Source: Pseudaquabacterium pictum (GTDB lineage: Bacteria > Pseudomonadota > Gammaproteobacteria > Burkholderiales > Burkholderiaceae_C). From it: a stretch of DNA of 64,000 nt. A program made the position numbers and the translations under genes. Location: contig NZ_BJCL01000003.1 of the NCBI RefSeq assembly GCF_005403045.1, positions 496,001 to 560,000 on the forward strand, given 5' to 3'. Under the pieces are notes generated by a model that was not told the origin of the DNA, did no database searches, and worked only from the letters and a program-made list of their open reading frames with translations. Position 1 is the stretch's first letter. Every line of letters begins with the position of its first letter. Shown in pieces: positions 1 through 64,000 of this stretch.

Positions 1-50
1 GCCAGGGCCACCAGGGCACTGCCCAGGGCGATCAACAGGGCAGGGCGCAT
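1..50 (-). CDS. 5' end of an exported or membrane protein (cut by window edge)
   Basis: Only the first 16-17 codons are present. They read MRPALLIALGSALVALA, a short positively charged start followed by a hydrophobic stretch, as in a signal peptide or first membrane segment. An AGGAGA ribosome-binding site lies 4-5 bases upstream of the ATG at 48-50. The gene starts 34 bases after the cheW stop on the same strand, so the two are probably co-transcribed. A chemoreceptor would fit the context, but the visible part does not identify the family. Confidence 0.5.
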   Translation of the reverse strand, partial: MRPALLIALGSALVAL

Positions 51-84
51 GGTGTCTCCTCGTTGTGTGGGGTTGGCGGGGCGG

Positions 85-609
85 TCAGCCGGCGAAATGG
101 TCCATCAAGCCCATGTCGGCGCTGCTCATCATCGCCTCGATCTCCAGCAGGATCAGCATGCGCTCGTCGTCGCCGGTCTTCACCGTGCCCAGGCCGGTGA
201 TGTGGGTGGCGGCCACGCTGCCGTTGAACTCGGGCGCGGGCTTGATCTGGTCGGGGCGCAGTTCCAGGACGTCGCTGACCGAGTCGACCACGATGCCCAC
301 GGTGCGGCCGGCCACGTTGAGGATGATGACCACGGTGAAGGCGTCGTACTTGACGTCGTCGAGCATGAAGCGCATGCGCATGTCGACGATGGGCACGATG
401 ACGCCACGCAGGTTGACCACGCCCTTCATGAAGCCGGGGGCATTGGCGATGCGGGTGGGGCTCTCGTAGCCGCGGATCTCCTGCACCTTCAGGATGTCGA
501 TGCCGTACTCCTCGGCGCCGAGCTTGAAGGACAGTACCTCGCGCGGGGCGCCGTGCAGGGCGGAGGTCTGCGACACCGCGGTGGCTTCTTGAAGGGTGAC
601 GGCGCTCAT
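85..609 (-). CDS. cheW: CheW-type chemotaxis coupling protein
   Basis: This 174-residue protein is a single CheW domain, the adaptor linking chemoreceptors to the CheA kinase at the cytoplasmic membrane. Visible family features are the LSFKLGAEEYGIDILKVQEI opening strand, the NLRG segment (VVNLRGVIVPIVDMR) and the GIVVDSVSDVLEL block. Length is typical. Two ATGs are possible; AGGAG directly abuts the one at 613-615, whereas it is six bases from the one at 607-609, so the inner start is preferred. No cheA, cheY or receptor is visible here. The next gene (1-50) may be in the same operon. Family call is firm; which receptor it serves is unknown. Confidence 0.93.
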   Translation of the reverse strand: MSAVTLQEATAVSQTSALHGAPREVLSFKLGAEEYGIDILKVQEIRGYESPTRIANAPGFMKGVVNLRGVIVPIVDMRMRFMLDDVKYDAFTVVIILNVAGRTVGIVVDSVSDVLELRPDQIKPAPEFNGSVAATHITGLGTVKTGDDERMLILLEIEAMMSSADMGLMDHFAG

Positions 610-789
610 CGGCATCTCCTGGGCATGCCGGGCTGCTGCAGGCAGCCCGCTGTTGGATGGAACGGCGGCACCGGCTGCGCGCCGGCACCACGCGGGAATG
701 TCCAGGGAGTGTGGCCGCTGCCGGTGCTGCCGATCGGGAGATCAGGCCGGGTGCGGCCGGTCAGTTTCCCGGTCTGCGCGGGCGGCGTG

Positions 790-1371
790 TCAGAACGGCT
801 GCTTCACGCCAGTGACCATGGCGCGCACCAGGCGCACCCGCTCCAGCCGGCCCATCACCAGGGCGGCCGCCGCATGCAGGCCGGCGGCCCACAGCAGGCC
901 GGAGGCCAGGGTCTCGTGCAGGTCCTGCAGGCCCTCGTCGCCCCAGAAGGCGTCGGTGCCCTGCAGCCAGCCGGTGACGCCCAGCGCCAGCACGGCCGCC
1001 ATCAGCGCCAGCATCATCAGCGCGCCCAGCGGGTTGTGCCCGGCATGCACCGGATGCTCGCCGCGGTGCAGCGCCTGCAGGTGGCCACGCAGCCGCGCCG
1101 GGGTGGGGAAGAAGTCGGCAAAGCGCGCATGGCGGCTGCCGATGAAGCCCCACACCACCCGCGCCAGCACCAGTGCGGTGGCGGCGTAGCCGGTCCAGCG
1201 GTGGGGCGTCTCGCCGCCCTCCAGCACCCACTGGTTCAGCAGCACGCAGGCCACCAGGCTCCAGTGGAACAGCCGGATGAACGGGTCCCACACGCGCTGG
1301 GCGACCCGTGTGGGTGCCGCAGCCGGCGTGGCCGGCGCGCTCAGCGGCTGATTCGCTGGTGCGGGCTGCAT
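790..1371 (-). CDS. Cytochrome b561-type membrane cytochrome
   Basis: A 193-residue integral membrane protein of the bacterial cytochrome b561 / Ni-Fe hydrogenase b-subunit-like family, which carries b hemes and passes electrons between quinol and a periplasmic partner. Four hydrophobic segments are visible (about 33-50, 60-80, 115-137 and 152-173). Candidate heme ligands are His36 (RLFHW), His57, His112 (GHNPLGA), His152 and His166. The start ATG is one base after the stop of the PepSY gene (TGA-C-ATG), implying translational coupling. The same pairing of a small PepSY protein and cytochrome b561 is common in betaproteobacteria. The redox partner cannot be read from the sequence. Confidence 0.85.
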   Translation of the reverse strand: MQPAPANQPLSAPATPAAAPTRVAQRVWDPFIRLFHWSLVACVLLNQWVLEGGETPHRWTGYAATALVLARVVWGFIGSRHARFADFFPTPARLRGHLQALHRGEHPVHAGHNPLGALMMLALMAAVLALGVTGWLQGTDAFWGDEGLQDLHETLASGLLWAAGLHAAAALVMGRLERVRLVRAMVTGVKQPF

Positions 1372-1372
1372 G

Positions 1373-1645
1373 TCACTTCTGTTCCAGCATGGCGGCGGTC
1401 ACCGGGTCGAAGTAGATCTCGACCTTCTTGCCGGCCTTGTCGGTGCCATAGATCTCGTAGCACTGACCCTTGCTGACCTTGAAGGTCTTGATCTGGTAGC
1501 CCTGCTGTTCCATCTTGGCCTTGAAGTCGGCCTCCTTCATCCACTGGGCCTGCGGCTGGTTGCAGCTGGGGCCGGCCACCGCGGCGGTGGTGGCGGCGGT
1601 GGTGCCCAGGGCGAGGGCGATGGCGGCGATGTGGCGGAGTTTCAT
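1373..1645 (-). CDS. Small periplasmic PepSY-domain protein
   Basis: A 90-residue protein with a clear signal peptide (MKLRHIAAIALALG, cleaved near AVA-GPS) followed by one PepSY-like repeat: the helix QWMKEADFKAKMEQQGY, then KTFKVSKGQCYEIYG and KVEIYFDP strands. PepSY domains act as small periplasmic binding or inhibitory modules. Two cysteines in the mature part (GPSCNQ and GQCYEI) could form a disulfide. The inner ATG at 1643-1645 was chosen because it opens directly on the signal peptide. The gene is followed after one base by the cytochrome b561 gene, so the pair probably works together in heme or electron-transfer chemistry (inference). Confidence 0.8.
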   Translation of the reverse strand: MKLRHIAAIALALGTTAATTAAVAGPSCNQPQAQWMKEADFKAKMEQQGYQIKTFKVSKGQCYEIYGTDKAGKKVEIYFDPVTAAMLEQK

Positions 1646-1744
1646 GGTGAGCGTCTTTCGGTGTGAGTGGGTTGGGGGTTGTGCCTGCACAAAACCGATT
1701 GGAGCGGCCGCCGCTGAAGGCATTCTTAAAGACAATGCCGGCGC

Positions 1745-3130
1745 ATGAGCCCGACGCAGGATTCCTTGTTCTCACCGCCCGAGCCGCCTGCCACCGTGGC
1801 GCCCGTCTTGTCCGGCCAGGCACCGCTGGCCGAGCGGCTGCGGCCGCAGACCCTGGCCGACGTGATCGGTCAGTCCCACCTGCTCGGCGCGGGCAAGCCG
1901 CTGCGCGTGGCGTTCGAGTCGGGCCGCATCCGCTCGATGATCCTGTGGGGCCCACCCGGTGTCGGCAAGACCACGCTGGCGCGGCTGGTGGCCACCGCGG
2001 TCAGCGCCCGCTTCATCGTGCTGAGTGCCGTGCTCGCCGGGGTGAAGGACATCCGCGACGCGGTGGAGCAGGCCCGCGCCGCCCAGGCCGCCAGCGGGCA
2101 GGGCACCATCGTCTTCGTCGACGAGGTGCACCGCTTCAACAAGGCGCAGCAGGATGCCTTCCTGCCGCATGTGGAATCGGGCCTGTTCACCTTCATCGGC
2201 GCCACCACCGAGAACCCCAGCTTCGAAGTCAACAGCGCACTGCTCAGCCGCGCCACGGTGCATGTGCTGAAGGCGCTGGATGACAACGACCTGGCCGCGC
2301 TGATCGCCCGCGCCCAGGCCTTGCTCGATGCGCCACCGCTGACCGACGCGGCCCGCCAGCGGCTGGTCGCCCATGCCGATGGCGACGCGCGGCGGCTGCT
2401 GAACGCCTACCAGGCGTTGGTCGATGGGCTGGGGGATGGCGTTGACCGCCCCGCGCAGATCGACGAGGCCCGGCTGGAACTGACGCTGGGCGAACTGCTG
2501 CGCCGCTACGACAAGGGTGGCGACCAGTTCTACGACATGATCAGCGCGCTGCACAAGAGCGTGCGCGGCTCCGACCCCGATGCCGCGCTGTACTGGCTGG
2601 CGCGCATGCTCGATGGCGGTGCCGACCCGCGCTACGCCTGCCGCCGGGTGATCCGCATGGCCAGCGAGGACATCGGCCTGGCCGACCCGCGCGGCCAGCA
2701 GCTGGCGCTGCAGGCGGCCGAGGTCTACGAGCGCCTGGGCTCGCCCGAGGGCGAGCTGGCGCTGGCCCAGGCGGTGGTCTACCTGGCGGTGGCGCCCAAG
2801 AGCAATGCCGTCTACACCGCCTGGAACCAGGTGCGCGCCCTGGTCAAGCAGGACAGCACCCGCCCCGTGCCGATGCAGCTGCGCAACGCGCCCACCGCGC
2901 TGATGAAGGGCCTGGGCCATGGCAGCGGCTACCGCTATGCCCATGACGAAGCCGGCGGCTTTGCCGCGGGCGCGCAGTACCTGCCCGACGGCCTGGACGG
3001 CCAGACTTTCTACCAGCCGGTGGCGCGCGGGCTCGAGCTGCGCATCGGCGAACGCCTGGCCGAGCTGCGCCGGCTGAACCAGCTGGCCCGCACCGGCGAA
3101 GGCGGTTCCGCGGACACCGCGCCCGGCTGA
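1745..3130 (+). CDS. rarA: Replication-associated recombination protein A (AAA+ ATPase)
   Basis: A 461-residue RarA/MgsA (WHIP/Mgs1 family) ATPase, which acts at stalled replication forks. Walker A is GPPGVGKTT (residues 69-77) and Walker B is [14 protein letters not shown] (Asp126-Glu127), followed by the sensor block [19 protein letters not shown]. The C-terminal tetramerisation region contains the family-typical stretches SEDIGLADP and LRNAPT. Length matches the family (about 430-460). Transcribed away from the PepSY/cytochrome pair with a short shared upstream region. The start ATG at 1745 is the first in frame. Identification is firm. Confidence 0.96.
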
Positions 3131-3147
3131 TCAGGGAGAACCCGGAA

Positions 3148-3166
3148 GGCCGAACAAGGCTCGGCC
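3148..3166 (+). terminator. Hairpin after rarA, possible terminator
   Basis: A perfect 6-bp stem GGCCGA / TCGGCC with a 7-base loop starts 18 bases after the rarA stop. There is no U-run behind it, so it could be a weak or Rho-assisted terminator or only an mRNA-end hairpin. Confidence 0.35.
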
Positions 3167-3377
3167 AGCGGGCTGATCTTCGGACGATTGTTCGGCCAGC
3201 GGCCGGGAATCTCCTGCCGTTTCACCGGGAGCCCCCTGCCTACAATGCCGCCCAGCCAGGAGTCACGGCATCGGCCGGCTTCTTGCTAGAGACCACCAAG
3301 ACATGCCCGGTTGTGCCCCGGCGCTGCCGTTCCGGGCAGCGCGTGCCGCCGGGCCGAGGACCGGAGACCCCCCCGCC

Positions 3378-4301
3378 ATGGATATCTTGTTGCAACAGAT
3401 CATCAACGGTCTGGTGCTGGGCAGCATGTACGCGCTGGTGGCCCTGGGCTACACCATGGTGTACGGCATCATCAACCTGATCAACTTCGCCCACGGCGAG
3501 GTGCTGATGGTGGGTGCGCTGACCAGCTGGACGGTGTTGCGCATGCTGGCCGGCAGCGGCCTGCCCGGCTGGGTGATGCTGCTGATCAGCCTGGTGGCTG
3601 CCGTGGTGGTGTGCTCGGCGCTGAACTACGTGATCGAGAAGATCGCCTACAAGCCGCTGCGCAACGCGCCGCGGCTGGCGCCGCTGATCACCGCCATGGG
3701 CATGAGTCTGCTGCTGCAGACTCTGGCGATGATCATCTGGCAGCCCAGCACCAAGCCCTATCCGATCCTGCTGCCGAACGACCCGTTCTTCATCGGCGGT
3801 GCGGTGATCAACCTCACCCAGATCCTGATCCTGGTGACCACGGTGATCGTGCTGCTGGCGCTGATGTACCTGGTCAACCGCACCAAGCTGGGCCGCGCGA
3901 TGCGCGCCACCGCCGAGAACCCGCGCGTGGCCGCGCTGATGGGCGTGCGGCCCGACCATGTGATCTCGGCCACCTTCATCATCGGCGCGGCGCTGGCGGC
4001 GCTGGCCGGCGTGATGTATGCGGCCAACTACGGCACGGTGCAGCACACCATGGGCTTCCTGCCGGGGCTGAAGGCCTTCACCGCGGCGGTGTTTGGCGGC
4101 ATCGGCAACCTGGCCGGCGCGGTGGTGGGCGGCGTGCTGCTGGGCATCATCGAGGCGCTGGGCTCGGGCTACATCGGCATGCTCACCGGTGGCGTGCTGG
4201 GCAGCCAGTACAGCGACATCTTCGCCTTCCTGGTGCTGATCCTGGTGCTCACCGTCCGGCCGCAGGGCCTGATGGGCGAACGCGTGGCCGACCGTGCCTG
4301 A
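3378..4301 (+). CDS. livH: Branched-chain-type ABC transporter permease LivH
   Basis: A 307-residue inner-membrane permease of the LivH family. It opens with MDILLQQIINGLVLGSMYAL and carries the typical GYTMVYGIINLINFAHGE segment near the N terminus, about eight hydrophobic segments, the cytoplasmic loop TKLGRAMRATAENPRVAALMG that contacts the ATPases, and ends in the RPQGLMGERV tail. Upstream in-frame ATGs would add residues unlike the family; ATG 3378 has GGAG 12-15 bases ahead. It begins a tight livH-livM-livG-livF operon. Substrates of the family include branched-chain amino acids, amides, urea and aromatic acids, and the substrate here cannot be told without a LivK. Confidence 0.94.
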   Translation: MDILLQQIINGLVLGSMYALVALGYTMVYGIINLINFAHGEVLMVGALTSWTVLRMLAGSGLPGWVMLLISLVAAVVVCSALNYVIEKIAYKPLRNAPRLAPLITAMGMSLLLQTLAMIIWQPSTKPYPILLPNDPFFIGGAVINLTQILILVTTVIVLLALMYLVNRTKLGRAMRATAENPRVAALMGVRPDHVISATFIIGAALAALAGVMYAANYGTVQHTMGFLPGLKAFTAAVFGGIGNLAGAVVGGVLLGIIEALGSGYIGMLTGGVLGSQYSDIFAFLVLILVLTVRPQGLMGERVADRA

Positions 4302-4317
4302 CCCCGGAGAAACCAAG

Positions 4318-5423
<1,106 letters not shown>

Positions 5424-5427
<4 letters not shown>

Positions 5428-6200
5428 GCGAGGTGGTGCTGCAGGTGAAGGGCGTGTCCAAGCGCTTCGGCGGGCTGCAGGCCCTGTCGGACGTGGGCAT
5501 CACCATCCACAAGGGCCAGGTCTACGGCCTGATCGGCCCCAACGGCGCAGGCAAGACCACGTTCTTCAACGTGATCACCGGGCTCTACACGCCCGACAGT
5601 GGCAGCTTCGACCTGGGTGGTGCGCCGTACAAGCCCACCGCGGTGCATGAGGTGGCCAAGGCCGGCATCGCCCGCACCTTCCAGAACATCCGGCTGTTCG
5701 CCGAGATGACGGCACTCGAGAACGTGATGGTCGGCCGCCATGTGCGCAGCCAGTCGGGCCTGCTGGGCGCGATCTTCCGCACGCCGGGCTTCAAGTCGGA
5801 GGAGGCGGCCATCGCCCGCCGAGCGCAGGAGCTGCTGGACTACGTCGGCATCGGCCGTTTCGCCGAGATGAAGGCCCGCACGCTGAGCTATGGCGACCAG
5901 CGCCGGCTGGAAATCGCCCGCGCCCTGGCCACCGATCCCAAGCTGATCGCCCTGGACGAGCCCGCTGCCGGCATGAACGCCACCGAGAAGGTGGTGCTGC
6001 GCGAGCTGATCGACCAGATCCGCAAGGACGGCCGCACCATCCTGCTGATCGAGCATGACGTGAAGCTGGTCATGGGCCTGTGCGACCGGGTGACCGTGCT
6101 CGACTACGGCAAGCAGATCGCGGAGGGCACGCCCTACGACGTGCAGCGCAACGACAAGGTGATCGAGGCCTACCTCGGCGCCGGCCACAAGGCGCATTGA
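5424..6200 (+). CDS. livG: Branched-chain-type ABC transporter ATPase LivG
   Basis: A 258-residue cytoplasmic ATPase. Walker A is GPNGAGKTT (residues 38-46); further motifs are GIARTFQNIRLF (Q-loop region typical of LivG), the signature LSYGDQRRLEIARAL and Walker B LIALDEPAAGMN, then the switch histidine in LLIEHDVKLVM. The insertion between Q-loop and signature is longer than in LivF, as usual for LivG. The start overlaps the livM stop by four bases. It is followed after 17 bases by livF, giving the normal heterodimeric ATPase pair. Confidence 0.95.
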
Positions 6201-6217
6201 CGCCGCAGGACACCAAG

Positions 6218-6943
6218 ATGGCAACCAACAACAACCAGGTCCTGCTGGAAGTCAGCAACCTCAAGGTCGCCTACGGCGGCATCCAGGCCGTCAAGGGCGC
6301 CAGCTTCCAGGTGCGCCAGGGCGAGCTGGTGTCGCTGATCGGCGCCAACGGCGCGGGCAAGACCACCACGCTCAAGGCCATCACCGGCACCCAGCCGGCG
6401 GCCGACGGCAGCATCCGCTTCATGGGCCAGGACATCAAGGGCCAGGGCGCCTGGGATCTGGTCAAGCAGGGCCTGGTGATGGTGCCCGAGGGCCGCGGCA
6501 CCTTCACCCGCATGACCATCACCGAGAATCTGCTGATGGGCGCCTACATCCGCGAGGATGCCGAGGTGCAGGCCGACATCGACAAGGTCTTCAGCATCTT
6601 CCCGCGGCTGAAGGAGCGGGCGCTGCAGCTGGCCGGCACCATGAGCGGCGGCGAGCAGCAGATGCTGGCCATGGGCCGCGCGCTGATGGCCCGGCCCAAG
6701 GTGCTGCTGCTGGACGAGCCCAGCATGGGTCTGAGTCCCATCATGGTCGACAAGATCTTCGAGGTGGTGGCCGACATCCACAGCCGCGGCACCACCATCC
6801 TGCTGGTCGAGCAGAACGCCAGCCGGGCCCTGGGCCTGGCCGACCGCGGCTATGTGATGGAGAGCGGCCTGATCACCATGGACGGCGAGGCCAAGGCCCT
6901 GCTGAACGATCCCAAGGTGCGCGCCGCCTACCTGGGCGAATAG
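6218..6943 (+). CDS. livF: Branched-chain-type ABC transporter ATPase LivF
   Basis: A 241-residue LivF-family ATPase, partner of LivG. Walker A GANGAGKTT lies at residues 42-50, with the LivF-type segment VMVPEGRGTFTRMTITENL, the signature MSGGEQQMLAMGRAL, Walker B VLLLDEPSMGLSP and the final LVEQNASRALGLADRGYVM block. It closes the permease/ATPase operon; no periplasmic LivK follows, and the next gene encodes an unrelated Bug/TctC protein. Either the binding protein is encoded elsewhere or several binding proteins share this transporter. Confidence 0.95.
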   Translation: MATNNNQVLLEVSNLKVAYGGIQAVKGASFQVRQGELVSLIGANGAGKTTTLKAITGTQPAADGSIRFMGQDIKGQGAWDLVKQGLVMVPEGRGTFTRMTITENLLMGAYIREDAEVQADIDKVFSIFPRLKERALQLAGTMSGGEQQMLAMGRALMARPKVLLLDEPSMGLSPIMVDKIFEVVADIHSRGTTILLVEQNASRALGLADRGYVMESGLITMDGEAKALLNDPKVRAAYLGE

Positions 6944-6945
6944 AC

Positions 6946-6988
6946 CCTTCCAGGAATCGGAAGGCAGGCTGTCGGGCAGGCGACAGCC
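6946..6988 (+). terminator. Two consecutive hairpins after livF
   Basis: A 6-bp stem CCTTCC / GGAAGG (6946-6964) is followed directly by a perfect 8-bp stem GGCTGTCG / CGACAGCC (6967-6988). No U-run follows. They could end or attenuate the liv transcript before the Bug gene, or protect its 3' end. Confidence 0.4.
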
Positions 6989-7042
6989 CGGTGTGCAAGC
7001 GCGCAGCAGCATGCGCCACCTTTGCACACTGGAGACCTGCCC

Positions 7043-8071
7043 ATGCCCTTGCCGACCCAGCCCCTGGACGCCGATGTCCCCGCCAGCAACACCCGCCGCC
7101 GGTTGTTGCTGGGCGCCGCTGCAGCGGCCGCCGGCGCCACTTTGCCGGCCGTCGGCCAGGCCCAGGGCGCCTGGCCCAACCGGCCGGTGCGGGTGATCGT
7201 GCCCTTCCCGCCGGGCGGCCTGACCGACGCCTATGCCCGCATGTATGCCGAGCAGCTGTCGCGCAAGTTCGGCCAGCCCTTCAACATCGAGAACAAGACC
7301 GGCGCCGGCGGCACCCTGGGTGCCGGCGAGGTGGCCAAGGCCGCGCCCGATGGCTACACCCTGCTGATCAGCACCAGCACGCCCACCTGGCAGGCCAAGG
7401 TGCTCTACAAGAAGCTGCCCTACACGCCGGTCAAGGACTTCGACCCGATCGCGCTGTTCCCCAGCGGGGCGCTGCTGGTGGCCGTCAATGCCAATGTGCC
7501 GGCGAAGAACCTGCGCGAGCTGATTGCCTACGCCAAGACCAACCCGGCCGCCTGGGGCACCTACGGCGCCGGCTCCTGGGCCCACATGCTGGGCGACGTG
7601 GTGAACAAGCGCGAGAAGCTGAACATGGTGGTGGCGCATTACCGCGGCGAGGCGCCGATGCTCACCGACCTGATCGGCGGCCAGATCCAGGCCGGCGTGG
7701 GCAGCGTGCAGGGCATCCTGCCGCACATCCAGTCTGGCAAGCTGCGCGCCATCGGCGCCACCGGCAAGGTGCGCACGCCACGCCTTCCTGAGCTGACCAC
7801 GCTGGTGGAGCAGGGCTTCACCGCGCCGGTGTTCGGCATGGAAGGTTTCCTGCCCTTCGCTGCGCCGGCCGGCACGCCGCGCGACATCCTCGACAAACTG
7901 TCGGCCGCGGTGCGCGATGCGTCGAACACCCCGGAGCTGAAGGCCCTGCGTGAGCAGTTCGGCATTCCCAACGTGCCGGTGTCCGACCCGGCCGAGGTGC
8001 GCAAGACCTGGGCCGAGGATGCGGCGGAGTGGACCACCCTGGCCACCGACCTGGGCATCACGCTGGATTGA
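7043..8071 (+). CDS. Bug/TctC-family tripartite tricarboxylate receptor
   Basis: A 342-residue exported solute-binding protein of the Bug (TctC) family, whose members bind small carboxylates and related compounds in the periplasm. The leader contains a twin arginine before a hydrophobic stretch (TRRRLLLGAAAAAAGA), suggesting Tat export. Then follow the family strands WPNRPVRVIVPFPPGG, GAGGTLGAGEVAKAAPDGYT and the C-terminal region. A GGAG lies upstream of ATG 7043; the earlier TTG is less likely. No tctA/tctB membrane genes are nearby. It sits 99 bases behind livF with two hairpins between, so a functional link to LivHMGF is possible but unproven. Ligand unknown. Confidence 0.88.
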   Translation: MPLPTQPLDADVPASNTRRRLLLGAAAAAAGATLPAVGQAQGAWPNRPVRVIVPFPPGGLTDAYARMYAEQLSRKFGQPFNIENKTGAGGTLGAGEVAKAAPDGYTLLISTSTPTWQAKVLYKKLPYTPVKDFDPIALFPSGALLVAVNANVPAKNLRELIAYAKTNPAAWGTYGAGSWAHMLGDVVNKREKLNMVVAHYRGEAPMLTDLIGGQIQAGVGSVQGILPHIQSGKLRAIGATGKVRTPRLPELTTLVEQGFTAPVFGMEGFLPFAAPAGTPRDILDKLSAAVRDASNTPELKALREQFGIPNVPVSDPAEVRKTWAEDAAEWTTLATDLGITLD

Positions 8072-8200
8072 GCGGCCGGCGGCCTTGCCGCCGCCTTGCC
8101 GTCGATCGGCCCCGCGCCGCTGGCGGGCTTGTGCCGCGATGTCGGCGGCAAGGCAGGTCCTGCGCCCACACTCGCGGCCAGCAACCTGCTGAACGCACCC

Positions 8201-9148
8201 GTGACCGATCCCGCCCCAGGCTCCCCGACCGCCGCCCCTTGCGTCTATTACGACGGCGGTTGCCCGCTGTGCAGCCGCGAGATCGCCACCTACCAGCGTG
8301 CCCGCGGCGGTGGCCAGCTGCAATGGGTCGACGCCCAGGCCTGTTCGCCGCAGGCGCTGGGACCGGCGCTGCAGCGCGAGGCGGCGCTGCAGCGCCTGCA
8401 CGTGCGTCTGCCGGATGGCCGGCTGGTCAGCGGTGCAGAAGCCTTCGTCGCCATCTGGCAGCGGCTGCCCGCCTTCCGCGGCCTGGCGCTGCTGGCCAAG
8501 GTGCCGGGCATGCTGTGGTTGATGGAGGGGCTGTACCGCTTCTTCCTGCGGGTGCGGCCACTGTGGCGGGCTGCGCCGGCGGCGGCCAGTGGTCACTGGG
8601 CCGCCTGGCCCGCACCGCTGCGCCGCGAATTGCGCACCGACCATGCCGGCGAGGCCGGTGCGGTGATGATCTACCGCGGTGTGCTGGCGGTGGCGCGGGA
8701 TCCGGTGCTGCGGGCTTTCGCCAATGAGCACCTGGCCACCGAATCGCGGCATCTGGCGCAGATCGAGGCCGTGGTGCCCGGCAGCGGCCGCAGCCGGCTG
8801 CTGCCGCTGTGGCGCCTGGCCGGCTGGTTGACCGGCGCGCTGCCGGCCCTCGTCGGGCCGCGGGCGGTGTACGCCACCATCGAGGCGGTGGAGACCTTCG
8901 TCGACCGCCACTACGCCGCCCAGCTGCAGCAGGTCGACCAGCTGCTGCCGCAGCAGCCGCCCGCACAGCAGGCGCCGTTGCAGCAGCTGCGCAGTCTGCT
9001 GGCCGACTGCCAGGCCGACGAACTGGCCCACCGTGACGACGCCCGCAGCCGGCGCGGCGCTGCCGCAGGGTCTTGGCCAGGCGCGGTCTGGGCCGCAGCC
9101 GTCGGCACCGGCTCCGCGCTGGCGGTGCGCATCTGCCGCTGGGTCTGA
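8201..9148 (+). CDS. DCC (DUF393)-COQ7 fusion: demethoxyubiquinone hydroxylase with N-terminal thiol-oxidoreductase-like domain
   Basis: A two-domain protein of about 315 residues. Residues 14-125 form a DCC/DUF393 domain with the thioredoxin-like CxxC motif YYDGGCPLC (Cys21, Cys24). Residues 138-315 form a COQ7-type di-iron monooxygenase, which hydroxylates demethoxyubiquinone in ubiquinone synthesis. The six expected iron ligands are visible: Glu151, Glu181 and His184 (ESRH), Glu231 and Glu274 with His277 (ELAH). No ATG fits the start; GTG 8201 is preferred because it opens just before the DCC domain, but TTG codons at 8096 or 8129 would add up to 35 residues. The DUF4149 gene follows 25 bases later. 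Domain calls are firm; the role of the DCC part is not known. Confidence 0.85.
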   Translation: MTDPAPGSPTAAPCVYYDGGCPLCSREIATYQRARGGGQLQWVDAQACSPQALGPALQREAALQRLHVRLPDGRLVSGAEAFVAIWQRLPAFRGLALLAKVPGMLWLMEGLYRFFLRVRPLWRAAPAAASGHWAAWPAPLRRELRTDHAGEAGAVMIYRGVLAVARDPVLRAFANEHLATESRHLAQIEAVVPGSGRSRLLPLWRLAGWLTGALPALVGPRAVYATIEAVETFVDRHYAAQLQQVDQLLPQQPPAQQAPLQQLRSLLADCQADELAHRDDARSRRGAAAGSWPGAVWAAAVGTGSALAVRICRWV

Positions 9149-9173
9149 CGACGCCGACCGCGGCCCCCGCACC

Positions 9174-9578
9174 ATGGACACCACCTTCCGCCTGGTCAGC
9201 CTGCTGCTGACCGCCGGCCTGTTCGGCGGCATGCTGCTGTTTGCCGGCGGCTTTGCGGCCTTCCTGTTCACCGCCTTGCCGGTGGACCAGGCCCGGCAGC
9301 TGATCCGCCGCGCCTTCCCGCCGTTCTACCTGTTCGTCATCGGCGCGGCGGCGCTGTCGGCGGCCGGCGCCGCCTGGGTGGACAGCCTGGCCGCGCTGCT
9401 GCTGGTGGCGGTGGCCCTGACCACGCTGCCCACCCGGCAGGTGCTGATGCCGGCCATCAACCGCGCCACCGATGCCGGCCAGCGCGCCCGCTTTGCCTGG
9501 CTGCACGGCTTGTCGGTGGGGGTCACGCTTGCACACATCGGCGTCGCGGGCTGGGCGCTGGTGCGGCTGGCGGGCTGA
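9174..9578 (+). CDS. DUF4149-type four-helix membrane protein
   Basis: A 134-residue protein with four predicted membrane segments (about 8-35, 50-68, 70-85 and 112-133). It resembles the DUF4149 family of uncharacterised inner-membrane proteins, including the polar segment PTRQVLMPAINRATDAGQRARFAWLHGLSV before the last helix. ATG 9174 is the natural start. It lies 25 bases behind the COQ7 fusion, so co-transcription is likely. It converges with the LysR gene on the opposite strand, with only nine bases between stops. Function unknown. Confidence 0.7.
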   Translation: MDTTFRLVSLLLTAGLFGGMLLFAGGFAAFLFTALPVDQARQLIRRAFPPFYLFVIGAAALSAAGAAWVDSLAALLLVAVALTTLPTRQVLMPAINRATDAGQRARFAWLHGLSVGVTLAHIGVAGWALVRLAG

Positions 9579-9587
9579 TCCACCGGC

Positions 9588-10466
9588 TCAGCGGCCGGCC
9601 AGCAGCTGGTCCACCGCGGCATGCGGATGCCGCCGCGGCACGGTGATGGCGTAGAAGCTCTCGCGCAGGTCGGCCGGGCGGCCGGCCACCACCAGTGCAC
9701 CGGTGCGCAGCTCGTCCTGCACCACCACCTCGGGCAGCAGGGTCAGCCAGCCGCTGTCGCGGGCGATCAGGCGCAGCATGGCCATGTCGTCCACCTCGGC
9801 GCGCAACCGTGGGCGCACGCCGGCTGCCGCGCACAGCGCGTCGAATTGGCCGCGCAATGCACTGCGCGGGCCGGGCAGGGCGATCTCCAGGCCGTCCAGG
9901 CCCTGTGGCACGGACAGGGGCTGCGGCCAGCGGCCGGCCGGCCCCACGATGCACACCGACTGGCTGCCCAGCAGCCGGCAGCGCAGCGGCCGTTCCGGGT
10001 CGGCCGGCACCGATTCATTGGCCAGCACCACGTCCAGCTGGTGCTGCAGCAGGCGGGTCAGCAGGCTGTCGAGCGGGCCGGACTCCAGGGTCAGCACCAG
10101 CGCCGGGTCGGCCAGCAGCGGGCGCAGCAGGTTCTCCTGGTAGTTGCGCGACAGCGTGGCCACGCTGCCCACCCGCAGCCGCGCCATGCCCAGCGCATGG
10201 CCTTGCAGCCGGCCCAGCAGCTCCTGCCCCAGGCCGAAGATTTCCTCGGCATAGGTCAGCACCAGCCGGCCGGCGTCGGTCAGCGCCAGCCGGCGGCCGG
10301 CGCGGGTGAACAGCGGCTCGCCCAGGCGGTCTTCCAGCTGGCGGATCTGCGCCGACAGCGCCGACTGCGAGGTGTGCACCTGCTGCGCCGCCTGCGTCAG
10401 GTGGCCGATCTTGGCCACCTGCCAGAAGTAGTACAGGTGGTGGAAGTTGAGCTGGCCCAGGTCCAT
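9588..10466 (-). CDS. LysR-type regulator divergent from the DAB transporter
   Basis: A 292-residue LysR-family regulator. The N-terminal winged helix-turn-helix covers about residues 5-65 (FHHLYYFWQVAKIGHLTQAA, then SQSALSAQIRQLEDRLGEPLF) and the co-inducer domain fills the rest. This HTH type, with YYFW at the start, is typical of NhaR-like members. It is divergent from dabB with about 100 bases of AT-rich DNA between, the standard arrangement for a regulator of the neighbouring operon. It likely controls dabBA according to inorganic-carbon status or pH (inference). The ATG at 10464-10466 is the only good start. Confidence 0.9.
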   Translation of the reverse strand: MDLGQLNFHHLYYFWQVAKIGHLTQAAQQVHTSQSALSAQIRQLEDRLGEPLFTRAGRRLALTDAGRLVLTYAEEIFGLGQELLGRLQGHALGMARLRVGSVATLSRNYQENLLRPLLADPALVLTLESGPLDSLLTRLLQHQLDVVLANESVPADPERPLRCRLLGSQSVCIVGPAGRWPQPLSVPQGLDGLEIALPGPRSALRGQFDALCAAAGVRPRLRAEVDDMAMLRLIARDSGWLTLLPEVVVQDELRTGALVVAGRPADLRESFYAITVPRRHPHAAVDQLLAGR

Positions 10467-10475
10467 CGTTCTTTA

Positions 10476-10504
10476 TTTCAGATTGAAAACTGACTTTCAT
10501 TGAA
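10476..10504. promoter_or_regulatory. Candidate LysR operator in the lysR-dabB intergenic region
   Basis: Two related dyads lie in this AT-rich gap: TTTCA-GAT-TGAAA at 10476-10488 and TTTCA-T-TGAA at 10495-10504. Spacing between them is about one and a half helical turns, as in paired LysR recognition and activation sites. The element is close to the regulator's start codon, fitting autoregulation as well as control of dabB. Confidence 0.5.
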
Positions 10505-10566
10505 TTTTACAGAAGCAATCGGCCGCGGCAGCATTCCGCCTCGTCGCCACCTGACTGCCACCGACC

Positions 10567-12165
10567 ATGGACCTGCCCGCCCACCTTTCTGACACCGCCG
10601 CCCTGCTGCCGCTGGCGGCCATGTTGCTGGCCGTGGTGCTGCCCTTGGCCACCACCGCGCCGGCAGCGGCGCAGTGGCGGCGGTTCCACGTGCTGGCGGC
10701 GCTGGGCCTGCTGGCCAGCGTGGCCAGCGCAGGCCTGCATGCGCTGCGGCCGGATGCAGCGCATGCCTCGGCCTGGTCGCCGTGGTTGCAGGTCACCCTG
10801 GTGGGCAGCGTGCTGGCGGTGCTGGTGCAGGGGCTGGTGGTGGTGCTGGGCCACTTCTCGGCGCGCTACCTGCAGGGCGAGGCCGGGCAGGCCCGCTACG
10901 TCGCCAGCCTGGCAGGCGTCCTGGCGGCGGTGCATGCACTGCTGCTGGCCGACCACTGGCTGGTGCTGATCGCCGCCTGGGCCGCAGTGGGTCTGGCGCT
11001 GGAGCGGCTGCTGTGCTTCTACGCCGATCGGCCGTTCGCCCTGCTGGCGGCTCACAAGAAGCGGCTGGCCGACCGCCTGGCCGATGCCCTGCTGCTGGCC
11101 GCCGCCGCCCTGTGCTGGACGACCGTGGGCAGCGGCTCGTTCAGCGACCTCAGCGCCCACCTGCAGGCCCATGGCGCGTCACCGGCGCTGCAGTGGGCCG
11201 CCGTGCTGCTGGCGGTGGCGGTGGTGCTGCGCACTGCGCTGCTGCCGGTGCATGGCTGGCTGATCCAGGTGATGGAGGCGCCCACGCCGGTGTCGGCCCT
11301 GCTGCATGCCGGCGTGGTCAACCTGGGCGGCTATGTGCTGATCCGCCTGTGGCCGCTGCTGGAGCAGGCCGCCGCGGCGCGCTGGCTGCTGGTGGCCCTG
11401 GGCGCGGCCACCGCGGTCCTGGCCGGCCTGGTGATGCTGACCCGCGTCAGCATCAAGGTGCGGCTGGCCTGGTCCACCGTGGCGCAGATGGGCTTCATGG
11501 TGCTGGAGTGCGGCCTGGGCCTGACCACGCTGGCGTTGCTGCACCTGATCGGGCATGCGCTCTACAAGTCGCACGGCTTCCTGGTGGCCGCCGACGCGGT
11601 GCGCCAGGCCCGGCTGCAGGACTTGCGCGGCCCGGCACGGCCCACGGCCGCCAGCGTGCTGGGCGCGCCACTGCTGACCGTGCCGCTGGTGCTGCTGCTG
11701 GCCACGGCCGGTGTGGCAACTGCCCGTGCCGCCGCCTGGCCCTGGTGGTGGAGCGTGGTGCTGGGCCTGGCCTGGGCGCCGCTGCTGTGGCGTGCCGACA
11801 GGGCACCGGCCGGCGCTGCCGGCACAGCGCAGCACCTGCTGCGTGGCCTGGTACTGGCCACGGCGCTGACCGCCGCCGCCATGCTGACCCACGGCCTGCC
11901 CTGGGGCCTGTCCGACGCGCCTGCCGATGCGCCTGGCCTGCTGGCGCTGGCCAGCCTGGCCCTGCTGTACGCACTGCAGGCCATGCTGCTGCTGCGGCCC
12001 GCCGCCCTGCCGCGGCTGCGCCGCTGGGCCTATGCCGGCTTCTACCTGGACGAGCGCTTCACCCGCCTCACCCTGCGCTGCTGGCCGGCGCGCTGGGTGC
12101 CGCCGCCCCCAGCCAGCGTGAGTGGCCCCAAGGGCCTCCCCCGCACCGTCCACACCCCGGTCTGA
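10567..12165 (+). CDS. dabB: DAB inorganic carbon transporter, membrane subunit DabB
   Basis: A 532-residue polytopic membrane protein of the proton-conducting NuoL/Mrp superfamily, in the subgroup that pairs with DabA. The conserved core VMEAPTPVSALLHAGVVNLGGYVLIR begins near residue 235, followed by STVAQMGFMVLECGLGL and the HALYKSHGFL segment. DabB couples the cation gradient to the DabA hydration site so that CO2 is trapped as bicarbonate. It is shorter than true NuoL and no other nuo genes are present. dabA follows 24 bases downstream. The start ATG at 10567 opens on a hydrophobic segment. Confidence 0.92.
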   Translation: MDLPAHLSDTAALLPLAAMLLAVVLPLATTAPAAAQWRRFHVLAALGLLASVASAGLHALRPDAAHASAWSPWLQVTLVGSVLAVLVQGLVVVLGHFSARYLQGEAGQARYVASLAGVLAAVHALLLADHWLVLIAAWAAVGLALERLLCFYADRPFALLAAHKKRLADRLADALLLAAAALCWTTVGSGSFSDLSAHLQAHGASPALQWAAVLLAVAVVLRTALLPVHGWLIQVMEAPTPVSALLHAGVVNLGGYVLIRLWPLLEQAAAARWLLVALGAATAVLAGLVMLTRVSIKVRLAWSTVAQMGFMVLECGLGLTTLALLHLIGHALYKSHGFLVAADAVRQARLQDLRGPARPTAASVLGAPLLTVPLVLLLATAGVATARAAAWPWWWSVVLGLAWAPLLWRADRAPAGAAGTAQHLLRGLVLATALTAAAMLTHGLPWGLSDAPADAPGLLALASLALLYALQAMLLLRPAALPRLRRWAYAGFYLDERFTRLTLRCWPARWVPPPPASVSGPKGLPRTVHTPV

Positions 12166-12189
12166 CCACCGATCACCACGGAGATCCGC

Positions 12190-14715
12190 ATGTCCCTCGC
12201 CCTGATCGACGCCGCGGCCGCGGTCGCGCCCCGCACCAGCGCGCCTGCCCTGGAAGCCGCCACCCTGCAGCCGCAGATCGACGCGGCCTGCACCCAGGCC
12301 TGTGCCGCCATCGCCCCCGCCTGGCCGCTGGACCGGGCCATCGCGGTCAACCCGCACTGGCAGCGCATCGGCCTGCCGCTGCGCACCGTGGCCGCGCGGA
12401 TGGCGCTGCTGGGCGGCATCCAGGTGTTGCCGCCGCGCCCACGGCAGCAGGCGGCGTGGACGGCCGGCCGCATCACTGGCGACGATCTGGCGCTGGCGCT
12501 GGACCAGCTGCCCGCCGCCCGCGCTGCCGGGCTGACGCCGGTGCGCTGCGTGGATGCCCTGCAGCGCGAAGCGGCAACTGCCCCGCTGCCGCTGCTGATC
12601 GACATGCTGGACGACGACCCCCAGCGCCACACCCGGTTGTCCTGGCGCCAGGCCATCACCCACCAGGTCAGCCAGACCTGCGCCGCCTACTTCGACCGCC
12701 ACCAGGCCGACTGGCAGCCGCAGCGCACGGGCGGCCTCTATGCCTTCTGGCGCGAGACGCTGGTGCATGACCACGGCATCGGCGGCCTGATGGGCCTGCC
12801 GCGCCTGTCGCAGGGCCTGCAGGCCCTGCCGCCCAGCCGCGCCGAGGCCGAGCGCTGGGTGCTGCAGCGGCTGGGCCTGCCGCCGGCGGTGTGGGCCGAC
12901 TACCTGGAGTCGGTGCTGCTGACGGTGCAGGGCTGGGCGTCCTGGTGCGCCTACCTGGGCTGGCAGGCCGGGCTGGAAGGCCGCACCGATCCGCACCTGC
13001 GCGAGCTGCTGGCCATCCGGCTGGCCTGGGGCGCGATCCTGCTGGAATGCAAGGGCAGCGCTGCCGCACAGGCTGCGTTCGCCGCGCTGCAGGCCGCCTG
13101 GCGCGACGCGCCGCAGCGGCTGCAGCTGGCCGAGCAGGACTTGCTGGTCGACGAGGTGTGGCAGCTGGCCCTCGAAGCGGGTTACCAGCGCCAGCTGGCG
13201 CAGCGACTGGTCTGCGCGCCCGCGGCGCTGCAGGCCGAGCCGCCCGCGGCCCAGGTCGTGTTCTGCATCGACGTGCGCAGCGAGCCGCTGCGCCGCGCGC
13301 TGGAGGCGGTGGACCCGGGCGTGCAGACGCTGGGCTTCGCAGGCTTCTTCGGACTGCCGGCGGCCTACACGCCGCTGGGCACGCCGGCGCGGCGGCCGCA
13401 GCTGCCCGGCCTGCTGGCGCCGACGGTGGAGGTGGTCGACCACATCCTGCCTGGCGGCGCTGCTTCGGCAACGGCGCAGCACGCCGCCGATGCCGCGTCT
13501 GCGCGACAGCAGCGCTTCGGCCAGGCCCGCCAGTGGGGCGCGGCCACCCGCTGGCCTGGCGCGGCCTTCTCGTTTGTCGAGGCGCTGGGCGTCGGCTACA
13601 TCGCCGCACTGGGCAGCTGGCTGCGCCCTGGCACCGCCGAGCGCCGCCGTGACGACCTGGATGGCCTGCCGGCGCGCTACACGCCAGTGTGCCGGCCGGT
13701 GCTGGGTGGGCTGGACATCGATGCCCAGGCTGCGCTGGCCGCCCGGGTGCTGGGCGGCATGGGGCTGACCAGCGGCCTGGCGCCCACCGTGCTGTTGGTG
13801 GGCCATGGCAGCCAGTCGGCCAACAACGCCCAGGCGGCGGCGCTGGACTGTGGCGCCTGCTGCGGCCAGACCGGCGAGGTCAATGCCCGCAGCCTGGCCC
13901 GCCTGCTCAACGATGCCGCGGTGCGCGCCACGCTGCAGCAGCGCGGCCTGGCCATCCCGGCCGCTACGGTGTTCGTGGCCGCGCTGCACAACACCACCAC
14001 CGACGAGATCGAGCCCTTCGACCTGGACCTGCTGCCATCCGCCAGCCAGGCCGCCTGGCGGCGTCTGCAGACCAGTCTGGAGCACGCCGGCGACCAGACC
14101 CGGCGCGAACGCGCGCCGGGTCTGGGGCTGGACCCGCGCCTGCCGCATGCCCGCCTGCTGGACACCCTGCGCCGCCGGGCCAACGATGGTGCCCAGACGC
14201 GACCGGAATGGGGCTTGGCCGGCAATGCCAGCTTCCTGATCGCACCGCGCCACCGCAGCCTTGGTGTGGTGCTGCAGGGCCGCAGCTTCCTGCATGACTA
14301 CGACCACCGCCAGGATGCCGACGGCAGCCTGCTGGAGCTGCTGATGACCGCGCCGATGCTGGTCACCCACTGGATCAACTGGCAGTACCACGCCTCCACC
14401 TGCGACCCGGTGCGCCTGGGCAGCGGCAACAAGCTGCTGCACAACGTGGTGGGTGGCCACATCGGCGTGTTCGAGGGCAATGGCGGCGATCTGCGCATCG
14501 GCCTGTCGCAGCAGTCGCTGCACGACGGCACGCAGTGGGTGCACGAGCCGCTGCGCTTGACGGTGGTGATCGACGCACCTGCCGCGGCCATCGAGCGGGT
14601 GATCGCCCGGCATGCGCCGGTGCGCCAGCTGGTCGACAACGGCTGGCTGCACCTGTGGCGCTGGGACGGCAATGCACTGTTGCGCCGGGTGGACGGCGGC
14701 TGGCAGCCGGTCTGA
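12190..14715 (+). CDS. dabA: DAB inorganic carbon transporter, carbonic-anhydrase-like subunit DabA
   Basis: An 841-residue DUF2309/UPF0753 protein. DabA has a zinc site like that of beta-carbonic anhydrases. Here Cys359 and Asp361 occur in FCIDVRSE, His539 in VGHGSQSANN and Cys554 in ALDCGACCG, with the same 15-residue spacing between His and the second Cys as in characterised DabA. The RSE arginine is also present. Length is normal. Together with DabB it forms an energy-coupled CO2-hydrating, bicarbonate-accumulating complex. No RuBisCO or carboxysome genes lie in the window, so it may serve either autotrophy or growth of a heterotroph in air. Confidence 0.95.
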   Translation: MSLALIDAAAAVAPRTSAPALEAATLQPQIDAACTQACAAIAPAWPLDRAIAVNPHWQRIGLPLRTVAARMALLGGIQVLPPRPRQQAAWTAGRITGDDLALALDQLPAARAAGLTPVRCVDALQREAATAPLPLLIDMLDDDPQRHTRLSWRQAITHQVSQTCAAYFDRHQADWQPQRTGGLYAFWRETLVHDHGIGGLMGLPRLSQGLQALPPSRAEAERWVLQRLGLPPAVWADYLESVLLTVQGWASWCAYLGWQAGLEGRTDPHLRELLAIRLAWGAILLECKGSAAAQAAFAALQAAWRDAPQRLQLAEQDLLVDEVWQLALEAGYQRQLAQRLVCAPAALQAEPPAAQVVFCIDVRSEPLRRALEAVDPGVQTLGFAGFFGLPAAYTPLGTPARRPQLPGLLAPTVEVVDHILPGGAASATAQHAADAASARQQRFGQARQWGAATRWPGAAFSFVEALGVGYIAALGSWLRPGTAERRRDDLDGLPARYTPVCRPVLGGLDIDAQAALAARVLGGMGLTSGLAPTVLLVGHGSQSANNAQAAALDCGACCGQTGEVNARSLARLLNDAAVRATLQQRGLAIPAATVFVAALHNTTTDEIEPFDLDLLPSASQAAWRRLQTSLEHAGDQTRRERAPGLGLDPRLPHARLLDTLRRRANDGAQTRPEWGLAGNASFLIAPRHRSLGVVLQGRSFLHDYDHRQDADGSLLELLMTAPMLVTHWINWQYHASTCDPVRLGSGNKLLHNVVGGHIGVFEGNGGDLRIGLSQQSLHDGTQWVHEPLRLTVVIDAPAAAIERVIARHAPVRQLVDNGWLHLWRWDGNALLRRVDGGWQPV

Positions 14716-14810
14716 AACAAGTGGCCAGGCGAGGGCAAGCCGCGGTGGCGGCGACGACCATCGGTCCGTAGCATGCAGCGCATCGCGGTTCACAGATGGG
14801 GCGGACAGGC

Positions 14811-15935
14811 ATGGCGGCAGATGGCAACCCGGCGGCGGCCGTGACAGGCGGTGCTCAGCCGCGCCGCAAGGTGCTGGTGGTGGGCGCGCTGGGCATGGTG
14901 GGCCGCGCCGCAATGGAGCGCTTTGCCGGCCGCGCCAACCTGCGGGCCGTGGGCCTGGCGCGCCGCGCTGCCGACTTCGCGCCCGATGCGCTGTGGCTGC
15001 GGGTCGACCTGCGCGACGCCGAGGCCACCCGCGCCGCGCTGGCGCCGCACCAGGACGTGACGCACCTCGTCTACGCTGCGCTCAACGAGCAGCCCACGTT
15101 GGTCAAGGGTTGGCGCAGCGTCGACAACATGGCGCTGAACACCCGCATGCTGGCGCACACGCTGGAGGCGCTGGACGGTGCGCCGCTGCAGCATGTCACC
15201 CTGTTGCAGGGCACCAAGGCCTACGGCGTGCACACCGGCCGGCCGATGCGCGTGCCCGCCCGCGAACAGGATGCGGTGCGTGACCATGTCAACTTCTACT
15301 TCGACCAGCAGGATCTGGTGGAGGCGCACGCCGCCCGCGCCGGCTTCGCCTGGACGGCCTTCCGCCCGCAGATCGTGCTGGGCGTGGCCGTGGGAAGCGC
15401 GATGAACCCGGTGGTGGCGCTGGGGGCCTACGCCGCGCTGTGCCGGGAACAAGGCCTGCCGCTGCGGTACCCCGGCCACCCGCACCTGCTGACCGAATGC
15501 ACCGACGCCCGGCTGATTGCCGAGGCCATCGAATGGGCCTGGAGCGCGCCGCAGGCCCATGGCGAGGTGTTCAACATCGGCAACGGCGACGTGATCCTTT
15601 GGGCCACGCTGTTCCCGCGGCTGGCCGCCCATTTCGGCCTGCCGCTGGCCGAGGCCGCGCCGCTGCGCATGGCCGAGGTCATGACGCCGCTGGCGCCGCT
15701 GTGGCGGCAGATCGCCGAGCGCGAACGCCTGCGCGTGGCCGACCTCGATGCGCTGGTGGGCCTGTCGTGGCAATACGCCGATGCTACCTTCGCGGCGCAG
15801 CGGCCGCTGGCCGTGCCGCCCATCGTGTCGACCATCAAGCTGCGTCAGGCCGGCTTTGCCAGCTGCATCGACACCGAAGAGTGCATCCTGCAGCACCTGC
15901 AGGCCATGCAGACACAAGGTTATCTGCCGGTCTGA
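14811..15935 (+). CDS. PRISE-type SDR reductase (progesterone 5-beta-reductase/iridoid synthase-like)
   Basis: A 374-residue atypical short-chain dehydrogenase. The NADP-binding motif VVGALGMVGRA is near residue 23-33. The catalytic pair of the PRISE group (1,4-enone reductases) is visible: Lys136 in LQGTKAYG and Tyr163 in NFYFDQQDLV, corresponding to the NFYYxxED signature. Such enzymes reduce activated C=C bonds; the bacterial substrate is unknown. The upper ATG at 14796 lacks a ribosome-binding site, while GGACAGG precedes ATG 14811. It lies 95 bases after dabA on the same strand but with no evident link to carbon uptake. Confidence 0.8.
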   Translation: MAADGNPAAAVTGGAQPRRKVLVVGALGMVGRAAMERFAGRANLRAVGLARRAADFAPDALWLRVDLRDAEATRAALAPHQDVTHLVYAALNEQPTLVKGWRSVDNMALNTRMLAHTLEALDGAPLQHVTLLQGTKAYGVHTGRPMRVPAREQDAVRDHVNFYFDQQDLVEAHAARAGFAWTAFRPQIVLGVAVGSAMNPVVALGAYAALCREQGLPLRYPGHPHLLTECTDARLIAEAIEWAWSAPQAHGEVFNIGNGDVILWATLFPRLAAHFGLPLAEAAPLRMAEVMTPLAPLWRQIAERERLRVADLDALVGLSWQYADATFAAQRPLAVPPIVSTIKLRQAGFASCIDTEECILQHLQAMQTQGYLPV

Positions 15936-16659
15936 CCGGCGCAGTGGGCCGGCTGGGCCGCCAGCAGGTCAGGCTCCGACTCGGGCGATGTCGCGCTCAC
16001 CAACAAGCGGGCAGCCTGCGACGCGTCAAGTGACTAGAAACGACCGTTGACACAGGCATCGAGGTCGCTATGCCCCAAGTCGTCGCCGGAAGCAATGCTG
16101 ACGAACGACTCTGCGCAGACCGTCGGTGGTGTGCCGCAAACCCGCGGATCCGTGCAACAGCCATTCGCTCATGGCGGCGTGGTACAGGGAACGGAAGGCT
16201 CCAGCCTTGTCGTCGAGACGCTCCAAGCAGCGGGCAGCCTGCTCGAGGTACTGATGCGCCTCCCGCAGACGGGAGGCGCCGCGGGCCTCGCGCGATGCCT
16301 CGGCACAGGCGCTGGCTGCCTGCCGCCATCGCTGCGCCTGCTCAGCGAAAAACGCGCGTCGGTCGGGACGAATGGAGAGGTTGCGCACGGGCACTTCAAA
16401 CGGCCTCCCGAACGCCCGGAACAGTCGAATCACGCGTCGGTGGCCGGGCGATGCTGGCCTGGACGACTTGGACCGGACGGCTGCGACGTCGTCCTGTCCA
16501 GAATCGGTCAGCCCCTGAAGATTGACTTGAGAGTCGCAGGTCCGATGCGCGGCGCGCAGAGCTTCTGTCCCTTCCGCCGCGACGACGTGCACGGACGCGC
16601 CTGAGCGGCCGATCGACCCCGCGCCGCGAGCTGGCGCCTCGGCGCGTGTCGCCGGACGC
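15936..16659. other. Stretch without a convincing gene
   Basis: No frame here has a good start, ribosome-binding site or recognisable domain. The best candidate is a minus-strand frame from about 16450 to 16068. Its reading is moderately protein-like, with a charged helical stretch including FFAEQAQRWRQAASA and EAHQYLEQAARCLERL that resembles a tetratricopeptide-like C terminus. Its nominal start is a TTG overlapping the subtilase stop. It may be a decayed gene tail. Confidence 0.35.
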
Positions 16660-19194
16660 CTACCGCACGAACTCAATGAAGGTCGAGCGCAGGTTCACGT
16701 TGGCGCCGAAGAGCGAGAAGTCCGCGCGCGTCGGATCGGCGGCATTGACCGACCCGGTCCCCGTGATGACGCGCGTGAAGCGGGCACCGGGCACTGTCAG
16801 CTGCGTCGAGCCGAAGAACGACGCGGTCGGGTCGCGGAACGTCAGCCGGAGCTGATAAGTCCCCGGCGCAAGCGCGGCCACGTCGAACGCGGCGTTGGCG
16901 ATGCAGGGCGGGTTCCGCACCGTCGCAACCTCGCAGCCGGTGGACTGCCCGAAGAAGCCGCGCGATTCGGACCAGAACTCGACGCCCGCCGCGTTGCGGA
17001 GACCGATCTCGATGATCCGGTTGACCGCGGCGCCCGAAGCTCCGACAGCGGTGTTGCGCCGGATGCGGATGGAGCCGAGCGACGCCAGCGGGTCGAGGCG
17101 ACCGGCGCCGAGATCCTGGTTGCAGGGCTGGGCAGGGCAGGTGTCCAGGCCGGCGACGGCCGGTATTGGCAACGTCGTCGCGTACAGGTGGTCGATCAAC
17201 ACCTGGCGTCCGAGCGTCGGGTACTTCGTCGCCATCATGGCGAGCGTTCCGGCCACGAAGGGCGCCGAGAACGAGGTGCCGCTGCCCGCCGCGCCGAAGC
17301 CGCCGATGTTCACGCCGGGCGCCGCGAGGTTGACCCAGTTGCCTCGGTTCGAGTCGGCTGCGCGCTGGTTGCGCTCGTTGACATTGCCGACCGCGACGAC
17401 GCCGATGTGCGCCGCCGGGTATTCGCGGATCGTGCTGGCGCTGTTGCCGGCGGCGGCGACGATGATGACGCCAGCGGCCTGCACCTCCGAGATGAATTGG
17501 CGGGCCACGAAGGTCTGGAGGCGGCTGCTCAGGCTCATGTTGACGATCGGCGTCAGGCCGACGGTGACCGCCTCGTGGAGCCCGAGCATCGCAGCGGTCT
17601 CGGTGCCGCGGTTTGCCGAGTTCAGCACCTTCGAGATGAACAGCGTCGCGCCCGGTGCGGTCGCCTGGGCAATCGCCGCGACGAGCGTGCCGTGCCCGTT
17701 GTCGTCCCGCGGGATACCGGCCGGTCCGCTGCTGCTGAAGTTGCTGCCGAGCACCGCGGTCGGCAGGCTGAGCCCAGGGATGATGCTGGCGTCGAGGCCG
17801 GTGTCAAGGATGCCGATGTTGATGCCGGTGCCAAGCGCCTGCGCGCGCCGGTGCGCATCCCCGAGGTTGAGCACGGTCGAGTAGTTGGGATCGGCGCAGA
17901 TCGGACCGGCACACGGGTCCGCCGCTTGCGCGCCTTGGACGATCGGCTCTGGCTCGGCGCTCGTGACCTCCGGGCGTGTGGCGAGGAGCGCGACCGCCGC
18001 GGCGATGCCCGCGCCATCGGTCGAAGCCAGTTCCAATTGCCAGCAGTTGCCGATCGCCGGAAAGCGCCCTGCAGGCACGGCACCGGCCGCCGCTGCGGCG
18101 GCCTGGACCGATGCGTAGGACGTCGAGGCCGAGAAGCAGGCGTTGACGAGGTTGCCGACGATTGGCGCGCCCGTCGCGGGATCGGCCGCCTGCACGGCAA
18201 TATCGGGAAGCTTGAGACGCACCGGCGCCCCAGCCGGCACCACACCGAGCAGCGCTGCCGTCGACTGCAAGCGCCGCAACTGCCCGCGCACCGCTGCCGA
18301 CACGCGCAGGCCCACGTTGCCTTCGACGCTCTCGGTCAGCACCACCTGTCCCGAGTGCAACCCGTCGCCGGCGACCGCATCGCCGGCGGTGCCGTTATCG
18401 TTGAGGGTCCCCGCCACCGTCGTGGCGCCGCCCGGCCCCACCCGGACGACGTTGACACTGCCCGGTATCACGTTCGGTTGCGTGATGCGTGCCGTCACGA
18501 GGAGGATCGTCGGCGTGCCGACGGATACGACCGCCGGCGACACGATCGGCTGCGCGACCCCTTGGGCCTGCGCGACCGTGTGTGCCGCGAGCAAGGCCGC
18601 CGCAGCGACGATCGGTCGGCGCACACGACGCCGCCGCCACGCCAGCAGCCACAGGGCACCGGCCCCGAACAGAACGCCGGTCCCGGGCTCGGGCACCGCC
18701 GTCACGGCCAGATCGTCGAGCGTGAATGAAGCGCCGCCCGCATCACCGGTGATGCGCAGCAGCGTGAACCCCGACGCGAAGCTCAGCTCGATCCGCTCAT
18801 TGGGCGGGTTGACGCCGCCGCCGAGGTTGCTGGCGAACGCCGACGACGCGCTGGCGACCAGCGCCGCGCGGGCGTCGAAGGCTTGCAGCAGCAGCGGCAC
18901 CGTGTACGTGAAGTGGCCGGAGAAGCTCAGCACCGGCGCCGCGAACGTGATCTCGAGCGCCCCGCCGTCGTCGGACGCGACGCCGCTGCCCGAGCGCGGC
19001 GGAAAATCGAACTCGTTGATGCCGATGCCGGCGACCAGAACGATCGTTCGCGAGAACGTCAGGCCCGCGATTTGCGTTGTCAGCGCCGAACCGTCTGAGA
19101 TGCCTTCGAAATCGACCAGTGTGACCGCCCGCGCGGGCAACAACCCCAAAAACGCGCACAGCAGAGCGGCGAATGTCAATCGAGCCAGGTTCAT
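16660..19194 (-). CDS. Chimeric secreted protein: PEP-CTERM module followed in frame by a subtilisin-like (S8) protease
   Basis: An 844-residue protein in two parts. Residues 1-190 look like a complete PEP-CTERM protein: signal peptide (MNLARLTFAALLCAFLGLLP), a beta-rich domain beginning LVDFEGIS, then VPEPGTG at 167-173, a hydrophobic helix and the basic tail RRRR at 187-190. Reading continues as VRRPIVAAAALLAAHTVAQA, which resembles a second signal peptide, into an Ig-like region and a subtilase domain. The catalytic residues are Asp464 (ILDTG), His501 (NGHGT), Asn584 (AGNS) and Ser641 (GTSFSAP). A C-terminal beta domain follows. GGGGGA precedes ATG 19192-19194. A GTG at residue 191 could be a separate start. 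The substrate is unknown. Confidence 0.85.
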   Translation of the reverse strand: MNLARLTFAALLCAFLGLLPARAVTLVDFEGISDGSALTTQIAGLTFSRTIVLVAGIGINEFDFPPRSGSGVASDDGGALEITFAAPVLSFSGHFTYTVPLLLQAFDARAALVASASSAFASNLGGGVNPPNERIELSFASGFTLLRITGDAGGASFTLDDLAVTAVPEPGTGVLFGAGALWLLAWRRRRVRRPIVAAAALLAAHTVAQAQGVAQPIVSPAVVSVGTPTILLVTARITQPNVIPGSVNVVRVGPGGATTVAGTLNDNGTAGDAVAGDGLHSGQVVLTESVEGNVGLRVSAAVRGQLRRLQSTAALLGVVPAGAPVRLKLPDIAVQAADPATGAPIVGNLVNACFSASTSYASVQAAAAAAGAVPAGRFPAIGNCWQLELASTDGAGIAAAVALLATRPEVTSAEPEPIVQGAQAADPCAGPICADPNYSTVLNLGDAHRRAQALGTGINIGILDTGLDASIIPGLSLPTAVLGSNFSSSGPAGIPRDDNGHGTLVAAIAQATAPGATLFISKVLNSANRGTETAAMLGLHEAVTVGLTPIVNMSLSSRLQTFVARQFISEVQAAGVIIVAAAGNSASTIREYPAAHIGVVAVGNVNERNQRAADSNRGNWVNLAAPGVNIGGFGAAGSGTSFSAPFVAGTLAMMATKYPTLGRQVLIDHLYATTLPIPAVAGLDTCPAQPCNQDLGAGRLDPLASLGSIRIRRNTAVGASGAAVNRIIEIGLRNAAGVEFWSESRGFFGQSTGCEVATVRNPPCIANAAFDVAALAPGTYQLRLTFRDPTASFFGSTQLTVPGARFTRVITGTGSVNAADPTRADFSLFGANVNLRSTFIEFVR

Positions 19195-19328
19195 GCTCGT
19201 TCCCCCTGTTGGCCTCGACTTCGTCACGCCGGTGCCCGGCCGCATCCGATTCGATGGTCCAAGGCCAGGGTATCAAGCAGCGCCATGGGCCGGACCCTCG
19301 CGAATCGGCGGCCGTCCGTCCTATTAGC

Positions 19329-19334
19329 TAGGAT
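19329..19334 (+). promoter_or_regulatory. Possible -10 box of the 4.5S RNA gene
   Basis: TAGGAT lies a few bases ahead of the expected 5' end of the SRP RNA. No clear -35 hexamer was found at the standard distance, so this is tentative. Confidence 0.3.
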
Positions 19335-19339
19335 CGCGG

Positions 19340-19445
19340 GTGACGGGCCTCTCCGCATGGAGGCGAGCCCAACCGGGTCAGGTGGGGAACCAAGCAGCCA
19401 TCAGCTGCCGGCAAGATGACCTCTTCGCTGGGCTTCGCTTTCCTG
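19340..19445 (+). ncRNA. ffs: Signal recognition particle RNA (4.5S RNA)
   Basis: The core reads GGUCAGG-UGG-GGAA-CCA-AGCAGCC (19376-19399). This is the universally conserved SRP domain IV: symmetric internal loop, GGAA tetraloop and AGCA asymmetric loop that bind Ffh. The three-pair stem under the tetraloop is UGG/CCA instead of the UCC/GGA of Escherichia coli, a compensated change that keeps pairing. Flanking helices are visible: CCGG 19373-19376 with CCGG 19408-19411, and GCGAGCCCA 19363-19371 with the bulged UGGGCUUCGC 19429-19438. The exact ends are estimated. The RNA directs signal-recognition-particle targeting of membrane proteins. Confidence 0.82.
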
Positions 19446-19678
19446 GGGGCGGGTACCGGAGGTCGGTGTCATGACGATTTCGAGTTGGTGGGCCCAGGAA
19501 CGCAATCAGGACAGCCTAGGTCGACGCCTGTCACCCTGCTTATGCGTTGCTGTGGGCCGCTGTTGTTTTGCAACTTTGTCTCGACTTTCGCCGCGCTGTG
19601 TCGACTCCGCGCACAGTTCCGAATCGTCTGGATGGCAACTCTGAGTCAACCGACTGCGCGTTCCGGCGACAGCAGCGC
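19446..19678. other. Intergenic stretch, no gene seen
   Basis: No frame has a start with a ribosome-binding site or a recognisable domain. Nothing beyond the 3' flank of the 4.5S RNA and the end of the SDR gene was found. Confidence 0.5.
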
Positions 19679-20452
19679 TCAAACGCCCAGCAGCTGCCCC
19701 CCGTCCACCGTCAACACCTGACCGTTGATCCACCGAGCGTGGGGTGAGGCGAGGAACAGGGCCACCTCGGCGATCTCGTCCGGCGTGCCCATGCGGCCGG
19801 CCGGAATACTCTGGCGCGTGCGTTCGTAGAGCGCCGGGTTGTCCGTCTTGCGCTGTTCCCATACACCGCCCGCAAACTCCACCGAGCCGGGTGCAATGGC
19901 GTTCACGCGCACACCCTGTCTGCACCATTGCGCGGCCTGGCTGCCGGTGTAGCTGTTCATGGCGGCCTTCACGGCGGCATAGGGCGCCGACCGCGTGGAT
20001 GGCCTGACGGCCGAGATCGAAGACAGGTGGATGATGCTGGCACCTTCCGGCGCGCCAGACTCGGCCGACTTCAACAACCACGGCAAGGCAGCCCTGGAGC
20101 AGCGCACCATGGCCATCACGTCCACTGCCAGGCTGGATGCCCAACCCTCTTCGTCGTCGCTCATGCCAAAGCCCGACGCATTGTTGACAAGCACGTCGAT
20201 GCCGCCCAGGGCCTCGGCGGCCGCAGGCACCCAGGCTGCGATGTCCTTCTCGACCGCCAGGTCGCACTCCATGGCATGCACGCGCCTGCCATGCGCTGCC
20301 AGGTCGGCGCGTGCGTCTTCCAGAGCCCCTGCACCCCGCGCGCAGATGGCCACGTCAGCGCCGGCGGCAGCGAAGTGCATCGCGATGGCGCGGCCAATGC
20401 CGCGGCTGCCTCCGGCCACGAGGACGCGTCGGTGCTTGAAGTCGAAGGACAT
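19679..20452 (-). CDS. Short-chain dehydrogenase/reductase (classical SDR)
   Basis: A 257-residue classical SDR with the cofactor motif GGSRGIGRAIA near residue 14, NNAS at about 92, the catalytic serine in HLSSISAV and the Tyr-Lys pair in PYAAVKAAM. The C-terminal block INGQVLTVDGGQLLGV is typical. Members are NAD(P)-dependent alcohol or oxoacyl reductases; substrate cannot be assigned. It stands alone between the 4.5S RNA and a gene-poor stretch, with no operon partner. The ATG at 20450-20452 opens directly on the Rossmann strand. Confidence 0.88.
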   Translation of the reverse strand: MSFDFKHRRVLVAGGSRGIGRAIAMHFAAAGADVAICARGAGALEDARADLAAHGRRVHAMECDLAVEKDIAAWVPAAAEALGGIDVLVNNASGFGMSDDEEGWASSLAVDVMAMVRCSRAALPWLLKSAESGAPEGASIIHLSSISAVRPSTRSAPYAAVKAAMNSYTGSQAAQWCRQGVRVNAIAPGSVEFAGGVWEQRKTDNPALYERTRQSIPAGRMGTPDEIAEVALFLASPHARWINGQVLTVDGGQLLGV

Positions 20453-20963
20453 GGGAAAGTCTCCGCAGAGTGATCATGGGTTGAGTGAGTTCGCCGCACA
20501 CAGTTGACCTGGCAGCAGCGCGGCAACCGGACGTCGCCATCTGGGCAACGGCACTGGTGATCCAGTATCCAAGGCCTGCCTCGATTCTGCTGCGCATGCC
20601 GTACCCACCCGGCTGCCTGACTCGAGCGATGGCTGCCCTGCGGCATGCGCAAGCGCCGCTTCAGACTGATTGCAGTCAGCCCGAGCCGCTGTCACCAATG
20701 ACCGCATCGACCCGGAGGAGACATTCCGGCCAAGTACAGCCAATGGAAATGCCGTAGTCCGGCGGCATCAAGGCTTTCCAATGGCCGCCTTCTCGAGTTT
20801 CAATGTCTGAGGCCAACACAAGCATGTCATCACGAAGAGGCCGAAGGTGTCCTGGTCGTCGCCCAGACCAGCGGCAGGCCTCATCGAACGCTTCTCTCCT
20901 AGAAAGCCGACCATGCCCTGCTCACAGTATTGTTGACTTGCGTGAATCCACCGGGCTTGGCCG
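20453..20963. other. Gene-poor stretch
   Basis: Short open frames occur on both strands but none has a ribosome-binding site, a plausible composition or a domain. The flanking CD-NTase remnant suggests that this is decayed accessory DNA. Confidence 0.5.
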
Positions 20964-21332
20964 TTATTCAATGACGACGTAGAAGGGGTCGGATTGTCCA
21001 ACCAGACGGTTGTCCCGCTTGCGAATCAAGAACGCCTCCACGAAGTGCACGCCGCGGTACTGCAGCCTCTCCGACCGACTGGCACCGTCGTCGGAGGCAT
21101 AGAAGTCACCGCGAAGCGCCCCCGCCCTAGATGCAGCCTTGTCCGTGTTCGCCACTCGCCAGTGGACTCTGTAGTCGTCGGTGAAGGGAATACCGTGGCT
21201 GCCGGTGGCCGTGAATCGGAGCCAATAGTCGGGCTGCAGTGGTTCAGCTGACTGGAGGGGCCTAACAGTGGTCCCATACTTTCCAGTCCGCAGCTCGGCG
21301 CTGAACAGTTCAGAGGCGCACGGGCCTCCGGA
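20964..21332 (-). pseudogene. Remnant of a CD-NTase: C-terminal AGS-C sensor domain only
   Basis: The minus-strand frame is open for 122 codons from 21332 to the TAA at 20964-20966. It has no ATG and is closed upstream by TGA at 21333-21335. It reads as the C-terminal sensor domain (AGS-C) of SMODS/CD-NTase nucleotidyltransferases: DYWLRFTATG, then PFTDDYRVHWRVANT, ALRGDF, SERLQYRGVHFVEAF and a final DPFYVVIE. The order and spacing of these blocks are those of the family. The nucleotidyltransferase domain, effector and any SAVED or Cap genes are missing, so this is a dead end piece of a CBASS-type anti-phage system. Confidence 0.7.
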
Positions 21333-21490
21333 TCAATGGCGGTCTACAGCCGCACCGCAATGAACATTAGCCTTTTAGGCCGGCGCTGATCTCCGCGGAC
21401 AAATGACCGATTGCCGCCGGTCAGCGTGAGTTCGCCATCCAGCGATGAAGGTCAGCAAACGCTGCTAAGCGGAATCCCACCCCTGCTGGC

Positions 21491-22423
21491 TCAAATCGCA
21501 GCGGCCACCTCAGGAATCGCTGCGAACAGATCGGCCTCCAGGCCGTAGTCGGCCACGCTGAAGATCGGCGCCTCGGCGTCCTTGTTGATCGCGACGATCA
21601 CCTTGCTGTCCTTCATGCCGGCCAGGTGCTGGATCGCGCCCGAGATGCCCGCGGCGATGTACAGCGTGGGCGCAACGATCTTGCCGGTCTGGCCGACCTG
21701 CCAGTCGTTGGGTGCATAGCCCGCGTCCACCGCAGCGCGGCTGGCACCGAGTGCGGCGCCCAGCTTGTCGGCCAGCGGCGTCAGCACCTCGTTGAACTTC
21801 TCGCTGCTGCCCAGCGCACGGCCACCGGATACGATGATCTTCGCGGCGGTCAGTTCCGGCCGGTCGTTCTTGGCGATCTCGCTGGCGAGCCAAGTGCTGC
21901 TGGCCGAGGCGGCCACCGCTGCAATGGTCTCGACCGCGGCGCTGCCACCGGTCGCAGCCGCGGCGTCGAAGCCGGTGGTGCGCACGGTGATCACCTTGGT
22001 CGCATCGGTGCTCTGCACCGTGGCGATCGCGTTGCCAGCATAGATCGGCCGCTCGAAGGTGTCGGCGCTGACCACCTTGGTCGCGTCGCTGATCTGCGTC
22101 ACGTCCAGCAGCGCGGCGACGCGCGGAGCCACGTTCTTGCCCGCGGCGGTCGCCGGGAACAGCAGGTGGCTGTAGGCACCAGCGACGGCCACCACTTGCG
22201 CTGCCAGGTTCTCGGCCAGGCCATGGCCCAGGCCGGCGCCGTCGGCATGCAGCACCTTGACCACACCGGCAATCTGCGCGGCGGCTGCGGCGGCGGCACC
22301 GGCGTTCTCGCCGGCCACCAGCACATGCACCTCACCACCGCAGGCCAGGGCCGCGGTCACGGTGTTCAGGGTCGATCCCTTGATCGACGCGTTGTCGTGT
22401 TCGGCAATGACAAGTGCGGCCAT
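21491..22423 (-). CDS. etfA: Electron transfer flavoprotein, alpha subunit
   Basis: A 310-residue ETF alpha subunit. With EtfB it accepts electrons from acyl-CoA dehydrogenases and passes them to ETF:quinone oxidoreductase. The FAD-binding C-terminal half is clear: [58 protein letters not shown] and [13 protein letters not shown]. It follows etfB with two bases between. It closes the alicyclic-acid operon, where three acyl-CoA dehydrogenase-family enzymes need it. Confidence 0.97.
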
Positions 22424-22425
22424 GG

Positions 22426-23175
22426 TCAGATCACCTTTGCTTCGTTCTTCAGCTTCGCCACCAGCGTCGCCACGTCGGGCACTTTGATGCCGGCGCCGCG
22501 CTTGGGCGGCTCGCTCACGTTCAGAGTCTTGATGCGCGGGGTCACGTCCACACCCAGGTCGGCAGGCTTCACCACGTCCAGCGTCTTCTTCTTCGCCTTC
22601 ATGATGTTGGGCAGCGTCACGTAGCGCGGCTCGTTCAGGCGCAGGTCGGTGGTGATCACCGCCGGCAACGTCAGGCTCAGCGTCTCCAGGCCGCCGTCGA
22701 TCTCGCGGGTGCAGGTCAGCTTGCCGTCGGCGATCTCAACCTTGCTGGCGAAGGTGGCTTGCGGCAGGCCAGCCAGCGCCGCCAGCATCTGGCCGGTCTG
22801 GTTGCAGTCATCGTCGATGGCCTGCTTGCCCAGGATGATCAGGCCGGGCTGTTCCTTGTCGACCAGGGCCTTGAGCAGCTTGGCCACGGCCAGGGGCTGC
22901 AACTCGTCGACACACTCGACCAGGATACCGCGGTCGGCGCCAATGGCCATGGCGTTGCGCAGCGTCTCCTGGCACTGGGTGACGCCGCAAGAGACGGCGA
23001 TCACCTCAGTGATCACCCCCTTCTCCTTCAGGCGCACGGCCTCTTCGACGGCGATCTCGTCAAAGGGGTTCATGCTCATCTTGACGTTGGCCAGGTCGAC
23101 GCCCGACCCGTCCGCTTTCACCCGGGCCTTAACGTTGTAGTCCAGCACCCGCTTGATGGCGACGATAACCTTCAT
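22426..23175 (-). CDS. etfB: Electron transfer flavoprotein, beta subunit
   Basis: A 249-residue ETF beta subunit beginning [16 protein letters not shown], with the AMP-binding segments [16 protein letters not shown] and [20 protein letters not shown], and the family-typical recognition-loop region [20 protein letters not shown]. The inner ATG at 23173-23175 matches the family start. It lies 13 bases behind gcdH, so it is part of the same transcript and supplies the electron acceptor for the dehydrogenases encoded upstream. Confidence 0.97.
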
Positions 23176-23188
23176 GATGCGCCTCCGT

Positions 23189-24379
23189 TCAGTTCGCGAA
23201 GGCCGCAATGCCGGTGATGGCGCGGCCCAGGATCAGCGCGTGCACATCGTGTGTGCCCTCGTAGGTGTTGACCACCTCCAGGTTCACCAGGTGGCGCGCC
23301 ACGCCGTATTCGTCGCTGATGCCGTTGCCGCCCATCATGTCGCGGGCGGTGCGGGCAATGTCCAGCGCCTTGCCGCAGCTGTTGCGCTTGAGGATCGAGG
23401 TGATTTCCACCGCTGCCGTGCCCGCATCCTTCATCCGGCCCAGCCTCAGGCAGCCCTGCAGGCCCAGGCTGATGTCGGTCAGCATGTCGGCCAGCTTCTT
23501 CTGGATCAGCTGGTTGGCTGCCAGCGGCCGGCCGAACTGCTGGCGTTCCAGCACATAGTGGCGGGCGCGCTGGTAGCAGTCCTCCGCCGCTCCCAGCGCG
23601 CCCCAGGCGATGCCGTAGCGCGCACTGTTCAGGCAGGTGAACGGGCCCTTCAGGCCGCGCACCTCGGGGAAAGCGTTCTCCTCGGGACAGAACACTCCGT
23701 CCATCACGATCTCTCCGGTGATGGAAGTGCGCAGCCCCACCTTGCCCTCGATCTTCGGTGCGGTGAGGCCCTTCCAGCCCTTTTCCAGCACGAAACCCCG
23801 GATTGCACCGGCGTCGTCCTTGGCCCAGACGACGAACACGTCGGCGATCGGGCTGTTGGTGATCCACATCTTGGCACCTGACAGGCTGTAGCCACCCGGC
23901 ACCGTCTTCGCGCGGGTGATCATGCTGCCCGGGTCGCTGCCGTGGTTGGGCTCGGTCAGACCGAAGCAGCCAATCCACTGGCCGCTGGCCAGCTTGGGCA
24001 GGTACTTCTGCTTCGTCGCTTCGTTGGCGAACTCCTGGATCGGCACCATCACCAGGCTGCTCTGCACACTCATCATGCTGCGGTAGCCTGAGTCGATGCG
24101 CTCGACCTCGCGCGCCACCAAGCCGTAGCAGACGTAGTTCAGGCCTGCGCCGCCATAGGCTTCGGCAATCGTCGGCCCCAGCAGGCCGAGTTCACCCATT
24201 TCGCGGAAGATCGAGGCATCGGTCTGCTCGTGGCGGAACGACTGCTGCACACGCGGCAGCAGGCGATCGCGGCAGTAGGTGGCGGCGGCGTCCTGGATCT
24301 GGCGCTCATCGGCGCTCAGCTGGTCGGCCAACTGAAACGGGTCTTCCCAGGAGAAGCGGGCGGCTTGGAGAGTGGCCAT
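23189..24379 (-). CDS. gcdH: Glutaryl-CoA dehydrogenase
   Basis: A 396-residue flavoprotein of the acyl-CoA dehydrogenase fold that oxidises and decarboxylates glutaryl-CoA to crotonyl-CoA. The glutarate-specific motif [15 protein letters not shown] carries Arg100, which holds the distal carboxylate; the catalytic base is Glu374 in [20 protein letters not shown]. Other blocks are [16 protein letters not shown] and RQQFGRPL. In this operon it would process glutaryl-CoA from beta-oxidation of pimeloyl-CoA. It precedes etfB by 13 bases. Confidence 0.95.
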
Positions 24380-24409
24380 GGGTGTGCTCGAAGGTGGTGA
24401 GAGAAGGAA

Positions 24410-25570
24410 TCACGCCTGGCGCAGCAACTCGCGCCCGACGATCAGTTGCTGGACCTGGCTGGTGCCTTCGTAGAGACGCAGCAGGCGCACGTCGCGGTAG
24501 AAGCGTTCGACCGGGTATTCGTTGATGTAGCCTGCGCCGCCGTGCACCTGCACGCCGCGGTCGGCCACGCGGCCGGCCATCTCGGTGCAGAACAGCTTGG
24601 CGCAGGACACGCGCATCGACACGTCGGGGTCGGACAGGCCTGCAGGCTTGGCGTCGTACAGGGTTGCCACCTCGCGCACCAGCGCCCAGCCGGCCAGCAG
24701 CTCGGCCTGGCTGTCGGCCAACATGCCTTGCACCAGCTGGAACTCGCCGATGGGCTTGCCGAACTGTCGGCGCTCGCGGGCATAGCGCGCCGAGTCGTCG
24801 AGCACCCGCCGCGCCATGCCGCAGGCCACGGCCGAGATATTGAGCCGGCCGCGGTCCAGCACCTTCATCGCCGTCTTGAAGCCCTGGCCGGGCACGCCGC
24901 CGATGATGTTGGCCGCCGGCACGCGCACGTCGGTGAGCACCACGTCGCAGGTCATCGTGCCCCGCTGGCCCATCTTGCGGTCCTTCTTGCCCAGCGTGAT
25001 GCCGGGCAGGTCGGCCGGCACGATGAAGGCAGAGACACCGGCCGCTCCCGGCCCGCCGGTGCGTGCCATCAGCGTGAAGGCGCCAGCGCGGGGCGCATTC
25101 GTGATGTATCGCTTGCTGCCGTTGAGGATGTAGTGGTCGCTGTCCAGCACGGCGCGGGTCTTCAGCGCTGCGGCGTCGGTGCCGGCATCGGGTTCGGTCA
25201 GCGCGAACGACATCACCAGTTCGCCGCTGGCCACCCGTGTCAGCCAGGCGTCCTTTTGCGCTGGCGTGCCGTCGATCAGGATGCCCTGCGAGCCGATGCC
25301 GATGTTGGTACCGAACACCGAGCGGAAGGCTGGCGCGGTCTGGCCCAGCAGAAAGTTGACCTGCACCTCCTGCGCCACGCTCAGGCCGATGCCGCCGTAT
25401 TCCTCCGGCACGGTCAGGCCGAACAGGCCCATGGCCTTCATCTCGGCGACCAGGTCGGCCGGCACCTCGTCGAACTCCTCGAGGTGGTTCTCGGCGGGCA
25501 CCAGCCGGTCGCGCACGAAGCGTTCAACCGTGGCGATCAGGATGTCGAAGGACTCGGGATCAAGCGCCAT
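24410..25570 (-). CDS. Acyl-CoA dehydrogenase (alicyclic or pimeloyl-CoA step)
   Basis: A 386-residue acyl-CoA dehydrogenase with all family blocks: SFALTEPDAGTDAAALKTRA (FAD and substrate contacts), YITNAPRAG, RRQFGKPIGEFQ and the catalytic Glu368 in RLYEGTSQVQQLIVGRELL. Its place between badK and gcdH suggests that it oxidises pimeloyl-CoA or acts as a second ring dehydrogenase, but this cannot be decided from the sequence. ATG 25568-25570 is the start; badK ends eight bases upstream. It uses the EtfAB encoded downstream. Confidence 0.88.
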   Translation of the reverse strand: MALDPESFDILIATVERFVRDRLVPAENHLEEFDEVPADLVAEMKAMGLFGLTVPEEYGGIGLSVAQEVQVNFLLGQTAPAFRSVFGTNIGIGSQGILIDGTPAQKDAWLTRVASGELVMSFALTEPDAGTDAAALKTRAVLDSDHYILNGSKRYITNAPRAGAFTLMARTGGPGAAGVSAFIVPADLPGITLGKKDRKMGQRGTMTCDVVLTDVRVPAANIIGGVPGQGFKTAMKVLDRGRLNISAVACGMARRVLDDSARYARERRQFGKPIGEFQLVQGMLADSQAELLAGWALVREVATLYDAKPAGLSDPDVSMRVSCAKLFCTEMAGRVADRGVQVHGGAGYINEYPVERFYRDVRLLRLYEGTSQVQQLIVGRELLRQA

Positions 25571-25578
25571 GGGAAGGT

Positions 25579-26352
25579 TCAGCGGTGTTGGAAGTCAGGT
25601 GTGCGCTTGGCCAGGAAGGCATGCATGCCCTCGTGCGCATCGGCGCTGGCAAAGCGGGTGTACAAGGCGCGGCGCTCGAACAGGATGCCTTCGGTGAGGG
25701 TGCCCTCCCAGGCCCGGTTGACCGACTCCTTGATGGCCACCAGTGCCGGCAGCGAGTAGCCGGCAATGCGCGCCGCGAGCGCCAGCGTGTCGTCGAGCAG
25801 CCGGTCATCGGGCACCACGCGCGAGACCAGCCCGTAGCGGTCGGCTTCCTGTGCGTCGAGCATGCGCGCCGACAGGCACATGTCCATCGCCTTGGCCTTG
25901 CCGATCGCATGCGGAAGCCGCTGCGTGCCGCCTGCGCCAGGCAGCATCGCCAGCTTGATCTCGGGCAGTGCGAAGCGGGCAGAGTCGGCCGCCACCACGA
26001 TGTCGCAGGCCAGCGCCAGTTCGCAGCCGCCGCCCATCGCATAGCCCGCCACGGCCGCCAGCACCGGCTTGCGCACTTGGCGGATCGTCTCCCAGTTGCG
26101 GGTGATGAAGCGATCACGGTGCACATCCATGCAAGACCAGTCCGCCATCGCGCCGATGTCGGCTCCGGCCGCAAAGGCCTTCGGCCCGCCGGTGATCACG
26201 ATGGCGCCGATGCCGTCGTCGGCATCGAAGCGCAGCAGGGCGGCGCCGAGGGCGTCCATCAGCGCGTCGTTCAGTGCGTTCAGCTGAGCCGGGCGGTTCA
26301 GCGTGACCAGCGCCACGCGGCCGTGGGTTTCGGTGAGGATCTCGTTGGACAT
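25579..26352 (-). CDS. badK: Cyclohex-1-ene-1-carboxyl-CoA hydratase (enoyl-CoA hydratase family)
   Basis: A 257-residue crotonase-family enzyme with the oxyanion segment KAFAAGADIGAM and the two catalytic glutamates Glu111 (GGGCELALACD) and Glu131 (LPEIKLAMLPGAGGTQRL). It closely resembles Rhodopseudomonas BadK in the segments I can recall, for example FITRNWETIR and KAMDMCLSARML. BadK adds water to cyclohexenecarboxyl-CoA to give 2-hydroxycyclohexanecarboxyl-CoA. A general PaaF-type hydratase is the alternative, but the operon context supports BadK. Confidence 0.88.
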   Translation of the reverse strand: MSNEILTETHGRVALVTLNRPAQLNALNDALMDALGAALLRFDADDGIGAIVITGGPKAFAAGADIGAMADWSCMDVHRDRFITRNWETIRQVRKPVLAAVAGYAMGGGCELALACDIVVAADSARFALPEIKLAMLPGAGGTQRLPHAIGKAKAMDMCLSARMLDAQEADRYGLVSRVVPDDRLLDDTLALAARIAGYSLPALVAIKESVNRAWEGTLTEGILFERRALYTRFASADAHEGMHAFLAKRTPDFQHR

Positions 26353-26377
26353 CGGCGTGACCTGCGTTCGGTGTCGG

Positions 26378-27364
26378 TCACTCGACCACGATCTTGCGAT
26401 CCTTGATCAGTGCGGCCAGCGTCTTGCCCTCGTCGGCCAACAGCTTGCGGAAGGCGGCGTTGTCCAGCGGCGTCGGCTCGGCGCCCAGATCACCGAAGCG
26501 CTGCTTCAGCGCGGGTGCGGCCAGTGCCTTGTTGAGCTCGCTGGTCAGGCGGGCAACGATCTCCGGCGGTGTGTTGTTCGGCGCCCAGACGCCGAACCAG
26601 ATGTCCAGGCCGGCGTTCTTGATGCCCAGGTCGGCATAGGTCGGGACATCGGGGAAGAACGGCGACTTCTTGTCACTGGCCACAGCCAACAGCTTGACCC
26701 GCCCGCTCTTGATGTGCGGGAAAGCGATGCCCGGGTCGAAAGCGATGTCGGCCTGGCTGGCCATCACGTCCTGCAGCGCCGGGGCTGCACCGCGGTAAGG
26801 CACATGGGTGATGAACACGCCGGCGCTCTGCTTGAACAACTCACCCGCCAGATGGGGCGGGGTACCGGTGCCTGCTGACGCATAAGCCAGCTTGCCCGGT
26901 TGCGCCTTGGCCATGGCCACCAGCTGCTTGCCGTCCTTGACCTCCAGCCCCGGGCGGGCGATCAGGTACATCTGGGTGCGGCCGATGCCCATCACCGGCG
27001 TCAGGTCACGCGACGGCAGCAAGGGCGACTTGAACAACGAGGGGTTGGCGGTTTCCACCGAGGTGGGCGCCACCAGGAAGGTGTAGCCGTCGGGTGCTGC
27101 CTTGGCGACTTCTCCCGCGGCGATGTTGCCGCTGGCGCCCGGCTTGTTCTCGACGAGCACGGTCTGCCCCAGCGCCTCGGTGGCGGCCTGTGCCAGGGTG
27201 CGTGCCATCACGTCGGTGGTGCCGCCGGGCGCGAAGCCCACAACGATGCGCACCGGCTTGGATGGCCAAGCGGGGGTCTGCGCAGCAACGGGCAAAGCGG
27301 CGAACGCCAGGACTGCAACCGCGCCCATCAGCGAGCGGCGGGCGAGGTGGGTCATGTGGGTCAT
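26378..27364 (-). CDS. Bug/TctC-family solute-binding protein in the alicyclic operon
   Basis: A 328-residue exported binding protein. The leader (MTHMTHLARRSLMGAVAVLAFAALPVAA) is followed by the family strands WPSKPVRIVVGFAPGGTTDV, GASGNIAAGEVAKAAPDGYT and, further on, FITHVPYRGAAPALQD. AAGGAG lies seven bases before the outer ATG at 27362-27364, favouring that start. It is embedded between aliA and badK, so it may bind cyclohexanecarboxylate or a similar ring acid and aid its uptake or sensing (inference). No TctAB membrane genes are present. Confidence 0.88.
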   Translation of the reverse strand: MTHMTHLARRSLMGAVAVLAFAALPVAAQTPAWPSKPVRIVVGFAPGGTTDVMARTLAQAATEALGQTVLVENKPGASGNIAAGEVAKAAPDGYTFLVAPTSVETANPSLFKSPLLPSRDLTPVMGIGRTQMYLIARPGLEVKDGKQLVAMAKAQPGKLAYASAGTGTPPHLAGELFKQSAGVFITHVPYRGAAPALQDVMASQADIAFDPGIAFPHIKSGRVKLLAVASDKKSPFFPDVPTYADLGIKNAGLDIWFGVWAPNNTPPEIVARLTSELNKALAAPALKQRFGDLGAEPTPLDNAAFRKLLADEGKTLAALIKDRKIVVE

Positions 27365-27399
27365 CGTTGTCTCCTTGGGGTGGTGGGTCGTCGCCGGGG

Positions 27400-29055
27400 T
27401 CAGAGCTGGCCGGATGCAGCCAGCGCACGCACCTGCTCACGCAACTTGAACTTCTGGACCTTGCCCGATGGGGTGCTGGGCATGGACTCGCACAGGTGCA
27501 GGCGCTCGGGGATGTACTGCAGCGCCACCTTCTGGTCCTTGAGGAACTGCACCAGTTCGGGCAACGTCACGGTCTGGCCGGGGCGTGGCACCACCACCGC
27601 GCAGCCGCGTTCGCCCAGGCGCTCATCGGGCACGGCCACCACTGCCACCTGGGCGATCGCCGGATGTTTGTAGAGCAGGGCCTCGATCTCAAAGACCGGC
27701 ACGTTCTCGCCGCCACGGATGATCACGTCCTTGCTGCGGCCGCTGATGCGCACATAGCCCGCGTCTGTCAGGTATGCCTCGTCGCCGGTGTCCATCCAGC
27801 CTTCGCCATCCACGCCGTTGAGTTGCGGACGCTTCAGGTACCCGCCGAAGTTCGACGGTGAGCGCACCAGCAGCTTGCCGGGCTGGCCGTCGGGCACCGG
27901 GTTGCCGTCGAAGTCGACCACCAACAGTTCGACGCCGGGCAGCGGGCAGCCGTCGGTGGTGGCCGCCAGCGCGTCGTCGTCGTCCAGCTTGATCAGCGTG
28001 ACGGCGCCGTTCTCTGTCATGCCCCAGGCCGAAACGATCTTCGTGCCGAGTACCTGGCGCGCCTGTTCCACCAGCGGGCCGGGAATCGGTGCGCCGGCAC
28101 ACAGGAAGGTCTTCAGGCTGGGCACGCCCTGGCCACTCTCGGCCACCACCCGCGACAGGTCGGCCAGGAAGGGCGTCGACGCCATGGTGAAGCTGCAGCC
28201 TTCGGAGCGGATCAGCGCGGCCGCGCGTGCTGGTTCCCAGGTGTCCTGCAGCACCGCGCTGGCGCGCAGCAGGATCGGCATCATCAGGCCGTACATGAAG
28301 CCGGTCTGGTGGGCCATCGGCGAGGCCATCAGCACCACGTCGTCGGCGCCCAGGCGCAGTCGCTCCGCATAGGGACGAATGTTGGCCATCACCGTGTTGG
28401 CGGTGTGCATCACGCCCTTGGGCTCGCCGGTCGTGCCCGAGGTGTAGATCAGCTGAGTGATGTCGTCGGGGCCGGGTCGGTGGGCATGGAGGATCTGCGC
28501 CGCATCGGGCGCGTTCTCCCAGGCCGGTTCGCTCAGCAGAGCCTCGTAGCTGTTGGCGCCGGTGCCGCCGACCACCACGACATGCTCCAGCTCGGGCAGG
28601 CTGGCGCGCAGGCCGTTGGCCATCGCCTCATGGTCGAAATTGCGAAACACCTTGGGCACGATCAGCACCTTGGCTGCACCGTGCTTCAGCATGAACGACA
28701 GCTCGCGCTCGCGGAAGATGTGCATCAACGGGTTCACCACCGCACCGATGCGCGAGCAGGCCAGGTAGGTGACGGTGAATTGCCACCAGTTCGGCAACTG
28801 CATCGCCACCACGTCATTGCGGCCCACGCCCAGCCGGGCCAGGCCCACGGCCACGCGGTCGGCCAGGCGGGCCAGTTCGCGGTAGGTCAGGCGGGCGACC
28901 TGGTCGCCATCGAGTTGCAGCGCAGTCAGCGCGCGCTTGTCGGGGCAGGTGGCGACGCAGCCGTCCAACTCGTCGTTGATCGTGCGGTCAAGCCAGTGGC
29001 CCTGCGCGACGGCGGCAGCACGGCGCGGGGGCAGCAGAACGGCGTCGAATTCCAT
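27400..29055 (-). CDS. aliA: Cyclohexanecarboxylate-CoA ligase (AMP-forming)
   Basis: A 551-residue acyl-adenylate-forming ligase. The phosphate-binding loop YTSGTTGEPKG is at residues 204-214, later motifs include SAWGMTENG, GWMDTGDEAYL and GRSKDVIIRGGENV, and the catalytic lysine is Lys532 in PSTPSGKVQKFKL. AliA activates cyclohexanecarboxylate as the CoA thioester at the start of the pathway. The assignment to AliA rather than another acid ligase rests on its place between aliB and badK. ATG 29053-29055 is chosen because it opens the aligned protein; upstream sequence in this frame is antisense-like and not ligase. Confidence 0.88.
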   Translation of the reverse strand: MEFDAVLLPPRRAAAVAQGHWLDRTINDELDGCVATCPDKRALTALQLDGDQVARLTYRELARLADRVAVGLARLGVGRNDVVAMQLPNWWQFTVTYLACSRIGAVVNPLMHIFRERELSFMLKHGAAKVLIVPKVFRNFDHEAMANGLRASLPELEHVVVVGGTGANSYEALLSEPAWENAPDAAQILHAHRPGPDDITQLIYTSGTTGEPKGVMHTANTVMANIRPYAERLRLGADDVVLMASPMAHQTGFMYGLMMPILLRASAVLQDTWEPARAAALIRSEGCSFTMASTPFLADLSRVVAESGQGVPSLKTFLCAGAPIPGPLVEQARQVLGTKIVSAWGMTENGAVTLIKLDDDDALAATTDGCPLPGVELLVVDFDGNPVPDGQPGKLLVRSPSNFGGYLKRPQLNGVDGEGWMDTGDEAYLTDAGYVRISGRSKDVIIRGGENVPVFEIEALLYKHPAIAQVAVVAVPDERLGERGCAVVVPRPGQTVTLPELVQFLKDQKVALQYIPERLHLCESMPSTPSGKVQKFKLREQVRALAASGQL

Positions 29056-29105
29056 GGTTTGTCTCCTGGTGTGTTCTGGTCGGGTCTCTGGGCACGCCGC
29101 GGTTT

Positions 29106-30263
29106 TCAGGCCGGCACGAACTGCCGCCCGGCGCGGGTGCGGGCGATGATGGTTTTCATGATCTGGGCCGTGCCGTCGCCGATCTGGAAGCCCAGCACGT
29201 CGCGCAGCCGCTGCTCCATCGGCCCGCGGTCGTAGCCGCCGTGGCCGAAGCAGAGCAGGCACTGGTGGATCACGTCGTAGGCCAGCTTCGGGCCCCACCA
29301 CTTGGCCATGCCGGCTTCGGCGGTGTGCGGCAGGCCGCGGTCTTTCAGCCACAGGCCCTGCAGGCACAGCAGGCGTGCGCCCTCGACCTCGGTGTCGAAC
29401 TGCGCCAGCGGATGCGTCACGCCCTGGAAGGCCGACAGTGGCTGACCAAACGCCTGCCGCTGCGTGATCCAGGCCCAGGTCTCCTCCAGCGCCACCCGGG
29501 CGACGGCCAGGCACTGCAGGCCGATCAGCGAGCGTGAGAAGTCGAAGCCGTGCATCACCTGCACGAAGCCCTTGTTCTCGTCGCCGAGGCGGTGGGTGGC
29601 AGGCACGCGCACGTTCTCGAAGAAGATCGAGCCGCGGCCGATGGCGCGCTGGCCGTGGCAGTCAAAGCGGTTGGTCGTGATGCCCGGCGTGCCCATCGGC
29701 ACCAGCAGCGCAGTCACGCCGTGGGCGCCAGACTCCGGCGTGCTGGTGCGTCCGAAGACCACCGAAATGTCGGCCTGGTCGGCGGCCGAGATCGAGGTCT
29801 TTTCGCCGTTGATCACGTAGTGGTCGCCATCGCGTTCGATGCGCAGCCGCAGGTTCGCCGCATCCGACCCGCCGCGGGGCTCGGTCAGCGCGATCGCGCA
29901 GATCGCCTTGCCGGCGACCAGCTTCTTCAGCCACGGGCCGACGACATCCGGGTTGCCGTACTTGGACAGGATCTGCGCGTTCAGCGATGCCAGCAGGTTC
30001 AGGTATGAGAAGCTCAGGTCGGCGCGGGCGATCTCCTCGTGGATCACGCCGGCGGCCAGGCAGCCCATGCCCAATCCGCCGAACTGCTCGGGCAGTTCCG
30101 GGCAGATGAAGCCGAGCTCGCCCATCTCGGCCAGCAGCTGACGGTCCAGGTCGCGGCTCTTGTCGCGGGCCAGGAAGCCAGGCGCCACGCGCTCGGTGGC
30201 GAAGCGGCGCACACTGTCGGCAAGAGCCTGCAGGTCGCTGTCGATGTAGGGGTTCGGATTCAT
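29106..30263 (-). CDS. aliB: Cyclohexanecarboxyl-CoA dehydrogenase
   Basis: A 385-residue acyl-CoA dehydrogenase-family flavoprotein that would introduce the double bond into cyclohexanecarboxyl-CoA. Visible blocks are AIALTEPRGGSDAANLRLR, GEKTSISAADQADI and RQAFGQPLSAFQ. At the position of the usual catalytic glutamate (YEGT in the neighbouring dehydrogenases) it has Asp363 in QIGDGTAQIMK. An aspartate there fits specialised ring-acyl-CoA dehydrogenases. It sits between badI and aliA with short gaps. Family call is certain; substrate follows from context. Confidence 0.88.
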   Translation of the reverse strand: MNPNPYIDSDLQALADSVRRFATERVAPGFLARDKSRDLDRQLLAEMGELGFICPELPEQFGGLGMGCLAAGVIHEEIARADLSFSYLNLLASLNAQILSKYGNPDVVGPWLKKLVAGKAICAIALTEPRGGSDAANLRLRIERDGDHYVINGEKTSISAADQADISVVFGRTSTPESGAHGVTALLVPMGTPGITTNRFDCHGQRAIGRGSIFFENVRVPATHRLGDENKGFVQVMHGFDFSRSLIGLQCLAVARVALEETWAWITQRQAFGQPLSAFQGVTHPLAQFDTEVEGARLLCLQGLWLKDRGLPHTAEAGMAKWWGPKLAYDVIHQCLLCFGHGGYDRGPMEQRLRDVLGFQIGDGTAQIMKTIIARTRAGRQFVPA

Positions 30264-30284
30264 CGCGGCGCTCCGGCTGGACGC

Positions 30285-31067
30285 TTACTTGGCGTACTTC
30301 TTGAAGTCAGGCTTGCGCTTGTCCTTCAGCGCGTTCACCCCCTCGCGCGACTCCTCGGTGTCGTAGTACAGCTTCAGCGCGTACATGCCCATGCCGGCGA
30401 TGCCGCTCTGGTGCGCGGTGTCGCAGTTGAAGCTGCGTTTGGCAATCGCGATGGCGGTGGGGCTGCGCTCGCAGATCGTCTCGGCCCATTCCTGCACCGT
30501 GGCGTCGAGCTGCTCGTGCGGCACGCAGACGTTTGCCAGACCCATCGCCACAGCCTCGGCGCCTGAGTAGCGCTTGTTCAGGTACCAGATCTCCCGCGCC
30601 TTCTTCTCACCCACCACGCGGGCCAGGAAGGCGGTGCCATAGCCTGGGTCGACCGAGCCCATCTTCGGGCCGACCTGGCCGAAGACGGCCTTCTCGGAGC
30701 AGATCGTCAGGTCGCAGATCGTGCAGAGCACGTTGCCGCCGCCGATGGCAAAGCCCTGCACCCGGGCGATCACCGGCTTGGGCACGTCGCGGATGGCGGT
30801 GTGCAGCTCTTCCATCGGCAAGCCGATGGTGCCGCGGCCGTCGTAGTTGCCGTCGTGCGCCGATTGGTCGCCGCCGGTGCAGAAGGCCTTCTCGCCGGCG
30901 CCGGCCAGCACGATGCAGCCCACTTCGCGGTCGTAGCCTGCCTTGTTCAAGGCCTTGATCAGTTCGTCGCAGGTGGTGCCGCGGAACGCGTTCATCTTGT
31001 CCGGGCGGTTGATCGTGATCCAGGCCACGCCGTTGCGGACTTCGTACAGGATGTCTTCGAATTTCAT
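30285..31067 (-). CDS. badI: 2-Ketocyclohexanecarboxyl-CoA hydrolase (ring cleavage)
   Basis: A 260-residue crotonase-fold enzyme that hydrolytically opens 2-ketocyclohexanecarboxyl-CoA to pimeloyl-CoA. It is strongly BadI-like: NRPDKMNAFRGTTCDELIKA, AFCTGGDQSAHDGNYDGRG, FGQVGPKMGSVDPGYGTAFL and YALKLYYDTEESREGVNAL. The family is related to MenB (DHNA-CoA synthase), with which it shares the GGDQ segment. It follows badH by 40 bases and precedes aliB by 21. This is the most diagnostic gene of the pathway. Confidence 0.95.
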   Translation of the reverse strand: MKFEDILYEVRNGVAWITINRPDKMNAFRGTTCDELIKALNKAGYDREVGCIVLAGAGEKAFCTGGDQSAHDGNYDGRGTIGLPMEELHTAIRDVPKPVIARVQGFAIGGGNVLCTICDLTICSEKAVFGQVGPKMGSVDPGYGTAFLARVVGEKKAREIWYLNKRYSGAEAVAMGLANVCVPHEQLDATVQEWAETICERSPTAIAIAKRSFNCDTAHQSGIAGMGMYALKLYYDTEESREGVNALKDKRKPDFKKYAK

Positions 31068-31107
31068 GGTGTCTCCAGGGATGTGTGGGATGGGAAGCGC
31101 CGAGAGG

Positions 31108-31875
31108 TCAACCGTGCATCGTCAGACCGCCCGACACCGAGATCACCTGCCCGGTGATGAAGCCCGCGTCATCGCTGCCGAAGAAGGCCAGTGCGCTGGC
31201 CAGGTCGTCCGGCTGGCCAAGTCGGCCCAGCGGGATGGCGCTGCGGAAGGCTTCCAGCAGCTTGGCCGGGTCCCGCGCGCCTTCGACCACACCGGCAAGC
31301 AGCGCGGTTTCGGTCGGGCCGGGGCAGACGACGTTGACAGTGATGCCCTGGCGGGCGTGTTCACGCGCCAGGGTCTTCGACAGCGCCACCAGGCCGCCCT
31401 TGCAGGCCGAATAAACCGCTTCGCCGGAGGAACCGCCGCGGGCGGCGTCGGACGCGACATTCACGATACGGCCGTAGCGACGCTCGGCCATGCCGGGCAG
31501 CACGGCGTGCAGCATGTGCAGCGCGCCGGTCAGGTTGATCGCGATCAGCTTGTCCCACTCGGCCGGCACGGTCTTGACGAACGGCTTGAAGACATCCCAG
31601 CCGGCGTTGTTCACCAGCACGGCAATCGGGCCAAGCTCGGCCTCGGCGGCGGCCACCGCCTGGTCCACCGCGGCGCGGTCGGTGATGTCGCAGCGGAAGG
31701 CGTGGGCGATGCCACCTGCCTCGCGGATGCCGGAGGCCACCTTCTGCGCAGCCTCCAGGTTCAGGTCGAAGACGGCGACCTTGGCGCCTTCGTGCGCAAA
31801 GCGCCGGCAGGCGGCGCTGCCGATGCCACCGCCGCCGCCTGTGATCACCACTGTCTTGTCGTTCAGATTGCGCAT
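31108..31875 (-). CDS. badH: 2-Hydroxycyclohexanecarboxyl-CoA dehydrogenase
   Basis: A 255-residue classical SDR that oxidises 2-hydroxycyclohexanecarboxyl-CoA with NAD+. The cofactor motif is TGGGGGIG (residues 12-19), with NNAGWDVFKPFVKT, catalytic Ser142, Tyr155 and Lys159 (YSACK), and the C-terminal ITGQVISVSGGL. The stretch GGSSGEAVYSACKGGLVALSKTLAREHAR is as in known BadH. AGGAG lies eight bases ahead of ATG 31873-31875, which decides the start over an upstream ATG. It is the first gene of the alicyclic operon. Confidence 0.94.
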   Translation of the reverse strand: MRNLNDKTVVITGGGGGIGSAACRRFAHEGAKVAVFDLNLEAAQKVASGIREAGGIAHAFRCDITDRAAVDQAVAAAEAELGPIAVLVNNAGWDVFKPFVKTVPAEWDKLIAINLTGALHMLHAVLPGMAERRYGRIVNVASDAARGGSSGEAVYSACKGGLVALSKTLAREHARQGITVNVVCPGPTETALLAGVVEGARDPAKLLEAFRSAIPLGRLGQPDDLASALAFFGSDDAGFITGQVISVSGGLTMHG

Positions 31876-31923
31876 GTCGAGCTCCTGGGTTGGGACCGGC
31901 AGGACATGTGCGTCTGCAACGGT

Positions 31924-31941
31924 CATTGCATTGAGTCAATG
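31924..31941. promoter_or_regulatory. Candidate BadR operator (TTGAGTCAA dyad) upstream of badH
   Basis: The nine-base dyad TTGA-G-TCAA sits about 56 bases upstream of the badH start. The same core (CATTGACTCA in the opposite orientation) recurs at 32807-32816 just ahead of the MarR gene. Shared sites at the operon and at the regulator fit repression and autoregulation by BadR. The assignment is inferred from position and symmetry. Confidence 0.5.
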
Positions 31942-31973
31942 TGTTGTCTCATTATGCGGAGATCCGATGCGAA

Positions 31974-31991
31974 ACGACAATAGGTTGTCGT
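31974..31991. promoter_or_regulatory. Perfect inverted repeat ACGACAA-TAGG-TTGTCGT
   Basis: A perfect 7-bp dyad with a four-base spacer lies about 100 bases upstream of badH in a locally AT-rich stretch. Size and symmetry (18 bp) suit a MarR-family dimer, so it is a second candidate operator for the BadR-like regulator. A role as a terminator is unlikely, since no gene ends here. Confidence 0.5.
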
Positions 31992-32200
31992 ATTAATTTT
32001 CTTTGGGGCTTACCCTATGTCGACCACGCTAGGAGTGCAGCCTCACGGAGGTGGGTGTGATGCGCCAATCCATTGGCGCACCTCCGTCAGGATGTTTCAG
32101 ATGGAAGCGCTGGGCCCCGCGCTCACGGGCAGGCACGCCATGGGCACATGGCGCCGGTGCCGAAGGCCGGCCCGGCGAAGTGCGGCCGGATCTGAGAGTT

Positions 32201-32764
32201 TCAGAGCGCAGCGGTCTCGCCGTCCGGCCCCTGGTCCAGGCGCTGCATGTTCTCCAACAGCCGCAGCAGGTAGTGCAGGGTGTGGGTGATGTCGCCGAGC
32301 GAGAACTCGTCGAGTGCCTGGGCGTAGTAGGCATTGATCTTGGGCCTGGCCAGGTCCAGCCAGACGTGGCGCCCATGGTCGGTCATGCGGATCAGGCGAG
32401 ACCGCCGATCCTTCTCGTCGGGCTCCACGCAGATGTGGCCGTCGCGTTCCATGCGGCCGAGCACGCCCGACAGGTTTTGCCGGCTGACCATCAGATAGCG
32501 GGCCAGCTCATTCACACCCATGCCCGGCGCGGACTCTGGCCGCGAGAGCGCGCCCAGAACGGCCCACTGCTGGGTGGTGAGGCCTTCGCTCTCGACCGCG
32601 CGCGAGCCAGTTTTGTGCAGCAGGTTGGTGCACTGGTACAAACGAAAGAACAACCGGTTGGCCAACTCCATCCGGGCTGCTTCGCGGCTGTCTTGTGGAT
32701 CTGCTTGTGACGACTGGCCGCCGGATGTTGGCAGTGCGGGTGGCTTGGGCATGGGCATAGGCAT
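32201..32764 (-). CDS. badR: MarR-family repressor of the alicyclic operon (BadR-like)
   Basis: A 187-residue MarR regulator with a low-complexity N terminus (MPMPMPKPP). The winged helix-turn-helix is clear: LTTQQWAVLGALSR, MGVNELARYLMVSRQNLSGVLGRME, then the wing DEKDRRSRLIRMTDHG. It lies upstream of badH on the same strand with about 325 bases between, as expected of BadR, which in Rhodopseudomonas represses the badHI/aliAB/badK genes and responds to 2-ketocyclohexanecarboxyl-CoA. Several ATGs compete; 32762-32764 is the outermost and none has a good ribosome-binding site. Confidence 0.85.
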   Translation of the reverse strand: MPMPMPKPPALPTSGGQSSQADPQDSREAARMELANRLFFRLYQCTNLLHKTGSRAVESEGLTTQQWAVLGALSRPESAPGMGVNELARYLMVSRQNLSGVLGRMERDGHICVEPDEKDRRSRLIRMTDHGRHVWLDLARPKINAYYAQALDEFSLGDITHTLHYLLRLLENMQRLDQGPDGETAAL

Positions 32765-32806
32765 AGGACCGGTGGAATGGCGCACACTGCAGACGATCTG
32801 CAATGC

Positions 32807-32816
32807 ATTGACTCAT
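32807..32816. promoter_or_regulatory. Second copy of the TTGACTCA core, upstream of badR
   Basis: CATTGACTCA lies about 45 bases upstream of the badR start and matches, in opposite orientation, the dyad upstream of badH. A site here would serve autoregulation. Confidence 0.4.
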
Positions 32817-32899
32817 TTTGCCAGCAGCAGCCTGCCGCAGGTTGCCGCCACCATGGCCATGCGCTGCAATTCGCTGCGGGCTGCCGGCCGCAATCGCCA

Positions 32900-33583
32900 T
32901 CAACGCTCAGGCGGTTCGATTGGCGAATCACGTCGAACCGTGCCGGCTTGCCAAGCCGGCAGGCGCCAATCCAGCAGAACTGCAGCAACGCGCAGCGCGG
33001 TCGCTGTGCCAGCAGCGGCCAGCAGGGCGCCCCACTGCGACAGGCCTGCGGCGTGTGCCAGAACCAATACCCAGCCGCCCGCGAATGAGCAGATGGCGTA
33101 GGGCCGATGGTCGCTGAACGCTCTGGGAATCTCGTTGCAGACGATGTCGCGCAACACGCCGCCGAACACCGCCGTCACCATGCCCAGGATCACGGCAATG
33201 ATGGCCGGCATCTGTGCATCGATGGCGATTTGTGTGCCCACCGCAGTGAACAACCCGAGTCCGAGTGCATCGGGCCACTGCATGGCCCGCGCCGTTGGAT
33301 CCAGATGCTTGGCGCGCATTACGAGCATGGCGCCCACGCACAGCGCGAGCAGGACCCACACCCATCCCGCGTGCTGCACCCAGAACAGCGGGCGCCTGTC
33401 CAGCAGGATGTCACGGACGGTGCCGCCGCCAAAGGCCGCCAGTCCCGCCACGACGCAGATGCCCACGGCGTCGAGGCGCTTGCGGGCGCCTTCGATCACA
33501 CCCGACAGGGCGAACGCAATGGTGGCGACGACCTCCACGGCAAACTGTGTCTGGGATAGCGCCCACGGCAAGGCATTCGGCAT
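32900..33583 (-). CDS. TRIC-family (UPF0126) trimeric intracellular cation channel homologue
   Basis: A 227-residue membrane protein made of two repeats of three helices. Each repeat carries the family's glycine-rich kinked segment: AFGGGTVRDILLDRRPLFWV near residue 50 and AVFGGVLRDIVCNEIPRAF near residue 138. Bacterial members (YadS/YicG type) form trimeric potassium-permeable channels. Length is slightly above average owing to a polar tail. It separates badR from pcaR and has no evident role in catabolism. The ATG at 33581-33583 opens just before the first helix. Confidence 0.9.
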   Translation of the reverse strand: MPNALPWALSQTQFAVEVVATIAFALSGVIEGARKRLDAVGICVVAGLAAFGGGTVRDILLDRRPLFWVQHAGWVWVLLALCVGAMLVMRAKHLDPTARAMQWPDALGLGLFTAVGTQIAIDAQMPAIIAVILGMVTAVFGGVLRDIVCNEIPRAFSDHRPYAICSFAGGWVLVLAHAAGLSQWGALLAAAGTATALRVAAVLLDWRLPAWQAGTVRRDSPIEPPER

Positions 33584-33646
33584 GTGATTTCTCGATCGCT
33601 GTCAGGTCGCGAGGTGGGCGTGGCTTCGATACGCGCTCGCACGCAT

Positions 33647-34465
33647 TCAGTGTGGCAGCAGACTGCCCAGACGTTCGGCCACCGCCTGCAACAGCGGCAG
33701 GTAGCGCCGCTGCATCTCGGCCGCCGACTGCTGCTGTGGCCGGCTGCTCACATTGATGGCCGCCACCACCCGGCCGGCGTGGTCGCGCAGCGGCACGGCC
33801 AGCGACATCAGGCCCAGTTCCAGTTCCTCGTTGACCAGCGCCCAGCCCTGGCGGCGCACCTGCGCCAAGGTGCGCAGCAGTTTGCCGGCGTCGATGGTCG
33901 TCTTCGGCGTCAGCGGCTGCAGGTCCATGGCTTGCACTCGGCGGGTGCGCTCGTCTTCGGCCAGGCTGGCTAGCAGCACCCGGCCCATCGATGTGCAGTG
34001 CGCTGGCAGCCGCGAGCCGATGCCCAGGTTGATCGACATGATCTTCTGCGCCGGCACCCGCACCATGTAGACGATCTGGTCGCCGTCGAGCACCGATGCC
34101 GACGTGGATTCGCGGGTCTGCTGGGTCAGTTCCTCCATCAGTGGCTGCGCCTGGTGCCACCAAGGCTGGGCGCTGAGATAGGCGAAGCCGAGTTCCAGCA
34201 CCTTGGGTGTCAGGCGGAATTGGCGGCCGTCCTGCTCGACATAGCCCAGCGTCTGCAAGGTCAGCAGAATGCGGCGCGCGCCGGCGCGGGTCAGTCCCAC
34301 GCGCTCGGCGGTCTCGCTGAGGGTCTGCGCCGGCGCCTCCGCGCCGAAGCTGCGCAGCACCTCCAGCCCCCGGGCGAAGGACTGGACGTAGCCGTCGCCA
34401 GGCTTCAGTGGGTCCGTCGCGGGCGGGGCGGGATCTTGGTCGTGATCGTGGTCGAACTTGGGCAT
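33647..34465 (-). CDS. pcaR: IclR-type regulator of the 3-oxoadipate genes (PcaR-like)
   Basis: A 272-residue IclR-family protein. After an acidic N terminus (DHDHDQDP) comes the winged helix-turn-helix (YVQSFARGLEVLRSF, LSETAERVGLTRAGARRILLTLQTLGYV) and the IclR effector domain with SINLGIGSRLPAHCTSMGRVLLA and a final AINVSSRP block, all typical of the PcaR/PcaU/PobR group. It is divergent from pcaIJFD, which it should control in response to 3-oxoadipate or a related acid (established for PcaR, inferred here). GGAGG lies ahead of ATG 34463-34465. Confidence 0.93.
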   Translation of the reverse strand: MPKFDHDHDQDPAPPATDPLKPGDGYVQSFARGLEVLRSFGAEAPAQTLSETAERVGLTRAGARRILLTLQTLGYVEQDGRQFRLTPKVLELGFAYLSAQPWWHQAQPLMEELTQQTRESTSASVLDGDQIVYMVRVPAQKIMSINLGIGSRLPAHCTSMGRVLLASLAEDERTRRVQAMDLQPLTPKTTIDAGKLLRTLAQVRRQGWALVNEELELGLMSLAVPLRDHAGRVVAAINVSSRPQQQSAAEMQRRYLPLLQAVAERLGSLLPH

Positions 34466-34551
34466 CGGGCCTCCGTCTGCAGCGCGCTGCTGCACATCTG
34501 CCACCTTGACAGCGGGCGGTGAGGTGCTTAGGCTGCGCACCTCATGAATTC

Positions 34552-34577
34552 TATACACGAACACATGTTCGTATATA
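34552..34577. promoter_or_regulatory. Candidate PcaR operator between pcaR and pcaI
   Basis: A long symmetric element: TATA at 34552-34555, ACGAACA-CA-TGTTCGT at 34557-34572 (perfect 7-2-7 dyad), TATA at 34574-34577. Its right half also begins an overlapping imperfect dyad GTTCGTATATAGAAC, close to the GTTCG-type operators of IclR regulators of this group. It is central to the divergent promoter region of pcaR and pcaI. Confidence 0.7.
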
Positions 34578-34652
34578 GAACAAACTACAACTTGGCGGTA
34601 GCGTGGGGACAGCGCGCCTGCCGTCCACCCCGCACTGTCCGCAGGCTCCTCC

Positions 34653-35354
34653 ATGATCGACAAGACCCTTGCCTCCGCCGCGGCTGCGCTGGCCGATGTG
34701 CGCGACGGCGCCACTGTGATGATCGGTGGCTTCGGCACCGCCGGGCTACCCCACGAACTGATCGACGCGCTGATCGACACCGGCGCACGCGACCTGGTAG
34801 TCGTCAACAACAACGCGGGTAACGGCGACACCGGGCTGGCCCGGTTGCTGGCGCTCAAGCGCGTGCGCAAGATGATCTGCTCGTTCCCGCGCCAGGCCGA
34901 CAGCCACCACTTTGACGCGCTGTACCGCGCCGGGCAGATCGAACTCGAACTGGTGCCGCAGGGCAACCTGGCTGAGCGCATCCGCGCCGCAGGCGCCGGC
35001 ATCGGTGGCTTCTTCACGCCCACCGGCTACGGCACCACATTGGCCAAGGGCAAGGAGACCCGCCTGATCGACGGACGCGGCTTCGTGCTCGAGTCGCCCA
35101 TCCATGGTGACTTCGCGCTGATTCGGGCCGAGAAGGGCGACCGCTGGGGCAACCTGACCTACCGCATGACGGCGCGCAACTTCGGACCGGTGATGGCGAT
35201 GGCGGCCAAGGTCACTGTCGCCACCGTGCACGAGGTCGTCGAACTCGGCGCGCTCGATCCGGAGAGCGTGGTCACGCCCGGCCTGTTCGTGCAGCGCCTC
35301 GTGCGGGTCGATCGGGTCGCCACCACCGCCGGCGGCTTCAAGCAGGCCGCCTGA
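34653..35354 (+). CDS. pcaI: 3-Oxoadipate CoA-transferase, subunit A
   Basis: A 233-residue alpha subunit of a family I CoA-transferase. It starts MIDKTLASAAAALADVRDGA and shows MIGGFGTAGLPHELIDAL, NNNAGNGDTGLARLL and GGFFTPTGYGTTLAKGKE, all typical of PcaI. With PcaJ it transfers CoA from succinyl-CoA to 3-oxoadipate. First gene of pcaIJFD, with CAGGCTCC just upstream rather than a strong ribosome-binding site. pcaJ follows after 14 bases. Confidence 0.95.
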   Translation: MIDKTLASAAAALADVRDGATVMIGGFGTAGLPHELIDALIDTGARDLVVVNNNAGNGDTGLARLLALKRVRKMICSFPRQADSHHFDALYRAGQIELELVPQGNLAERIRAAGAGIGGFFTPTGYGTTLAKGKETRLIDGRGFVLESPIHGDFALIRAEKGDRWGNLTYRMTARNFGPVMAMAAKVTVATVHEVVELGALDPESVVTPGLFVQRLVRVDRVATTAGGFKQAA

Positions 35355-35368
35355 CCGAGGAGCACACC

Positions 35369-36043
35369 ATGAACGCACCGAATCCCTCGACCTTGGCTGG
35401 CGTCACCCGCTGGACCCGCGACCAGATCGCCCGCCGCGTGGCACAAGACATCCCCGACGGAGCTGTCGTCAACCTCGGTATCGGCCTGCCCACCGCGGTG
35501 GCCAACCACCTCGGCGCCGACAAGGAAGTGGTGTTGCACTCCGAGAACGGCGTGATCGGCATGGGCCCGGCGCCCGCATCCGGCGACGAGGACTATGACC
35601 TCATCAACGCTGGCAAGCAGCCGGTCACGCTGCTGCCCGGCGGTTGCTTCTTCCACCACGCCGACAGCTTCGCGATGATGCGCGGCGGCCACCTCGACAT
35701 CTGCGTGCTCGGCGCGTTTCAGGTGTCGGCTGCTGGCGACCTGGCCAACTGGCACACAGGGGCACCCGATGCCATCCCGGCGGTCGGCGGCGCGATGGAC
35801 CTGGCCATCGGTGCAAAGAAGACGCTGGTGATGATGGACTACCTGACCAAGGGCGGCGAGGCCAAGCTGGTGCCCGCCTGCACCTATCCGCTGACTGGCC
35901 TGGCCTGCGTGAGCCGCCTCTACAGCGACTTGGCGGTGATCGACCTGGCCGGCGGCCATGCCACCGTGGTCGACTTGGCTCCGGGACTGAGCCTGGACAC
36001 GCTGCAGTCACTCACCCCTGGCATCACGCTGCAAGCCGCGTGA
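35369..36043 (+). CDS. pcaJ: 3-Oxoadipate CoA-transferase, subunit B
   Basis: A 224-residue beta subunit of the same CoA-transferase. The catalytic glutamate is Glu59 in HSENGVIGMGP, preceded by VNLGIGLPTAVANHL. The later block GGAMDLAIGAKKTLVMMDY and the C-terminal VVDLAPGLS are conserved. GAGGAGCACACC leads into ATG 35369. pcaF follows 26 bases later. Confidence 0.96.
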   Translation: MNAPNPSTLAGVTRWTRDQIARRVAQDIPDGAVVNLGIGLPTAVANHLGADKEVVLHSENGVIGMGPAPASGDEDYDLINAGKQPVTLLPGGCFFHHADSFAMMRGGHLDICVLGAFQVSAAGDLANWHTGAPDAIPAVGGAMDLAIGAKKTLVMMDYLTKGGEAKLVPACTYPLTGLACVSRLYSDLAVIDLAGGHATVVDLAPGLSLDTLQSLTPGITLQAA

Positions 36044-36069
36044 GCCAGCACCTATTTCCTGGAGACCCC

Positions 36070-37275
36070 ATGACCCGACACGCTTTCATCTGCGATGCCC
36101 TGCGCACGCCCTTCGGCCGCTATGGCGGCAGCCTCTCGTCGGTGCGTACCGACGATCTCGGCGCCGTGCCGCTGCGTGCCTTGGACTCGCGCCATGCATC
36201 GCTCGACTGGGAGGCCGTCAGCGACGTGATTTACGGCTGCGCCAACCAGGCGGGGGAAGACAACCGCAACGTTGCCCGCATGGCGTTGCTGCTGGCCGGC
36301 CTGCCGCTGGGCCTGCCGGGCAGCACCGTCAACAGGCTGTGCGGATCGGGCATGGATGCCGTCGGCACGGCGGCCCGCGCGATCAAGGCCGGCGAAGCCG
36401 ACTTGATGGTGGCCGGCGGTGTCGAGAGCATGAGCCGTGCGCCGTTCGTGATACCCAAGGCCGAATCGGCCTTCAGCCGCAGCAATGCGATCCATGACAC
36501 CACCATCGGCTGGCGCTTCGTCAACAAGTTGATGAAGGAACAGTACGGCGTCGATGCGATGCCCGAAACGGCCGAGAACGTGGCGCAGCAGTTCGGCATC
36601 GAGCGCGCTGCCCAGGACCGCATGGCCCTGGCCAGCCAGATGAAGGCGGTGGCGGCACAGGAGGCGGGCTGGTTTGACGCGGAGATCACGCCGGTGACCG
36701 TGGCCCAGAAGAAGGGCGACGCGCTCGTGGTGTCGAAGGACGAACATCCGCGGCAGACCAGCATCGACGCATTGGCGAAGCTGAAGGGAGTGGTGCGCCC
36801 TGATGGCAGCGTGACCGCTGGCAATGCCTCCGGTGTCAACGACGGCGCCTGTGCGCTGCTGCTGGCGTCGGAACAGGGCGCCGCCCGCCAGGGCCTGACG
36901 CCGCGTGCCCGTGTGGTCGGCATGGCCACGGCCGGCGTGGCGCCGCGCATCATGGGCATCGGCCCGGTGCCGGCCACGCGCAAGGTGCTGGCACTCACCG
37001 GCCTGTCGCTGGCACAGATGGATGTGATCGAGCTGAATGAGGCCTTTGCTGCCCAGGGCCTGGCGGTGATGCGCGAGCTGGGCCTGCCCGACGACGATCC
37101 GCGTGTGAACCCGTGGGGCGGCGCCATCGCACTGGGCCATCCGCTGGGCGCCAGCGGTGCGCGGCTGGTGACCACTGCAGTGAACCAGTTGCACCGCAAT
37201 GGCGGCCGCTACGCGCTGTGCACGATGTGCGTCGGCGTAGGGCAGGGCATCGCGATCGTGCTGGAGCGGGTGTGA
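36070..37275 (+). CDS. pcaF: 3-Oxoadipyl-CoA thiolase
   Basis: A 401-residue thiolase that splits 3-oxoadipyl-CoA into succinyl-CoA and acetyl-CoA. The nucleophile is Cys91 (NRLCGSGMDAV), with His357 (GHPLGASG) and Cys387 (TMCVGVGQG). The block VIPKAESAFSRS and the RRLALCTMC-type ending match PcaF/PaaJ rather than biosynthetic thiolases. GGAGACCCC leads into ATG 36070. Its stop overlaps the pcaD start by one base (TGATG), so pcaD is translationally coupled. Confidence 0.95.
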   Translation: MTRHAFICDALRTPFGRYGGSLSSVRTDDLGAVPLRALDSRHASLDWEAVSDVIYGCANQAGEDNRNVARMALLLAGLPLGLPGSTVNRLCGSGMDAVGTAARAIKAGEADLMVAGGVESMSRAPFVIPKAESAFSRSNAIHDTTIGWRFVNKLMKEQYGVDAMPETAENVAQQFGIERAAQDRMALASQMKAVAAQEAGWFDAEITPVTVAQKKGDALVVSKDEHPRQTSIDALAKLKGVVRPDGSVTAGNASGVNDGACALLLASEQGAARQGLTPRARVVGMATAGVAPRIMGIGPVPATRKVLALTGLSLAQMDVIELNEAFAAQGLAVMRELGLPDDDPRVNPWGGAIALGHPLGASGARLVTTAVNQLHRNGGRYALCTMCVGVGQGIAIVLERV

Positions 37276-38117
37276 TGGCCGGCACCGCGCACCAATCTGC
37301 CGCGCACCCCCGGCTGACCTCCAGCGCGCCGCGCCTGCGCCACGATGTGCAGGGCCCGCTGGACGGCGGTGCAGCGCGCCTGACCTTGGTGCTGTCGCAT
37401 GCCCTGGGCTGCGACATGACGATGTGGGATGACTTGGCCGCCCACCTGGCGCAGCATGCCCGTGTCGTGCGCTATGACCAGCGCGGCCACGGCGGCAGCG
37501 AAGCGCCGGTCGGCCCGTACACGATGGCGGACCTCGCCGACGACGCCGCACGGTTGATCGACGAGCTGGCGCTGGGCCCGGTGGTGTGGATCGGCCTGTC
37601 GATGGGCGGCATGATCGGTCAGGAACTGGCGCTGCGCCATCCGGGCAAGGTGCGCGCGCTGGTGCTGGCCAACACCACCTCGGGCTACCCGGCCGAGGCC
37701 CAGGCCGGCTGGGCGCAGCGCATTGCCGGCATCACGCAAGGCGGGCTGGAGAGCATTGTCGACGGTGCGCTGCAGCGCTGGTTCCATGCCGGCTTCCACG
37801 CCGAACAACCACAGAAGCTGGCGCACTGGCGCGCCCGGGTGCTGCGCTGTAGTGCCGCCGGCTACATCGCCTGCTGCCATGCGATCGCCAGCATCGACAC
37901 CACCGCGCGCTTGCCAAGCATCACCTTGCCGACGCTGGTGATCGCCGGCGCGCTGGACCTGGGTACGCCGCCAGAGATGGCTCGCACCATCGCGCACGCC
38001 ATCCCCGGCGCCCGCCTCGTGGTGTTGCCCGATGCGTCGCACCTGAGCGTGCTGGAGCAGCCGCAGGCCTTCCGCGACGCGCTGGACGACTGGTTGCGCA
38101 GCGCGCTGCCGGCTTGA
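37275..38117 (+). CDS. pcaD: 3-Oxoadipate enol-lactonase
   Basis: A 280-residue alpha/beta hydrolase that opens 3-oxoadipate enol-lactone, the product of CatC, to 3-oxoadipate. The triad is Ser109 (GLSMGGMIGQE), Asp228 (AGALDLGTPP) and His256 (PDASHLSV). The strand YDQRGHGGSEAP and the cap region are as in PcaD. The N terminus is about 20 residues longer than usual. The start overlaps the pcaF stop. It links the cat genes downstream to pcaIJF. Confidence 0.93.
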   Translation: MAGTAHQSAAHPRLTSSAPRLRHDVQGPLDGGAARLTLVLSHALGCDMTMWDDLAAHLAQHARVVRYDQRGHGGSEAPVGPYTMADLADDAARLIDELALGPVVWIGLSMGGMIGQELALRHPGKVRALVLANTTSGYPAEAQAGWAQRIAGITQGGLESIVDGALQRWFHAGFHAEQPQKLAHWRARVLRCSAAGYIACCHAIASIDTTARLPSITLPTLVIAGALDLGTPPEMARTIAHAIPGARLVVLPDASHLSVLEQPQAFRDALDDWLRSALPA

Positions 38118-38190
38118 GCTCGCGCTGGCTGCCCGCTGGCCACGCCCACTACGTGCAGGCGTTTCCACATCCCCACCTAGTGCAATCGCC

Positions 38191-39393
38191 ATGCTCCGAC
38201 GCGACTGGTCCGTCTCCGCCATCACCGCCGGCTTCCTGGCCGTGCTGATCTCGTATGCCGGTCCGTTGCTGATCTTCTTCCAGGCTGGTCGCGCCGCTGG
38301 TGCGGGGCCGGAACTGATGGCGTCATGGGTGTGGGCCATTTCGATGGGTGCAGCGGTCTCCGGCATCGTGCTGAGCTGGTGGCTGAAGGTGCCGGTGGTC
38401 ACCGCCTGGTCGGCGCCCGGCACGGCGCTGCTGATCACCTTGTTCCCCGGGCTGTCGCTGGCCGAGGCCGTGGGGGCGTACATCACGGCTGCGGTGCTCA
38501 TCTTGCTGGTGGGCCTGAGCGGCGGCTTCGACTGGCTGATGCGACGCATACCGCGAGGCATCTGCGCCGGCATGATGGCCGGCATCCTGTTCCAGTTCGG
38601 CGCCGGCGCCTTCAAGGCGGTGCAGGCGATGCCGCTGCCCACGCTGTGCATGGTGGCCGGCTGGCTGGTGGCGCGGCGCTTCTGGCCGCGCGACCACCTG
38701 CTGATCGTGCTGGCGCTGGGCCTGGCACTGGCCGCCGGCAGCGGAGGTGTCGACTGGAGCGTGTTGCAGCTGGAGTTCTCGCGCCCGGTCTTCACCGCAC
38801 CCGCGTGGAGCTGGGCCTCGACGCTGAGCCTGGCGTTGCCGCTGGCGGTGGTCAGCCTGGCCGGCCAGTTCCTGCCCGGCATGGCCATCCTGCGCGGCGC
38901 GGGCTACACCACGCCGGCGCGGCCGGTGCTGGTGGCCACCGGCCTGGCGTCGCTGTGCACCGCGCCGTTCGGTGGCATCACCACCGTGCTGGCCGCGATC
39001 ACGGCAGCACTCTGCACCGGTCGCGATGCGCACTCCGACCCGGCGCGCCGCTACGTGGCCGGCATCGCCAGCGGCTCCTTCTTCCTCTTGGGCGGTTGCC
39101 TGGCCGGCAGCATCATCGGTCTGTTCACCGTGCTGCCCGCACCCTTCGTTGCGGTGCTGGCGGGGCTCGCGCTGGTCGGTGCGATCACCGCCAACGTGCA
39201 AGCGGCGGTCAGCGACCCGGCCGACCGCGACGCGGCGATGGTCACCTTTCTCGTCACCGCCAGCGGCATGGGCCTGTGGGGCCTGGGGTCGGCGTTTTGG
39301 GGCGTGGTGATCGGTGGCGGCGCCCATGCGGTGCTGGGCTGGCGGCGACCGACCGCCGCAACGGCCGCAGCCGCCGACGCCGCGGCGCGTTAG
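38191..39393 (+). CDS. benE: Benzoate transporter BenE
   Basis: A 400-residue inner-membrane protein of the BenE family (benzoate:H+ symport), with about 11-12 hydrophobic segments. Typical parts are VPVVTAWSAPGTALLIT, IPRGICAGMMAGILFQFG, CTAPFGGITTVLAAITAALCTGRDAHSDPARRY and AVLAGLALVGAITANV. It sits 73 bases behind pcaD. Its TAG stop interlocks with the TAA stop of the convergent benM gene (39390-39393), so no terminator separates them. A second benzoate carrier, BenK, is encoded at 46931. Confidence 0.94.
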   Translation: MLRRDWSVSAITAGFLAVLISYAGPLLIFFQAGRAAGAGPELMASWVWAISMGAAVSGIVLSWWLKVPVVTAWSAPGTALLITLFPGLSLAEAVGAYITAAVLILLVGLSGGFDWLMRRIPRGICAGMMAGILFQFGAGAFKAVQAMPLPTLCMVAGWLVARRFWPRDHLLIVLALGLALAAGSGGVDWSVLQLEFSRPVFTAPAWSWASTLSLALPLAVVSLAGQFLPGMAILRGAGYTTPARPVLVATGLASLCTAPFGGITTVLAAITAALCTGRDAHSDPARRYVAGIASGSFFLLGGCLAGSIIGLFTVLPAPFVAVLAGLALVGAITANVQAAVSDPADRDAAMVTFLVTASGMGLWGLGSAFWGVVIGGGAHAVLGWRRPTAATAAAADAAAR

Positions 39394-40358
39394 AACGACA
39401 GGTCCGCGTTCGGACCGCCGCCCAGGCCCACCGACGCGGGTGTGCCGATGTCGGCCTGCTGCCGCGCCGCGGCATGCTCGGCGTAGATCCGGTCGATCAG
39501 CCCGCGCAGCAGCACGATGTCCTCGTTGCGGTCGTGCATCCGCGTGCTCATGATGATCGGCGACACAGCCTGCGGATCGCTCAGCGGGCGGTAGACCACC
39601 TCATCGGGCCGCAACCGGCTCACGCCGGTGGGCACCACGCACAGGCCCATGCCGGAGGCCACGAGGCCCAGCGCAGTTTGGATTTCCTGCACCTCGTGCA
39701 CCGCTGCGGGCTGCAAGCCTTGGTCGCGGAACAGCGACAACACCTGGTCGGCATAGCTGGGCCTGGGCTTTCGCGGGTAAACCAGAATATCGTAGCTCTC
39801 TAGTGCCGCGATAATAATAGGTTTGCCTGAAATTGCCAGGCTATGCTCAATAGGTATCGCCACCACCAGGCGTTCCTCGCGCAGCACCTCGCGCTGGATG
39901 CTGGGATCGTCCAGCCGCACGCGGCCGAATCCCACGTCGATGCGGCCCGCCTTCAGGGCCTCGGTCTGGTCCAGCGTCGACATCTCTTCCAGCGCGATCT
40001 CCACCTGCGGCAACTCGGCGCGGAACAACCGCACCAGGCGCGGCAGCGCGCCGTACATCGTCGACGCGACGAAGCCGATCACCAGCCGTCGCTCCATGCG
40101 GGCCACCCTGCGCGTGGCCCGGGCCGCCTGGGCGGCCTGTTCCAGCAAGCGCGTGGCGTGGCTGTAAAAAAAGCGCCCGGGCTCGGTCAGCTTCAGCGGG
40201 CGTGAGCCGCGTTCGAACAGCGGCGTCCCCAGTTCCTCTTCCAGATCCTGGATCTGCCGGCTCAGCGGCGGCTGCGAGATGTGCAGCCGCTCGGCCGCGC
40301 GGGTGAAGCTCTGCTCATCAGCCACGGCGACGAAGTAGCGCAGGTGTCGCAATTCCAT
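39390..40358 (-). CDS. benM: LysR-type activator of ben/cat genes (BenM/CatM family)
   Basis: A 322-residue LysR regulator with the HTH MELRHLRYFVAVADEQSFTRAAERLHISQPPLSRQ and the effector domain of the BenM/CatM/CatR group, which responds to cis,cis-muconate and, in BenM, benzoate. It is divergent from catB and a perfect BenM/CatM dyad lies four bases upstream of its start. Codons around 39785-39835 are AT-rich (ATA-ATT-ATT-ATC for isoleucines), unlike the rest. Whether it is the BenM or CatM type cannot be settled by eye. Confidence 0.9.
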   Translation of the reverse strand: MELRHLRYFVAVADEQSFTRAAERLHISQPPLSRQIQDLEEELGTPLFERGSRPLKLTEPGRFFYSHATRLLEQAAQAARATRRVARMERRLVIGFVASTMYGALPRLVRLFRAELPQVEIALEEMSTLDQTEALKAGRIDVGFGRVRLDDPSIQREVLREERLVVAIPIEHSLAISGKPIIIAALESYDILVYPRKPRPSYADQVLSLFRDQGLQPAAVHEVQEIQTALGLVASGMGLCVVPTGVSRLRPDEVVYRPLSDPQAVSPIIMSTRMHDRNEDIVLLRGLIDRIYAEHAAARQQADIGTPASVGLGGGPNADLSF

Positions 40359-40361
40359 TGC

Positions 40362-40376
40362 ATACCTTCAAAGTAT
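40362..40376. promoter_or_regulatory. BenM/CatM operator ATAC-N7-GTAT
   Basis: ATACCTTCAAAGTAT at 40362-40376 is an exact match to the ATAC-N7-GTAT recognition dyad of BenM and CatM. It lies just upstream of the benM start and about 155 bases from catB, serving autoregulation and activation of the cat-ben operon. Confidence 0.85.
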
Positions 40377-40529
40377 CGAATCAGTCTAAAAGCGTCTTGG
40401 ACGTGGCGCCAGCGAGTTTCTACGATTCGCTCCATTCCAGACCTCCGGAATCCCCGGCTCCCGGTCTTTCCGAACCCCCCGGCCCAACGGTCGACCACCC
40501 GAGCAGTCCAGCCTGCAAACCCTGCGCCC

Positions 40530-41657
40530 ATGACCTCCAAACTGGAAATCCTCTCGGTCGAGACCATCCTGGTCGACGTGCCCACCATCCGGCCGCACAA
40601 GCTGTCTGTCGCCACGATGAACCACCAGACGCTGGTGCTGGTGCGCATTGCCACCAGCGACGGCATCGTCGGCTGGGGCGAAGGCACCACCATCGGTGGC
40701 CTGGCCTATGGCGAGGAAAGCCCCGAGAGCATCAAGACCAACCTCGACACCTATGTCGCGCCACTGCTGAAGGGCCAGGACCCACGCGGCGTGGCCCGCC
40801 TGATGGCCACGGTGAGCGGCCGCATCCAGGGCAACCGGTTTGCCAAGTGCGCGCTGGAGACGGCGCTGTACGACAACCAGGCCCGGCGCCTGGGCGTGCC
40901 GTTGAGCGAACTCTTCGGCGGCCGGGTGCGCGACAGCATCCCGGTGGCCTGGACCCTGGCCAGCGGCGACACCCAGCGCGACATCGCCGAAGCCCAGCGC
41001 GTGCTGGAACTGCGCCGCCACAACATCTTCAAGCTGAAGATCGGCCTGCGCTCAGTGAAGGACGACGTGGCCCATGTGGCCGCGATCAAGCGCGCCCTGG
41101 GCGATGTGGCCAGCGTGCGCATCGACGCCAACCAGGCCTGGTCGGTGACCCAGGCGCTGGACGGCATGCGCCAGCTGGCCGATGCCGGCATCGATATGGT
41201 CGAGCAGCCCATCGTCGCCCGCGACAAGCTGGGACTGCAGCGCCTGACCCAGGCCAACATCATCCCGGTGATGGCCGACGAGGCGCTGCACGGCGCGCGC
41301 GATGCCTTCGAGGTGGCCAGCCTGGGCGCGGCCGACATCTTCGCGGTCAAGATCAACCAGTCGGGCGGGCTGCGCGGCGCGGCGCAGGTGGCGGGTATCG
41401 CCCAGGCCGCCAACATTGCGCTGTACGGCGGCACGATGCTCGAGGGCGCGGTGGGCACGATGGCCTCGGCCCAGCTGTTTGCCACCTTCCACGACCTGGC
41501 CTGGGGCACCGAGCTGTTTGGGCCGCTGCTGCTGACCGAGGAGATCCTCCGCGAGCCGCTGTTCTACCGCGACTACTCGCTGCAGATACCGGTCAAGCCG
41601 GGCCTCGGCATCGACATCGACGAAGAGAAGGTCGCGCGCCTGCGCCGCGACCGCTGA
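40530..41657 (+). CDS. catB: Muconate cycloisomerase
   Basis: A 375-residue enolase-superfamily enzyme converting cis,cis-muconate to muconolactone. The KxK pair Lys168/Lys170 (FKLKIG), Asp199 (RIDANQAW), the VEQP and ADEAL metal-ligand blocks and the lysine in AVKINQSGG are all present. It begins MTSKLEILSVETILVDVPTIRPHKLSVATM, as usual for CatB. No strong ribosome-binding site precedes ATG 40530. First gene of catBCA-benABCDK. Confidence 0.96.
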   Translation: MTSKLEILSVETILVDVPTIRPHKLSVATMNHQTLVLVRIATSDGIVGWGEGTTIGGLAYGEESPESIKTNLDTYVAPLLKGQDPRGVARLMATVSGRIQGNRFAKCALETALYDNQARRLGVPLSELFGGRVRDSIPVAWTLASGDTQRDIAEAQRVLELRRHNIFKLKIGLRSVKDDVAHVAAIKRALGDVASVRIDANQAWSVTQALDGMRQLADAGIDMVEQPIVARDKLGLQRLTQANIIPVMADEALHGARDAFEVASLGAADIFAVKINQSGGLRGAAQVAGIAQAANIALYGGTMLEGAVGTMASAQLFATFHDLAWGTELFGPLLLTEEILREPLFYRDYSLQIPVKPGLGIDIDEEKVARLRRDR

Positions 41658-41695
41658 GCCTGCGCCCCCTTCCCACACCCACAGAGGAGACACCC

Positions 41696-41986
41696 ATGCT
41701 GTTCCAGGTCCAGATGGACGTGCGCCTGCCGCACGACATGCCCGCCGAGCGCGCCGACGCGCTGAAGAAGACCGAGCGCGAGCGCGCCCAGGACCTGCAG
41801 CGCGCCGGCACCTGGCGCCACCTGTGGCGCGTGGCCGGCCGCTACGCCAATGTCAGTGTCTTCGACGTGGCCAGCGTCGACGAACTGCACCAGATCCTGT
41901 CGACGCTGCCGCTGTTCCCGTACATGCAGATCGCCGTGACGGCGCTGTGCCGCCATCCTTCGTCGATCCACGACGACGACCGCTGA
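41696..41986 (+). CDS. catC: Muconolactone delta-isomerase
   Basis: A 96-residue protein that isomerises muconolactone to 3-oxoadipate enol-lactone, forming decamers in known cases. It begins MLFQVQMDVRLPHDMP and contains the catalytic-type glutamate in ALKKTERERAQ, the block GTWRHLWRVAGRYANVSVFDV and LPLFPYMQIAVTAL. AGAGGAGACACCC precedes ATG 41696. catA follows after 48 bases. Confidence 0.96.
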   Translation: MLFQVQMDVRLPHDMPAERADALKKTERERAQDLQRAGTWRHLWRVAGRYANVSVFDVASVDELHQILSTLPLFPYMQIAVTALCRHPSSIHDDDR

Positions 41987-42034
41987 TTGCCCACTTACCC
42001 CTTTCTTCACCCACATCCTACCGAGGAGACAACC

Positions 42035-42949
42035 ATGGATACCAAGACCATCGACCAGCTGCTGGACCGTTTCGAGACCACCGGCGTGGTCGGCGAGGGC
42101 AACCCCCGCATCAAGGCCATCACCCGCCGCCTGGTGCGCGACCTGATGATCGCCATCGAAGACCTGGACATCACGTCCGAAGAGTTCTGGTCCGGCCTGA
42201 ACTACTTTGCCGAAGCCGGCCGCAACGGCGAGTTGGGCCTGATCGCCCCGGGCATCGGCCTGGAACACTTCCTGGACCTGCGCCTGGACGAGGCCGAAAC
42301 CAAGGCCGGCCTGCAGGGCGGCACGCCGCGCACCATCGAAGGCCCGCTGTACGTGGCCGGCGCGCCGGTTGCACAGGGTGAAGCCCGCCTCGACGACGGC
42401 CAGACCGCCGGCGAGGTGGTGGTGATGCAGGGCGTGGTGCGCGGCACGGATGGCAAGCCGGTGGCCGGGGCACAGGTCGAGGTCTGGCACGCCAACGACA
42501 AGGGCGGCTACTCGTACTTCGACACGACCCAGAGCGCCTTCAACCTGCGCCGCACCATCGTCGCCGACGCCCAGGGCCGTTACAAGTTCCGCAGCGTGAT
42601 GCCGGTGGGCTACAGCTGCCCCCCGGGCGGCGCCACCGAGCGCCTGCTGCAGCAACTGGGTCGCCATGGCCACCGCCCGGCGCACATCCACTTCTTCGTC
42701 AGCGCCCCGGGCCACCGCAAGCTGACCACGCAGATCAACATCGAGAACGATCCGCACCTGTGGGACGACTTCGCTTTCGGCACGCGTGACGGCCTGGTGC
42801 CGCCGGTGCACACCAATGCCGACCGCGCGGCGATGAACGACCTGGGCGTGGACAAGCCGTTCTACGAGATCAGGTTCGACTTCACGCTGCACGCCGAGAA
42901 GGCCAGCGCACCGGCGACCGACTTCGCCCGCCCGCGCGCCGCCGCCTGA
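42035..42949 (+). CDS. catA: Catechol 1,2-dioxygenase
   Basis: A 304-residue intradiol dioxygenase that cleaves catechol to cis,cis-muconate. The four iron(III) ligands are Tyr159 (GGYSYFD), Tyr193 (MPVGYSCPP), His217 and His219 (RPAHIHFFV). The N-terminal helical dimerisation region (residues 1-95) is present. GAGGAGACAACC precedes ATG 42035. It is the last cat gene before benA. Confidence 0.97.
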   Translation: MDTKTIDQLLDRFETTGVVGEGNPRIKAITRRLVRDLMIAIEDLDITSEEFWSGLNYFAEAGRNGELGLIAPGIGLEHFLDLRLDEAETKAGLQGGTPRTIEGPLYVAGAPVAQGEARLDDGQTAGEVVVMQGVVRGTDGKPVAGAQVEVWHANDKGGYSYFDTTQSAFNLRRTIVADAQGRYKFRSVMPVGYSCPPGGATERLLQQLGRHGHRPAHIHFFVSAPGHRKLTTQINIENDPHLWDDFAFGTRDGLVPPVHTNADRAAMNDLGVDKPFYEIRFDFTLHAEKASAPATDFARPRAAA

Positions 42950-42956
42950 CCGACAC

Positions 42957-42974
42957 CCGGGGCGCATGCCCCGG
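42957..42974 (+). terminator. Hairpin between catA and benA
   Basis: A perfect 7-bp stem CCGGGGC / GCCCCGG with loop GCAT starts eight bases after the catA stop. No U-run follows. It may attenuate read-through from cat into ben or stabilise the cat mRNA; a complete stop would need a separate benA promoter. Confidence 0.4.
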
Positions 42975-43096
42975 CACCCGTGCCGCCCCGCGCGGCGCCC
43001 ACACCCCCCAAGAGCCTCCCCGTCCGGGCGCCTGCGCGCCCGGGCCGGGCGAAGCCTTGCCCCAACGTGGCCCGCGTGGCGGGCATGGAGACACGC

Positions 43097-44509
43097 ATGA
43101 GCACTTCCGCATCCCTCGATGCCGTCAAGAATCGGCTGGCTGGCATGCTGGTGGAGGACGCCGACCGGCACGTCTACCGCCTGCACCGCAGCGCCTTCAC
43201 CGACGAAGCCCTGTTCGACCTGGAGATGAAGCACATCTTCGAGGGCAACTGGATCTACCTGGCCCACGAGAGCCAGATCCCCAACCCCAACGACTACTTC
43301 ACCACCCAGATCGGCCGCCAGCCGATCGTGATCACCCGCAACAAGGCGGGCGAGCTGAACGCGATCATCAACGCCTGCTCGCACCGCGGCGCCACGCTGT
43401 GCCGCCACAAGAAGGGCAATAAGACCAGCTTCACTTGCACCTTCCACGGCTGGACCTTCAACAACAGCGGCAAGCTGCTGAAGGTGAAGGACGCCAACGG
43501 CGCCGGCTACCCCGACAACTTCAACAAGGACGGCAGCCACGACCTGAAGAAGGTCGCCCGCTTTGAGAGCTACCGCGGCTTCCTGTTCGGCAGTCTCAAC
43601 CCCGACGTGCCGCCGCTGACTGAGTTCCTCGGCGAGTCGACCAAGATCATCGACATGATCGTCGACCAGTCGCCCGAGGGCCTGGAGGTGCTGCGCGGCT
43701 CGTCGACCTACACCTTCGACGGCAACTGGAAACTGCAGGCCGAGAACGGCGCCGACGGCTACCACGTCAGCTCGGTGCACTGGAACTACGCGGCTACGAC
43801 CAACCAGCGCAAGCAGGCCGCGGCTGGTGACACCATCAAAGCGATGGACGCCGGCAGCTGGGCCAAGAACGGCGGCGGCTTCTACTCGTTCGAGCACGGC
43901 CACATGCTGCTCTGGACCAAGTGGGCCAACCCCGAAGACCGGCCCGCCTACCCGATCCGCGACCAGCTGGCCGCGCAGTTCGGTCAGGCCCGGGCCGACT
44001 GGATGATCGGCCACTCGCGCAACCTGTGCCTGTACCCGAACGTCTACCTGATGGACCAGTTCAGCTCGCAGATCCGCGTGCTGCGGCCGATCAGCGTGAA
44101 CAAGACCGAGGTCACGATCTACTGCATCGCGCCCAAGGGCGAGACGCCCGAGGCGCGCGCCCGCCGCATCCGCCAGTACGAGGACTTCTTCAACGCCACC
44201 GGCATGGCCACGCCCGACGACCTGGAGGAGTTCCGCGCCTGCCAGCAGGGCTACGCCGGCATTGCGCTGCCCTGGAACGACATGTGCCGCGGTGCCACGC
44301 AGTGGGTGCAGGGCCCCGATGCCGCCGCCAAGGAAATCGGCCTGAACCCGAAGCTGTCGGGCGTGAAGACCGAGGACGAAGGCCTCTACACCGTGCAGCA
44401 CGGCTATTGGCTGGAGACGATGCAGCGCGCCGTCGCCGCCGAGGAAGCCCGCGAAGCGGTCGGCGTCGAGCACCCGGTGTGCGGCCACCAGCACGCATGC
44501 GACCACTGA
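43097..44509 (+). CDS. benA: Benzoate 1,2-dioxygenase, large subunit
   Basis: A 470-residue Rieske oxygenase alpha subunit. The [2Fe-2S] ligands are Cys94, His96 (CSHRG), Cys114 and His117 (CTFHGWTF). The mononuclear iron ligands are His223, His228 and Asp320, with the bridging Asp220 ([13 protein letters not shown]). With BenB and the reductase BenC it makes the benzoate cis-diol. Two ATGs exist; GGAG at 43087-43090 is six bases before ATG 43097, which is preferred. benB follows 20 bases later. Confidence 0.96.
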
Positions 44510-44529
44510 CCGCACCGAAGGAGCGCACC

Positions 44530-45015
44530 ATGATGACCATCGAACAAGTGCAGGCCTTCCTGTACCGCGAAGCCCGGCTGCTGGACGACCGCCAGTGGGA
44601 CGACTGGCTGGCCCTGTACCACCCGGCGGTGGATTTCTGGATGCCGTCGTGGGACGACGACGACCAGCTCACCACCGACCCGCAGCGTGAGATCTCGCTG
44701 ATCTACTACGCCAACAAGGGCGGGCTGGAAGACCGGGTCTTCCGCATCAAGACCGAGCGTTCGGCAGCCTCCATGCCCGAGCCGCGCACCGGCCACAACA
44801 TCCACAACGTCGAGATCGTGTCGCAGCACGGCGAGCAGATCGCGCTGCGCTTCAACTGGCACACCTTGAGCTACCGCTACCAGACGGTGGACAGCTACTT
44901 CGGCACCAGCCACTACACGCTGGACCTGAGCAGCGGTGCGCCGCTCATCCGGCGCAAGCACGTGGTGCTGAAGAACGACTACATCCACCACGTCCTGGAC
45001 GTGTACCACATCTAA
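44530..45015 (+). CDS. benB: Benzoate 1,2-dioxygenase, small subunit
   Basis: A 161-residue beta subunit of the ring-hydroxylating dioxygenase, with the NTF2-like cone fold. Typical parts are FLYREARLLDDRQWDDWLALY, FWMPSWDDDDQLTTDP and the C-terminal RKHVVLKNDYIHHVLDVYHI. It starts at the first of two adjacent ATGs (44530), with AAGGAG eight bases upstream. It is structural and contributes no metal ligands. Confidence 0.96.
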   Translation: MMTIEQVQAFLYREARLLDDRQWDDWLALYHPAVDFWMPSWDDDDQLTTDPQREISLIYYANKGGLEDRVFRIKTERSAASMPEPRTGHNIHNVEIVSQHGEQIALRFNWHTLSYRYQTVDSYFGTSHYTLDLSSGAPLIRRKHVVLKNDYIHHVLDVYHI

Positions 45016-45026
45016 CCCCGGTTGAA

Positions 45027-45051
45027 CGCGGCCCTGCACAGCGGGGCCGCG
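45027..45051 (+). other. Stable hairpin between benB and benC
   Basis: A perfect 8-bp stem CGCGGCCC / GGGCCGCG with a nine-base loop lies in the benB-benC gap. It has no U-run. In an operon this could adjust the oxygenase to reductase ratio through RNA decay or partial termination (inference). Confidence 0.45.
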
Positions 45052-45074
45052 CTGCCGCATGGAGGAGACACCCC

Positions 45075-46085
45075 GTGACCCACCAGATTGCCTTCCGCTT
45101 CGAAGACGGCGTCACCCGCTTCATCACCGCCAACGCCGGCGAGACCGTGGCGGATGCCGCCTACCGCCAGGGCGTCAACATCCCGCTGGACTGCCGCGAC
45201 GGCGCCTGCGGCACCTGCAAGTGCCGCGCCGAATCGGGCCGCTTCGAGATGGGCGAGTACATCGAGGACGCGCTGAGCGAAGATGAAGCCGCGCAGGGCT
45301 TCGTGCTGACCTGCCAGATGCGCGCCCAGAGCGATTGCGTGGTGGCCGTGCCCGCTTCATCGGCGGTGTGCCGCACGCCGCAGGCGGCGGTGCAAGCCAA
45401 CGTGCAGTCGGTGCGCCAGCTGTCGCCCAGCACCATCGCGCTGACGCTGCAGGCCCCTGCGCTGGACAAGCTCGCCTTCCTGCCCGGCCAGTACGTCAAC
45501 CTGCAGTTGCCCGGCAGCACCGAGACGCGCGCCTACTCGTTCAGCTCGTTGGTGAACGACGGCATGGTGTCGTTCCTGATCCGCAATGTGCCGGGCGGCC
45601 GCATGAGCGGCTGGCTGACAGGCACCGCCCAGCCCGGCGATGCGATGACGCTGACCGGCCCGCTGGGCACCTTCTACCTGCGTGACATCCAGCGCCCGCT
45701 GCTGCTGCTGGCCGGCGGCACCGGCCTGGCGCCGTTCACCGCCATGCTGGAGAAGATCGCCCGGGACGGCGGCAGCCCGCACCCGATCCACCTGGTCTAC
45801 GGCGTCACGCTCGATGCCGACCTGGTCGACATGGACAAGCTGGCTGACTTTGCCCGCCGCATCCCGAACTTCAGTTTCGCCGCCTGCGTGGCCAGCCCGG
45901 ACAGCGCCTACCCAAACAAGGGCTATGTCACCCAGCACATCACGCCGGCGCACCTGAACGACGGTGACGTCGACATCTACCTGTGCGGCCCGCCGCCGAT
46001 GGTCGAGGCCGTGAGCCAGTTCATCCGCGGCTGCGGTGTCAAACCGGCGAACTTCCACCACGAGAAGTTCGCTGCCAGCGCCTGA
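45075..46085 (+). CDS. benC: Benzoate 1,2-dioxygenase reductase
   Basis: A 336-residue electron-transfer protein. A plant-type [2Fe-2S] ferredoxin domain comes first, with Cys40, Cys45, Cys48 (CRDGACGTCKC) and Cys80. It is followed by an FAD domain (RAYSFSS) and an NADH domain (LLLAGGTGLAPFTAML, LCGPPPMVEA). It delivers electrons from NADH to BenAB. GTG-free start: ATG-less frames were excluded because GGAGACACCCC precedes GTG 45075, the apparent initiator. benD follows nine bases later. Confidence 0.94.
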   Translation: MTHQIAFRFEDGVTRFITANAGETVADAAYRQGVNIPLDCRDGACGTCKCRAESGRFEMGEYIEDALSEDEAAQGFVLTCQMRAQSDCVVAVPASSAVCRTPQAAVQANVQSVRQLSPSTIALTLQAPALDKLAFLPGQYVNLQLPGSTETRAYSFSSLVNDGMVSFLIRNVPGGRMSGWLTGTAQPGDAMTLTGPLGTFYLRDIQRPLLLLAGGTGLAPFTAMLEKIARDGGSPHPIHLVYGVTLDADLVDMDKLADFARRIPNFSFAACVASPDSAYPNKGYVTQHITPAHLNDGDVDIYLCGPPPMVEAVSQFIRGCGVKPANFHHEKFAASA

Positions 46086-46094
46086 GGAGCCAAC

Positions 46095-46871
46095 ATGACC
46101 GCACGATTCAACAACAAGGTGGCCGTGGTCACCGGCGCGGCGCAGGGCATCGGCCGGCGCGTCGTCGAGCGCATGCTGGCCGAGGGCGGCCGCGTGGCCG
46201 CGGTGGACCGCGCCGAGATCGTCCATGAACTGACCACGCTGCCCGGCGCCGCCGAGCGCCTGCTGACGCTGGCCGCCGACCTCGAGCGCAACGCCGATGC
46301 TGAGCGTGTGATGGCGGCCACGGCCGAACGCTTCGGCCGGCTCGACATCCTGGTCAACAACGTCGGCGGCACGATCTGGGCCAAGCCCTTCGAGCACTAC
46401 CGTGAACACGAGATCGAGGCCGAGGTACGGCGCTCGCTGTTCCCCACGCTGTGGTGCTGCCATGCGGCGCTGCCCTACATGCTCCAACAGGGCGGTGGTG
46501 CGATCGTCAACGTCTCGTCGATCGCCACCCGCGGCGTCAACCGCGTGCCCTATGGCGCGGCCAAGGGCGGCGTCAATGCGCTGACCGCCTGCCTCGCCTT
46601 CGAGAACGCCGAGCGTGGCATCCGCGTCAACGCCACCGCCCCTGGCGGCACCGAGGCGCCGCCACGGCGCATCCCGCGCAACACCGAGCAGCCCACTTCG
46701 CAGGAGAAAGCCTGGTATCAGCAGATCGTCGACCAGACGGTGCAGTCCAGCCTGATGAAGCGCTACGGAACGATCGACGAGCAGGCCGGCGCGATCCTGT
46801 TCCTCGCCTCGGACGAGGCCAGCTATATCACCGGCGTCACCTTGCCGGTGGGCGGCGGCGACCTGGGTTGA
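46095..46871 (+). CDS. benD: Benzoate cis-diol dehydrogenase
   Basis: A 258-residue SDR that oxidises 1,6-dihydroxycyclohexa-2,4-diene-1-carboxylate to catechol with loss of CO2. It has the cofactor motif GAAQGIGRR (residues 14-22), VNNVGGTIWAKPFEHY, catalytic Ser141/Ser142, Tyr153 and Lys157 (YGAAK) and the BenD-type block APGGTEAPPRRIPRN. GAGGAGCCAAC precedes ATG 46095. Confidence 0.96.
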   Translation: MTARFNNKVAVVTGAAQGIGRRVVERMLAEGGRVAAVDRAEIVHELTTLPGAAERLLTLAADLERNADAERVMAATAERFGRLDILVNNVGGTIWAKPFEHYREHEIEAEVRRSLFPTLWCCHAALPYMLQQGGGAIVNVSSIATRGVNRVPYGAAKGGVNALTACLAFENAERGIRVNATAPGGTEAPPRRIPRNTEQPTSQEKAWYQQIVDQTVQSSLMKRYGTIDEQAGAILFLASDEASYITGVTLPVGGGDLG

Positions 46872-46930
46872 CCCCGCGCCAGCCCAGCCGCATCCAGACC
46901 ACACAACACACAGTTCCCGGAGAGAGACCC

Positions 46931-48313
46931 ATGCGACAGATCGACCTTCACAAGGTGGCCGACGAGGCCCCCTTCACCCGCTACCACGGCCTCGTGCTGT
47001 TCTGGTGCGCCCTGATCATCATCTTCGACGGCTATGACCTGGCGGTGGCCGGTATCGCCCTGCCGTCTATCATGAAGCAGATGGGCGTGGACCCGACCCA
47101 GGCCGGCTTCATGGTCAGCTCAGCCCTGTTCGGCATGATGTTCGGTGCCATCTTCCTCGGCACCATCGCCGACCGCATCGGCCGCCGTTGGGCGATCGCG
47201 ATCTGCATCGCGCTGTTCAGCATCTTCACGGCCGCAGCGGGCCTCACCAACGATCCGGTGTGGTTCAGCGTCACCCGCTTCCTGGCCGGCCTGGGCATCG
47301 GCGGCGTCATGCCCAACGTCGTGGCGCAGATGACCGAGTATTCGCCGCGCCGCCTGCGCGCCACCCTCGTCACGCTGATGTTCAGCGGCTACGCGGTGGG
47401 TGGCATGCTGGCTGCCGTGCTGGGCAAGGGCCTGATCGAGAGCCACGGCTGGCAGTCGGTCTTCCTGGCTGCGGCGCTGCCGGTGCTGCTGATCCCGTTC
47501 ATCCTGAAGTCGCTGCCCGAGTCCATGCCCTTCCTGCTGAAGCGTGGCCGCCATGACGAGCTGAAGGCCATCCTCGGCAAGCTGGACCCGCGTCTGCAGC
47601 CCACCGCCGCCGACCGCTTCGTGCTGCCACCGGTCGAGCAGGCCGCCAGCGCACCCGTGCGCCACCTGTTCCAAGACGGCCGCGGCTTCAGCACCGTGAT
47701 GTTCTGGGTCGCGTTCTTCATGTGCCTGTTCATGGTCTACGCGCTCAGCTCGTGGCTGACCAAGCTGATGGCCGGCGCCGGCTACACGCTGGGCTCGGCA
47801 CTCACCTTCGTGCTGACGCTGAATTTCGGCGGCATGCTGGGCGCTATCGGCGGCGGCTGGCTGGCCGACCGCTTCAACATCAAGTGGGTGCTGTTCTCGA
47901 TGTACCTGCTGGCGGCGGTGTCGATCACGCTGCTGGGCGTGCCAATGCCCACCGACGCGCTGTTCGTGGTCGTCGGCCTGGCGGGTGCATCGACCATTGG
48001 CACGCAGATCGTCACCTATGCCTACGCCGGCCAGTTCTACCCGATGGCAATCCGCTCCACAGGCATTGGCTTTGCCTCCGGCGTGGGCCGCAGCGGCGCG
48101 ATCCTGGCGCCGATCGTGATCGGCATGCTGGTGGCGATGGCCCTGCCGCTGCAGCTGAACTTCGTCGCCATCGCCATCCCTGCCGCGCTCGCTGCGCTGG
48201 CGGTGGCGATGATCCAGCACGACCGCTCGGCGACGGTGCAGGCCACGGCCGTGCGCAACGCCGATGCGGCCGGCGTCGCGCCGCTCGCCGCTGCCGGCGG
48301 CGGGGCGGATTGA
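46931..48313 (+). CDS. benK: MFS benzoate/aromatic acid:H+ symporter
   Basis: A 460-residue major facilitator of the aromatic acid:H+ symporter family, twelve hydrophobic segments. The conserved DGYDLAVAGIALPS in the first helix, GTIADRIGRRWAI in loop 2-3 and GGWLADRFNIKWVL in loop 8-9 match BenK/PcaK-type carriers. Closing the ben operon next to benABCD suggests benzoate as the substrate. GGAGAGAGACCC precedes ATG 46931. Confidence 0.92.
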   Translation: MRQIDLHKVADEAPFTRYHGLVLFWCALIIIFDGYDLAVAGIALPSIMKQMGVDPTQAGFMVSSALFGMMFGAIFLGTIADRIGRRWAIAICIALFSIFTAAAGLTNDPVWFSVTRFLAGLGIGGVMPNVVAQMTEYSPRRLRATLVTLMFSGYAVGGMLAAVLGKGLIESHGWQSVFLAAALPVLLIPFILKSLPESMPFLLKRGRHDELKAILGKLDPRLQPTAADRFVLPPVEQAASAPVRHLFQDGRGFSTVMFWVAFFMCLFMVYALSSWLTKLMAGAGYTLGSALTFVLTLNFGGMLGAIGGGWLADRFNIKWVLFSMYLLAAVSITLLGVPMPTDALFVVVGLAGASTIGTQIVTYAYAGQFYPMAIRSTGIGFASGVGRSGAILAPIVIGMLVAMALPLQLNFVAIAIPAALAALAVAMIQHDRSATVQATAVRNADAAGVAPLAAAGGGAD

Positions 48314-48333
48314 GAGTCTGGCAGGTCCGCACC

Positions 48334-49698
48334 ATGATTGCCCTTCGCACCTTGCGCATGCTGTTCCGTCCCAGCGGCCGACTGGCCCGCGCGCTGGCCC
48401 CGACCTTGATGACGCTGCAGGCCGCCTGGGTTCCGGCCGGCGCCGCGCAGGCCCAGCCTCATGCCCTGGCGCCGGCCATCGATGCTCAGGTGGCACGCCA
48501 CTACCCCGGGCTGGAGCAGCTGTACCAGGACCTGCATGCCCATCCCGAACTGGGCTTCCAGGAGGTGCAGACCGCCGCGAAGCTGGCCGCCGCCATGCGC
48601 GCCGCTGGTTTCACCGTGACCGAGCAGGTCGGCCGCACCGGCCTCGTGGCCCTGCTGCGCAACGGCCCCGGGCCGACCATCCTGGTGCGCACCGACATGG
48701 ATGCCCTGCCGATGGAGGAGAAGACCGGGCTGCCCTACGCCAGCCACGTGCAGGTGGACCACCTGGGCCGCCAGACCTTCGTCGCGCACAGCTGTGGGCA
48801 TGACCTGCACATGGCCGGCTGGGTCGGCACCGCGCTGACGCTGGCGGCCCTGAAGGACCGTTGGCAGGGCACGCTGATGTTCATCGCCCAGCCTGCCGAG
48901 GAACTGCTGGGGGGTGCCAAGGCGATGCTGGCCGACGGCCTGTTCCAGCGCTTCGGCAAGCCGGACTTCGCCTTTGCACTGCACACCTGGCCGATGGCAC
49001 ATGGCGAGATCGGCTTCAACGTCGGCGCGGTGACGTCGAACGCCGACGCCTTCGAACTGACTTTCAACGGTCGCGGCGCCCACGGATCGGCACCCGACAA
49101 GTCGATCGACCCGCTGCTGATGGCGTCACGCTTCGTCGTCGACGTGCAGGGCGTGGTCAGCCGCGAGAAGGACCCGTTCCAGTTCGGCGTGCTCAGCGTC
49201 GGCGCGATCCAGGGCGGCACCAGCGGCAATATCATTCCTGACAGCGCGTTGCTGCGCGGCACGCTACGCAGCTACGACCCAGCGGTGCGCACCAAGCTGC
49301 GTGACGGCCTGCGGCGCACCGCGCTGGCCACCGCCACGATGGCCGGCGCGCCCGAGCCGAAGCTCACCATCACGCCTGGCGGTGACGCCACGGTCAACGA
49401 CGCGCGGCTGGTCGAGCGGGCCGAGACGGTGCTGAAGGCCGCCTTCGGCGCCCAGGTCAAGCGCATGCCGCCGATCACGCCCAGCGAGGACTTCGCCGAG
49501 TTTGGCAGCGCCGGCGTGCCTTCGATGTTCTTCCTGGTCGGTGTGCTCGACCCGAAAGATGTCGAGGCGGCGCGCCAGCCGGGCGGCAAGCCGGTGCCGG
49601 GCAACCACTCGCCCTTCTTCGCGCCGGTGCCCGAGCCCTCGATCAAGACCGCGGTGAAGGCGATGAGCCTGGCCGTGCTGAGCGCGCTGCAGCGCTGA
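48334..49698 (+). CDS. Exported M20-family amidohydrolase (hippuricase-like)
   Basis: A 454-residue metallo-amidohydrolase of the M20 aminoacylase/hippuricase group. Motifs are HAHPELGFQE, DMDALPMEE, HSCGHDLHMA (metal ligands Cys/His), QPAEELLGG and a dimerisation domain with FNGRGAHGSAPD. Unlike most relatives it has a leader ending AAWVPAGAAQAQP, so it is probably exported; ATG 48358 is an alternative start nine codons in. Its position 20 bases after benK suggests hydrolysis of an N-acyl or N-aroyl amino acid such as hippurate in the periplasm (inference). Confidence 0.85.
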   Translation: MIALRTLRMLFRPSGRLARALAPTLMTLQAAWVPAGAAQAQPHALAPAIDAQVARHYPGLEQLYQDLHAHPELGFQEVQTAAKLAAAMRAAGFTVTEQVGRTGLVALLRNGPGPTILVRTDMDALPMEEKTGLPYASHVQVDHLGRQTFVAHSCGHDLHMAGWVGTALTLAALKDRWQGTLMFIAQPAEELLGGAKAMLADGLFQRFGKPDFAFALHTWPMAHGEIGFNVGAVTSNADAFELTFNGRGAHGSAPDKSIDPLLMASRFVVDVQGVVSREKDPFQFGVLSVGAIQGGTSGNIIPDSALLRGTLRSYDPAVRTKLRDGLRRTALATATMAGAPEPKLTITPGGDATVNDARLVERAETVLKAAFGAQVKRMPPITPSEDFAEFGSAGVPSMFFLVGVLDPKDVEAARQPGGKPVPGNHSPFFAPVPEPSIKTAVKAMSLAVLSALQR

Positions 49699-49754
49699 AC
49701 CCCGCCTACGGTGCCGCGCCCGCGCGGAGCGGCAGCCCACGAAAGACCACCACC

Positions 49755-50585
49755 ATGACCCAACCCTGCATCATCACCGTCGCCATCACCGGCTCGCTGC
49801 CGCAGAAGCGCGACAACCCGGCCGTGCCGATCACCGTTGCCGAGCAGATCGAATCCACGCACGAGGCCTTCGAGGCCGGCGCGACGCTGGTGCACCTGCA
49901 TGTGCGCAATGACGACGGCACCGCCACCTCGTCGCCCGAGCGCTTTGCCCAGGTGTTCGACGGCATCCGCAAGCACTGCCCGGGCATGATCGTGCAGTTC
50001 TCGACCGGCGGCCGTTCCGGCGCCGGCCGCGAACGCGGCGCGCACCTGCTGTTGAAGCCAGACATGGGCTCGCTGGCCACCGGCTCGGTCAACTTCCCGA
50101 CCCGCGTCTACGACAACAGCCCCGACCTGGTCGAGTGGCTGGCCACCGAGATGCGTGAACACGGCATCAAGCCCGAGGTCGAGGCCTTCGACCTGTCGAT
50201 GATCTTCCAGGCCGCCAGCCTGCAGCAGCGGGGTTTCATTCGCGGTCCGCTGCATGTGCAGTTCGTGATGGGCATCCGCAACGCGATGCCGGTTGACCGC
50301 GAGGTGCTGGAGTTCTACGTGCGCACGCTCCAGCGCCTGGCCCCCGACGCCACCTGGACCGGCGCCGGCATCGGCCGGGACCAGCTGACGCTGGCGCGCT
50401 GGTCGCTGGAACTGGGCGGCCACTGCCGAACCGGCATGGAGGACAACGTGCGCCTGGATCGCGACACGCTGGCACCGTCGAACGCCGCGCTGGTGCGCCA
50501 GGTGGCGCAGCTTTGCGCCGAGCATGGCCGCCCGGTCGCCACCGCCGCGCAGGCGCGGCGACTGCTCGGCCTGGCCGCAGCCTGA
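49755..50585 (+). CDS. Beta-keto acid cleavage enzyme (BKACE, DUF849)
   Basis: A 276-residue TIM-barrel enzyme of the BKACE family (founding member Kce, 3-keto-5-aminohexanoate cleavage enzyme), which condenses a beta-keto acid with acetyl-CoA to give acetoacetate and a new acyl-CoA. The zinc-binding HxH is His47/His49 (LVHLHVRN). Other blocks are IVQFSTGG, KPDMGSLATGSVNFP, EVEAFDLSM and RTGMEDNVRLDR. Substrate specificity in the family is broad and cannot be read here. It lies 56 bases behind the amidohydrolase and 20 before maeB. Confidence 0.92.
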   Translation: MTQPCIITVAITGSLPQKRDNPAVPITVAEQIESTHEAFEAGATLVHLHVRNDDGTATSSPERFAQVFDGIRKHCPGMIVQFSTGGRSGAGRERGAHLLLKPDMGSLATGSVNFPTRVYDNSPDLVEWLATEMREHGIKPEVEAFDLSMIFQAASLQQRGFIRGPLHVQFVMGIRNAMPVDREVLEFYVRTLQRLAPDATWTGAGIGRDQLTLARWSLELGGHCRTGMEDNVRLDRDTLAPSNAALVRQVAQLCAEHGRPVATAAQARRLLGLAAA

Positions 50586-50605
50586 TCGACGGAGCCACCA
50601 GACAC

Positions 50606-52918
50606 ATGCCCCAATCCCTCTCTGCTGCCGAACAAGCCCTGCGCGATGCCGCGCGTGAATACCACCGTGGCCCCACGCGCGGCAAGGTGTCGGTCACGCC
50701 GACCAAGCCACTGTCCAACCAGCGCGACCTGAGCCTGGCCTATTCACCCGGCGTGGCCTACCCCTGCCTGGACATCGCCGCCGACCCCAGCCTGGCGGCC
50801 GAGTACACCAGCCGCAGCAACCTGGTGGGCGTGATCACCAACGGCACGGCCGTGCTGGGCCTGGGCGACATCGGCCCCCTGGCCGCCAAGCCCGTGATGG
50901 AGGGCAAGGGCTGTTTGTTCAAGAAGTTCGCCGGCATCGACGTCTTCGACATCGAACTGGCCGAGCGCGACCCCGACAAGCTGGTGGACATCATCGCCGC
51001 GCTGGAGCCCACGCTGGGCGGCATCAACCTCGAAGACATCAAGGCGCCCGAGTGCTTCCTGATCGAGCGCAAGCTGCGTGAGCGGCTGAAGATCCCCGTC
51101 TTCCACGACGACCAGCACGGCACGGCCATCATCTCGTCGGCCGCGCTGATCAATGCGCTGGAACTGGTGGGCAAGCCCATCGGCGCAGTGAAGATGGTGG
51201 TCTCGGGCGCGGGCGCGGCTGCCATCGCCTGCCTGGACCTGATGGTGGGCCTGGGCGTGAAGCCGGCCAACATCTTCGTCGTCGACAGCAAGGGCGTCAT
51301 CCGCGAGGGCCGCGGCGACAAGCTCGACGAGAGCAAGCAGCGGTACTGTCAGAAGACCGACCAGAAGACCCTGGCCGAGGTGGTGCGCGGGGCCGATGTG
51401 TTCCTGGGCTGCAGCGCCGCGGGCGTGTTGACGGGCGAGATGGTGGCCACCATGGCCAGCCAGCCCATCATCCTGGCGCTGGCCAACCCCGAGCCCGAGA
51501 TCCGGCCCGAGCTGGCCAAGGCCGCCCGGCCCGACTGCATCATGGCCACCGGCCGCAGCGACTACCCGAACCAGGTCAACAACGTCCTGTGCTTCCCGTA
51601 CATCTTCCGCGGCGCGCTCGACTGTGGCGCCACCACCATCAACGAGGCGATGAAGCTGGCCTGCGTGCGCGAGATCGCCGCGCTGGCCAAGGCCGAGACC
51701 AGCGACGAAGTGGCCGCCGCCTATGCCGGGCAAGAGCTGCGCTTCGGCCCCGACTACATCATCCCCAAGCCCTTCGACGTGCGGCTGATCCTGCGCATCG
51801 CCCCCGCGGTGGCCCAGGCCGCTGCCGAGAGCGGCGTGGCCACCCGGCCCATCGCCGACCTGGACGCCTACCGCCAGCAGCTCACCCGCTTCGTCTACCA
51901 GACCGGCATGGTGATGCGGCCGGTGTTTGCCGCCGCCAAGTCGGCCAACGCCACCCATGCCGCCCGCGTGGTGTATGCCGAAGGCGAAGACGAACGTGTG
52001 CTGCGTGCGGTGCAGGTGGTGCTGGACGAAGGCCTGGCCCAGCCCATCCTGGTGGGCCGGCCGGCGGTGATCGACATGCGCATCGCCCGCGCCGGTCTGC
52101 GCCTGCAGCGCGGCGTGCACTTCGAAGTGTGCGACCCCGAGAACGATCCGCGCTTCCGCGCCTACTGGGAGGCGTACCACGCGCTGATGGGGCGCGACGG
52201 CGTGTCGCCCGAGGCGGCCAAAGCGGCGGTGCGGCGCAGCAACACATTGATTGCCTGCCTGATGCTCAAGCGCGGCGAGGCCGATGCCATGCTGTGCGGC
52301 CTGGTGGGCCGCTACGACCAGCACCTGGACCATGTGCGCGCCGTCATCGGCCAGCGGCCCGACGCCCGCACCATGGCCGCGATGAACGCGGTGATGCTGC
52401 CCGAGCACACGCTGTTCATCACCGACACCTTCGTCAACGAGGCGCCCAGTGCCGAGGAACTGGCCGACATCGGCCTGATGGCTGCACACGAGGTGCAGCG
52501 CTTCGGCATGCCGGCCAAGGTGGCATTCCTGTCGCATTCGATGTACGGCAGCTCGCAACGTGAGTCGGCCCGGCGCATGCGCGCGGCCCGCAACCTGTTC
52601 GTGCAGCGCGCGCCCGACATCATGTGCGACGGTGAGCTGCAGGGCGACGCGGCGCTGTCGGAGGTGATCCGCGCCGGCGCGCTGGCCGACAGCAGCCTCA
52701 GCGGTGCGGCCAATCTGCTGGTCTGCCCCAACCTGGACGCAGCCAACATCCTGTTCAACGTGCTCAAGGTCACCGCCAGCCAGGGCGTGACCATCGGCCC
52801 CATCCTGCTGGGGGCCGCCGCGCCGGTGCACATCCTCACGCCGTCGGCCACCATGCGGCGGGTGGTCAACATGACGGCGCTGGCGGTGGCCGACGCCGCG
52901 GACCGCGAGCGGCGGTGA
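50606..52918 (+). CDS. maeB: NADP-dependent malic enzyme with C-terminal phosphotransacetylase-like domain
   Basis: A 770-residue MaeB-type enzyme. Residues 1-430 are malic enzyme: [41 protein letters not shown], and the nucleotide loop [15 protein letters not shown]. Residues 435-770 form a phosphate acetyltransferase-like regulatory domain. It makes pyruvate and NADPH from malate, useful when growing on TCA-cycle-feeding aromatic acids. ATG 50606 follows GGAGCCACCAGACAC. Its end marks the limit of the plus-strand block. Confidence 0.96.
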
Positions 52919-53019
52919 CGCTCGGGTTGCCTTGCAACGACCTGATGCCTCGTCCCGAGCCACCTGCGTGGCGGGACGCTTGCCACCGCGCACAGCCTCA
53001 TCCGGTCGATGCGCTGCCT

Positions 53020-53910
53020 TCAGGGCTGTTCACGCATCAGGTCGGCGACCAGCTTTCGCACAATCGGCAGGCCAGGCGGCTCAGCCCGGCGGGCCAGCGT
53101 GACGATGCCGAAGCGCGCCGTGGCGCCCATCGCGGGTTTCAGCGCCAGTTCCACCAGGTCTGGCGCCGCGGCACGGATGGCGATCAGCACCGCATCGCTG
53201 TCGCGCACCACCTCGACCAGGCTGGCAATCTCCTCACAACGCAGGGTGACGCACTCGGACGGGTGCGCGCCGGGCCCGTAGCGCTCGACCAGCGTGCGCG
53301 CCACCTCGTCGCTGAGCGGCGTGGAGGCGATCGGAAACTGGCGAAGCGCGTCGAAGCGCAAGTGGCCTTTCCAGCGGGTGAGCGGGTGGTCTGCGCGCAC
53401 CATGAAGGCGCCGCGCATCTCGACCAGGCTGGCCACGCGCAGGTCGGCAGCCGGCACCAGCGAACGCGCGTCGACGACCAGCGCGTCCAGCTCGCGTTCG
53501 CGCAAGCGGCGGATCAGCACGTCGGTGTGACCGCGTGCGATGTCGACGTGCACCGTCGGGTGTGATGTCGCCATCGTCTTCAGCAGTGGCGTCATCAGCA
53601 TCGCGCCAGGCCCGGAGCCCAGGCCAATGCGCACCGTGCCCGAGCGGCCTTCGCACATCTGCCGGCCGCTGCCGGCCAGCTCTTCGGCATCGAACACCAG
53701 CTGCCGCGCCCGCTGCAATGCGTCGGCACCGAAGGACGTGAGCACGCTGCGCTTACCCACCCGGTCGAACAACGGCTGCCCGAGTTCGTCTTCCAGGGCT
53801 CGGATGCTGCGGCTGAGTGCAGGTTGCGTCAGGAACAACGACTCGGCCGACTTGGTGAACGAGCCGCTCTGCGCAAGGGAGATCAGGTGTCGAAGCTGGA
53901 CCAGTGTCAT
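53020..53910 (-). CDS. LysR-type regulator of the adjacent Bug/amidohydrolase genes
   Basis: A 296-residue LysR regulator with HTH LISLAQSGSFTKSAESLFLTQPALSRSIRALEDELGQPLF and an effector domain. The ATG at 53908-53910 (MTLVQLRHL) is the family start; an upstream extension is unlikely. It is divergent from the Bug protein gene at 54042, with a symmetric LysR-type box between them, so it probably controls uptake and hydrolysis of the substrate handled by that module. Confidence 0.9.
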   Translation of the reverse strand: MTLVQLRHLISLAQSGSFTKSAESLFLTQPALSRSIRALEDELGQPLFDRVGKRSVLTSFGADALQRARQLVFDAEELAGSGRQMCEGRSGTVRIGLGSGPGAMLMTPLLKTMATSHPTVHVDIARGHTDVLIRRLRERELDALVVDARSLVPAADLRVASLVEMRGAFMVRADHPLTRWKGHLRFDALRQFPIASTPLSDEVARTLVERYGPGAHPSECVTLRCEEIASLVEVVRDSDAVLIAIRAAAPDLVELALKPAMGATARFGIVTLARRAEPPGLPIVRKLVADLMREQP

Positions 53911-53924
53911 CGGGTTAACCAGAC

Positions 53925-53945
53925 ATGAGCATGCTTTGAACTCAT
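53925..53945. promoter_or_regulatory. LysR box ATGAG-N11-CTCAT
   Basis: A perfect 5-bp dyad ATGAG / CTCAT with an 11-base spacer fits the T-N11-A form of LysR binding sites. It lies 15 bases upstream of the lysR start and about 100 from the divergent Bug gene. Confidence 0.6.
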
Positions 53946-54041
53946 CATATCGCCACACACAATGCATTGGACGTTGTTTGTTTGCTTTCCTACATTGGCG
54001 CATCTACACCCTGTACCCACTACCTGCACAAAGGATTCGCC

Positions 54042-55022
54042 ATGAGACAGTTCCAACGCTCCATGACCCTGTTCGCCGGCTTGCTGCTTGGCGCCGCTGC
54101 AGTCCTGGCGCAGGGCGGGCCGTCCAAGCCGGTCAACCTGATGGTCCCGTACCCGGCGGGCGGCCCTTCCGACGCGATCGCACGCATCTTCTTCAATCCG
54201 CTCGGCAAGGAGCTGGGGCAACAGGTGCTGGTGGAAAACCTCGGCGGCGTCAGCGGTGCCCTGGCCGCGCAGAAGGTGCTGGCGGCACCGGCGGACGGCC
54301 AGTACATCTTTCAGGGTTCACCCAATGAGGTGATCCTGTCGCCGCTGGCCAATGCCGCAGTGAAGCTGAAGACAGAGGACTTCCGCCTGGTCCATCCGGT
54401 GGCCGACGCGGTGATGGTCTTCGTGACCCGCAAGGACCTGCCCGTGGCCAGCGTCGACGAACTCATCGCGCTGGCCCGGAAGTCGGCCGACAGGCCGCTG
54501 AGCTACGGCAGCGTTGGCATCGGCTCGCTCTACCACCTGATCCTGGAGAACGTGCAGGCGCAGACAGGCGTCAAGCTGTCGCATGTGCCCTACAAGGGCA
54601 ACGCGCCGCTGCTGCAGGACATCGCCGGCGGCCAGGTCGACTTCGCCGTGCTGGTCTACAGCGCTGCGATGGGTGCGCTCGCTGACCAGGGGCGGCTGAA
54701 GGTGATCGGCCAGCTCGGCGCGCAGCGCTCGGAGCTGCTGAAGAACGTGCCTTCGGCCAGCGAGAGCCAGGCACTGAAGGGCTTCTCGTACAAGATCTGG
54801 ACGGGGTTCATGGTGCCGAAGAGCACGCCGGAAGATGTCGTCGTGCGCCTGCATGCCGCCATCGGCAAGACCCTGCAGGACCCGACGGTGCGCACGCAGT
54901 TGGCAGCGCAGACGCAGCTGGCTGCCGCGCCGATGACGCTGGCCGAGTCGGCCAGGTTCTTCGACGCCGAAACGGCGCGCTACCGCGCGATTGCCAAGCA
55001 GATCCAGCTGCAGCCGCAGTGA
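54042..55022 (+). CDS. Bug/TctC-family solute-binding protein (hippurate module)
   Basis: A 326-residue exported binding protein with leader MRQFQRSMTLFAGLLLGAAA and family strands PSKPVNLMVPYPAGGPSDA, VENLGGVSGALAAQKVLAAP and SHVPYKGNAPLLQDIAGGQ. AAGGA precedes ATG 54042. It sits seven bases before the M20 hydrolase gene, so it probably binds the compound that enzyme cleaves. No TctAB genes accompany it. Confidence 0.88.
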   Translation: MRQFQRSMTLFAGLLLGAAAVLAQGGPSKPVNLMVPYPAGGPSDAIARIFFNPLGKELGQQVLVENLGGVSGALAAQKVLAAPADGQYIFQGSPNEVILSPLANAAVKLKTEDFRLVHPVADAVMVFVTRKDLPVASVDELIALARKSADRPLSYGSVGIGSLYHLILENVQAQTGVKLSHVPYKGNAPLLQDIAGGQVDFAVLVYSAAMGALADQGRLKVIGQLGAQRSELLKNVPSASESQALKGFSYKIWTGFMVPKSTPEDVVVRLHAAIGKTLQDPTVRTQLAAQTQLAAAPMTLAESARFFDAETARYRAIAKQIQLQPQ

Positions 55023-55029
55023 GGCCGGC

Positions 55030-56232
55030 GTGACCTACTTGCTGGATGCGTTGAACGCCCGAGCGGGTGAGTTCATCAGCCTGCGCCGGGACATCCACCG
55101 CCACCCCGAGCTGGCCTTCGAGGAGCACCGCACTGCTGCCCTGGTGGCCGACAAGCTGTCCGGCTGGGGCTACGAGGTGCATCGGGGCATCGGCGGCACC
55201 GGCGTGGTCGGCACGCTGGTGCGCGGCACCAGCCCCCGGCGGCTCGGTATCCGTGCCGACATGGATGCCCTGCCGATCGACGAAGCCAGCGGCGCCGGCT
55301 GGGCCAGCGTGCATGCCGGCGTGATGCACGCCTGCGGGCACGACGGCCACACGGCCATGCTGCTGGCAGCGGCGCGGCACCTGGCCGAGCACGCCACCTT
55401 CGACGGCACGCTGCACCTGATCTTTCAGCCGGCTGAAGAAGGTGGCGGCGGTGCGCTGCGCATGATGGCCGACGGCCTGTTCGAACGCTTTCCCTGCGAC
55501 GCCGTCTTTGCCATGCACAACATGCCGGGCATTGAACAGGGCCGCTTCGTTCTGCGCGACGGGGCCGCGATGGCCTCGTCGGACTATGCCACCGTCACCA
55601 TCACCGGCCGAGGCGGGCATGGAGCCATGCCACACCAGGCAGCCGACCCCATCGTCGCCGCGGCCAGCATCGTCATGGCGCTGCAGACCATCGTGGCGCG
55701 CAACATCGACCCGCTGCAGGCGGCGGTGGTGACCGTGGGCGCGTTGCACAGCGGCAAGGCGAACAACGTGATCCCCGCCAGCGCCACGCTGGAGCTCAGC
55801 GTGCGTGCGCTCGACCGCGCCGTGCGCGCCACGGTCGAGCGCCGCGTGAAAGCGGTGGTCGCGGCACAGGCCGAGAGCTTCGACGTGCAGGCACAGATCG
55901 ACTGGCGGCCGGGCTACGCGGTGCTGGTCAACACGCCCGTCGAAACCGCGTTTGCACGGGAGGTGGCCACGGAACTGGTGGGTGCCGAACGGGTGACACC
56001 GCAGGGACCGCCGCTCACCGGCAGCGAGGACTTCGCGTTCATGCTGGAGCGCGTGCCAGGCAGCTATCTGCTGATCGGCAATGGCACTGATGGCAGTCCG
56101 GGCGCGGGCGGCTGCATGGTGCACAACCCCGGCTACGACTTCAACGACGAGAACATCGCTGCTGGAAGCGCCTACTGGGTGCTGTTGGCAGAACGGTTTC
56201 TGGCTGCGAAGGAACCTGTCGAACAACGATAG
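55030..56232 (+). CDS. M20 amidohydrolase, probable hippurate hydrolase
   Basis: A 400-residue cytoplasmic M20 enzyme of the hippuricase/aminoacylase group. Metal-binding blocks are Cys102/His104 in HACGHDGHTAM, Glu136/Glu137 in QPAEEGGGG, a His in AMHNMPG and the final CMVHNPGYDFND. No ATG fits; GTG 55030 with GAGG upstream opens right before the conserved N terminus. Hippurate (N-benzoylglycine) is favoured because benzoate genes lie nearby and a glycine riboswitch follows directly, but other N-acyl amino acids are possible. Confidence 0.85.
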   Translation: MTYLLDALNARAGEFISLRRDIHRHPELAFEEHRTAALVADKLSGWGYEVHRGIGGTGVVGTLVRGTSPRRLGIRADMDALPIDEASGAGWASVHAGVMHACGHDGHTAMLLAAARHLAEHATFDGTLHLIFQPAEEGGGGALRMMADGLFERFPCDAVFAMHNMPGIEQGRFVLRDGAAMASSDYATVTITGRGGHGAMPHQAADPIVAAASIVMALQTIVARNIDPLQAAVVTVGALHSGKANNVIPASATLELSVRALDRAVRATVERRVKAVVAAQAESFDVQAQIDWRPGYAVLVNTPVETAFAREVATELVGAERVTPQGPPLTGSEDFAFMLERVPGSYLLIGNGTDGSPGAGGCMVHNPGYDFNDENIAAGSAYWVLLAERFLAAKEPVEQR

Positions 56233-56244
56233 ACGCTGGAACCC

Positions 56245-56428
56245 CGCAGGAGAGCGCTCCGGCCATGGCCGGAGCCACCGAAGGCGCAATCTCCCATGAA
56301 CGCTCAGGTCCCGTACTGCACACCACCATCGCCGTCTGGAGAGCCGTCACGACCGTGACGCACCGAAGGAGCAAGGCCCCAGTTGATGACCGGGGCTGAA
56401 TCTCTCAGGTACCAAGGACAGGGGGAGC
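56245..56428 (+). promoter_or_regulatory. Tandem glycine riboswitch
   Basis: Two aptamers in a row. The first (56248-56320) has AGGAGAG, then CCGAAGGCGCAA and GCTCAGGT. The second (56337-56426) has TGGAGAG, CCGAAGGAGCAA, CTCTCAGGT and AAGGACAGGGGG. These are the conserved cores of the gcvT-type RNA. GGACAGG at 56416-56422 is complementary to CCTGTCC at 56459-56465, close to the GGAG (56470-56473) of the next gene, a candidate expression platform. It should place the downstream amino-acid dehydrogenase under glycine control. Confidence 0.93.
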
Positions 56429-56479
56429 GGCACACCGCAGGGCCACGCCTTGAGGATTCCTGTCCCTTTGGAGATCTCA

Positions 56480-57778
56480 ATGAAAGTCATCGTCCTCGGC
56501 GCCGGCCTGCTCGGCGTCACCTCGGCCTATTTCCTGCGTCAGCAGGGCCACGACGTCACCGTGATCGACCGGCAGGCCACGCCCGCCGCCGAAACCAGCT
56601 TCGCCAACGGCGGGCAGATCTCCGTCAGCCATGCCGAACCCTGGGCCAACCCCAGCGCGCCGCTGAAGGTGCTGCAGTGGCTGGGGCAGGAAGACGCGCC
56701 CCTGCTGTTCCGCATCCGTGCCGACATGCGGCAGTGGCTGTGGGGCTTGCAGTTCCTGCGTGAATGCACGCCGGCGCGCACCCGCCACAACATCGAACAG
56801 ATCGTGCGCCTGGGCACCTACAGCCGCGACATGCTGCAGGCCCTGCGCCGCGACATCGGCATCGACTACGACCAGCGCACCCAGGGCATCCTGCACTTCT
56901 ACACCAGCCAGAAGGAATTCGACGGCGCCGAAGCGCCGGCTGCGCAGATGCGCGCGCTCGGCTGCGACCGGCGGGTGATCTCGGCTGACGAGGCCGTGGC
57001 GCTGGAGCCGGCGCTGCGCCACATCCGCCCGCAGCTGGCCGGTGCCACCTACACCGCCGAGGACGAATCTGGCGACGCCAACCGCTTTGCCCGCGAACTG
57101 GTGGCCCGCTGCCGCGCCGACGGCGTGCAGTTCCTGATGAGCCACACCGTGACGGCGCTGCGCGAGGCCGGTGGCCAGATCGACCATGTCGAGGCCACCG
57201 ACGCCGAAGGCCGGTTCCAGCGCGTGCGCGGCGATGCCTATGTGCTGGCCATGGGGAGCCTGAGCCCGCTGCTTGCCGCGCCGCTGGGCATCCGTTTGCC
57301 GATCTACCCGGCCAAGGGCTACTCGGTGACGATGCCGGTCAAGGATGCGTCGATGGCGCATCAGGTGTCGTTGACCGACGACGAATACAAGCTCGTCTTC
57401 TCGCGCCTGGGCGACCGCCTGCGCATCGCCGGCACGGCCGAGCTCAACGGCTACGACCGCGACCTGAACCGCGTGCGTTGCGAGGCGATCGTGCGCCGGA
57501 CCGAGGAACTGTTTCCTGGCGCTGGCGACACCGAACAAGCCCAGTTCTGGACCGGGTTGCGGCCGGCCACGCCATCCAACGTGCCGATCATTGGCCGCTC
57601 GAAGATCGGCAACCTCTACCTGAACACCGGTCACGGCACGCTGGGCTGGACCCACGCCTGCGGCTCGGGCAAGAGCATTGCGCGCATCGTCAGCGGGCTG
57701 GCGCCGGAGGTGGACTTTGCGTTCACCGGGCTGCCTGCGCGAGTGGCCCGGATCCGGGGTCTCGAAATGCCGGCATGA
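56480..57778 (+). CDS. dadA: FAD-dependent D-amino acid dehydrogenase (DadA family), glycine-regulated
   Basis: A 432-residue flavoprotein of the DadA/glycine oxidase group. The FAD dinucleotide motif is VLGAGLLGVTSAYFLRQQGHDVTVID at the N terminus; later blocks are TSFANGGQIS, PIYPAKGYSVTMP, GTAELNGYDRDLN, WTGLRPATPSNVPIIG and NTGHGTLGWTHACGSG. It deaminates D-amino acids or, given its riboswitch, glycine to glyoxylate (inference). GGAG lies six bases before ATG 56480. It stands alone after the riboswitch. Confidence 0.92.
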   Translation: MKVIVLGAGLLGVTSAYFLRQQGHDVTVIDRQATPAAETSFANGGQISVSHAEPWANPSAPLKVLQWLGQEDAPLLFRIRADMRQWLWGLQFLRECTPARTRHNIEQIVRLGTYSRDMLQALRRDIGIDYDQRTQGILHFYTSQKEFDGAEAPAAQMRALGCDRRVISADEAVALEPALRHIRPQLAGATYTAEDESGDANRFARELVARCRADGVQFLMSHTVTALREAGGQIDHVEATDAEGRFQRVRGDAYVLAMGSLSPLLAAPLGIRLPIYPAKGYSVTMPVKDASMAHQVSLTDDEYKLVFSRLGDRLRIAGTAELNGYDRDLNRVRCEAIVRRTEELFPGAGDTEQAQFWTGLRPATPSNVPIIGRSKIGNLYLNTGHGTLGWTHACGSGKSIARIVSGLAPEVDFAFTGLPARVARIRGLEMPA

Positions 57779-57893
57779 GGCTGGCCTGGGCACGGCGGGC
57801 TGCCTGACAGAGACGGAGCGCATGCCTCGCCGGTTATCGCGCTGACCGGGAATCTCATTGGCGTGCGCGCGGGGCTGGTGCCACAGTGCGCGC

Positions 57894-58012
57894 ATGCCAA
57901 CGACTCCCATCATCGGCGCGTCCCGCGGCCTTGGGCTGGAGTTCGTTCGCCAGTGCGCTGCCGATGGCGATGAAGTCTGGGCAACGGCCCGCGGCGAAGC
58001 CGACCTGCAGGG
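57894..58012 (+). pseudogene. N-terminal fragment of a short-chain dehydrogenase
   Basis: After ATG 57894 the frame reads MPTTPIIGASRGLGLEFVRQ and continues through DEVWATARG for about 40 codons, a clear SDR nucleotide-binding start. Then the similarity stops and no NNAG, YxxxK or other later motif follows in any frame. The gene appears cut by an insertion or deletion near 58012, close to the repeat at 58187. Confidence 0.6.
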
Positions 58013-58186
58013 CGGCAGTGTAAGTACGCAATCTTCGGATGCAGACTTTCAGCCGCGATCTCATGCCTGGCGCATGAGGGCCGCCCCGAATGACCGCTGT
58101 CGCCGTCTCCGGGGGAGCTGGGCGGTGTCGACCAACGTCAGTTACCGGGGTTGACCGGTCGCTCGCTACGAAGTCAGCCACGGGCA

Positions 58187-58293
58187 GCAACGGGTCGGCC
58201 AGCGCCGGTCGACCGCGCGAGCTCACCGCCGGAAAGCTGACTCCCAAGGTGAGCCACCGGATAGCCGACACCCGTGGTCGGCAGTGGACGACC
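58187..58293 (-). repeat. Dispersed repeat, copy A (inverted relative to copy B)
   Basis: Read on the minus strand from 58293, this 107-base element matches the plus-strand element at 59330-59436 over its full length, about four bases in five by eye. Shared runs include CCACTGCCG, GTGGCTCA, CCGGCGGTGAG and GGCCGACCC. Open frames through it are not conserved as protein, so it is taken as a non-coding repeat. Confidence 0.75.
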
Positions 58294-58528
58294 CATACCT
58301 GCCCGTCAGCCTTCTCCAAAGCTGCCCGATGCTCGGCGCTGGCATCTCAAGCTTCGCTGCTCCGAAGCGGCCGTTCGTGGCCTCCAGCAGTCGGCCAAAA
58401 CCGGTCGCTCAAGTAATCACCCATTAAAACCTCACACCGATGATGCACCGCCCAGCTGATGCCGAAGCTATTCTCCGCCTTACGTCTACCAGATAGCAAC
58501 CAAGATAAAGTATTCACTGACAGGCAGT

Positions 58529-58981
58529 TCACTCCGGATGTTGCATAAGTTCTATGGTGTGGCCGTCAGGTCCTCGGGTGTAGACCATGATTGTTCCGCT
58601 AGGCGCAGTTTGCGGTTCGCCGGTTGCCGTCCATCCATAAGGTGCCATGCGATTCAGCATTGCGCGAAGATCGGTCACGGCAAACGTCAAATGAGCCGAA
58701 CCGACGTCGCATGGACGTTGTTTCAAAATCACGCGGTCTTCCGGCGAATCGTACTCAATCAGCTCAACTCTATATCCATCGGGACCCTCTAGGAGAGCGT
58801 TTCTTAAATAAGCCCCCGACACCCCGACCACTTGTTCCATCGCGTGCCCACCGCCAAGCTCTTTGCGGTACACGAGTTGAAAGCCGAGGACCTCAGTCCA
58901 GAAATCAAGTACGCCATTGATCGACGCGACAGTCAGCCCAGTGTGCTCGGTGCGCAATACGGTAGAGGTTTGGTCGTTCAT
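58529..58981 (-). CDS. VOC-family (glyoxalase/dioxygenase fold) protein
   Basis: A 150-residue protein with two beta-alpha-beta-beta-beta modules of the vicinal oxygen chelate fold. Candidate metal ligands are His13 (TEHTGL), Glu74 (RVELIEYD), His96 (SAHLTF) and Glu144 (TIELMQ). The start ATG is at 58979-58981. Base composition is clearly lower in GC than the surrounding genes. The gene lies between two inverted copies of a repeat, suggesting recent arrival. Function (glyoxalase, fosfomycin or bleomycin resistance, other) cannot be assigned. Confidence 0.85.
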   Translation of the reverse strand: MNDQTSTVLRTEHTGLTVASINGVLDFWTEVLGFQLVYRKELGGGHAMEQVVGVSGAYLRNALLEGPDGYRVELIEYDSPEDRVILKQRPCDVGSAHLTFAVTDLRAMLNRMAPYGWTATGEPQTAPSGTIMVYTRGPDGHTIELMQHPE

Positions 58982-59329
58982 AGGTGCATCCTGTTAACAG
59001 TCGATGCCGCAGATTTATGCGAGAGTTAAGAATCCAGTCTGGATTTCCCTCATTACTTTAACAGATGACCGTTATGGGGCGGTATGCGACGGTCGCATCA
59101 GGGTCGTGACCGCGAGTTCGAGCGGAATGGAAGCCGTCATTGGCGCGGCGTGAATGGCATCAGGAAGGCCGACGACGGCAGTACCCCGTAAACCCTTCGT
59201 CGCGACCAGCGCTGTCGTCAGGCCGAGAGACTCCTTGGCGCCATGTGGGGTGAGTACGCTCGCCAGCGGCCACCGGCAGCAAACGCTGCACTTCGGCCAT
59301 TGCCTAATGCGGAGGCTATGACCGCAACG

Positions 59330-59436
59330 GGTCGACCACTGCCGGCCGTGGACGTCAGCTATCCAGTGGCTCAAGCTGCTGGTCAGCTTCCCGGCGGTGA
59401 GATCGCGCGCCTGACCGGCGCAGGCCGACCCAATGC
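59330..59436 (+). repeat. Dispersed repeat, copy B
   Basis: The partner of the minus-strand copy at 58187-58293, equal in length (107 bases) and in inverted orientation. The two copies enclose the VOC gene and about 1.0 kb of DNA. Confidence 0.75.
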
Positions 59437-59629
59437 GGTCTGATGGAAGGCGAAAGAGCGGACCGTCAAACGCATTGCTCTGTCCCGGGTGCACGCTACT
59501 GCTGTTCCGACTCAACATTGGTCTGACTGTGCCTTGCTACACTGTTCAGTTGTTGTAGGTACCGCTCCCCCGCACTGCTCGTGTCACTCGGTACAAGTGG
59601 CAAGCGAGCAAGTTCGGCCGAGGTGCCTC

Positions 59630-59965
59630 ATGAATCCAAGCTTTTCGGCCTGGTTACTCGTCGCAGCGAGCGTCGTCGCGGAAGTCGTTGGCACTGTCGC
59701 GCTAAAGTACTCCGATGGGTTTTCGAAGGTTCTCCCGTCCGGCGCTGCTGCCACTTGTTATGCACTTGCAATCTGGCTCATGGCGGTCGCCATGCGTCAT
59801 CTCGACATGGGAATTACCTATGCAGTCTGGGCCGGAAGCGGCACCGCTGCCACGGCTCTCGTAGGAGTCGCGCTCTTTGGAGAGCAGTTGGGTGCCGTCA
59901 AAGCGCTTGGCCTAGTTTGCGTGGTTGGCGGCGTAGTGATGCTCAATGTCGGTAGCCCGCGGTGA
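59630..59965 (+). CDS. Small multidrug resistance (SMR) family transporter
   Basis: A 111-residue membrane protein with four hydrophobic helices. The essential glutamate of the SMR family is Glu18 in VVAEVVGTVALKYSDGF. The conserved YAVWAGSGTA of helix 3 and the GVALFGEQLGAVKALGLVCVVGGVV block are present. Length matches EmrE/QacE (105-115). GAGGTG precedes ATG 59630. It probably exports cationic compounds or guanidinium by H+ antiport. Composition is less GC-rich than the catabolic island. Confidence 0.92.
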   Translation: MNPSFSAWLLVAASVVAEVVGTVALKYSDGFSKVLPSGAAATCYALAIWLMAVAMRHLDMGITYAVWAGSGTAATALVGVALFGEQLGAVKALGLVCVVGGVVMLNVGSPR

Positions 59966-60017
59966 AGCCTTACCCTTGGTTAGATGGCCTGCCTTCAACG
60001 CAATCCGAGCTTCCCTC

Positions 60018-60638
60018 ATGAATGACTTGCCGCTTTTCGAAGACTTCTCCCAGCCGTGTTTGAACCCGAGGCTGAGCTGGCGCCGCGAACCCGCGAGTTG
60101 GCGGGTAGACAATTCCGCAAAGTGCCTTCAGGTCAACCCGGATTCAAAGACCGACTTCTGGCAACGAACTCACTATGGTTTCGAGGTCGAAAACGGACAT
60201 TTGCTGTTCCTTGAGGCTGTGGGTGACTTTGTGCTGACGACCAAGGTCACGTCGAAGCCGCTGCACCAGTACGACCAAGCTGGCCTCATGGTGCGGGTGT
60301 CGTCCGCCTGCTGGCTCAAGACTTCAGTCGAGTTCGAGCCCGTGGGCTCCAGTCGTTTGGGCGCAGTCGTCACAAACGGCCAGTATTCGGACTGGTCGAC
60401 ACAGCCAATCGCTGCGGAGCAACGTACCGTTTGGTTCCGAATCAGGGCAGAAGACAGTGACTACATCGTCGACACCTCGTTCAACGGTCAGAAGTGGGAA
60501 CAGATTCGAATGGCACGCCTGCTCGAACGGCCTGCAATGAAATCGGTGTATTGCGGTCTGTACGCCTGTAGCCCGAAGGCTGCAGGCTATCAAGCAGAGT
60601 TCTCGTTCTTGAACTTCGAGCCGGGACGGTTGAGTTAG
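60018..60638 (+). CDS. DUF1349-type concanavalin-like protein
   Basis: A 206-residue soluble protein resembling DUF1349 (concanavalin A-like lectin/glucanase fold): WRREPASWRVDNSAKCLQVN, TDFWQRTHYGFEVENGHLL, KPLHQYDQAGLMVRVSSACWLKTSVEFE and a final SFLNFEPGRL. No signal peptide. Members are uncharacterised, possibly carbohydrate binding. ATG 60018 follows the SMR gene by 52 bases. Moderate GC and isolated context suggest an accessory gene. Confidence 0.85.
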   Translation: MNDLPLFEDFSQPCLNPRLSWRREPASWRVDNSAKCLQVNPDSKTDFWQRTHYGFEVENGHLLFLEAVGDFVLTTKVTSKPLHQYDQAGLMVRVSSACWLKTSVEFEPVGSSRLGAVVTNGQYSDWSTQPIAAEQRTVWFRIRAEDSDYIVDTSFNGQKWEQIRMARLLERPAMKSVYCGLYACSPKAAGYQAEFSFLNFEPGRLS

Positions 60639-60998
60639 GCGCAGCGTGGAAAAGCACTGCGGGTCGCCGCGAGCCATCTGACCCTTCTGTACATATGCCT
60701 GCCAATGGCATCCCCTGAGCAAAGACGTTTCACCTCACGGCAGATTTCGCTTCGAGGTGCAACAGGGCCCGGTCTCGAATGACTGCTCGCACCCTCGGCG
60801 GGGAATGTCATCTTGTGGCTGGGTCAAGTCAAAGACGGCCCCAGACTCGGCGCCGGAAACCTGTCGTTCAGTTGCTCGCCGCGGCCAGGCTTGGGCGCGT
60901 GGGGCGACCGACCGGTAGTGGCCGGCAGCCGAAGTTCGCGAATGCGCTTGGAAGCTGTCGCCCAGGCAGAACCGCCAGCGGTAAACCCGGTCAGGTTT

Positions 60999-61344
60999 GG
61001 CTGCCAGCAGTTGCTCGTCGACTTCGTCAAGTACGTCGTGCAGGTCGTCCCGTCGACCATGCCGCCGCCACAGATCCACCAGCTTGTGGCGCGCGATGGC
61101 GACGGCCCGCGCGCTAACAGGCAGCGATGCATCCCAAATGCCACGTTGCAGATGCAGGGCCAACAGTGTCCCCTGAACCAAGTCCTCCACCTCATCGGGC
61201 AAGTCCGAAAGGCGGCGCTTCAAAAAGGCACGCAGTCGCGACGCCAGCGAGCCCAGCGCTTGCCTGTAGGCCGCGTCATCACCCGACGGAGAACGCAACC
61301 ACAGCGGATTGAGGCTGATTCGAAGTCGCCGAGGCTGTCGTCAA
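60999..61344 (-). pseudogene. Remnant of an ECF-type RNA polymerase sigma factor
   Basis: The minus-strand frame is open from 61344 (stop at about 61345-61347) and reads RISLNPLWLRSPSGDDAAYR, then ALGSLASRLRAFLKRRLSDL and PDEVEDLVQGTLLALHLQR, a sigma region 2, ending around EVDEQLLAA. No ATG opens it and region 4 is missing; the frame runs on into unrelated sequence. Both ends are therefore lost. Such a sigma gene often accompanies the DUF547/glycosyltransferase operon seen next. Confidence 0.6.
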
Positions 61345-61536
61345 CAGGAATTTCGTCGCCAGGGGGCCTTTGGTGACATCGGCCGGACGTCCGGGCGTTC
61401 AGTCGCAGCAGAAGAGCAAGATTCAGCGGGTGGTGCCGCCCCTGCCTGCAGAGTTCACTGGTGCAGACCCGGCTGTAACCATTCGGACGGCCACGGCGAA
61501 TACCCGGCGGCGCACCCTTTCGATTCGATCATCCAT

Positions 61537-61939
61537 GCATGCAACGCTGCCCTTGCTCGCCGCCACCGACTTCCCGCCGATCCGGCGCCGCTCGCTGGAC
61601 CCGGACCTGAAGTCGATCAAGGATCTGGGCAGCCAGCTCAGCAGCCCCTGGAAGCCGAAGTGGATCGCGCAGCTGGACGAGCAGACGCTGCGCTTCATGA
61701 GCGACCGCACGCGCAACCGCTACAACGCGCAGCGCGGGCGGCTGGAGCTGTCGAAGATCTTCGACTGGTACGGCGAGGACTTCCGGCTGGGGCACCGCGG
61801 CATCGCGTCGCTGCCGGCGTTCGCCGCGCGCCACGCCGATCAGTTGGCCGATGCCTCGGCTGGCCGCGAGCGCATCCGTGCTGCGAGCGTCGACATCGCC
61901 TTCTTTGACTACGACTGGGCGCTGAACGACGCGCGATGA
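61537..61939 (+). pseudogene. 5'-truncated DUF547-family protein
   Basis: The C-terminal part is clear: QLDEQTLRFMSDRTRNRYN from about 61668, then RLELSKIFDWYGEDFRLGHRGI and the ending FFDYDWALNDAR, as in DUF547 proteins of about 250 residues. The N-terminal half, including the conserved cysteine region, is absent, and the preceding codons are unlike the family. Its stop overlaps the next ATG (ATGA, 61936-61939), so it was the first gene of an operon that lost its front. Confidence 0.65.
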
Positions 61940-62580
61940 AGCCTGTCTTGTCGATCGTCATCCCGGCGCTGAACGAAGATGCGGGCATCGGGGCCACGCT
62001 GCAGCCCTTGCATCCCTTGCGCATGCGAGGCGTCGAGCTAATGCTGGCCGATGGCGGCAGCAGCGACGCCACGACGGCGCTGGCCCGGCCCTGGGTCGAC
62101 GCCATGGTGGACGCGCCGCGCGGTCGTGCGCTGCAGATGAACGCGGGTGCCGCGCTGGCTCGGGCCGATGTGCTGCTGTTTCTGCATGCCGAAACCCGGC
62201 TGCCGCCGCTTGCCGACGTGCTGGTGCTGCAGGTCAGGCAGGGAGCCGGCGGCGGCGCCTGCTGGGGCCGCTTCGATGTGCGCATCGCGGGCCGCCCCTG
62301 GATGCTGCGCGTCGTGTCATGGCTGATGAACCTGCGCTCCCGCCTGAGCGGCATCGTCACCGGCGACCAGGCGATCTTCGTCACACGGGAGGCCTTCGAG
62401 CAGGTTGGCGGCTTCCCGGTCCAGCCGCTGATGGAAGACATCGAGATCTCGCGCCGGCTGAAGCGCCTGGGTCCTCCCGCCTGCCTGCGCGCAAGGGTCT
62501 GCACCTCGGGCCGGCGCTGGGAGCAGTGCGGCGTCTGGCGCACCATCGTGCTGATGTGGCACCCGCGCTGGCGTTACTGG
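61936..62580 (+). pseudogene. GT2-type glycosyltransferase (TIGR04283-like), C terminus lost
   Basis: The frame opens with MKPVLSIVIPALNEDAGI and has MLADGGSSDATTALA, GRALQMNAGAALARADVLLFLHA, GDQAIFVTREAFEQVGGFP and LMEDIEISRRLKRLG, the blocks of the family-2 glycosyltransferases annotated as arsenosugar-biosynthesis type. After TIVLMWHPRWRYW (about 62580) the protein loses similarity and the frame runs on to 62796 over the next gene in a wrong frame. The last 20-30 residues were probably removed by the deletion that fused it to the DUF2064 gene. Nearly complete, so activity is not excluded. Confidence 0.7.
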
Positions 62581-63152
62581 CGGAAGCCGGCGCTGCGGCG
62601 CTTGCCGAGCGCATGCTGCAACACGCGCTGGCTCAGGCCACGGCGGCGGATGTCGGACCCGTCGAACTGTGCACCGCTCCGGATGCCACGCATCCCGCGC
62701 TGCAGGCCGCGGCAGCCAGACATGGCGCCCTGCTGCCCGAGCAAGGCACCGGCGATCTCGGCCTGCGCATGCAGCGCGCATTGGCGCGCAGCCTGATGCG
62801 CCACGGCCGCGTACTGCTGATCGGCACCGATGCGCCGGCGCTGGACGCCGCCGTGCTGCGCCAGGCGGCGCCCGCACTGCAGGACCACGATGCCGTGTTC
62901 GTGTCGGCCCTGGACGGCGGCTATGCCCTGGTGGGTCAGCGTCGAGCGGACCCGCGCTGGTATCCCGACATGCGCTGGAGCCATGACCGCGTGATGGACC
63001 AGACGCGCGAGCGGCTGCGGGCGGTCGGCGTCCGCTGGGCGGAGCTGCCTCCGGTGGCCGACATCGGCGAGCCGGTGGAACTGGTGCACGTGCCACCCGG
63101 CTGGCTCGATGGCTTGGAGATCGCCAGCCGGATCCGGGAGCAGCAAGCATGA
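62577..63152 (+). pseudogene. DUF2064 (TIGR04282-like) glycosyltransferase, N terminus lost
   Basis: In this frame similarity begins at LAEAGAAALAERMLQHALAQ and continues through GTGDLGLRMQRALARSLMRHGRVLLIGTDAPAL, VFVSALDGGYALVGQR and FHxMRWSHDRVMDQTRE-type sequence to the end. The usual first 25 or so residues, with the APVPGxxKTRL motif that binds the nucleotide, are missing. The nearest in-frame ATG is 62613. Its stop overlaps the next start (ATGA, 63149-63152). Confidence 0.7.
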
Positions 63153-64000
63153 AGCGGCTGGTGCTGGCCGGCGCCGGCCATGCCCACGCACTGGTGTTGC
63201 GCGCACTGGTACGGCAGCCGATGCCCGGCGTCGAGGTCGTGGTGATCTCGCCGGAGCCGCTGGCGCCCTACTCGGGCATGGTGCCTGGGTGGCTGTCCGG
63301 TCACTACCGGTTCGACGAGATCGCCATCGACTTTCCGCCCTTGGCCGCGGCGGCCGGCGCGCGCTGGTGTCGGGACGAGATCCATGCACTGGATCCGGCA
63401 CGCCGGCAGCTGCGGCTGGCGGACGGCAGCACGCTCGACTACGACGTGCTGTCCCTGAACGTCGGCTCGACGCTGCAACCGCCGCCAGCCGAACACGCAC
63501 AGATGCTGCCCTTGCGCCCGCTGGCGATGCTGCATCGGCGCTACGAGAACTTGCTGGAGCGCTGGGCCCGGGCGCCTGCCGACCGGCCCTTCGTCGTCAC
63601 CGCGGTGGGTGGCGGCGCGGCCGGCTTCGAGGCCTTGCTCGCGGTGCTGACCCGGCTGCGGGCCCTGCGTCCGGACCACCCCGTGCATGGCAGCCTGCTG
63701 ACCCGGGGCACGCGCCTGCTGCCCGGGCTGGCGCCGGCCGCACGGCGTGCCGCGCAGCGCGCACTGGACCGCGCCGGGGTGACCGTGCAGTTCGGCAGCG
63801 GTTGGTGCACGTCCGTCGACCGCAGCGACGTCGTCCTCTGGGCCACTGGGGCCGAAGCGCACGGATGGCAGCGGGACCCCGCGCGCCGTGGCTCGTTGGC
63901 GGTCGACGAGCAGGGCTTCGTGCGCATTGACGAGCTGCTGCGATCGGTGTCACACCCGCAGGTGTTTGCCACCGGCGATTGCGCCAGCTGGTCCGGCCAG
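63149..64000 (+). CDS. FAD-dependent pyridine nucleotide-disulfide oxidoreductase (TIGR03169-like), 3' end outside the window
   Basis: The first 284 residues are visible: KRLVLAGAGHAHALVLRAL with a HAHA motif in place of the usual GxGxxG continuation, LAPYSGMVPGWLSGHYRF, YDVLSLNVGSTLQPPP, TAVGGGAAGFEALLA and VFATGDCASW. These match the flavoprotein family often fused or adjacent to SelD. It overlaps the preceding gene by four bases and is intact as far as seen. Its electron acceptor is unknown. Confidence 0.85.
   Translation, partial: MKRLVLAGAGHAHALVLRALVRQPMPGVEVVVISPEPLAPYSGMVPGWLSGHYRFDEIAIDFPPLAAAAGARWCRDEIHALDPARRQLRLADGSTLDYDVLSLNVGSTLQPPPAEHAQMLPLRPLAMLHRRYENLLERWARAPADRPFVVTAVGGGAAGFEALLAVLTRLRALRPDHPVHGSLLTRGTRLLPGLAPAARRAAQRALDRAGVTVQFGSGWCTSVDRSDVVLWATGAEAHGWQRDPARRGSLAVDEQGFVRIDELLRSVSHPQVFATGDCASWSGQ

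Follow-up and report, generated by a model that had tools for sequence, protein, structure and literature searches.

Why should a tandem glycine riboswitch lie between the gene for an M20 amidohydrolase and that for a DadA-type flavoenzyme? In the stretch of Pseudaquabacterium pictum DNA analysed here (contig NZ_BJCL01000003.1, 64,000 nucleotides, hereafter the window), the region 53020-57778 contains, in this order, the genes for a LysR regulator, a Bug-type binding protein and an M20 amidohydrolase, the tandem glycine riboswitch, and the gene for a DadA-type FAD dehydrogenase. This is the order claimed in the initial annotation, and it is borne out by profile, Pfam and Rfam matches; however, the span given there, 55030-57778, holds the M20 gene, the riboswitch and dadA but leaves the LysR and Bug genes outside. 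We propose, with a probability of about 0.6, that the locus is an N-acylglycine utilisation module, most likely for hippurate, with a glycine-switched sink. This reading is based on a conserved gene order, on the tandem fold with its P5 complementarity and on the co-occurrence with benzoate genes. The relevant features are:

43085..48313, plus strand: benA, benBCD-like frames and benK-like transporter gene, the proposed benzoate sink (TIGR03229, TIGR00895 and by eye)
48334..49698, plus strand: second M20, a rival hippuricase candidate, beside the benzoate-type transporter (TIGR01891, 265.8 bits)
53020..54003, minus strand: LysR-type regulator, divergent from the Bug and M20 genes (Pfam HTH_1 and LysR_substrate)
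54042..55022, plus strand: Bug/TctC-type periplasmic binding protein (TctC family PF03401, 162.9 bits)
55030..56232, plus strand: M20 amidohydrolase, proposed N-acylglycine (hippurate) hydrolase (TIGR01891, 346.6 bits)
56230..56235, plus strand: M20 stop codon and, in relatives, site of a -10-like TAnnnT; here TAGACG, no match
56246..56319, plus strand: glycine aptamer 1, lacking the P3b stem, with three G-C pairs in P3a (alignment fold, 21 sequences)
56291..56295, plus strand: CUCCC, P3b loop of aptamer 1 and 5' half of the P5 pairing
56326..56431, plus strand: glycine aptamer 2, P1 from 56331 (RF00504, 54 bits; alignment fold)
56423..56427, plus strand: GGGAG, the downstream half of the P5 pairing, within the 3' end of aptamer 2
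56470..56473, plus strand: putative Shine-Dalgarno GGAG of dadA (sequence)
56480..57778, plus strand: FAD amino acid dehydrogenase of the DadA type, proposed to act on glycine (PRK00711, 504.8 bits)

Under the proposed mechanism, the Bug protein and some permease would import an N-acylglycine, most likely hippurate, which the M20 enzyme would cut into benzoate and glycine; the Bug and M20 genes would be under the control of the LysR protein, responding to the acid. The benzoate would enter the pathway encoded by the ben/cat (or box) genes, and glycine, by binding to the tandem riboswitch, would free dadA translation (an ON switch), with the flavoenzyme converting glycine to glyoxylate and ammonia and passing the electrons to the respiratory chain. 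All substrates in this scheme, the LysR effector, the ON direction and glyoxylate as the product are predictions.

The M20 protein (GTG start, no N-terminal leader recognised by eye) exceeds the curated TIGR01891 cut-off of 153.75 bits more than twofold, and its nearest match among solved chains is an IAA-amino acid hydrolase, the other close ones being an N-acyl-glutamine aminoacylase and an M20/M25/M40 peptidase. Genes of this type are present in 25 of the 150 family genomes (E <=1e-170). Near 20 of the 27 orthologues there is a LysR protein of at least 35% identity, and a Bug protein at the same threshold is likewise found near 20 of the 27. Judging the substrate from the genomic context, the LysR-Bug-M20 gene set is probably responsible for the splitting of a hippurate-type N-acylglycine.

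In a whole-window Rfam scan, aptamer 2 was the sole RF00504 match (gathering score 32, E 2.5e-8); Rfam gave no hit to aptamer 1, also when E was relaxed to 1. Both aptamers were recovered in the alignment fold of 21 leaders, where 13 of the 44 pairs are changed on both sides in at least one sequence and still paired; the P1 pairs show no both-sided changes. Folded as a single sequence, the leader does not outperform its shuffles (z 0.38; 135 of 200 shuffles equal or better), so the evidence for the fold is comparative. Taken together, the Rfam match and the 21-leader fold support the tandem glycine riboswitch claimed in the initial annotation, with a predicted start 13 nt past the M20 stop codon.

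According to a published study (PMC13104608), ON-type tandem glycine riboswitches are marked by three G-C pairs in P3a of aptamer 1 and by the P5 pseudoknot. Both marks are present in the window leader, which has the three P3a pairs and the P5 complementarity CUCCC:GGGAG, and in the alignment fold P3a of aptamer 1 reads G-C, C-G, G-C in all 21 leaders. Among the 73 leaders that were parsed out of 81 examined, 72 have all five P5 pairs, so that 364 of the 365 pairs are kept; one of these is changed on both sides. Swapping P5 halves among 16 DadA leaders gave a mean of 9.62 for own and 9.28 for swapped halves, a weak covariation signal that is due to the near invariance of both halves. In a crude folding model that includes neither ligand nor tertiary contacts, enforcing the aptamers raised the accessibility of the ribosome site in none of the 13 scored leaders and lowered it in 6 (8 of the 21 leaders were unscored); if anything, this leans against an opening switch. 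The two marks, for their part, point to a dadA leader riboswitch that would act in the ON direction. A pairing between the 3' strand of aptamer 2 P1 and CCUGUCC, which precedes the start codon, looks convincing in the window but was dropped since, by eye, it is not generally kept in 20 aligned relatives; we also discarded a possible upstream reading frame within aptamer 1, its ATG being replaced by ATA in some relatives.

A TAnnnT box is found at offset -18 in 8 of the 14 module loci, the window not being one of the eight, and positions -16 to -19 yielded 42 matches in 52 other dadA leaders. A sigma-70 promoter scan of 53900-57900 found none. A promoterless intercistronic riboswitch is disfavoured by the -10-like box of the relatives, even though the window itself lacks that match.

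Across the family sample, 20 of the 56 glycine riboswitch sites precede a DadA-type gene, and the 55030-type M20 (E <=1e-170) adjoins just one of these 20 in this unbiased sample, namely the one in the window; the riboswitch-dadA pair occurs twice in the window's genome. Thus, this pair is a family-wide unit that mostly stands without the 55030-type M20, and given this and its two occurrences in the genome, it probably did not originate to serve hippurate. Nonetheless, of 80 DadA relatives, 23 have an M20 at least 70% identical to that at 55030 no more than 5 kb away, on either side. Of the 27 M20 orthologues, 13 are near a glycine sink: a window-type DadA in 8 and a DadA of a second subfamily (39% identical to the window type) in 4, at most 4.4 kb away as measured between midpoints; the thirteenth is flanked by riboswitch-gcvTHP on one side and a gene for an L-serine ammonia-lyase on the other. 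The partners of this kind of M20 therefore include glycine sinks of three kinds. The remaining 14 orthologues, with no such sink within the 6-18 kb of sequence retrieved, count against the module, as does the single M20 among the 20 riboswitch-DadA sites. These neighbourhood counts were redone with tblastn because the gene caller, a simple script based on G+C by codon position, miscalls in places (for example, at L191). Hence the neighbourhoods support an association between this kind of M20 and glycine sinks, but the bulk of the riboswitch-dadA pairs stand without it.

The other product of hippurate cleavage would be benzoate. The ben genes lie, much as originally claimed, about 8-12 kb upstream of the 55030 M20: BenA (43085-44509) scores 879.8 bits with TIGR03229, the BenB, BenC and BenD frames were named by eye, with the BenD-like frame ending at 46871, and the benK-like transporter falls below the TIGR00895 cut-off (395.3 vs 418.55 bits). 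All 17 module genomes encode BoxB or BenA, BoxB being present in 16 and BenA in 2. In the family sample of 150 genomes, either protein is found in 22 of the 25 genomes with the M20 vs 65 of the 125 without it (Fisher p 0.0005; permutation within genome-size fifths p 0.0003), p-values that overstate the association inasmuch as the genomes are related and the genome samples overlap. DadA relatives of at least 73% identity also co-occur with benzoate genes (p 0.02), a point against the module. The M20 clusters with benzoate genes in three genomes with BenA; a 19,921-base contig (L312) carries genes for LysR, M20, MFS, the tandem riboswitch, DadA, pcaIJF and benE along with BenM, CatA, BenA, BenC, BenD and a BenK-like gene. 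As a general rule, physical linkage to ben was rejected given that BenA is present in just 2 of the 17 module genomes; in G044, G045 and G069, BenA and the M20 are also on separate contigs. The claimed connection to benzoate breakdown thus stands as co-occurrence and as clustering in those three genomes, but in most module genomes the pathway is box rather than ben.

It is rather unlikely, in our assessment, that the riboswitch-dadA pair is a general device for glycine relief that came to lie behind the M20 incidentally, with the M20 cutting another N-acyl amino acid or an auxin conjugate. The 19 riboswitch-DadA sites without an adjoining 55030-type M20, the tendency of dadA leaders to have their own -10-like box, the IAA-amino acid hydrolase as the nearest solved chain and the sink-free M20 orthologues all fit such a scenario. 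Against it speak the variety of gene orders, both upstream and downstream, in which this M20 accompanies glycine sinks of three kinds, and its co-occurrence with benzoate genes. An improbable alternative is that the second M20 (48334-49698), on which the initial annotation was silent, is the hippuricase and the 55030 M20 has another role. This protein, with a leader-like N-terminus by eye, belongs to the same TIGR01891 family, is encoded next to and codirectionally with the benK-like gene and is closer to the ben genes, a position that weighs against the module built on the 55030 M20; BoxB or BenA is present in 4 of the 6 family genomes encoding it, and in one locus (L020, of Rubrivivax sp. 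A210) an 87% identical protein is encoded beside the module. However, its relatives (E <=1e-100) are found in 6 of 150 family genomes, including that of the window, compared with 25 of 150 for the 55030 type at the stricter threshold of 1e-170, and the 55030 type is the only one on the L312 contig, on which pca and ben genes are next to the module. As a marker of ben clusters, the second M20 is too rare to tell.

Distinctly improbable is the reading in which DadA oxidises D-amino acids and the riboswitch reads glycine as a mere proxy, for example, of cell-wall turnover. DadA passes the PRK00711 model of D-amino acid dehydrogenases (cut-off 383 bits) and is 39% identical to Escherichia coli DadA; it falls below the cut-off of the PRK12409 D-amino acid dehydrogenase equivalog (339.9 vs 494 bits) and far below that of the glycine oxidase ThiO model TIGR02352 (128.8 vs 250.8 bits). 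The PRK00711 name and the low ThiO score count against a glycine-oxidising module. In contrast, the distant second DadA subfamily is also found behind glycine riboswitches (4 of the 56 sites in the family sample), in one case (L204) directly behind gcvTHP, and the production of D-amino acids by an M20 acylase would require a racemase, which is not represented, by family, among the four genes of the module. The M20 acylase would be an L-type and the DadA dehydrogenase a D-type enzyme, a juxtaposition that would make sense if the common product is achiral glycine and thus one in favour of the module.

Returning to the N-acylglycine module, a tentative extension is that the two riboswitched DadA subfamilies might be respiratory glycine dehydrogenases, an alternative to glycine cleavage throughout this family of Burkholderiales, and that LysR-transporter-M20 modules might have repeatedly docked onto available riboswitched sinks. 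If so, control would be two-layered, with LysR reading the substrate and the RNA reading the product, an example from catabolism of a regulator protein and an RNA dividing these roles. A large part of the glycine riboswitches in one bacterial family would then govern flavoenzyme glycine oxidation instead of the glycine cleavage system, an arrangement that we did not find in the literature searched, and two DadA subfamilies now labelled simply as D-amino acid dehydrogenases would gain a hypothesis on their function.

The window riboswitch shares with the ON-type tandem RF00504 riboswitches of gcvT operons two aptamers in one leader, the three P3a G-C pairs and the P5 pairing; unlike these, it precedes a DadA-type dehydrogenase gene, and P3b of its aptamer 1 is cut down to the nearly fixed CUCCC loop. 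The SAR11 glycine riboswitch on the malate synthase gene glcB is, according to published reports (PMC2211319, PMC5069720), likewise outside gcv and tied to glyoxylate metabolism, but it switches a glyoxylate user whereas that of the window would switch a proposed glyoxylate maker. The window M20 shares the TIGR01891 family with hippurate hydrolase and other M20 amidohydrolases, with metal-binding motifs recognised by eye, and differs from known hippurate hydrolases, hippurate being a predicted substrate here, in its LysR-Bug-M20 setting with a riboswitch-bearing sink gene behind. Finally, E. coli DadA belongs to the same flavoenzyme family but is encoded next to the alanine racemase gene dadX, whereas the neighbours of the window dadA are the glycine riboswitch and the M20 gene.

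The LysR-Bug-M20-riboswitch-DadA arrangement is a real, conserved module. In the window, it consists of the following features, with the protein-coding genes identified by family profile matches:

53020-54003, divergent from the plus-strand genes, LysR gene
54042-55022, plus strand, Bug-type binding protein
55030-56232, plus strand, M20 amidohydrolase
56246-56431, plus strand, tandem glycine riboswitch (Rfam for aptamer 2, and the fold of the leader alignment)
56480-57778, plus strand, DadA-type dehydrogenase

Among the best 80 of 554 DadA relatives, the closest named ones come from Rubrivivax and MAGs; upstream of dadA, 73 of the 80 show one or more aptamer motifs, and this M20 (at least 70% identity) lies within 5 kb of dadA in at least 23, a lower bound because contig ends cut many loci. 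These 23 comprise 13 M20-riboswitch-dadA loci, 4 with an MFS gene between M20 and the riboswitch, 3 lacking the riboswitch and 3 with LysR-Bug-M20 downstream of dadA. In the reverse view, 27 M20 orthologues were found in 25 of 150 family genomes: a window-type DadA stands beside 8, a second DadA subfamily beside 4, and one is flanked by gcvTHP on one side and, on the other, by a gene for an L-serine ammonia-lyase (709 bits vs. a cut-off of 345.1), with no glycine sink seen near the other 14. The sink carries a glycine riboswitch in 11 of these 13 loci, none being detected by pattern in genomes G117 and G146. The samples of relatives overlap (for example, locus L030 with G146, and L027 with G105).

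Seven of the 80 DadA relatives show no aptamer motif: L036, the sequence of which begins within dadA, and L026, L030, L034, L054, L060 and L067, the last with only 670 nt of upstream sequence. In two of the latter six, a divergent LysR gene directly precedes dadA, and in three, an M20 or Bug gene ends within about 50 nt of it. Thus, where the riboswitch is absent, dadA tends to be placed directly under genes of the regulator.

The tandem glycine riboswitch proposed in the initial annotation is borne out by the fold of 21 aligned dadA leaders, which contains two complete aptamers, with both-sided changes at 13 of 44 pairs, 11 of these in P2 stems. Rfam reports only aptamer 2 of the window leader (54 bits); aptamer 1 gave no Rfam match even at E-values up to 1. 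In the dadA leaders, aptamer 1 lacks the P3b stem, and its loop, CUCCC, could pair with a GGGAG in the 3'-terminal part of aptamer 2. This P5 pairing was surveyed in 81 leaders (79 from relatives, the window and the second copy in the window's genome), of which 73 were kept; left out were the six loci without aptamers by pattern, L052 (one aptamer) and L064 (tail unmatched). Of the 365 P5 cells, 364 hold standard pairs and one is broken; a single cell differs on both sides (U-A in place of C-G). With the partner moved by -2, 356 of 365 cells still pair, owing to the run of G in the tail, so that the P5 register depends on few cells. According to PMC13104608, which cites another paper, ON-type tandem riboswitches are marked by the P5 pseudoknot and by a pocket of aptamer 1 that contains three G-C pairs; the window leader has both these pairs and the P5 complementarity. 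A folding test of ribosome-site access in 13 scored leaders did not support opening (unpaired 0.35 free vs. 0.23 with both aptamers enforced).

Among the 14 Bug-M20-riboswitch loci, which include the window, 13 have 12-15 nt between the M20 stop codon and aptamer 1, and the remaining one has 43 nt. In a scan for -10-like boxes, which covered the 66 of 81 leaders placed by pattern (14 module loci and 52 others), 8 module loci have a TAnnnT box at offset -18, and the non-module leaders give 42 matches at -16 to -19. In many relatives, dadA is thus probably transcribed from a start site of its own. The box overlaps the stop codon of M20 in some module loci; TAGACG of the window does not match TAnnnT. 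The window's dadA may be transcribed from such a site, by readthrough from Bug-M20 or in both ways.

The window also encodes benzoate-side functions, a second M20 and a malic enzyme, with the cat genes, BenB, BenC and BenD identified by eye:

39390-40358, LysR gene, most like BenM and CatM, below their cut-offs
48334-49698, second M20 amidohydrolase, directly behind the benzoate-type MFS gene, N-terminus leader-like by eye
49755-50585, 3-oxoadipate:acetyl-CoA acetyltransferase (BKACE family), near ben/cat (491.4 bits, cut-off 350)
upstream of the module, BenA (TIGR03229, 879.8 bits)
upstream of the module, benzoate-type MFS gene (395.3 bits, below the cut-off of 418.55)
upstream of the module, malic enzyme (1134.4 bits, below the cut-off of 1178)

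Relatives of the second M20 occur in 6 of 150 family genomes, counting the window's own. The BKACE-family enzyme could perhaps substitute for pcaIJF at a late step.

Of the 17 genomes with M20-(MFS)-riboswitch-dadA, 16 have BoxB (15 with scores over the curated cut-off) and 2 have BenA, so that all 17 have an aerobic benzoate route; the family base rates are 79/150 for BoxB and 12/150 for BenA (stricter cut-off). BoxB or BenA occurs in 22 of 25 M20 genomes vs. 65 of 125 others (Fisher p 0.0005; within genome-size fifths, p 0.0003), these p-values treating as independent genomes that are not; the exceptions are G003, G032 and G127. Benzoate genes accompany DadA of at least 73% identity in 26 of 35 genomes vs. 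61 of 115 (p 0.02); among genomes without such DadA, they occur in 13 of 15 with M20 vs. 48 of 100 without (p 0.004). BoxB and BenA are both present in the window's genome. In both BenA-bearing genomes of the 17, BenA lies on the module's contig: locus L313 (Rubrivivax sp. A210) has BenA and the module in the window's order at a shorter distance, and L312 holds, within 20 kb, LysR, M20, MFS, riboswitch, DadA, pcaIJF, benE, BenM, CatA, BenA, BenC, BenD and a BenK-like gene. In G044, G045 and G069, BenA and M20 are on separate contigs.

The most likely scheme is that an N-acylglycine, with hippurate as the best candidate, would be taken up and split by M20, the released benzoate entering the ben/box route and the glycine reaching the riboswitch and DadA, which would convert it to glyoxylate and ammonia. 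As D-amino acids are the substrates of DadA-type enzymes, and M20 amidohydrolases usually yield L-amino acids, glycine would be the product common to both. The one locus in which this kind of M20 adjoins gcvTHP likewise favors glycine over a D-amino acid as the DadA substrate. By sequence, most of the solved chains nearest to DadA are oxidases of glycine and sarcosine; they are distant (best E 1e-15).

The riboswitch belongs to a known class, in a use that we did not find described in the literature searched, where no paper linked a glycine riboswitch with a D-amino acid dehydrogenase or amino acid dehydrogenase. The literature consulted included PMC6944388, PMC2258182, PMC5069720, PMC9481103, PMC2211319, PMC12452182, PMC6449761 and PMC13104608; PMC4349456 proved irrelevant. 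Of the papers that combine glycine riboswitches with dadA, PMC4710047 among them, none concerns this use judging by its listing. Among the matches listed for hippurate and riboswitches, titles and abstract starts point to none on this use, and the best 30 of 2,003 matches in oxidase-related literature do not mention glycine riboswitches. PMC3766115 places beta-proteobacteria among the groups richest in glycine-regulated genes and refers to twelve glycine-metabolism orthologues under glycine riboswitches, named in a supplement. As dadA may be among these, we claim no priority for riboswitch-dadA.

Glycine riboswitches are present in 140 of 150 family genomes. A deeper search of 40 gave matches in 39, with 110 matches merged into 56 sites, followed by gcvT (34), window-type DadA at least 62% identical (16), the second DadA subfamily (4) or neither (2). 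The second subfamily shares 39% identity with the window's DadA and exceeds the PRK12409 cut-off (735.1 vs. 494 bits). Among DadA genes of at least 58% identity in these genomes, 16 of 17 carry the riboswitch (the exception is in G030), and M20 adjoins 1 of 20 DadA-type riboswitch sites, that of the window, the M20 genes of G003 and G039 lying elsewhere. Three sites are present in the window's genome: at gcvTHP, in the window and on contig C14, where a second tandem riboswitch precedes a DadA 79% identical to the window's; C14 has no M20 match. Two further DadA paralogues of this genome (52% and 35%) are without a glycine riboswitch.

Several other loci show variations. In L204 (10826-12314), a glycine aptamer and second-subfamily DadA directly follow riboswitch-gcvTHP, making two successive glycine sinks. 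In the Variovorax loci L068 and L073, gene calling places another DadA-like gene (42-44% identical) a short way upstream of riboswitch-dadA, and L074 has a Burkholderiales-like dadA with the riboswitch on a 345 kb contig. A dadA-class tandem riboswitch (CUCCC loop, GGGAG tail) in L280 (G026:C131, reverse strand) stands before two genes whose products look secreted by eye, neither of them a reference glycine gene. In L258 (662-1804), a tandem glycine riboswitch, the loop sequence of which is that of the second DadA class, lies upstream of a gene for an ABC binding protein of the branched-chain-amino-acid type (234.6 bits, below the cut-off of 477).
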